Source: a virus. Taken from it: 24,992 bases of DNA. The first letter of the stretch is position 1; the number at the start of each line of letters is the position of its first letter. The translations under genes and the position numbers were made by a program. Positions 1 through 24,992 of this stretch are shown here, piece by piece. The DNA lies in IMG/VR virus record IMGVR_UViG_3300020469_000247, positions 1-24,992 of that record, one strand, 5' to 3'. The notes below the pieces were generated by a model, which saw nothing but the letters and a program-made list of their open reading frames with translations, had not been told where the DNA came from and searched no databases.

Positions 1-1278
1 CTTCGTTTCTTAACTAAGACAATCTATGGGGCTAGGGGCCGTAAGTTACGGCCTATTGAAGTCCATGACATGGCTTGTGTTATTGCTAATGCTGTGATTG
101 TAGGTGGCGTTCGTCGTTCAGCTATGATCTCCCTTTCTGATCTTAAAGATCATGAGATGGCTAATGCAAAAAGCGGTAACTGGTGGGAAGCGCATCCTCA
201 TAGAGCGCTTGCTAACAACTCTGCTGTCTATACAAGCAAACCACAAATGGACGAGTTTATGGAAGAGTGGCTACGTATTTACCGAAGTTATTCGGGTGAA
301 CGTGGCATCTTTAATCGTGAAGCTGCTCAAGGGGGTAGTCGTGGTGATGAACACTTTGGCACAAACCCATGTGGTGAGATTACTCTAAGACCTATGCAGT
401 TCTGTAATCTAACAGAGGTTGTACTTAGAGATGGTGACAAGGCTTCTTGTATTGAGGATAAAATAAAAGCAGCTACAATCATTGGTTGTATTCAGGCAAC
501 GTGTACTAAATTTCCTTATCTTCGTAAGAAGTGGACAGCAAATACAGAAGAAGAAGCTCTGTTAGGAGTTTCTCTTACTGGCATAGCTGACTTTAAACCT
601 ACTGATAAAGAATATGTAAAGTGGCGAAAGATTGCTCATGATACTGCTAAAGATTACCATAAGCCGTTAGGTATTAATATGCCCGCTGCAATTACTACGG
701 TAAAGCCCAGTGGAACAGTATCTTGTTTAGTTGATTCTAGTTCAGGTATTCATGAGAGATGGTCGCAATACTACATTCGTCGAGTGCGAATGGATGTTAA
801 AGATCCTATGTGTTTGTTAATGAAGGACTCAGGTATTCCTGGTGCTCCTTGTGTTAATAATCCTCTTAATACCTATGTGTTTGATTTCCCTATTGGAATT
901 AATAGGGCTGTAAATGAATTCAGCGCTTCTGGCCAGCTTTATAACTGGTCTGTTGTTAAGAAATCGTATACAGATCACAACCCTTCTGTTACAATTACAT
1001 ACAAACCAGAAGAGTATATGTCACTAGGATCTGACCTTTATGGAAAGTATTGGGATATTGCTCAAGGTCTTTCGTTCTTACCAAGAACAGATCATGTATA
1101 TCGGCAAGCTCCCTACGAAACTATAACAAAAGATCAGTACCAAAAACTTGCAAAAGTAATGCCAACAGTTGATTGGACATTGCTAGGTAAATACGAATTA
1201 GAAGACAACACTAAATCAAGTCAAGCTTTTGCTTGTACTGGTGGGTCTTGTGAAATTGTAGATACCACAGAAAACTAA
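1..1278 (+). CDS. Class II (B12-dependent) ribonucleotide reductase, C-terminal part (5' end outside window)
   Basis: The frame is open from base 1, so this is the last 425 residues of a longer protein. It reduces ribonucleotides to deoxyribonucleotides with adenosylcobalamin, supplying dNTPs for phage replication. The sequence shows the active-site motif NPCGE (Asn codon 364-366, Cys 370-372, Glu 376-378) and the second redox Cys exactly 11 residues after the first (codon 403-405), the spacing of Cys408/Cys419 in the Lactobacillus leichmannii enzyme. A KPSGTVS motif lies near 700-722. The C-terminal thiol shuttle is CTGGSC (Cys codons 1234-1236 and 1249-1251), again with the spacing of the L. 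leichmannii pair 731/736. All catalytic residues expected in this part are present, so it should be functional. The tail after the last Cys is only eight residues. Class II enzymes need no oxygen and no second subunit, and are frequent in marine podoviruses. A strong terminator follows at once, separating it from the head genes. Confidence 0.95.
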   Translation, partial: LRFLTKTIYGARGRKLRPIEVHDMACVIANAVIVGGVRRSAMISLSDLKDHEMANAKSGNWWEAHPHRALANNSAVYTSKPQMDEFMEEWLRIYRSYSGERGIFNREAAQGGSRGDEHFGTNPCGEITLRPMQFCNLTEVVLRDGDKASCIEDKIKAATIIGCIQATCTKFPYLRKKWTANTEEEALLGVSLTGIADFKPTDKEYVKWRKIAHDTAKDYHKPLGINMPAAITTVKPSGTVSCLVDSSSGIHERWSQYYIRRVRMDVKDPMCLLMKDSGIPGAPCVNNPLNTYVFDFPIGINRAVNEFSASGQLYNWSVVKKSYTDHNPSVTITYKPEEYMSLGSDLYGKYWDIAQGLSFLPRTDHVYRQAPYETITKDQYQKLAKVMPTVDWTLLGKYELEDNTKSSQAFACTGGSCEIVDTTEN

Positions 1279-1280
1279 TT

Positions 1281-1317
1281 ATAGCTAGGTTCTCGAAAGA
1301 GGATCTAGCTATTTTTT
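1281..1317 (+). terminator. Rho-independent terminator after the ribonucleotide reductase gene
   Basis: Perfect 8-bp stem ATAGCTAG (1281-1288) / CTAGCTAT (1305-1312), extended inward by six more pairs including two G-U, capped by a GAAA tetraloop closed by C-G (1294-1299). It is followed by a run of six T (1312-1317). It begins two bases after the reductase stop codon. Confidence 0.92.
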
Positions 1318-1339
1318 CGATCTAATATGGAGAACACAC

Positions 1340-1594
1340 ATGTCTTATTTAGGTATGGAGGCTATTTTACACCGCCTTCGTAATGGAGTTACTATGCTGT
1401 CTCCAGGAGAACAGCGAACAATTTTAAATCATTTGGTGGAAGAAGTAGATGAGCTTAAGCGACAAGTTAAAAGCCTTCGTGGACCCGAATCTTCCGGCGG
1501 TTCTGAAGAAAAGAATCCCGGAGATAGAGTACGTCGAGGAAGAAAGCCCAAACAAGACTCAAACGAGGCTGGCTCGACGACAGGGAATGCTTGA
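1340..1594 (+). CDS. Hypothetical protein, 84 aa, with predicted coiled-coil segment
   Basis: First gene after the terminator. The start at 1340 has a good ribosome site (GGAG at 1329-1332, 7-base spacer). Residues about 20-46 (PGEQRTILNHLVEEVDELKR and on) look like an amphipathic helix or coiled coil. The second half is low-complexity, rich in Ser, Gly, Glu, Lys and Arg. I do not recognise a family. Its last 146 bases overlap a second ORF in another frame (1449-1643). The low-complexity C-terminus is what one would expect if the second frame carries the stronger coding constraint there. It could be a small accessory or regulatory protein of the head operon; no function is claimed. Confidence 0.6.
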   Translation: MSYLGMEAILHRLRNGVTMLSPGEQRTILNHLVEEVDELKRQVKSLRGPESSGGSEEKNPGDRVRRGRKPKQDSNEAGSTTGNA

Positions 1595-1643
1595 TCTAGT
1601 AATTATTCTTGAAGCCATGATACGAGAACAGGAACGTAACTAA
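1449..1643 (+). CDS. Hypothetical protein, 64 aa, overlapping the upstream gene in another frame
   Basis: Starts inside the preceding gene (ATG 1449, with GGAAGAAG about 5 bases upstream) and ends in TAATG, so the next gene's ATG (1643) shares its stop codon. That arrangement suggests translational coupling. The protein looks well composed: an N-terminal amphipathic piece (MSLSDKLKAFVDPNLPAVLK), an acidic linker, then a C-terminal amphipathic helix (RRQGMLDLVIILEAMIREQE). No family recognised. Its coupling to the 403-aa gene and the overlap with the 84-aa gene suggest both frames are used. If only one is real in the overlap, I favour this one for 1500-1594. Confidence 0.6.
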   Translation: MSLSDKLKAFVDPNLPAVLKKRIPEIEYVEEESPNKTQTRLARRQGMLDLVIILEAMIREQERN

Positions 1644-2854
1644 TGTCTATTTTTTTAAATGACGCTTATAGAAGACAGGGTATTATATACCAAGGCGCTT
1701 CTAGAGGAGATAGTCAAGGAATTGCAGACCACTTTTCAGCCCGCTTGGGGTCTCGTATGGGTAGAATGGCTAGCGAATCTTCTTTAAGAACTGATGAATT
1801 AACAAGTGATTTTAATGAATTCGGTTTAGAAAACCTATACGATGATAGAAATAAACAAATTTCAGATGAAGCTCAAAAGCTTTCTACGGAAGGCGCTGCT
1901 TTTGTTCTTAAATCTAAGGCATCTTCTCCTGCTAAATCAGAGAGCGAGTATGTTAGACGAACAATGCAAAGAAGACAAACTCTTCAGCAGGCAAAAAGAA
2001 AACTAGAAAAAGCTAATGAGCTTTATAAAAATGTAGGCTCTTCTTTTAGATTTGAAGAAACAGGTTACACAGCTTTAAATGAAGACGCAAAACAGTTTTA
2101 TAGTCAGTTTGATCAACAAATCGCTGAGCGTCAGGCTTCTTATGCTTCAATGTATGGTTATAAAGACTTCGATTCCCTAAATGAAGGGTACGGTGCAGGC
2201 CAGGATTTTAGTATAAACTTTCGAAACATGACTGAAGAAGAGCAAGCTCAGTATATAGAGTATTTTGGCGACCCTAGTGAAGAAGGCCATGCGGTAAATC
2301 TGGACCCTTATGGAGAGTTTTCTGGCGGCAGCGTTGGAGGTGCTATTGGTTATGGTGCGAATGAAGCCCGAAGAAATTTTATAAGAAATTATATTGAATC
2401 AGGTCGAGATGCTCGCATAGGCCAAAGAGATATAATGGATATGATTATGTCTGATTTAACTGGCATAAGCTCTGGAGATTTGGGTCGTCTAAACTTATAC
2501 GATGGTGGTGGCGGACTAGGCAATCCACAATCTTATACTGAAGATCAAATGGCAGGCTTAAGAGAATTTTATGCTACATCAGGTGTTGCTGGAATAAGAA
2601 ACGCTAACGAAAAAGCTAGGCTTGAAGATGAGTTTCGTCGTAAAGCCGCAATTGATGCAGCCACTAGCGCAACAGCTTCTCAAAAAGGCATGGGTAAAGC
2701 AGCCTCACAATCAATAGGTGAAACTACTGAAGGCATTCAAATGCAATTAAGAGAACTTGATGAGCGATTTATGAAAAACATTGGCTCGTTTAGAAGCGCG
2801 CCTAAAAAACGAAAAGTGCCTAAGATTTCCTTTACGGAAGGTAGGCCTGTTTAG
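1643..2854 (+). CDS. Uncharacterised 403-aa protein upstream of the portal gene (possible virion protein)
   Basis: I do not recognise this protein. It is hydrophilic with no signal peptide or membrane segment. It has a long charged helical stretch (residues about 55-150, rich in Lys, Gln and Glu), a Gly-rich middle (about 220-290, including DGGGGLGNPQ), and a basic C-terminus (APKKRKVPK). The ATG overlaps the previous stop (TAATG). It lies two genes upstream of the portal in a head operon, so a structural or ejection role is plausible, but that rests on position alone. T7 has no equivalent directly upstream of gp8 of this size. Confidence 0.8.
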   Translation: MSIFLNDAYRRQGIIYQGASRGDSQGIADHFSARLGSRMGRMASESSLRTDELTSDFNEFGLENLYDDRNKQISDEAQKLSTEGAAFVLKSKASSPAKSESEYVRRTMQRRQTLQQAKRKLEKANELYKNVGSSFRFEETGYTALNEDAKQFYSQFDQQIAERQASYASMYGYKDFDSLNEGYGAGQDFSINFRNMTEEEQAQYIEYFGDPSEEGHAVNLDPYGEFSGGSVGGAIGYGANEARRNFIRNYIESGRDARIGQRDIMDMIMSDLTGISSGDLGRLNLYDGGGGLGNPQSYTEDQMAGLREFYATSGVAGIRNANEKARLEDEFRRKAAIDAATSATASQKGMGKAASQSIGETTEGIQMQLRELDERFMKNIGSFRSAPKKRKVPKISFTEGRPV

Positions 2855-2865
2855 GAGATATTATT

Positions 2866-3282
2866 ATGGGCGGCGGTGCTCCAAGTATTGATGGCGGTAT
2901 GAGTGAAGAGCAGTATAGAAGACTGCAAATGGAAGAACGACAATTTATGGTTGAACAAGAAGAGCGGCAAATGTCTTTGATGAACGAGATGGAAGATAAA
3001 CGTGTTCAAAGAGAAAAGGCTGAAATGCAAAAGCAAGAAAGACTTCGTAGTAAAGAAGAAGAAGCTTTGTCTGCTCTTGAAGCTACTATTGGAGATGAAG
3101 TAGCTGAGTTTGGAAAACAAAATGATAAAGAAGATAAGGATCTAGTTATGGATTTTTACGGTAGTTTAGCGAAAAATAATCCAGGTGTTACTACAGATCC
3201 GCAAGGAGGGTCTATGCAAGGCCCTACTGGCACATATAGCACTGGTACAAGTGGTGGAAGAGCTGGAGGTAGACCCAGATGA
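2866..3282 (+). CDS. Hypothetical 138-aa coiled-coil protein next to the portal
   Basis: Good ribosome site (AGGAG about 8 bases before ATG 2866). Residues about 15-105 are almost entirely Glu, Gln, Lys, Arg and Met (for example EEQYRRLQMEERQFMVEQEE) and should form a long charged coiled coil. The last 30 residues are Gly/Ser/Thr-rich and probably disordered. The stop overlaps the portal start (ATGA at 3279-3282), so the two are likely translated together. Small coiled-coil proteins beside the portal often act in head assembly or as head-tail adaptors, but I see no motif that assigns this one. Confidence 0.75.
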   Translation: MGGGAPSIDGGMSEEQYRRLQMEERQFMVEQEERQMSLMNEMEDKRVQREKAEMQKQERLRSKEEEALSALEATIGDEVAEFGKQNDKEDKDLVMDFYGSLAKNNPGVTTDPQGGSMQGPTGTYSTGTSGGRAGGRPR

Positions 3283-4895
3283 ATTTAGCTAGTGAACTTG
3301 AAGGCACTATTGCTGATCGGTTTTCTGAGCTAGATTCACGACGACGTTCTAAGCTTGATAGAGCTAGGGAATGTGCTTTGTTAACTCTTCCGGGTTTAAT
3401 GCCTCCAGAAAATTGGTCTGAGGAATATGAATTACCTCAGCCTTATTCTTCTGTGGGTTCTCGCGGAGTTACAGCTTTAGCCTCACGAATGCTTTCAGCT
3501 TTGATCCCATTAAACGACCTTCCGTTTTTTACTTTTGGTTTAAAATCAGGAGTAGAACCAGAAGTTGATACATCTAACTTACTTAACTCTATGTCTATGC
3601 AAGTCTACGAAAAGATGCGTAGTAAAAACATACGAGAATCTTTTTTCCAGGCTCTTCAAAGCCTTATTGTAGTAGGTGATGTAGCTGTTAAATTAGAAGA
3701 AGACTTTACTATTCGTTGTATTCGTTTTGATCACTACGTAGCTATAAGAGACGTAGTGGGTGATTTGGTAGAGTTTATTCATCTAGAGTTTGTTCCTGAT
3801 GAAACACCTTTACCCGTAGATTCTCAAGAAAGCTATGGGTTTGGTATGTGGAATCGCAATGGGTTTAAAACTATTTTCTGTCGTTACGTATTAGACGAAG
3901 ATGGGAAATGGCATGGTAGAAAAGAAGACTATGAAGGTACTGTAATTGATGAAGGTATATTTGAAGTCTTCCCTTATGCAGTTTTACGATGGAACTCTGT
4001 AGTTAGTGAAAACTATGGTAGAGCTAAGTGTGAAGAAATCTACGGAGATTTAAAAACACTAGAAGCTTATACAGAAAGTCTTATTAACAGCATGGGAGCG
4101 GCGTCTACTTTCTTTATGGGAGTTTCGCCTACTGGCGTTACAGAGCTAACTGATTTAGCTGAAGCTCAAAACGGCGAGTGGGTAGCGGCTAGAGCAGAAG
4201 ACATGTATGTCATTTCTCCTGCTCAGACTATGAATCCTCAGATACAGCAGACACAGAGTAGTGTTGAAATGATGCGTAGAGAAATTGGCGAAGCTTTCTT
4301 AATGAACAGAGGTTCTATTAGAAATGCAGAGCGAGTTACGGCTACAGAAGTTCGTATGATTGGACAAGAATTAGAGCAGGTCTTAGGCGGAGCGTTTAGC
4401 TCAATTGCAAGAGATCTTTTAGTTCCTATGATTAAAAGAACTGTATACCTTATGGTTGAGGCTGGTGAAATCGATACTCGTTTAGCAACTGATTTCTTTG
4501 ATAACGAAGGAAGACTTTCGTTTGATATTATTACAGGATTACAGGCGTTAAGCAGAGATACAGAACTACAAAAGCTTATGCAAATGGGTGAAATGGTTCG
4601 TAACCTACCTGAACAAGCAATTCAACACTTTAAATTTGACGAGTATGGCAGAGCTTTAATCTCAGCTCTTGGTTTTGATCCTTCTAATTGGGTGAAAACT
4701 CCTGAAGATCTAGAAGAAGAGAAGAGAAAAGTTATGCAAGAACAGCAAGAAATGCAAATTACTGGAGCTGCCGGACAAGGTATGGCTCAAGGAGTTGGGC
4801 AGGCTACAGGCGCTGCTGTACAACAAATGGCTCCTCAGGTTATGGAACAAATAATGGCAGGTGGAGCAGCTCCTGTACAAGGAGGTTCAATGTGA
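3279..4895 (+). CDS. Portal (head-tail connector) protein, T7 gp8-like
   Basis: Forms the ring at the head vertex through which DNA is packaged and ejected. At 538 aa it is almost the size of T7 gp8 (536 aa). Recognisable family landmarks are RARECALLTLPGLMPPENW (about 28-46), then PYSSVGSRGVTALASRML (about 55-72); SENYGRAKCEEIYGDLKTLE (about 243-262); and ERVTATEVRMIGQELEQVLG followed by a Pro-containing helix (about 351-385). The C-terminus is Glu/Gln-rich then Gly/Ala-rich, as is common in this family. The start is the ATG overlapping the previous stop. It sits in the usual portal-scaffold-capsid order, with two extra genes between portal and scaffold. Confidence 0.93.
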   Translation: MNLASELEGTIADRFSELDSRRRSKLDRARECALLTLPGLMPPENWSEEYELPQPYSSVGSRGVTALASRMLSALIPLNDLPFFTFGLKSGVEPEVDTSNLLNSMSMQVYEKMRSKNIRESFFQALQSLIVVGDVAVKLEEDFTIRCIRFDHYVAIRDVVGDLVEFIHLEFVPDETPLPVDSQESYGFGMWNRNGFKTIFCRYVLDEDGKWHGRKEDYEGTVIDEGIFEVFPYAVLRWNSVVSENYGRAKCEEIYGDLKTLEAYTESLINSMGAASTFFMGVSPTGVTELTDLAEAQNGEWVAARAEDMYVISPAQTMNPQIQQTQSSVEMMRREIGEAFLMNRGSIRNAERVTATEVRMIGQELEQVLGGAFSSIARDLLVPMIKRTVYLMVEAGEIDTRLATDFFDNEGRLSFDIITGLQALSRDTELQKLMQMGEMVRNLPEQAIQHFKFDEYGRALISALGFDPSNWVKTPEDLEEEKRKVMQEQQEMQITGAAGQGMAQGVGQATGAAVQQMAPQVMEQIMAGGAAPVQGGSM

Positions 4896-5155
4896 CTCTT
4901 AGTAAAAGCGCTCAATATTATAGAAAAAATAAAAAGGCGCGCGAAAAAAAGAAGAGTTACGATACGACGTATCACAAATCCGCAGCGCGTCGTCAATACC
5001 GTTCTGAATTAAATAAAGAAAATCGTCGTCGTGGTACTTATGGAAATGGCGACAATAAAGATCTCTCTCACACGAAACGGGGCGGTATGGTTATGGAATC
5101 TATGTCTAAAAATAGAGCCCGGCAAGGCGCGGGCGGAAAACGAAAAAGGAAATAA
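4892..5155 (+). CDS. Small basic protein, 87 aa, GTG start; conserved-looking but of unknown function
   Basis: No ATG is usable, but GTG 4892 follows a perfect AAGGAGG (4879-4885) at 6 bases, which decides the start. It overlaps the portal stop by four bases. The protein is very basic (many Lys/Arg, almost no hydrophobic core). Its pattern SAQYYRKNKKAREKKKSYD, then RSELNKENRRRGTYGNGD and a DLSHTKRGG segment, resembles, from memory, a short uncharacterised protein carried by many marine phages near structural genes. It may bind nucleic acid. No catalytic residues of a known nuclease family are visible. Confidence 0.85.
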   Translation: MTLSKSAQYYRKNKKAREKKKSYDTTYHKSAARRQYRSELNKENRRRGTYGNGDNKDLSHTKRGGMVMESMSKNRARQGAGGKRKRK

Positions 5156-5157
5156 AA

Positions 5158-5871
5158 ATGACTGCATTTACTTTTAATGCTTCTATCTCTAAAGCAGCTA
5201 GAGGTATTGATCAATGTTTAATTGCTGTTACAGATGGTGATTTAGCAACGGCTGATCAGTTCACTGCCGGAGAAACTTTTTCTCTCGGTTACGGAACTCA
5301 AGGACCTATTAGAAAATTTATTTTATCAGACACTAGTGAAGCTGGTCCTGCTACAGGTACAATCGTAGCTGCTGATACAATTCTTGCAGACAACGGTGGA
5401 AGCGCTGATACTGTAGCTGGAGCTGGTAATGTAGGCGCTATTGCAGTAGGGGTTGGTTTAAACGATGCAACTCAGTTTGAAATGCTTGTTGAAATAAAAG
5501 CCGCTTTAGAGCATCCTAATGCTTTTGGACCCGACTTTTTTGATGTATCAAGTATGCCCGGATCAGCGGCTGATGGTGGCCAGTTCTTAACCCTAGAAGT
5601 TGAAGGAAGAGTAGCTTTTGGGGAAGATTTTAGCGAGATTGGTGAGATTGGTATTGTTCATACCCCGGCAGATCAAACTAAAATGAATCGAGTATTTTGG
5701 GAAAATTATTCTAATAAGTTAGATGATGATACCGCAATGTCAACAGTATTACAAGAACGAATGGGAACTGCTGATGCTAACGCTTCTGGTGGTTTTGATA
5801 TAGCAAGTACATCAGAATACGAAGATAAGTTTTTACCTACGTTATTTGCATTTAAAAAGAAAGTAAAGTAA
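5158..5871 (+). CDS. Uncharacterised 237-aa protein between portal and scaffold (possible head or decoration protein)
   Basis: Ribosome site AAGGAAATAAAA directly before ATG 5158, two bases after the previous stop. The protein is acidic and Ala/Gly/Asp-rich in the middle (residues about 60-100), with short beta-prone stretches (GQFLTLEVEGRVAFGEDF, about 141-158) and a basic end (FKKKVK). No signal or membrane segment. I do not recognise the family. Its position between portal and scaffold, and its composition, suggest a head-associated or decoration protein, but this is inference from context only. The gene is followed after one base by the scaffold gene. Confidence 0.75.
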   Translation: MTAFTFNASISKAARGIDQCLIAVTDGDLATADQFTAGETFSLGYGTQGPIRKFILSDTSEAGPATGTIVAADTILADNGGSADTVAGAGNVGAIAVGVGLNDATQFEMLVEIKAALEHPNAFGPDFFDVSSMPGSAADGGQFLTLEVEGRVAFGEDFSEIGEIGIVHTPADQTKMNRVFWENYSNKLDDDTAMSTVLQERMGTADANASGGFDIASTSEYEDKFLPTLFAFKKKVK

Positions 5872-5872
5872 T

Positions 5873-6757
5873 ATGAATGAAGAGAACACACAAAATATTG
5901 AGTCTACTGAAACCGAAGCACCTGTTACTCCTGTTGCTCCTGAACCTGGTTCTGCTGAGTATAATGCTCGCATGGCAGCTGAAGGAGCCACTGCGTTAGG
6001 AGATGTGCCAGATAAGTTTAAGAATGAAGATGGTACAGTAAACATGGAAGCATTTACTCAGTCCTACATGGAACTAGAGAAACAATTCCATGCTCCAAAA
6101 GAAGAAACCGTTGTTGAAGAAGCTTCTAACACCGAAACTTCTGATGGACCTGATGCAGTTGTTGATGAATTACGTGTCCCTGATGTTGAGTCAGCTGATG
6201 ATGTAGTTACTGAAGCAGCTAATGTAGGCATAACAAAAGAAGATCTTGGATCTATGACTGCTGAGCTTATGAAAACAGGCGAGATTAATTCAGATCAAAG
6301 AGCTTCTTTAAATGCTAAGGGTGTTGACGACGTTGTTATTGATGCTGTTGTTGAGGGCCAAAAGGCTCGTATGCGTGCTCAGTATGCAACTGCTTCGGAA
6401 TATGTAGGCGGTTCAGAAAGACTGTCAAAAATTTTTGGGTGGGCTGCTCATAATCTTGATGAAAATCAGAGAGCCCACATTAATGCTGGCTTAGCTGGCG
6501 ATGCAAGTGAAATCACGTTAAGAGGACTTGCTTCTATGTACGATAAGGCAATACAAAGCGATCCTGCTAGTATGGAAATGAGATCAAGCGTCAAGCCTTC
6601 TCAAAACCCAGCTGGTCGGGAAGTAGTTCAAGGTTTTTCTACAAAAGCCGAGTATTACGAGTCGTATGAAACTTTATTAAAAAATCCTCATGATACAAAA
6701 CTACGTGGTCAGATTGAAGAACGTATGCAATTAACTGATTGGTCTATTATTCAGTAA
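5873..6757 (+). CDS. Capsid assembly scaffolding protein
   Basis: Internal scaffold that guides capsid shell assembly and is absent from mature heads. It is strongly acidic (rich in Glu, Asp, Ala, Thr) and predicted helical, and carries the family hallmark DVPDKFKNEDGTVNMEAF (about 44-61) followed by SYMELEKQ, seen in T7-like scaffold proteins. The C-terminus is less acidic and contains basic residues, as expected for the capsid-binding end. The start is one base after the previous stop. The gene lies directly before the major capsid gene, in the canonical order. Confidence 0.88.
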   Translation: MNEENTQNIESTETEAPVTPVAPEPGSAEYNARMAAEGATALGDVPDKFKNEDGTVNMEAFTQSYMELEKQFHAPKEETVVEEASNTETSDGPDAVVDELRVPDVESADDVVTEAANVGITKEDLGSMTAELMKTGEINSDQRASLNAKGVDDVVIDAVVEGQKARMRAQYATASEYVGGSERLSKIFGWAAHNLDENQRAHINAGLAGDASEITLRGLASMYDKAIQSDPASMEMRSSVKPSQNPAGREVVQGFSTKAEYYESYETLLKNPHDTKLRGQIEERMQLTDWSIIQ

Positions 6758-6884
6758 GCTACTCTACGGATATAGTAAACTAAATAAGAAACAACGGCCC
6801 GCAAGGATAACCGTAATTAGATAATTAACATTTTTTGATCTACTTGCAACTTTAAACTAAACTAATTAATTAAGGATAACTACA
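6758..6884 (+). promoter_or_regulatory. AT-rich leader before the capsid gene; possible sigma70-like promoter
   Basis: The 127 bases between scaffold and capsid carry no ORF. The stretch is AT-rich and includes two copies of TAAACTAAA (6776-6784 and 6853-6861). TTGATC (6835-6840) and TAAACT (6858-6863) are spaced 17 bases apart, matching the -35 and -10 consensus at 4 of 6 positions each, which is weak. AAGGA at 6872-6876 is the capsid ribosome site (8-base spacer). A separate capsid promoter would fit the need for high expression, but the boxes are poor and a phage-specific promoter cannot be excluded. Confidence 0.25.
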
Positions 6885-8261
6885 ATGGCTAATGTCCCAT
6901 TTGCCGCCCCGAGTAATATTTACGGGCGTACTAGTGATACCGTAGGCGCAGGTGCTGGTCAGCGTTTAGCTGCCACTACTGGTGGTGCTGAAGGTACTAA
7001 CAAACTATGGCTTCCTATTTGGTCAGGCGAAGTAATTCGTGCTTATGATCAGTATCGTATCTTTGAACCAATGGTCGAATCTCGAACCATTGCTTCTGGT
7101 AAGATTATGGAATTCCCAATTACCGGAACCGCTGCACTTAAAACTGCATGGGGTGCTGGTGAAGAACTTCTTGGTAACGTTGATAACCACGTTTCGAAGA
7201 CAATTGCTGTCCAGCTTGATGCTCGACCCATTGCTTCGCACTTTGAAATTGACAACATTGACCTTATGATTAGCCAGTGGGAGTTCCGTTCGGAGCTTGC
7301 CCGTCAGGCTGGTCAGACTCTTGCTAACGCTAGAGATCTTCAGGTTGGTGCATTCTTAGTTCGAGCAGGTGCTGAGTCTCTTGTTGCATCTGATCCTCGT
7401 CTTGCAGCTAGTGCTACTAGCAGTAAGTGGCGTAACAGTCTTAAGCTTTCCCCGTTCTTCCATGTTGGTGGAGCTCTTAGCTCTGCTACTGAGAACACTG
7501 TAAGCAAGGCTGATCTAGCACACTTAGGTAAGACCGCTTCTACCGATGCTCAGAGAGCTTCTGCTGCTCTTGCACTTCTTGAGTGCGTTGAAGAGTTTAT
7601 GGTTCACCTTCAGGAAATCAACGCCCCTGGTGGCGGAGTCTTCTGTGCTGTAACTCCTCAGACTTTCCAAGACATTCGTGCTCTTGGTGTAGCTCGTAGC
7701 TCTGCTGACCTAGCTGGTGGCGCTGGTCGTCCTCTATTCGGCGGCGTAGCTGAAGCTGGTGGTCTTGGTGCTCCTCTTAGCGAAGGTATGATGGCTCTTA
7801 CTGACTCTCTTGAGTACATGGGCTGCAGCATTGTTAAGACTAACCTTATGCCTAACATGGATGCCTCAAAGAGTGGTTATAACATTGGCGAAGCTCGCTA
7901 TAACCTTAACTTCTCTGATGCTCCTCACGATAACTCTAACGTCGAATACGGTACTGCTGTTAACGATGCAGTCGATGGTCTAGGTGTTGGTGCTATTATC
8001 TGGCAGAGCGGTGCAGTTGCTTCTATTCAGAAGACTGGTCTCAAGGTTGACACTGTTGATGATGTCCGTCGTAACACTGTATTTACCGTTGCTTCGATGA
8101 TGAGCGGTACAGGCGTTCTTAAGCCTGAGTGTGCTTCGATTGTTTCGACTGTTGATATTGGTGCTGTCTCTTCTGGTAGTCAAACTGATGACTCTCGTGC
8201 TCAGATGCGCGAAATGCTCGGTATGACCGCAGAATATGGTACTCTAGTAAGCAACTCTTGA
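6885..8261 (+). CDS. Major capsid protein (T7 gp10A-like, HK97 fold)
   Basis: Builds the icosahedral shell. At 458 aa it is longer than T7 gp10A (345 aa). The N-terminal region with GTNKLWLPIWSGEVIRAYDQ (about 37-56), the RTIASGKIMEFPITGTA segment (about 67-83), and the placement directly after the scaffold support the call. Codon use differs from the neighbours: CTT, GCT, CGT, AAG and C-ending codons dominate, which fits very high expression. The gene ends in tandem stops in frame (TGA TAG, 8259-8264), so simple readthrough into a longer form is unlikely. A structured leader and a strong terminator follow. Confidence 0.92.
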   Translation: MANVPFAAPSNIYGRTSDTVGAGAGQRLAATTGGAEGTNKLWLPIWSGEVIRAYDQYRIFEPMVESRTIASGKIMEFPITGTAALKTAWGAGEELLGNVDNHVSKTIAVQLDARPIASHFEIDNIDLMISQWEFRSELARQAGQTLANARDLQVGAFLVRAGAESLVASDPRLAASATSSKWRNSLKLSPFFHVGGALSSATENTVSKADLAHLGKTASTDAQRASAALALLECVEEFMVHLQEINAPGGGVFCAVTPQTFQDIRALGVARSSADLAGGAGRPLFGGVAEAGGLGAPLSEGMMALTDSLEYMGCSIVKTNLMPNMDASKSGYNIGEARYNLNFSDAPHDNSNVEYGTAVNDAVDGLGVGAIIWQSGAVASIQKTGLKVDTVDDVRRNTVFTVASMMSGTGVLKPECASIVSTVDIGAVSSGSQTDDSRAQMREMLGMTAEYGTLVSNS

Positions 8262-8267
8262 TAGTTT

Positions 8268-8326
8268 AGACTGAAAGGAACCTTTATGGTTTTTGTAATC
8301 TCCGTAAAAAGGAGGTGATTCAGTCT
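8268..8326 (+). promoter_or_regulatory. Structured RNA element with a very long anti-16S (Shine-Dalgarno) sequence
   Basis: AGACTGAA (8268-8275) is perfectly complementary to TTCAGTCT (8319-8326), giving an 8-bp closing stem. Inside, ATCTCC (8298-8303) can pair with GGAGGT (8311-8316) around a 7-base A-rich loop, burying an AAGGAGGTGAT sequence. The stretch AAGGAGGTGATTCAGTC (8309-8325) matches the complement of the bacterial 16S 3' end at 15 of 17 positions, and the two differences are C-to-T, so G-U pairs remain possible. No ATG, GTG or TTG lies at a normal distance downstream, so ordinary initiation is not its evident use. See the mini-ORF entry. Confidence 0.45.
8286..8318 (+). CDS. Candidate 10-codon mini-ORF (MVFVISVKRR) ending in AGG AGG TGA
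   Basis: AAGGA (8275-8279) sits 6 bases before ATG 8286, a good initiation site. The reading frame ends after ten codons in two AGG codons and TGA, and those same bases form the long Shine-Dalgarno-like sequence. Tandem AGG codons and internal Shine-Dalgarno sequences are known to promote ribosomal frameshifting or pausing in bacteria. A -1 shift would end at TGA 8363-8365, three bases before the terminator stem. A +1 shift would run to TAA 8413-8415, through the terminator. It could be a leader peptide, a recoded short protein or a chance ORF. Confidence 0.35.
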   Translation: MVFVISVKRR

Positions 8327-8367
8327 CGCCAGTGGTATTCAATGGCGTTAAATCCACAATATTGAAC

Positions 8368-8406
8368 CCGGTCCTCGGAGCTCAGCTTCGGGGACCGGCT
8401 TTTTTT
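8368..8406 (+). terminator. Strong Rho-independent terminator after the capsid region
   Basis: A 31-base inverted repeat (8368-8398, outer arm CCGGTCC/GGACCGG) can form 14 base pairs with two G-U and a 3-base loop, followed by seven T (8400-8406). It separates capsid from tail genes and would keep capsid transcripts distinct from the less-needed tail transcripts. Confidence 0.95.
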
Positions 8407-8432
8407 GTTTTATAAATTTATAGGAGAAACCT

Positions 8433-9083
8433 ATGGGAGCTTATACAAAACTCCAAGCAGTAAATGAAATGCTCTTGTTTTCTGGAGAAACACCAGTAGA
8501 CGATTTGACAGGGGCCTCCGGCGTAGACACTTCAATTGCTTTATCTATTCTGGATCAAAAAACACTAGACGCTCAAGCTCGTGGCTTAGCTGATAATATA
8601 ACTATTAGAGATTATACTTTGCCCACAGACAATACAGTGGTATATCTTCCGGCAAATATTCTATCAGCTACTCTTTTAGATCTTGTAGAAGCAGAACATC
8701 CGGATGTTACATATGCACGAGTTGTTGTAAGAGGCGGCCCTGATCGACCGCACCTTTTTAATCTAACAGACTCAACATCCTTTTTTAAAAAGGGTACTTA
8801 TACAGTTGAGCTTATATTACAAGTTGGATGGAATGACTTAGATACTCCTGTTCAAAAAGATATTATGATGCAAAGTGCTAGGCAGTATCAAATGTTAACT
8901 CAAGGTGACGGCGCTGTTGATAATTATCTAGCTCAGTTAGAGCTGTACTATGGAGCTAAATCCAAAGGATCTGATGTACGTAGTAAAGGTTATAATATAC
9001 TAGACTTAAACAACGCAGCACATAAAGCTACTTCTCGTAATATACGAAGAGATCCTGATAGATTTCGTCGTTGGAACGCATGA
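8433..9083 (+). CDS. Tail tubular protein A (T7 gp11-like, adaptor/gatekeeper)
   Basis: Forms the dodecameric ring joining the portal to the short tail. At 216 aa it is close to T7 gp11 (196 aa). The N-terminal pattern LQAVNEMLLFSGETPVDDL (about 7-25), followed by a segment with SIALSILDQKTLDAQARG (about 34-51), is typical of the family. A later VEAEHPDVTYARVVVRGG strand region and PVQKDIMMQSARQYQ helix (about 139-153) also fit. Ribosome site AGGAG is 7 bases before ATG 8433. It is first in the tail operon after the capsid terminator and is followed by tail tubular B, as in T7. Confidence 0.9.
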   Translation: MGAYTKLQAVNEMLLFSGETPVDDLTGASGVDTSIALSILDQKTLDAQARGLADNITIRDYTLPTDNTVVYLPANILSATLLDLVEAEHPDVTYARVVVRGGPDRPHLFNLTDSTSFFKKGTYTVELILQVGWNDLDTPVQKDIMMQSARQYQMLTQGDGAVDNYLAQLELYYGAKSKGSDVRSKGYNILDLNNAAHKATSRNIRRDPDRFRRWNA

Positions 9084-9099
9084 TCATAAGGAATCATAA

Positions 9100-12000
9100 A
9101 TGCCTACATTAAACCCAAGAGCACGATATCCTAGCGATCAAACTAGGATACCTATCCCAACGTTATCTGGCGGTGTTGGAAGACAGGCGCCTACAAAAAG
9201 AGCTGTAAACGAAGCTCAGAATTTAGATAATATTTTAGTTACGCTGGAGAGATCCGCTGAAAAAAGACCAGGCAGTACTTTTCTGCGTCGATTTAGTAAC
9301 TCAGCTTTAACTACTTTAGATGCTTCGTCGCCTAACACCTCTGAATTAGATTTACATGATAAATCACTAACGGCGGATTACAAGTTCTTTTGGTTTCAAG
9401 TAGCTGAAACACAACGGTATTTAGTAGCTATTAACCATAAGTCAGAAGCAAGCGCTGGTAGTCCTTCAGGCACTGAGTTAGCTAACTACATGCAGGTTTT
9501 TAAAGTAACTAAAGACGGCTTTCTTGAGTGTGGTCTTTCTGGCCACAACACGGCTGCTTTCTTTAATTACTTTACTTATAAAGCCGGAAACGCTTTACAA
9601 ACAGCAGACGATGCGCTTTCCTCTATTACTATTGGACCTCAGCTTTTAGTAAACAACAGTACTGTTAATACTGGTTACACAAGTAAGTTAAGAACTTTTA
9701 CTGAACATGAAACTTTAGGTGGCGTAGCTACAGACCACACAGCAGGCGATTCTGCTTGGTGTAAGATTGGTCTTGATGGAGAGTTTATAACTACAGGAGC
9801 CGGAACAGCTGGATCTCCTACTGACTATACCGAAGATATAAACGGTAGAAAACTTGTTTACTTTACTACTACCCCTGTAGATACAGAAGGTCAAGGAAGT
9901 ATTTATGTAGATGGTAAGTTTTTTGTGAAGAATGATCAGGTATTTGTATCGGTTCCTTCAGGCACAGATCTTGCTCCTTATTTGAAAAGAGAAGTTACTG
10001 GGTCAGGAACTATTAAATTTGGAGCCGCTTCAAACGGAAATCAAACCTATACAGTATCCGCAGAAGAAATACCCAACTCTTTAGCAGACTATGGTGTAGA
10101 TCAGCTTGTAGTAGACCACAATCCCTCAGATAACAACGAAACAATTACTCTTAGATTTACAGGCCAAACAGAAAGAGACGCTTTTGCTGGAACTAATACA
10201 GTACCGGGTTTAACTCGATTCACTTTAGCTGGTGTGTCTCTTCCTTTAGAAGACGGTGTTAACAACTCTGTTATAACTAATGGTACAGATGGAGCTAAGT
10301 TTACAATTAAGTGGACCGCAACAGCATCGGGAGACGGTCTTACTGTAGGTCTTGTGGCTGATGCGGTTAAGGCTGCTTATGATGCGGGTAGTAGCGTTCC
10401 TTTTACGGTTCCTTTTGACTTTATTGGAACCTTTAATCCTGATGGTTCAACGCTTCCAGCAAGTATCAGTGACTATGTTTTAGATTATTCTGGAGGAGAT
10501 TTAAGAACTAATCAACTCTACGGCAACGCATATACTTTAGTGTTTACTGCTCTAAGAGACGGTACATCAAACAGTACTCTTCCTTCAACAGCAGTTGCTG
10601 CGGCAAGTTCTGAAGCTTTCTTTACACTAAGATCAGACGACGATGGTGGAGCCATTGCTAAACATATTCCGGTACAAGATTGGCGATATCCAGACTCAAC
10701 TAGACGCTATTTAGGTAACCAACTTTCTGATTTTTCTGAGTTTAACTTTCCTCCTAGAACAGGAGAAAATACAGTAGAAAGCGATGGTTACGTTGAAAAT
10801 GTCACTTTTGGTGGCGTAACTAGAGAAACCTTTAGTCGCTTTAATCAGCCTCCAGTTTTAATGGAAGATAAAGTAAAAACTACTTTAGCTGCTTTATACT
10901 CCGATTTATCTAATGGCAACGGTAAAATTTACTATGTTGAGAACTCATATGCTGGAGAAGTTCCCGGGTATTACATTGTAAAGGATGTTACTAATACTCC
11001 TTACACCCGACTCGTAAGAACGCCAGAAGAATATTCTGTTTTAGATGAAGATCGTTTTCCTAAGATTATAAAGATTGGTTCTTTTAGCAATGGAATTGAA
11101 CAGTTCGTAGTTCAAAACATGGATCTAGAAGAACGTCGTTCAGGTAACATTACTACTAATCCAGGACCTGAGGCTTTTAAAGATGGTAAGCAAGCTCCTA
11201 TTAAAAGTATGGGTTTCTTTAGAGACCGTTTATTTTTATCTTCAGGTGATACAGTATTTTCTTCTAGGACCGGGGACTTTTCTGACTTCTGGGCTGAAAA
11301 TCCCAGCATTGTTGCCGATACAGATCCTATTGACGTTCGTTTATCGACTAATAAATATGCGGAAGTAGAGTCTATGACTCCTTTTGCTTCTAGTCTTTTT
11401 ATTAACACAGGATCCGATATTCAGTTTACTCTTAAAGGATCTGAGAATAATATTACCCCATTTACAGCAGAGGTTAGTCCTACTGCTTTTTATTCTACGT
11501 CGCCTTTAGTAAACCCTGTTTTATTAGGATCTCAGATTTATTTCTTTGCTCCTGAACGAGCCTATGTTTATTTTAACGATAGTACAGTGACGGTAAATCA
11601 GGCTATTGAGGTTAGCTTAAACTGCCCTAATTATTTACCAAAAACTTATGGAGAAATTGCTGTAGTTCCGGGTTATGATTCTTTATGCATGATTGATAAG
11701 GATAACAGAAAATTTCTTTATGTCTATACAAATAGATATAGAGGAGCTGATGTTGTTCAAAATGCTTTTTATAGATATGTATATGATGTAGATATTATGA
11801 CTGTTGAGTCGTATGATAATGACTTCTACTTAGTTAGTCGTCATTTAGTTACAGGATCTCCAGATACATACAGATATTATTTAGATTATCAACGTTTTTA
11901 TGAAGAAGATAACTCTGTTCCTCGATTAGACCACCAAGTTACAATTGATGAAGCGGTTGTTTCTGTAGGTTCTCCTAATCATCAAGAAGGAAGCATTGTT

Positions 12001-12627
12001 TATAACGCTGGGACAGGAAAAACAACAATAACTGTAAAGAAATATGGTAATAGATTAGTAGATACTTTGTACATAGCGCCTGGAAATTCAGCTGAATCTA
12101 GAGCAGGCGAAATTATTCAATTAGCTGCTGGCAAACAAACTGATGTTGTTGATTCTCTTACTTGGAATGATGGTACTTTAACCATTGTTTTAATAGGTGA
12201 CTTTACTACAGGTGGAGCAAATTATCGTAAGTTTATTATAGGAACATCTTATACCAGTACTATTGAATTGTCTCCTCAGTATATGAGGGATCAAAGCAAT
12301 AACGTTGTTGAAGGTACTTTGTCTCTTAGAACTTTGCATCTGCAACACCACAATACTGGGACATATCGTATTGAAAAAGCAACGCGCGGAAGAAGAAAGG
12401 CTGTTCTAACATATACTCCTTCTGAATTAGATGAAGTTAATGTTGCTGATGCAGACGATCTTCCTTTGCCTTTATATGAAAAAAATGGGGAATCTTTTAC
12501 CAAGATTATGGGATACGCTGCTGAGACAGATTTATTTATTGTTTCAGACTACCCTAACCCAATGAATATTGCACAAATAGAACTCAAGGGCAGATTCACG
12601 AGTAAAACCTCGGGATTTGTCCGTTAG
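9100..12627 (+). CDS. Tail tubular protein B (T7 gp12-like, nozzle), enlarged
   Basis: Forms the conical nozzle of the short tail. The N-terminus shows the family signature: IPTLSGGVGRQAPTKRAVNE (about 19-38), an asparagine/leucine-rich stretch, then LERSAEKRPGSTFLRR (about 49-64). The middle (about 690-720, GFFRDRLFLSSGDTVFSSRT and the following DFSDFW) and the C-terminal MNIAQIELKGRF (about 1155-1166) also match the family layout. At 1175 aa it is about 380 residues longer than T7 gp12 (794 aa). Much of the excess appears to lie between about residues 150 and 520, a Thr/Ser/Gly/Asp-rich, beta-prone region that looks like inserted domains, possibly for surface or receptor contact. Ribosome site AAGGA is 8 bases before ATG 9100. 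A stable hairpin follows the stop. Confidence 0.9.
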   Translation: MPTLNPRARYPSDQTRIPIPTLSGGVGRQAPTKRAVNEAQNLDNILVTLERSAEKRPGSTFLRRFSNSALTTLDASSPNTSELDLHDKSLTADYKFFWFQVAETQRYLVAINHKSEASAGSPSGTELANYMQVFKVTKDGFLECGLSGHNTAAFFNYFTYKAGNALQTADDALSSITIGPQLLVNNSTVNTGYTSKLRTFTEHETLGGVATDHTAGDSAWCKIGLDGEFITTGAGTAGSPTDYTEDINGRKLVYFTTTPVDTEGQGSIYVDGKFFVKNDQVFVSVPSGTDLAPYLKREVTGSGTIKFGAASNGNQTYTVSAEEIPNSLADYGVDQLVVDHNPSDNNETITLRFTGQTERDAFAGTNTVPGLTRFTLAGVSLPLEDGVNNSVITNGTDGAKFTIKWTATASGDGLTVGLVADAVKAAYDAGSSVPFTVPFDFIGTFNPDGSTLPASISDYVLDYSGGDLRTNQLYGNAYTLVFTALRDGTSNSTLPSTAVAAASSEAFFTLRSDDDGGAIAKHIPVQDWRYPDSTRRYLGNQLSDFSEFNFPPRTGENTVESDGYVENVTFGGVTRETFSRFNQPPVLMEDKVKTTLAALYSDLSNGNGKIYYVENSYAGEVPGYYIVKDVTNTPYTRLVRTPEEYSVLDEDRFPKIIKIGSFSNGIEQFVVQNMDLEERRSGNITTNPGPEAFKDGKQAPIKSMGFFRDRLFLSSGDTVFSSRTGDFSDFWAENPSIVADTDPIDVRLSTNKYAEVESMTPFASSLFINTGSDIQFTLKGSENNITPFTAEVSPTAFYSTSPLVNPVLLGSQIYFFAPERAYVYFNDSTVTVNQAIEVSLNCPNYLPKTYGEIAVVPGYDSLCMIDKDNRKFLYVYTNRYRGADVVQNAFYRYVYDVDIMTVESYDNDFYLVSRHLVTGSPDTYRYYLDYQRFYEEDNSVPRLDHQVTIDEAVVSVGSPNHQEGSIVYNAGTGKTTITVKKYGNRLVDTLYIAPGNSAESRAGEIIQLAAGKQTDVVDSLTWNDGTLTIVLIGDFTTGGANYRKFIIGTSYTSTIELSPQYMRDQSNNVVEGTLSLRTLHLQHHNTGTYRIEKATRGRRKAVLTYTPSELDEVNVADADDLPLPLYEKNGESFTKIMGYAAETDLFIVSDYPNPMNIAQIELKGRFTSKTSGFVR

Positions 12628-12640
12628 TGTTCTCTCTTTT

Positions 12641-12680
12641 AGCTCTCGGCTCTCCTTCGGGAGAGTCGGGGGTTACTTTA
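12641..12680 (+). terminator. Stable UUCG hairpin after tail tubular B (probable terminator, weak T-tract)
   Basis: Bases 12641-12655 pair with 12660-12674 around a TTCG tetraloop (12656-12659): up to 15 pairs including several G-T, with core CTCTCC/GGAGAG. The tail after it (TTACTTTATT) is T-rich but not a clean T run, so termination may be partial. It lies entirely in the gap before the next gene's true start at 12692. Confidence 0.7.
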
Positions 12681-12691
12681 TTGGAGATAAA

Positions 12692-13768
12692 ATGGATATA
12701 AGCTATCCTTTACATACTCTTGACATTATATTAGATAATGAAACATTTGTAGATCGTAACAACGAACTTACAGATCGAAAAGGCGTTCTTCGTGCTAATA
12801 AAACTCAATTATTATTACGAAGTACTTTTGAAGAATTGTTAATAGAACGACAGACTATTTTAGAAGGTCGTGGTTTTAGAGCTCCCGAAGACTGGGAACT
12901 TGAGTGGAATATCAACTTAGGTCCTGTATGGACTCCTGCAGACGAAGCAAACTTAGCTATTTGGCTTAGCCCAGATAAAATGGTTGTGGATACAGGAACT
13001 GGATTTGGTACAATAGGTCTTTGGGAAGATCAGTCAGGCAGTAAGTATGATTTTTACAACGCGGCCTTTAATCACCAACCAACATTAGGAACTCATTTAA
13101 ACGGGTTTAAGCCTGTTGTATTTCCCGGCAACGTAAGTGCAAATACTAGAGATTTTTTGTACATGGGCGGAGAAGGAGAAGCAAATCAGTGGCCTACTAA
13201 CACCAATCCCGGCTCAGGAGATCGACTAACTATAGGTATGATGGTAAACACAGGCGAAGATGATGATCGTGCTGCTGGCTTGTTACTTAGTGTTGGCGGC
13301 GTTGGACAAAGTTTAGGCGGAACCGATGATTGGAACATTAGAAAAATATGTGATTCCTCTGAATCTAAATGGCGTTTAGATTGGGGAGATCATAACGTAG
13401 AAAATGAAGCTTTAACATTTGATGCTGATCAGTTTTTTGTTACTGGAACAAGTGGTAGTAACAGAACTGCGTTTAAGGTTGACGGTGGAACAGCACAAGA
13501 AGCTGCTATTAATATTATAGGTCAAAACTTAGAGACCATAGCTTCTAATAACGAAGTTGTTATTGCAGCAGATATAGCAAGTGGTGGAGTTGTATCTCAA
13601 AACAATTTTAAAGGTAGTATTTACGAAATAATTTTTATTGAATCAGAAATGACTACTGCGCTAAGTGAAACAATAGAGGGGTACTTTGCGCATAAGTATG
13701 GAAAGACATCTAGTCTTCCCAGTGATCATCCTTATAAAACAGAACCCCCTCGCTCAAAAGGAAGATAA
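12692..13768 (+). CDS. LamG/concanavalin-like tail-associated protein (putative adhesin)
   Basis: I chose ATG 12692 because GGAG (12683-12686) lies 5 bases upstream. The frame is open further 5' to a TTG at 12617, but that would translate the terminator hairpin and overlap the previous gene. The resulting protein has 358 residues. The first 75 residues may be an anchor domain. From about residue 90 (TPADEANLAIWLSPDKMVVD) it has the look of a concanavalin A-like (LamG) jelly roll: a W-x-D-x-SG motif (LWEDQSGSKYDFYN), beta-rich middle, and a C-terminal EGYFAHKYGKTSSLPSDHPY, a tail motif I know from many LamG-type phage and bacterial proteins. Likely binds surface glycans as part of the adsorption apparatus. 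It lies between tail tube and tail fibre genes. Confidence 0.75.
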   Translation: MDISYPLHTLDIILDNETFVDRNNELTDRKGVLRANKTQLLLRSTFEELLIERQTILEGRGFRAPEDWELEWNINLGPVWTPADEANLAIWLSPDKMVVDTGTGFGTIGLWEDQSGSKYDFYNAAFNHQPTLGTHLNGFKPVVFPGNVSANTRDFLYMGGEGEANQWPTNTNPGSGDRLTIGMMVNTGEDDDRAAGLLLSVGGVGQSLGGTDDWNIRKICDSSESKWRLDWGDHNVENEALTFDADQFFVTGTSGSNRTAFKVDGGTAQEAAINIIGQNLETIASNNEVVIAADIASGGVVSQNNFKGSIYEIIFIESEMTTALSETIEGYFAHKYGKTSSLPSDHPYKTEPPRSKGR

Positions 13769-13772
13769 TATT

Positions 13773-13922
13773 ATGGCAATGCGATATGGTGGAAAATCTA
13801 CTGGTCAGACAAAAAGAAAATCTGTGAAAACTAAAAAAAGCCGTGGCGGTCGTGCCGCTAGTAAAACAGTTGGTCGGGGCAATGCTCATGGCAAAGGCGC
13901 TCGCGCCGCTCGTGGCACTTGA
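13773..13922 (+). CDS. Very basic 49-aa protein
   Basis: ATG 13773 follows AAGGAAG at about 8 bases; the frame is open further upstream but only as an overlap with the preceding gene. The product is almost all Lys, Arg, Gly, Ala, Ser and Thr (for example KRKSVKTKKSRGGRAASKTV) with no hydrophobic core, and the C-terminus is Gly/Ala/Arg-rich. It looks like a DNA- or RNA-binding tail without a fold. It resembles in composition, but not clearly in sequence, the microproteins at 17078-18421. It sits between two tail genes. Function unknown. Confidence 0.7.
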   Translation: MAMRYGGKSTGQTKRKSVKTKKSRGGRAASKTVGRGNAHGKGARAARGT

Positions 13923-13936
13923 AAGTGAGATAAACA

Positions 13937-15469
13937 ATGCCTATTAGTGACAATATAACAACGGAATTAGAATATAGTATAAATACCGCATCTAATACTT
14001 ACGACTATAGCGGTATAACTGGGTTAGATACGGATAGATCTTCGGCTTCTCAGCTGATCGTTCTTTTTACTTTTAACAACTTTACAGACGGAACTGCAGT
14101 TAGTAGTAGAACCTTTACAAACTGGTACGATCCTTTTCTATTACCTTTAACAAAAGCTGATGGAACGAGCGTTCTTACCTTTAATGACGCTACTTTTCAG
14201 GTGACAGTTACTTCTTCTGAAACAACAGGTGCTTTAGGTACTGTAAAAGATGCGGGAGGAACTGAGTTTACTAGACCTCTACATGATTCAGGAACTAAGA
14301 TTAGAATTATTAGAGCTCAAGATGTAAATAATAAAAACCATGTCTTTGCTCCAGGATCTAGAGTTACTTCAACTTCTTTGAATAACGCTATAGGTCAGGT
14401 ATTTGATTCTGTTGTTGAATTGAACGGTAGGTTAGTAAAGGTAGAAAGCGGTAACTTTGAAAGTACTGGCTCTCTTCCTTTACAAAACTTAGCAGATATT
14501 CCTGCTCAATCAGGTGCAGCTGTTAAAATTCTTCAGTATAATCCATCTAGTACACCTATTTACGAATGGATTGATCCTCCTGCTGGAAGCGGAAGTTCTT
14601 CAGGAGATATGACTGGCATTGATATTACTGGCGGAAACGGTATAACTTTAAGTCAAAGTAATACTACTTCTGGAAACTATACAGCAACGGTTACTGCTGA
14701 CTTAAAATCAAACGGTGGTATTGAAATAGATTCGCACGCTAATGACTTAGCTTTAAATCTAGGTCATGCTGCAATTAACGGAACTTTGGCTATATCAGAC
14801 GGTGGAACTGGATCTACAAGTGCAGCTAATGCTAGAACTGCTTTAGGATTAGGAACAGCAGCTACTCAAGCTACAGGAATTGCTAATACTAATGTTCCAA
14901 AGTTTACTTCTGGGGTTGCTGATGATGATTTCCTTCGAGTTAATGGAGTGTTAATCGAAGGTCGAAGTGCGGCTGAAGTTCTTAGCGATATAGGTGCGCA
15001 AGCTGCAGACGCTGATTTGACTGCTATAGCTGGTCTAACTTCAGCGGCTGACAAAGGTATTCAGTTTACTGGATCAGGAACTGCTGGGGTTTATGACTTA
15101 ACAGCAGCTGGCAAAGCTTTGCTTGATGACGCAAATGCAGCTGCCCAGCGTACTACGCTAGGTATTACAAACGTTGGAGCTTATACTGGTCAGATAGAAG
15201 CTGCCGCAAATAAGACATATACACTTGACCCAGCTGCAGCTACTGCTAGAACTATTACAGGGTTCTATATTAAAAGCGCTTCTGGTACAGTTACAGCAAC
15301 ACTTAAAGTTGGAACTGATGTAGTTAAAGCCGCTAGTGTTACTAGCTCTAGCGGAGATCAAACTTCGTTAGCAAATACAGGCGTATCAGTTAACGAAGCT
15401 ATTACTATTGTAACTACCTCTAACTCCTCTGCAACAGACGTAATCTTTTCAGTGGAGTATACAGAATGA
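13937..15469 (+). CDS. Tail fibre protein
   Basis: 510 aa. The N-terminal part (about 1-165) resembles the tail-attachment domain of T7-type fibres: an opening with a YDYSGITG segment, a beta-rich region, and HVFAPGSRVTSTSLNNAIGQ (about 136-155), followed by a short helix. A Gly/Ser linker (about 216-224, AGSGSSSGD) leads to a repetitive fibre region with the typical DGGTGSTSAANARTALGLGT (about 285-304) and a similar Ala-rich unit (QRTTLGITNVG, about 406-416). The last 80 residues are Thr/Ser/Val-rich, probably the receptor-binding tip. No self-cleaving chaperone or enzymatic domain is seen. Its stop overlaps the next start (ATGA). Confidence 0.85.
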   Translation: MPISDNITTELEYSINTASNTYDYSGITGLDTDRSSASQLIVLFTFNNFTDGTAVSSRTFTNWYDPFLLPLTKADGTSVLTFNDATFQVTVTSSETTGALGTVKDAGGTEFTRPLHDSGTKIRIIRAQDVNNKNHVFAPGSRVTSTSLNNAIGQVFDSVVELNGRLVKVESGNFESTGSLPLQNLADIPAQSGAAVKILQYNPSSTPIYEWIDPPAGSGSSSGDMTGIDITGGNGITLSQSNTTSGNYTATVTADLKSNGGIEIDSHANDLALNLGHAAINGTLAISDGGTGSTSAANARTALGLGTAATQATGIANTNVPKFTSGVADDDFLRVNGVLIEGRSAAEVLSDIGAQAADADLTAIAGLTSAADKGIQFTGSGTAGVYDLTAAGKALLDDANAAAQRTTLGITNVGAYTGQIEAAANKTYTLDPAAATARTITGFYIKSASGTVTATLKVGTDVVKAASVTSSSGDQTSLANTGVSVNEAITIVTTSNSSATDVIFSVEYTE

Positions 15470-15912
15470 GTAATACTTGGTTATTATTTCCTGCTACAGA
15501 AACAATTAAAGATACTTATACTCAATCGGCTCAATGGGTTTGGCGTTCGTCCAATAACTGGTGGAATAATATCGATGAGGGTACTTGGTCTAGTACAGGT
15601 AGTACAACAGGTACTTATTTAAAGTTAGATAGCGGCAGTCGTATTGGTCTTAGTAATATTATTTTTTCTGCCTCCGATCCAAACCAAGCTGGTTTAAGCG
15701 CGGACTGGGAAATTCGGTTAACCATTTCCCCGTCATCGGGAGGAGTAAAAACGACTATTCGTGGATCTAATACTGGGGCGGGTGATTCGGTTTGGGAGTG
15801 GGTTGATAGCGGCGGAAGTACTATAACTTTAAGCACCGCTGATATTGAAGATGGTGGAAACTTTGGTTGGGACGCGGGTGATACGATTAAGATAGAACTT
15901 GTAGACCCTTAG
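15466..15912 (+). CDS. Hypothetical 148-aa beta-rich protein coupled to the tail fibre
   Basis: The ATG overlaps the tail fibre stop, so translation is probably coupled. The protein is rich in Trp, Ser, Thr and Gly, with aromatic clusters (AQWVWRSSNNWWNNIDEGTW, about 22-41) and a beta-prone C-terminal half (TIRGSNTGAGDSVWEWVDSG). It has no signal or membrane segment. I do not recognise it. Position and composition suggest a fibre-associated adhesin or a capping protein for the fibre tip. The codons in the last third are GC-richer than in the fibre gene. The frame after its stop stays open in the -1 frame (see the next entry). Confidence 0.75.
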   Translation: MSNTWLLFPATETIKDTYTQSAQWVWRSSNNWWNNIDEGTWSSTGSTTGTYLKLDSGSRIGLSNIIFSASDPNQAGLSADWEIRLTISPSSGGVKTTIRGSNTGAGDSVWEWVDSGGSTITLSTADIEDGGNFGWDAGDTIKIELVDP

Positions 15913-16010
15913 GACCGTCTGCTGCTGTTGCAGATTGTGGAGCGAATGCCATAACGGTTACGCCCTTCAGTGCAGCTAGCCCTCGGGCAGCAGCGTCGGA
16001 CTTATCATAG
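15913..16010 (+). other. GC-rich stretch before a terminator: possible structured RNA or -1 frame extension
   Basis: This 98-base stretch is clearly GC-richer than its surroundings and has no ATG-started gene. Its ends can pair: 15919-15926 with 15986-15993 (8 pairs, one G-U) plus CCG 15915-15917 with CGG 15997-15999. It is also open in the frame -1 to the 148-aa gene, from 15891 to TAG 16008-16010, encoding an Ala/Ser-rich tail, but no classical slippery heptamer is seen at the stop. I cannot decide between untranslated RNA, recoded tail and gene remnant. Confidence 0.3.
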
Positions 16011-16050
16011 AGGCGCTAGGGGTCCTGTGTCCCCTAGCGTCTTTTACTTT
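16011..16050 (+). terminator. Strong Rho-independent terminator before the lysis genes
   Basis: AGGCGCTAGGGG (16011-16022) pairs with CCCCTAGCGTCT (16031-16042), 12 pairs with one G-T, loop of 8, followed by TTTTACTTT. It separates the adhesion genes from the lysis cassette. Confidence 0.92.
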
Positions 16051-16092
16051 ATATATATAAAAGAGAGCTGAACTCAACTACGGGGAATTAGT

Positions 16093-16356
16093 ATGGAAAT
16101 CATTACTGATGAAAGAATTATCGAGTTGTTGATGATGCTTGTTGGATCAGCTTTACTGGGATTAGTCGGGTTTGTGTGGAAAATAAGCCACAAGGTTTCA
16201 GAAAATTCTAAAAGAATAGATAGTTTATCAAGTATGCAGCAAAAGGATATTGCTCAGCTTAATCGAGATATAGACATGATTATTTCAAAAGTAGACAAAC
16301 AAGGAGAGTGGGCTACTAACAGAATGATGTCAATAGCAAAAGAAATGCCCAGATAA
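16093..16356 (+). CDS. Small membrane protein with N-terminal TM and coiled coil (lysis cassette, possible i-spanin or accessory holin)
   Basis: 87 aa; ribosome site GGGGAA about 7 bases before ATG 16093. One membrane segment at about residues 10-30 (IELLMMLVGSALLGLVGFVW) is followed by a soluble helical part with heptad-like spacing (KVSENSKRIDSLSSMQQKDI and on). The layout, short N-terminus, one TM, coiled coil, is that of inner-membrane spanins (Rz-like) but is shared by other small phage membrane proteins. It is the first gene after a strong terminator, together with two more membrane proteins. No endolysin is present in the window. Confidence 0.75.
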   Translation: MEIITDERIIELLMMLVGSALLGLVGFVWKISHKVSENSKRIDSLSSMQQKDIAQLNRDIDMIISKVDKQGEWATNRMMSIAKEMPR

Positions 16357-16368
16357 AGGATTATATCC

Positions 16369-16776
16369 ATGAGCATGGAATTAATTTCAATGTTAGGAGG
16401 AGGCCTTGCAGGTTTCATATTCCGTTTTATGGCAATGTCTGTGGAAAATCAACAGAAAACTACAGAGATGCTTTTACAAAAACAAACAGCAGCAGATGAC
16501 TCAGCTGATAGGGCTGCTAAGCGTGGCACTCATTTCGGTAGGCGGGTGCTCGTCTTCACCGTCCTCTGGGTACTCGCTGTCGCCCCTTTCGTCGGCGCCC
16601 TCATCGGAGTTGATACGTGGGTTGAAAACGAACGAGCCCCTTGGGACCTCCTTGGAATTTTCTCAGGTGGGTGGACTAAACTCCAAGGAATCATCGTGTT
16701 ACCTGAGCTTCGCGCTGCTCTTCTTGCCGCCGTTGGTTTTTACCTTGGCGGTTCTTCCATTGCGAGAGGTAAATAA
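16369..16776 (+). CDS. Putative three-TM holin
   Basis: 135 aa; AAAGGA lies about 10 bases before ATG 16369. Three hydrophobic segments: about 3-21 (MELISMLGGGLAGFIFRFMA), 58-80 (VLVFTVLWVLAVAPFVGALI) and 107-129 (VLPELRAALLAAVGFYLGGS), with a charged helix between the first two. From memory, the C-terminal part (KLQGIIVLPELRAALLAAVG) resembles the 3-TM holin family linked to gene-transfer-agent release. A holin would form inner-membrane lesions to time lysis. Its codons become GC-rich from about 16525 onward, exactly where a second reading frame (16496-16804) overlaps it; dual coding would explain this better than foreign origin. Confidence 0.6.
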   Translation: MSMELISMLGGGLAGFIFRFMAMSVENQQKTTEMLLQKQTAADDSADRAAKRGTHFGRRVLVFTVLWVLAVAPFVGALIGVDTWVENERAPWDLLGIFSGGWTKLQGIIVLPELRAALLAAVGFYLGGSSIARGK

Positions 16777-16804
16777 GAAAAATGAACGAGAATCAGATGT
16801 TTGA
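16496..16804 (+). CDS. Nested lipoprotein-like ORF inside the holin gene (candidate outer-membrane or unimolecular spanin)
   Basis: In the +1 frame, ATG 16496 begins MTQLIGLLSVALISVGGC, a hydrophobic signal-like stretch ending in a lipobox-like VGGC (Cys codon 16547-16549). A Ser/Pro-rich stretch (SSSPSSGYSLSPLSSAPSSE) follows, as in many small outer-membrane spanins. Near the C-terminus comes a second hydrophobic segment (about 72-92) and a charged tail. The predicted signal overlaps a hydrophilic part of the holin-like frame (DRAAKRGTHFGRR), so its hydrophobicity is not simply a shadow of a TM segment. Nested Rz/Rz1-type genes are a known design; a lipoprotein with a C-terminal TM is the layout of the T1 unimolecular spanin. 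Weak points: no clear Shine-Dalgarno before ATG 16496, no basic residue in the n-region from this start, and Gly instead of Leu/Ala around the lipobox. A TTG at 16406 in frame does follow AGGAGGAGG. Confidence 0.5.
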   Translation: MTQLIGLLSVALISVGGCSSSPSSGYSLSPLSSAPSSELIRGLKTNEPLGTSLEFSQVGGLNSKESSCYLSFALLFLPPLVFTLAVLPLREVNKKNERESDV

Positions 16805-17018
16805 TTTACTTCTCCTAGCTATTGGTATTGTTGCCGCTATGGTAGGAGCAGTTTTATACCGTGTATGGGCAATACCAGCCATGCAGCAAAAGATAGAAAT
16901 TATGGACGAGGAACAAGCCAAAGCTCGTCAACACATTCATGATATGCGAAATACTCTACACGAACACGATACAAGGATCACTGTTCTTGAGGAAACAAAA
17001 CAAGAAACCGTTTCGTAA
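16782..17018 (+). CDS. Small membrane protein with N-terminal TM and coiled coil (possible i-spanin)
   Basis: 78 aa. One membrane segment at about residues 8-30 (LLLLAIGIVAAMVGAVLYRVW) is followed by a charged helix with heptad spacing (QQKIEIMDEEQAKARQHIHD and on to LEETKQE). It overlaps the last 23 bases of the nested lipoprotein frame and starts five bases after the holin-like stop. This N-in, C-out helical layout fits an inner-membrane spanin partner for the nested lipoprotein. The same layout in the 87-aa gene at 16093 means either could be the partner. No family was recognised with certainty. Confidence 0.75.
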   Translation: MNENQMFDLLLLAIGIVAAMVGAVLYRVWAIPAMQQKIEIMDEEQAKARQHIHDMRNTLHEHDTRITVLEETKQETVS

Positions 17019-17025
17019 AAACCAA

Positions 17026-17060
17026 TTGCCTCGCATTCGATTAGCTGAGGCCAAGCTTTT
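17026..17060 (+). terminator. Weak hairpin between lysis genes and microprotein chain
   Basis: GCCTC (17028-17032) pairs with GAGGC (17047-17051), with TT/AA just outside a one-base bulge and a 14-base loop, followed by CTTTT (17056-17060). The stem is short; this may be an attenuator or chance. AAGGA (17065-17069) for the next gene follows. Confidence 0.3.
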
Positions 17061-17077
17061 AAAAAGGAAAAGATACA

Positions 17078-17215
17078 ATGCCAATGGTAGGAAAAAAGAA
17101 ATTTGATTATAGTGCTAAAGGTAAAAAAGCAGCAAAAAGTTACGCAGCTAAATCAGGTAAAAAGATGACTAAAACTAAGCGTAAGGCTGGCATGGGTAAA
17201 AAGAAAGGCTACTGA
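17078..17215 (+). CDS. Basic microprotein, 45 aa (first of the chain)
   Basis: ATG 17078 follows AAAAAGGAAAAG. The product starts MPMVGKKKFDYSAKGKKAAK and ends KAGMGKKKGY, with about 40% Lys/Arg and few hydrophobic residues. A second ATG two codons on (17084) is possible. Its stop overlaps the next start (TGATG). From memory, small proteins with a K-rich FDYSAKGKK-type motif occur in marine phages, but no function is known to me. Binding to DNA or RNA is the natural guess from charge alone. Confidence 0.75.
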   Translation: MPMVGKKKFDYSAKGKKAAKSYAAKSGKKMTKTKRKAGMGKKKGY

Positions 17216-17376
17216 TGGCCAAGAAAAAGAAAAAAGCTAAGCGAGACGCTTGTTATAGTAAAGTAAAAAGCCGTTATACTAAATGGCCTAGTGCTTATGC
17301 TTCAGGAGCTTTAGTTAAATGCCGAAAGGTAGGGGCTAAAAACTGGGGTAATAAAAGCAAGGGTAAGAAAAAGTAA
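17215..17376 (+). CDS. Basic microprotein, 53 aa, with DACYxKVKxRYxxWPSAYASGALVxCRK motif
   Basis: Starts in the previous stop (TGATG) and ends in the next start (TAATG). Between Lys-rich ends it carries a compact, well-conserved-looking core: DACYSKVKSRYTKWPSAYA then SGALVKCRKVGAKNWGNKSK, with two Cys (13 and 36). I recognise this core as a small uncharacterised family carried by marine phages and by large algal viruses; I believe it, or the 78-aa neighbour, is listed as DUF5872, but I cannot confirm. The aromatic core suggests a real mini-fold, unlike the other, mostly disordered, members of the chain. Function unknown. Confidence 0.8.
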   Translation: MAKKKKKAKRDACYSKVKSRYTKWPSAYASGALVKCRKVGAKNWGNKSKGKKK

Positions 17377-17612
17377 TGGCTAAGAAAAAATCAGCTACTT
17401 CAGGTGGTCTAAGAAAATGGTTTGGTCAAAATAAAGGCAAGGGGTGGGTTGATTGTAAAACAGGAAAACCTTGTGGTCGAAAATCTGCCAAAGGAAAAAG
17501 TAAAAGACCTTACCCTGCTTGTCGACCTACAAAATCACAATGTACTTCAGCTAAAAATAAGAAAAAGGGACCTGCTAGGATCTCTTGGAAAAAAGGAAAG
17601 AAAAAGAAATGA
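17376..17612 (+). CDS. Basic microprotein, 78 aa, with GLRKWFxxxKGWVDxKTGKPCGR-type motif and four Cys
   Basis: Coupled to its neighbour by TAATG at the start and ATGA at the stop. It contains GLRKWFGQNKGKGWVDCKTG then KPCGRKSAKG and RPYPACRPTKSQC. The Cys residues are at 27, 33, 49 and 56, a spacing that could bind one zinc ion but is not a classical finger. The core resembles a short family I know from marine phages and giant viruses (uncharacterised). The ends are Lys-rich. It is likely a nucleic-acid-binding protein, by charge only. Confidence 0.8.
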   Translation: MAKKKSATSGGLRKWFGQNKGKGWVDCKTGKPCGRKSAKGKSKRPYPACRPTKSQCTSAKNKKKGPARISWKKGKKKK

Positions 17613-17740
17613 AAAAAACTAAGAAGAAACTAGTTGGCAGGAAGGCTAAATTGGCTGCAATGACTCCCCCTTATAACAAAGTTACTAGAGGGGACGTAAT
17701 CACAGCTGCTAAAAAAAGTAAGCGGGGTAAAAAGAAATGA
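17609..17740 (+). CDS. Basic microprotein, 43 aa
   Basis: ATG 17609 overlaps the previous stop (ATGA), with AAAGGAAAG about 9 bases upstream. The sequence is MKKTKKKLVGRKAKLAAMTP followed by PYNKVTRGDVITAAKKSK and a Lys-rich end. The KLAAMxPPYxKVTRxDVIxAAKK pattern is one I have seen in other marine phage microproteins. A short amphipathic helix (TRGDVITAAKKS) is the only structure visible. Its stop overlaps the next start (ATGA). No function known. Confidence 0.75.
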   Translation: MKKTKKKLVGRKAKLAAMTPPYNKVTRGDVITAAKKSKRGKKK

Positions 17741-17865
17741 AGACTACTTTTAAATGTGCTTGTGGTACAACTACGCGGGCTACGGAAAAAGATGCTTATA
17801 AAGCCATTAATAAAAAAGCTGGTTTAAAAAAAGACTACAAACCCACGGGGAAGAAAAATGGCTAA
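17737..17865 (+). CDS. Basic microprotein, 42 aa, with CxC motif
   Basis: ATG 17737 overlaps the previous stop. The sequence opens MKTTFKCACGTTTRATEKDA and continues with a helix-prone YKAINKKAGLKK. The Cys-x-Cys at 7 and 9 followed by Gly suggests half of a zinc ribbon, so a dimer or partner could complete a metal site; this is speculative. It overlaps the next gene by eight bases, the deepest overlap between adjacent members of the chain. No family recognised. Confidence 0.7.
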   Translation: MKTTFKCACGTTTRATEKDAYKAINKKAGLKKDYKPTGKKNG

Positions 17866-18130
17866 AAAAGGAAAGTCTAGAAGTAAAGGAGCCATGAAAG
17901 GTTGCAATATAGGTAATGGCTGTAAATCAAAAAGAGGAGGCCTTACTGCTAAAGGCCGTCGAATGATTAACCGAAAGACTGGCAGCAAGCTTAAAGCTCC
18001 TCAACCTGGTGGTGGCTCAAGAAAGAAAAGTTATTGTGCAAGATCTGCGGGACAAATGAAGAAGTTCCCAAAGGCTGCAAAAGATCCCAATAGTCGTCTT
18101 CGTAAAGCAAGACGACGGTGGAAATGCTAA
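17858..18130 (+). CDS. Basic microprotein, 90 aa, GGLTAKGRR family (DUF6321-like)
   Basis: Starts within the previous gene with GGGGAAG about 7 bases upstream. The core GGLTAKGRRMINRKTGSKLK (27-46), then APQPGGGSRKKSYCAR (47-62) and KAAKDPNSRLRKARRRWKC (72-90), matches my memory of a small family found in phages and giant viruses (GGLTAKGR motif, DUF6321); this copy is a short form. Cys at 16, 22, 60 and 90. Highly basic throughout. The function is unknown; the frequent occurrence beside packaging or structural genes suggests a virion or genome-associated role. Confidence 0.82.
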   Translation: MAKKGKSRSKGAMKGCNIGNGCKSKRGGLTAKGRRMINRKTGSKLKAPQPGGGSRKKSYCARSAGQMKKFPKAAKDPNSRLRKARRRWKC

Positions 18131-18143
18131 AACAAAGGAAAGA

Positions 18144-18272
18144 ATGTTGGATTTTAATATCGAAAGTATTTTAGGAACTGTATTTTATAGTATCGTAATT
18201 TTCGGACTAGGTGCATTATCTGGTAAAAAGATTTGGAACTGGGTCCGTAAGTTTTTCCCTTGGAATAAGTAA
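18144..18272 (+). CDS. Single-TM microprotein, 42 aa
   Basis: AAAGGAA (18134-18140) precedes ATG 18144 by a few bases. One membrane segment (ESILGTVFYSIVIFGLGALS, about 7-26) is followed by a short, basic, Trp-rich tail (KKIWNWVRKFFPWNK) that should lie on the cytoplasmic face. It is the only hydrophobic member of the chain. The stop overlaps the next start (TAATG). A small holin-like or membrane-anchoring role is conceivable; nothing in the sequence decides it. Confidence 0.7.
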   Translation: MLDFNIESILGTVFYSIVIFGLGALSGKKIWNWVRKFFPWNK

Positions 18273-18421
18273 TGGCTAAGAAACCCACAAAAAAGTTTGC
18301 TCCTCATACAATGTATTCTAAAGACGGTAAAGGAGTAAAAGCCAATACCTTTAAGAAACACCTTGAGCTTAAAAAGAAAGGGTACGGTCATAAAAAGCCT
18401 TCAACTAAAAGGAAAAAGTAA
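18272..18421 (+). CDS. Basic microprotein, 49 aa
   Basis: Begins and ends in TAATG overlaps. It contains PHTMYSKDGKGVKANTFKKH followed by LELKKKGYGHKKPS, a pattern (M-Y-x-x-G-x-x-x-x-A-x-T-x-x-x-H-x-x-x-x-x-x-G-Y-G-H) that I have seen in small marine phage proteins. Aromatic and Gly spacing suggests a small beta-hairpin plus helix. The last member before the terminase genes, translationally coupled to the small terminase candidate. Confidence 0.75.
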   Translation: MAKKPTKKFAPHTMYSKDGKGVKANTFKKHLELKKKGYGHKKPSTKRKK

Positions 18422-18621
18422 TGGACTACAAGACCCTAAACGAAAAGCTGTATTGGTCTCTAATGAATGATTTAGAAGATCCTGAACAACGCAATCCTCA
18501 ATTGTATAAAGTTGTTTTAGATGTTCTTAAAGAAAATAGAGATCAACTAGAGCTTACCGAAAGAAATATTGATAAGGTAATTGAAGAAAAGATTGATCTT
18601 CCATTTAAGTTTGGAACTTAG
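18421..18621 (+). CDS. Putative small terminase subunit
   Basis: 66 aa, coupled to the previous gene by TAATG, with AAAAGGAAAAAG before the start. It is acidic and helical: DYKTLNEKLYWSLMNDLEDP, then PQLYKVVLDVLKENRDQL, and a short LPFKFGT end. In this family of T7-like phages the small terminase (DNA recognition, T7 gp18, 89 aa) is a short helical protein directly before the large subunit, as here. The LPF-type ending after a helix pair fits. No obvious DNA-binding motif, so the call rests mainly on position and layout. Confidence 0.6.
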   Translation: MDYKTLNEKLYWSLMNDLEDPEQRNPQLYKVVLDVLKENRDQLELTERNIDKVIEEKIDLPFKFGT

Positions 18622-18687
18622 GCGTTAAAGCCTGAGTCTAAGAGAGACAAAACAAGTTAGCTTAAGAGCAATCCTAAGTTAACTTTT
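18617..18687 (+). promoter_or_regulatory. Two tandem hairpins before the large terminase gene
   Basis: The first, CTTAGGC (18617-18623) with GCCTGAG (18630-18636), overlaps the upstream stop codon. The second pairs 18654-18666 with 18673-18685 (12 of 13 positions, one G-T) and ends in TTTT (18684-18687), directly before the terminase ribosome site AGGAG (18688-18692). CCTAA (18673-18677) can instead pair with TTAGG (18686-18690), covering that site. Attenuator or translational switch is possible; the AT-rich stem makes strong termination unlikely. Confidence 0.4.
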
Positions 18688-18701
18688 AGGAGAATACTAT
18701 T

Positions 18702-20429
18702 ATGCCAATACCCGAAATAAATAAAGATCTTCTTCCAAAGAATATCCCAGAAGATATAACTGAAGACTTTAGAAATCATTTGCATCAGTGCATGAAGTAC
18801 TTAGGATTAGGTGAGCCTACTCCTCTTCAGTATATGATGGCAGAAAGATTGCAAGACGGTAGAGACGAGTTTCAGCTACAGGCTGGTAGAGGAGCGGGAA
18901 AATCTGTATTAACATCTATGTTTGCTTCGTGGCTTCTACTTAGAAACCCTAATCATGTCATAATGGTGTTATCGGCTACCGCTATAAAGAGTACTGAGTT
19001 TATCAGTATGACTCGTAAAATATTAACTCTTGTCCCATATATGAAGCATTTAGAACCCGGACCTAATACTAGAGATTCCGCTTTTGGTTTTAATGTAGAA
19101 TGTAGACAGACTACGGGACAAGATCTTTCTGTTTTTTCAAGAGGTATCTCGTCACAGATTACTGGATCACACGCAGATACGGTTATTTTAGATGATGTAG
19201 AAATAGAGAAAAACTCAGAGACGGCAGAAGCAAGAGAGAAACTATTAAACAAGGTATGGGAAATTGAACAAATCAGAAACCCCGGTAAAGGACTTATCCG
19301 AATTTTGGGAACTCCTCAAAGCTCAGAGTCTATCTATAATAAACTGCGAGATGCATATCCATGCTTTAAGTTCCCAGCGCTCTTCCCAGATCCAGATTTT
19401 CCGGGACAGATGCGCGATGTTGATACTGATATTCTTGAACTGGGCCTCGAAGTTGGTGAGTCTACACAACCAGAGCGCTTTCCGGATGACCTTCTCGCAG
19501 AGCGTAAGGCAAGAATCGGACCAAAACTATTCAGTCTGCATTATCACTTGGACACCTCTTTGGCTGACCAAGATCGTTACCCGCTTCGGCTTAACGATCT
19601 TATCGTGTTGGATATTGACCACGAAGTCCACCCAGATAAAATAGTATGGTGTTCTGAACCCGCTAAAGATTTACCCTCGTTTGGTTTAAACGGGGATGTT
19701 CTTTCAAAGCCTATGTGGACAGCTGATTCGTATACGCCTTACAAACACACCGTAATGCATATAGACCCCTCTGGTAGAGGTAACGATGAAACGTCTGTTT
19801 GCATAGCCTCTTTTGGAAATGGCTATGTTTGGATACACGAACTTTGGGGTTACGACGGGGGCTATGAAGATGCTTTATTAGAGAAAATAGTAAAGCTTGC
19901 TTTAGATTACCCTGGATTAAAACTCATTAGGTACGAAGAAAACTACGGTGATGGTATGTTTGGTTCTTTGTTAATGCCTCATATATCTCGTTTAGCTGGA
20001 TCTCAAATAGGAATAGAAGGCTATCGAGTAAGTGGTATGAAAGAAGCTCGGATTATAAAAGTACTGGAGCCTGTAATGGCTCAGCATCGTCTGTGCGTTG
20101 ATCGAAAGGTTATTAGGCAGGAAGAGACTCAAAGACAGTTAACCCGCCTGTACGAGCGTCGTGGTGCTTTGAAACACGATGACCGAGTAGATGTTTTAGC
20201 AGCCTCAGTGGAATACTTTGAACACACTCTTGGTATTGATGTTGATGAAATGATTGCAAAGAACGAACACGCACAACAAATGAATCTCATTGAAAGCTGG
20301 GAAGACGATAACCGCCGAGCCCCGTTGATACTGGGAGATCGTATGTCCGGCGCATCAAGAATTAGAACACTTAATCCTCAAGAAACAAATAAAACTGTTT
20401 TTGGACAAAGGCGAAGAAAATGGCGTTGA
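18702..20429 (+). CDS. Large terminase subunit (packaging ATPase/nuclease, T7 gp19-like)
   Basis: The motor that pumps DNA into the head and cuts it. At 575 aa it is near T7 gp19 (586 aa). Walker A is AGRGAGKS (about 61-68), Walker B VILDDVE (161-167), coupling motif GTPQS (203-207). The C-terminal RNase H-like nuclease shows MHIDPSGRGNDETSV (352-366, first acidic residue Asp355), YEENYGDG (411-418) and KHDDRVDVLA (about 500-510). All key acidic residues are present. Ribosome site AGGAG is 9 bases before ATG 18702. A patch of GC-richer codons (about 19376-19620) differs from the rest of the gene, perhaps a recombination segment. The 3' end overlaps the next gene by ten bases. Confidence 0.97.
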   Translation: MPIPEINKDLLPKNIPEDITEDFRNHLHQCMKYLGLGEPTPLQYMMAERLQDGRDEFQLQAGRGAGKSVLTSMFASWLLLRNPNHVIMVLSATAIKSTEFISMTRKILTLVPYMKHLEPGPNTRDSAFGFNVECRQTTGQDLSVFSRGISSQITGSHADTVILDDVEIEKNSETAEAREKLLNKVWEIEQIRNPGKGLIRILGTPQSSESIYNKLRDAYPCFKFPALFPDPDFPGQMRDVDTDILELGLEVGESTQPERFPDDLLAERKARIGPKLFSLHYHLDTSLADQDRYPLRLNDLIVLDIDHEVHPDKIVWCSEPAKDLPSFGLNGDVLSKPMWTADSYTPYKHTVMHIDPSGRGNDETSVCIASFGNGYVWIHELWGYDGGYEDALLEKIVKLALDYPGLKLIRYEENYGDGMFGSLLMPHISRLAGSQIGIEGYRVSGMKEARIIKVLEPVMAQHRLCVDRKVIRQEETQRQLTRLYERRGALKHDDRVDVLAASVEYFEHTLGIDVDEMIAKNEHAQQMNLIESWEDDNRRAPLILGDRMSGASRIRTLNPQETNKTVFGQRRRKWR

Positions 20430-20884
20430 ACGTAGTAACCGGGATTGGACCCCGCGTTGGCTCGTCTTTTGTCATGCAGCAATGTAAAGAAAACAAGTTA
20501 GAAGTTAATGGAACAAAGTTTTTAGGGGGTATTCTTCCAAAAGAAGGTAACCCAAAAGGATATTACGATCTGTTTCCGTGGGATGTATCTACTCTTCAAC
20601 ACGGTATAGCAAAGGTATGGCCTATACAACTACATTCTATTTCAGCCCCCGTCAATAGAATGGTCATACTTAAACGAAGAGATCTCACGGAACAGATCAA
20701 TTCCTGTTTACGTCAAATAGAACGGGAGCCTTTTGATATCAAAGCGACACCGGAAGAAATTATTACGATGTCAGACTACAAACTAAATAAGTGGTTATCT
20801 AAAAACAAAGTAGACCACTGTTCGTATTATACAGAAGACTTAGACTCTAGTATAGACGAAATAATAAAATTTTTAGGAGATTAA
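20420..20884 (+). CDS. Small sulfotransferase-like P-loop protein, 154 aa
   Basis: Overlaps the terminase end by ten bases. The N-terminus VVTGIGPRVGSSFVMQQ (5-21) resembles the PAPS-binding loop of sulfotransferases (GxPRSGTS-type), and NRMVILKRRDLTEQINSCLR (79-98) resembles the family's conserved basic strand-helix (RDP-type). At 154 aa it is much shorter than typical sulfotransferases (250-300 aa) and may be a minimal or non-catalytic form, or a related nucleotide kinase-like fold. Residues such as Trp53 and Trp67 may shape a pocket. The substrate is unknown: host surface glycan or a phage structure would be guesses. Confidence in the fold is moderate, in the activity low. Confidence 0.55.
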   Translation: MALNVVTGIGPRVGSSFVMQQCKENKLEVNGTKFLGGILPKEGNPKGYYDLFPWDVSTLQHGIAKVWPIQLHSISAPVNRMVILKRRDLTEQINSCLRQIEREPFDIKATPEEIITMSDYKLNKWLSKNKVDHCSYYTEDLDSSIDEIIKFLGD

Positions 20885-20885
20885 T

Positions 20886-21536
20886 ATGGGTGCTGTATTA
20901 GCTGCAGGGCTTGGAATGGGCGCTATTGGCGCTGCTGGCGGAATACTGGGAGCTATTGGTGGACAACAAGATGCTCAGGCTCAGTATTTAGCCAATAAAA
21001 TAGAAGTTGAAAGAAACAACTTTGAGAATAGCTTAAAAAACGATAAACAAAACATGGCGTTAGCTAGAAAAAACGCTCAAATTCGTTTTAATAATGCAAA
21101 AATAGGAGAAGCGGCTGTTAAGAACTACTCGGATACTCTTCGAGATAATAAAACAATGTTTGCGGCTGCTTCTAAGCAGAGCGCAAAAAATCTTATTTCC
21201 AGCTTTGCTACAATGGAAGCACGAGCAACCGGAAAAAATCTTCGGGGTGGTATGCAAGCTAGGTTTAAAGCTTTAGCCACTGAAAAAGGAAAAGAACAAA
21301 GATCTGCTTTAGTTTTAGAAAAGTTTAGAATGGATACTAGTGCTGAGAACGTTTATCAAAACGCGTTATCTCAACGAGATCTTATGACTAGAGGAGAAGC
21401 TAATATTTATATGCCGGGTTCTACAGGAATAGCTCCTGGTAGTGGAACTCTAAACTTGATTGCTGGCTTATTAGGTGGTGGCGCTAGCGGATTTGCTTCC
21501 GGTGTTTCCACAGGGGCTACTCTTAAAGAGCTATAA
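20886..21536 (+). CDS. Internal virion protein, T7 gp14-like
   Basis: 216 aa (T7 gp14 is 196). The N-terminal Gly/Ala-rich hydrophobic stretch (VLAAGLGMGAIGAAGGILGA, about 3-22) and Gln/Asp-rich continuation (IGGQQDAQAQYLANKIEVER) are typical of gp14-type internal core proteins, which form the outer-membrane part of the channel through which T7-like phages eject DNA. A long charged helix (about 35-170) and a second Gly/Ser-rich hydrophobic stretch near the end (LIAGLLGGGASGFASGVSTG, about 190-209) complete the picture. Ribosome site AGGAG is 7 bases before ATG 20886. It follows the packaging genes, not the tail tube genes as in T7. Confidence 0.75.
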   Translation: MGAVLAAGLGMGAIGAAGGILGAIGGQQDAQAQYLANKIEVERNNFENSLKNDKQNMALARKNAQIRFNNAKIGEAAVKNYSDTLRDNKTMFAAASKQSAKNLISSFATMEARATGKNLRGGMQARFKALATEKGKEQRSALVLEKFRMDTSAENVYQNALSQRDLMTRGEANIYMPGSTGIAPGSGTLNLIAGLLGGGASGFASGVSTGATLKEL

Positions 21537-21547
21537 AGGAAAGTTAA

Positions 21548-24500
21548 ATGCCCAGATCAGATATAGAAGGCGCTCGTTCTACTGAAGGACGCGGTGCTCA
21601 AACAGACGCTTACGGGTTTCTGCAAGATAATAGAGCTATGACCTCAGGTCGAATTACTCCTGTAAATCCAAACTTACAACAGGGCGGTATTCAGTTCGGA
21701 GATGTCGTATTTGGCCGAAGCGCCAATCAAATTCAAGCAGGCGGCAATCAGTCCACACAATTAGCTAATCTTTTAAATACAACTGTTGACGCAACTAGTA
21801 ATATTGTCAAAGGCGTTAAAACAATCTATGAGTCTCATGACAGAGAAGAAGATCGGCGTCTTCAAGCAGAGTTAGATAATAGAAAAACAGCTACAAAGGA
21901 AGAGCTTCCTGAAGGACAGAAACCTTGGGGAGAAATGTCTGAAGCCGAACAGGCAGGAGAATTAGCAGAGCACTACAGAAAAGTTAAGAAGAGCATGTGG
22001 CTAAAAGGTTCTCGATTAGCTGCTAAGCAAAAAGCAACTGCATCTCGCTTAATGATTCCTGGTTTGACAGCTGATGGTTTAATCAGCGATATAGTTAGAG
22101 AACGTTTAGAAATTCTTTCAGATACTTCTTTAAGCGAAGATGAAAAAAGCGGGGCTTTGATTGACTTAATGGGACGGTACGAAACTGTTCTAGATGATCC
22201 TGATAGTCAGATAGCTGGTAATAAAAAGGCTTTAGATAACGTTCGTACTGCTTTGTATACAGGAATGATAGAAAATGAGAATAGAGTTTCTATTGCTGTA
22301 AACGAGTATTTAGAAGAGATTGCACCAGACTTAGACACAAGAATGAATGAGTTTATAGATCAAGCCTTAGCAGGCGGTTTAGAGGATGAGTTTTTAAATA
22401 GTCCTGAGAGGTTTATAGAAGCTTTTGTAGAGCATATGGGACCTGCTTTGCAAGAACCCATGATAGGAAATCCGGAGTTTGCTGCTGCTTTTGCAGAAAA
22501 ACTAGGCCCTAAATATGCTGAGTTATTAGAAAGCCGTCAAGAAACAGGACTTAAAGTCTTAAGAAAACGTTTTGTAGCTAAGGCTCAGTTGGATTTTAGT
22601 TCTACAACAGACGCTGCAGCTGGTCTTATAGCATCAGAAGCCAACACAGACAGATTATCTCCACCAGAAATTGCAGAACGTCTTGAAGGTTTAATTACTC
22701 CTTATGTAAACACAACGCTTTACTCAAATAGCGTAGACGCTAACTTAAATCAATTAGCCCAACAAATGGCAAAATTAGTCATGCCTATTATTCAGCATGC
22801 TGAGGGAGATCCCTTTATTCAGGAAGCGGCTAGAGAAGCTATAGACGAGGTTATTAAACCATTTCTTATTGCTAATCAAGATACTTTTAATTTATCTGAA
22901 GAACAGCTTGATAATGTACTAGAAAATATTAATCGTTATTCTGCAAAGGCTCGTAATGAGGCTGGAGTAGACGGAAACAGTGTTCATACTAAGATTACTG
23001 ACAAAAGTCCTAAAAACGGAGGTACAAGGGTAGAAACTAATCTTCCAAAAATGATGAGTAGTATGAGAACAGGCAACGAGGGTGAGGTAGACTATACCCT
23101 CGGCCATGCTAGAGATACTGTAGATGCCGCTTATATAAAGGCTACTCGAAGAATCCTTTTTAATAGTTTTACTCCTCAAAACGGTAAATCTTCTGCAGGA
23201 TTGGTTGTGCTTAGTAATTTAGCAAGATTGACCAAGGACCCAAATAATTCTACAACTCACAGTGTTTTTATAAACGATATATCTAATATTATATCAAATT
23301 CAGAAACTGGTTTTGATAACGTAGATCAACTTGTAGATGAAGTTGAGGCTTGGTTTAAAGAAAATAGAATGTCTAGTGTACCTGAAGATGCTCGTTTTTT
23401 TAGTGATGATTTAAAAAGCGATTTAAAGACAATTCTTTTAGACGTTAGCTCAAACCCAACAAGAGTAGCCTTAGATAATTTACAGAGTGATTTAAATCCT
23501 TTAGGAGAAGATGGAGCAGAACTGTCTCCTGCTGAACAAAGACAGGCTTTTTTAGATGGAAGAACTAGAATAATAGACCAGCTTACCGCTCTTAGTAATG
23601 ATCCGGATTTGCATCGTAATAACGGTTTAGTCTTTGGCGAAAATGGGGAAATAATTATTACAGAAATGCCTACGTATGAAGAAACTATGAGAAAGGTAAT
23701 GACAGCTGGTGGAGAAGCTTTTGATGCGTACGTTCGTCTGATTGTACCAGAAATAGATCTTGAGGGTCGTTTACAACCCTTTGAAATTGCTGATGTTATT
23801 CATCCATTACTTACAGGAGCTTTGCAAGTAGATCAAGCTATGCGTCTAGTTGGGGTTGATTCTGGTGCTCGTAAAAATCGTTTTGATGCAATGGTTAAAC
23901 AATCAATTACCGGAGTAGACAGAAACTACGTAGATACTGCAGCTGTATCAGAAGAGTTAAATAGATACTACGCAGCTGTTGAAGATCATATAACTATATT
24001 AAGCGATGACAATGCTTCAGAAGAAGATAAAAAAATTGCTCAAGAGGCTATTGAAGCAGCAACCATACTTTCTTCTGATTTTGTGGGTAAAAGGTTAAGC
24101 GAAGCTGCATTAGATGTATCTTCTCGTAGAGGTTTTGAGCTTAGTGAGATCGATGAAGCCTGGAATAGTCCTGTTTTTGAAGAAACTGGTGAAAAAGGTA
24201 AAACAGCTTTTGCTAAAGTGATTGCAGAAAAAGGTCCTTTAGGCCTTGCTACTCTTCGTACAGGCGATGGAAATGCTCTGCTTGCAGCTTACTATGAAGA
24301 TTTAAATGGAAAAATTCCTACTCCAGCTACTTTTGGTTACTTTTTAAGCGAGCATAATCTTACGCTTTCTATTGATGAAACCGGAGAAACATTGACTATA
24401 GTAGACAATCCCGAAATCAAAGCTCCAAGACAAATAAATCTTTTTAATTTTGGAACCAGTGTAGATGAAAATAGGGATGGCGTAGTTATGACCTTGTCTG

Positions 24501-24992
24501 AATCTTTTACAGACCGACGACTTTTAAACCAAATGGCAGATAATATTGAAATAGCTAGATCAACAAATGCTCTATCAGGGCGTGATGCAAATGCTGCGCG
24601 AGATTTGGTGAGTGGTTTAGCTAAAATGAATGATCCAAGTACCCGTGGTGTGCCTGTAGCTCGACTTCGCAGAGTGGCAACAGAAGGAAACACTGAGTCA
24701 GAGCAGTTTAAAGTTAGGTCGCAAGAAGTTATTGATCGAGTTTTTGATGGTAATAAAGACGCCTTTGTTTTATTTAGAAAGCTTTTAAGAATTAATAGTT
24801 CTGACTCATTAGGCAATGCTAATCTTGGGTTTAACTTACAAGAGCTTTACAATTTAGATCTAAGACTTCAACTTATTAACAGCTCTAGAGAAATAAATCC
24901 ACCAGAGTTTGAATCAAATCAAAAAAATCTTTATGATATAGATGACTATACTCCGTTGTGGGGCGTTGGAGCGGGCTCACTAGAAAACCCCA
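21548..24992 (+). CDS. Large internal virion protein (gp15/gp16-like), 3' end outside window
   Basis: ATG 21548 follows AAAGGAAAG (8-base region) and the frame appears open to the window edge, at least 1148 residues; I checked sample stretches near 22440, 23040, 24000 and 24900, all in frame. The N-terminus (MPRSDIEGARSTEGRGAQTD, GDVVFGRSANQIQAGGNQST) and the following long, acidic, helical region, with no signal or membrane segment, fit the large ejection-core proteins of T7-like phages (gp15 747 aa, gp16 1318 aa). The pairing with a gp14-like gene just upstream supports this. No lytic transglycosylase motif was recognised in the visible part, so gp15-like is a slightly better fit than gp16. 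Product: DNA-ejection core spanning the periplasm. Confidence 0.65.
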   Translation, partial: MPRSDIEGARSTEGRGAQTDAYGFLQDNRAMTSGRITPVNPNLQQGGIQFGDVVFGRSANQIQAGGNQSTQLANLLNTTVDATSNIVKGVKTIYESHDREEDRRLQAELDNRKTATKEELPEGQKPWGEMSEAEQAGELAEHYRKVKKSMWLKGSRLAAKQKATASRLMIPGLTADGLISDIVRERLEILSDTSLSEDEKSGALIDLMGRYETVLDDPDSQIAGNKKALDNVRTALYTGMIENENRVSIAVNEYLEEIAPDLDTRMNEFIDQALAGGLEDEFLNSPERFIEAFVEHMGPALQEPMIGNPEFAAAFAEKLGPKYAELLESRQETGLKVLRKRFVAKAQLDFSSTTDAAAGLIASEANTDRLSPPEIAERLEGLITPYVNTTLYSNSVDANLNQLAQQMAKLVMPIIQHAEGDPFIQEAAREAIDEVIKPFLIANQDTFNLSEEQLDNVLENINRYSAKARNEAGVDGNSVHTKITDKSPKNGGTRVETNLPKMMSSMRTGNEGEVDYTLGHARDTVDAAYIKATRRILFNSFTPQNGKSSAGLVVLSNLARLTKDPNNSTTHSVFINDISNIISNSETGFDNVDQLVDEVEAWFKENRMSSVPEDARFFSDDLKSDLKTILLDVSSNPTRVALDNLQSDLNPLGEDGAELSPAEQRQAFLDGRTRIIDQLTALSNDPDLHRNNGLVFGENGEIIITEMPTYEETMRKVMTAGGEAFDAYVRLIVPEIDLEGRLQPFEIADVIHPLLTGALQVDQAMRLVGVDSGARKNRFDAMVKQSITGVDRNYVDTAAVSEELNRYYAAVEDHITILSDDNASEEDKKIAQEAIEAATILSSDFVGKRLSEAALDVSSRRGFELSEIDEAWNSPVFEETGEKGKTAFAKVIAEKGPLGLATLRTGDGNALLAAYYEDLNGKIPTPATFGYFLSEHNLTLSIDETGETLTIVDNPEIKAPRQINLFNFGTSVDENRDGVVMTLSESFTDRRLLNQMADNIEIARSTNALSGRDANAARDLVSGLAKMNDPSTRGVPVARLRRVATEGNTESEQFKVRSQEVIDRVFDGNKDAFVLFRKLLRINSSDSLGNANLGFNLQELYNLDLRLQLINSSREINPPEFESNQKNLYDIDDYTPLWGVGAGSLENP

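Follow-up and report, generated by a model that had tools for sequence, protein, structure and literature searches.

Comparative sequence analysis leads us to conclude that positions 16496 to 16804 of a 24,992-base virus record (the whole stretch of DNA analyzed, referred to below as the window) form a real overprinted gene, which lies in the +1 frame within a gene for a holin-like membrane protein and encodes a predicted lipoprotein with a C-terminal transmembrane (TM) segment. The best explanation of this locus, to which we give moderate confidence, is that one interval would produce two proteins, a holin-like protein from frame 0 and an overprinted lipoprotein that would act as a spanin of the unimolecular type. 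The broader proposition, that overprinting of a holin-like gene gave rise de novo to a unimolecular spanin gene in one phage clade, with the disruptors of the inner and outer membranes sharing DNA, is advanced tentatively, and we give it somewhat less than an even chance.

Organization of the locus

The window carries genes for portal, major capsid, tail, and terminase proteins, and the outer membrane-protein gene sits between the tail genes (5') and the genes for the small and large terminase subunits, TerS and TerL (3'). The features of this region are as follows:

16093 to 16356, + strand: upstream gene coding for an N-terminal TM segment and a coiled coil, restricted to the closest relatives
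16369 to 16776, + strand: outer (frame 0) gene for a holin-like 135-aa protein with three hydrophobic helices (phrog_38283, no assigned function)
16396 to 16408, + strand: alternative start of the nested gene, TTG 16406 with a GGAGGA Shine-Dalgarno sequence 4 nt ahead of it; the product would have 132 aa and a long basic n-region
16496 to 16804, + strand: nested +1-frame gene, the proposed spanin, for a 102-aa predicted lipoprotein with a C-terminal hydrophobic segment, recognized by its openness and Cys conservation, by synonymous constraint, and by simulations
16496 to 16546, + strand: predicted signal segment MTQLIGLLSVALISVGG
16547 to 16549, + strand: TGC codon of the putative lipobox Cys (Cys18)
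16634 to 16645, + strand: E-P-L-G motif in the linker
16703 to 16762, + strand: LSFALLFLPPLVFTLAVLPL, the C-terminal hydrophobic segment, with a charged tail after it
16782 to 17018, + strand: downstream gene coding for an N-terminal TM segment and a coiled coil, an i-spanin-like candidate found in every clade locus readable there
18421 to 18621, + strand: TerS-like gene (phrog_1351, E value of 3.5e-5)
18702 to 20429, + strand: TerL gene

The nested frame opens at ATG 16496 and closes with the stop codon ending at 16804, beyond the end of the outer gene; its last 23 nt are shared with the next gene. The product of the nested frame consists of MTQLIGLLSVALISVGG, the Cys residue, a Ser/Pro-rich linker, LSFALLFLPPLVFTLAVLPL, and the charged tail, a list of parts that was given correctly in a first-pass annotation of this DNA and held on re-reading of the sequence. 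The signal segment lies, as also stated there, over hydrophilic codons of frame 0, which read DDSADRAAKRGTHFGRR. The linker comprises about 50 aa and is reduced to about 27 aa in the relative L015 (L015:827-1162), where the loop joining helices 2 and 3 has lost 23 codons in phase, which shortens both overlapping proteins together and leaves both frames intact. In several relatives, the tails that follow the C-terminal helix are rich in basic residues (RSREGGRRCRRK), which would fit a cytosolic C-terminus.

The outer protein was modeled by AlphaFold2 as three helices (residues 3 to 52, 55 to 79, and 112 to 126) at low confidence (mean pLDDT of 66), and its profile search returned phrog_38283 alone, with no holin-family match and no Pfam match above the cutoff. 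Its topology and genome position suggest that it may be a holin; when examined for the N-out, C-in orientation, it offered the three low-confidence helices and an orientation read from basic residues alone. The possibility that frame 0 encodes an atypical i-spanin was ruled out by the three helices and by the 69 relatives (see below) without the nested frame.

At 17078 to 18421, in the interval that separates the lysis-like locus from the terminase genes, the window contains a row of tiny Lys/Arg-rich ORFs (42 to 90 aa), one of which (17858 to 18130) matches DUF6321 with an E value of 3e-15; related arrays of small Lys/Arg-rich ORFs are present in its relatives. Immediately 5' of the holin-like gene, several relatives (L008:192-806, L010:3381-3989, and L014:1783-2424) encode a serine protease similar to ClpP and head maturation proteases that is apparently exported, with a signal-like N-terminus and the sequence IDSPGGSAYAG.

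Distribution of the nested frame

Scans of IMG/VR yielded a clade of 16 distinct loci, the window included, whose products are 52 to 100% identical to the outer protein, and many more loci with identity of 48% or less. The outgroup comprises 69 such loci from the same outer-gene family outside the clade. The nested frame is open in all 16 clade loci, from about codon 43 to its end (one locus, L005, stops at a contig edge and does not cover the final codons), and in each of them the Cys residue, the Gly at position -1, and the Ser at position +1 are retained; Ser-Ser follows the Cys in 15. Homologues that have lost the nested frame or its Cys, which the first-pass annotation had named as evidence against its reading, are thus absent from the clade. 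The third frame is open in none of the 16 loci. The nested frame is open in none of the 69 outgroup loci, where the homologous stretch contains 1 to 11 stop codons in each; these include Verrucomicrobia phage P8625 (outer protein 46% identical, 6 stops in the nested frame) and phage C75C1 (41% identical, 7 stops). Since it is open in 16 of 16 clade loci versus 0 of 69 outgroup loci, the nested frame is a property of a single phage clade.

Other searches added little to this set. A scan of the genome_contigs collection for relatives gave a single outgroup match, and a single-query scan with L016 gave only the self-match. The nested protein had no match in a tblastn search of phage records and no meaningful match in PHROGs or Pfam, their spanin families included.

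Constraint on the overlap

Synonymous-codon identity among the relatives is higher in the overlap (0.57) than in outer codons 2 to 42 (0.43) or in TerL (0.39). The excess constraint sets in at the nested ATG. Along the outer gene, the profile of this identity stays at a z-score of about 0 up to codon 45 and then forms three peaks, over the signal segment and lipobox (z of 5 to 8, codons 41 to 75), the E-P-[LHP]-G motif (z of 4.6, codons 86 to 100), and the C-terminal hydrophobic segment (z of about 8, codons 106 to 130). The excess of synonymous constraint that had been proposed as a check for positions 16496 to 16776 is therefore strong and falls in exactly that interval. At the lipobox, the outer-frame codons for R59-V60-L61-V62 (CGG/AGG-GTG-CTC-GTC) are nearly invariant, and codons 60 to 62 are GTG-CTC-GTC in 15 of the 16 loci despite a locus GC content that ranges from 37 to 57%. 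At the E-P-L-G motif, the outer frame reads CGA GCC in 14 of the 15 alignable relatives.

In null simulations, a consensus in which the nested frame was open was evolved on a tree, with the outer frame as the sole source of constraint; the model was simple, with a fixed tree, site-wise allowed residues, and one kappa. At the rate fitted to codons 1 to 42, an average of about 0.6 to 0.66 of the 16 tips remained open and 5.5 retained the Cys; out of 300 runs, not one ended with all 16 tips open. A conservative null that used the overlap's own codon usage left an average of 6.1 of the 16 tips open and 3.4 with the Cys, which never survived in all 16 tips of a run. Against a shadow null, likewise with the overlap's codon usage, the Kyte-Doolittle (KD) hydrophobicity of the signal h-region is 2.95 (expected, 1.20 ± 0.33) and that of the C-terminal segment is 2.27 (expected, 1.05 ± 0.22), each about five standard deviations over the expectation. 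The concern that the hydrophobicity of this frame could be a mere shadow of pyrimidine-rich TM codons is not borne out for either segment. Taken at the level of sequence comparison, these results show dual coding, a conserved signal and Cys, and a conserved C-terminal hydrophobicity.

Two further measures were considered and set aside. An OLGenie-style dNN/dNS ratio of 0.77 (0.56 to 1.07) is not decisive and fails to distinguish the overlap from the control region upstream; dNN/dNS and dSN/dSS were dropped as proof, the 1.7 SS sites per pair being too few. The switch to GC-rich codons at the start of the overlap, which the first-pass annotation had linked to dual coding, is found in the window (GC3 of 0.31 in codons 1 to 42 and 0.52 in codons 43 to 125) and is absent from GC-rich relatives such as L008 (0.60 and 0.61), which rules it out as a general signature of dual coding.

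Lipoprotein features and translation start

In a pattern-based reading, every one of the 16 clade sequences has [GAS]-C after a hydrophobic stretch free of charges; the window has SVGGC and the best instance is LVAGC. The clade includes lipoboxes, such as LVAGC and SVVGC, that conform to the pattern [LVI][ASTVI][GAS]C (PMC6139136). When the window and five related genomes (contigs of 42 to 70 kb) were scanned in six frames for a lipobox pattern combined with hydrophobicity, each gave one to four candidates, and the nested ORF was the only candidate common to all six and the sole candidate in the window and in G001. The same scan of the plus strand of the 69 outgroup loci gave three matches, none of them at the position of the nested ORF. 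From the window and IMG/VR sequences aligned as input, AlphaFold2 modeled the nested protein, at low confidence, as a signal helix, a disordered linker (pLDDT under 50), and a C-terminal helix (residues 61 to 86). Both the lipoprotein nature of the nested product and its C-terminal TM segment are well-supported predictions. Cys residues besides the putatively lipidated one occur at position 68 in the window, bordering the TM segment, and in the linker in L008 to L012; L035 has none.

Some relatives encode other lipoprotein-like products. In two of the genomes, G003 and G004, a small entericidin-like lipoprotein (CNT..GL), a competing candidate for the outer-membrane factor there, is encoded far from the holin-like gene and near a destabilase-type lysozyme (G003:5006-5706 and, in G004, L106:12266-12691), a candidate exported endolysin whose G004 copy has an N-terminal hydrophobic segment. 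Directly 3' of the holin-like gene in L086, an outgroup locus without the nested frame, a separate gene (L086:3454-4053) codes for a 199-aa protein with a signal-like start and the sequence LMQCGC, possibly a stand-alone lipoprotein.

ATG 16496 has no Shine-Dalgarno sequence, in agreement with the weak ribosome site noted earlier as a caveat, and is conserved in 9 of the 16 clade loci. L006 and L007 have a TTG three codons upstream of this position, and L008 to L012 have no ATG, GTG, or TTG near it, only CTG or ACG; an in-frame ATG, GTG, or TTG is present within 51 codons before the Cys in every clade relative. Translation may start at ATG 16496 or, alternatively, at TTG 16406 with its strong Shine-Dalgarno sequence. 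A TTG at codon 13 is found in 12 of the 16 loci, mostly behind a GGAGGA or GGTGGT-type site. The bases of the TTG 16406 site double as conserved outer-frame Gly-Gly-Gly-Leu-Ala codons, and outer codons 13 to 42 show no extra synonymous constraint.

Proposed function and alternatives

The first-pass annotation had proposed a holin with an embedded spanin. Its lipoprotein with a C-terminal TM segment stands, and the names holin and spanin are suggested by topology and position only. We infer that the best reading of the nested protein is a spanin, built either as a unimolecular spanin (u-spanin) or as an o-spanin whose partner would be encoded by the downstream single-TM coiled-coil gene. In the proposed mechanism, frame 0 would give a holin-like integral membrane protein, and the +1 frame, created once by overprinting in one phage clade, would give a small lipoprotein that is exported by the Sec pathway, lipidated at Cys18, and, with Ser at position +2 of the mature protein, sorted to the outer membrane. 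Its C-terminal hydrophobic helix would be anchored in the inner membrane, with the charged tail in the cytosol, and the removal of murein by the endolysin would let this inter-membrane link collapse and the membranes fuse, as proposed for spanins. In this scheme, lipidation, the topology of the nested protein, fusion of the membranes, and a holin role for the outer gene are all predictions. The position of the locus, as in T7, favors a spanin; a linker of this length is short for a protein that bridges the periplasm, and the linker Cys of some homologues speaks against the u-spanin layout.

In a two-component arrangement, which has a smaller though appreciable probability, the nested ORF would be an o-spanin, the product of 16782 to 17018 its i-spanin, and the C-terminal segment membrane interacting and not an anchor. 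The TM and coiled-coil gene abuts or overlaps the end of the nested ORF in the clade, the summed periplasmic length would suffice, and proteins of this type have Rz-like spanin PHROG matches, weak as these are (best E value of 0.0018, for the L015 copy). However, coiled-coil matches are promiscuous, tblastn of the downstream protein against phage records found no match, similar genes also adjoin outer-family members in which the nested frame is absent (L055, L083, and cobaviruses), and the conserved C-terminal hydrophobicity would be left unexplained. Moreover, periplasmic Cys residues are ubiquitous in two-component spanins (PMC6139136), whereas the window copy of the downstream protein and most of its homologues have no Cys.

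The nested lipoprotein could also be real and serve a role other than lysis, which we regard as improbable. Phages encode lipoproteins for superinfection exclusion or envelope protection, and adjacency to a gene for a putative holin is only circumstantial evidence; on the other hand, the locus lies among late genes, in the tail-terminase interval where T7 keeps its lysis genes, and a C-terminal TM segment is unusual among exclusion lipoproteins. An antiholin-like, two-helix membrane regulator with an incidental Cys would account for the two hydrophobic segments, the overlap with a holin-like gene, and the uncertain lipidation, but is very improbable given the invariance of the Cys, its flanking Gly and Ser, and the outer-frame codons at this site. 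That there is no gene at all, only a chance shadow frame or a conserved nucleic acid element, has slighter prospects still: it would fit an ATG without a Shine-Dalgarno sequence and the hydrophobic look that pyrimidine-rich TM codons may take on in a shifted frame, but not the contrast between clade and outgroup, which the simulations fail to reproduce, the frame-specific avoidance of stops, or the three protein-shaped peaks of constraint.

A literature search with scant coverage of subscription papers turned up no account of a spanin encoded within a holin-like gene. If the spanin reading is true, the locus represents a further nested architecture, one in which the outer gene is not that of an i-spanin. 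A survey of 677 phage genomes left 91 without a spanin, 20 marine cyanophages among them, and remarked that gene callers regularly overlook overlapping lipoprotein genes (PMC6139136); concealment of the spanin within a holin-like gene could account for some of these genomes and supplies a search rule. The locus is also a well-bounded case of gene birth by overprinting: with 16 relatives that have the nested gene and 69 that do not, its origin can be placed on the tree and its cost to the older gene measured.

Comparison with known lysis systems

The position of the locus between tail and terminase genes resembles that of T7 genes 17.5 to 18.7, where the T7 lysis genes lie among the late genes. 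The outer protein shares with class I holins, such as lambda S105, three hydrophobic helices, a basic loop before helix 2, and a basic C-terminus, but has no sequence or profile similarity to them.

Spanins are classified as embedded, overlapped, separated, or unimolecular, the embedded ones being those in which the o-spanin gene sits within the i-spanin gene (PMC6139136). Like the embedded spanins of lambda and T7 (Rz/Rz1) and N4 (gp60/60a), the nested protein is a predicted +1-frame lipoprotein inside another lysis-type gene with a Ser/Pro-rich disordered mature part. Unlike in these systems, the outer gene encodes a three-helix membrane protein without the i-spanin layout, and 69 of its relatives lack the nested frame; the nested protein also has a C-terminal TM segment, and the i-spanin candidate, if any, is downstream. 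As a candidate partner, the downstream protein fits in layout, with an N-terminal TM segment followed by a coiled coil, has Rz-like matches that are weak, and lacks in the window the periplasmic Cys through which two-component spanins form disulfide-linked homodimers.

Unimolecular spanins comprise T1 gp11 and 12 other families (Kongari et al. 2018, PMC6139136). The nested protein resembles them in combining an N-terminal lipobox signal, a linker, and a C-terminal TM segment in one protein, and differs in being encoded inside a holin-like gene and in having no detected sequence similarity to them. T1 gp11 family members have a beta-rich periplasmic domain, whereas the low-confidence model of the nested protein shows a short disordered Ser/Pro linker in which no such domain was seen. 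Some of its homologues have a linker Cys, whereas the 58 catalogued u-spanins have no periplasmic Cys besides the lipidated one (PMC6139136); because the latter is an empirical feature of that set, the resemblance in layout is to be read as working like a u-spanin, not as membership in the class. By analogy, the nested layout would be that of a unimolecular, T1 gp11-type spanin, with an o-spanin acting together with the downstream gene product as the close alternative.
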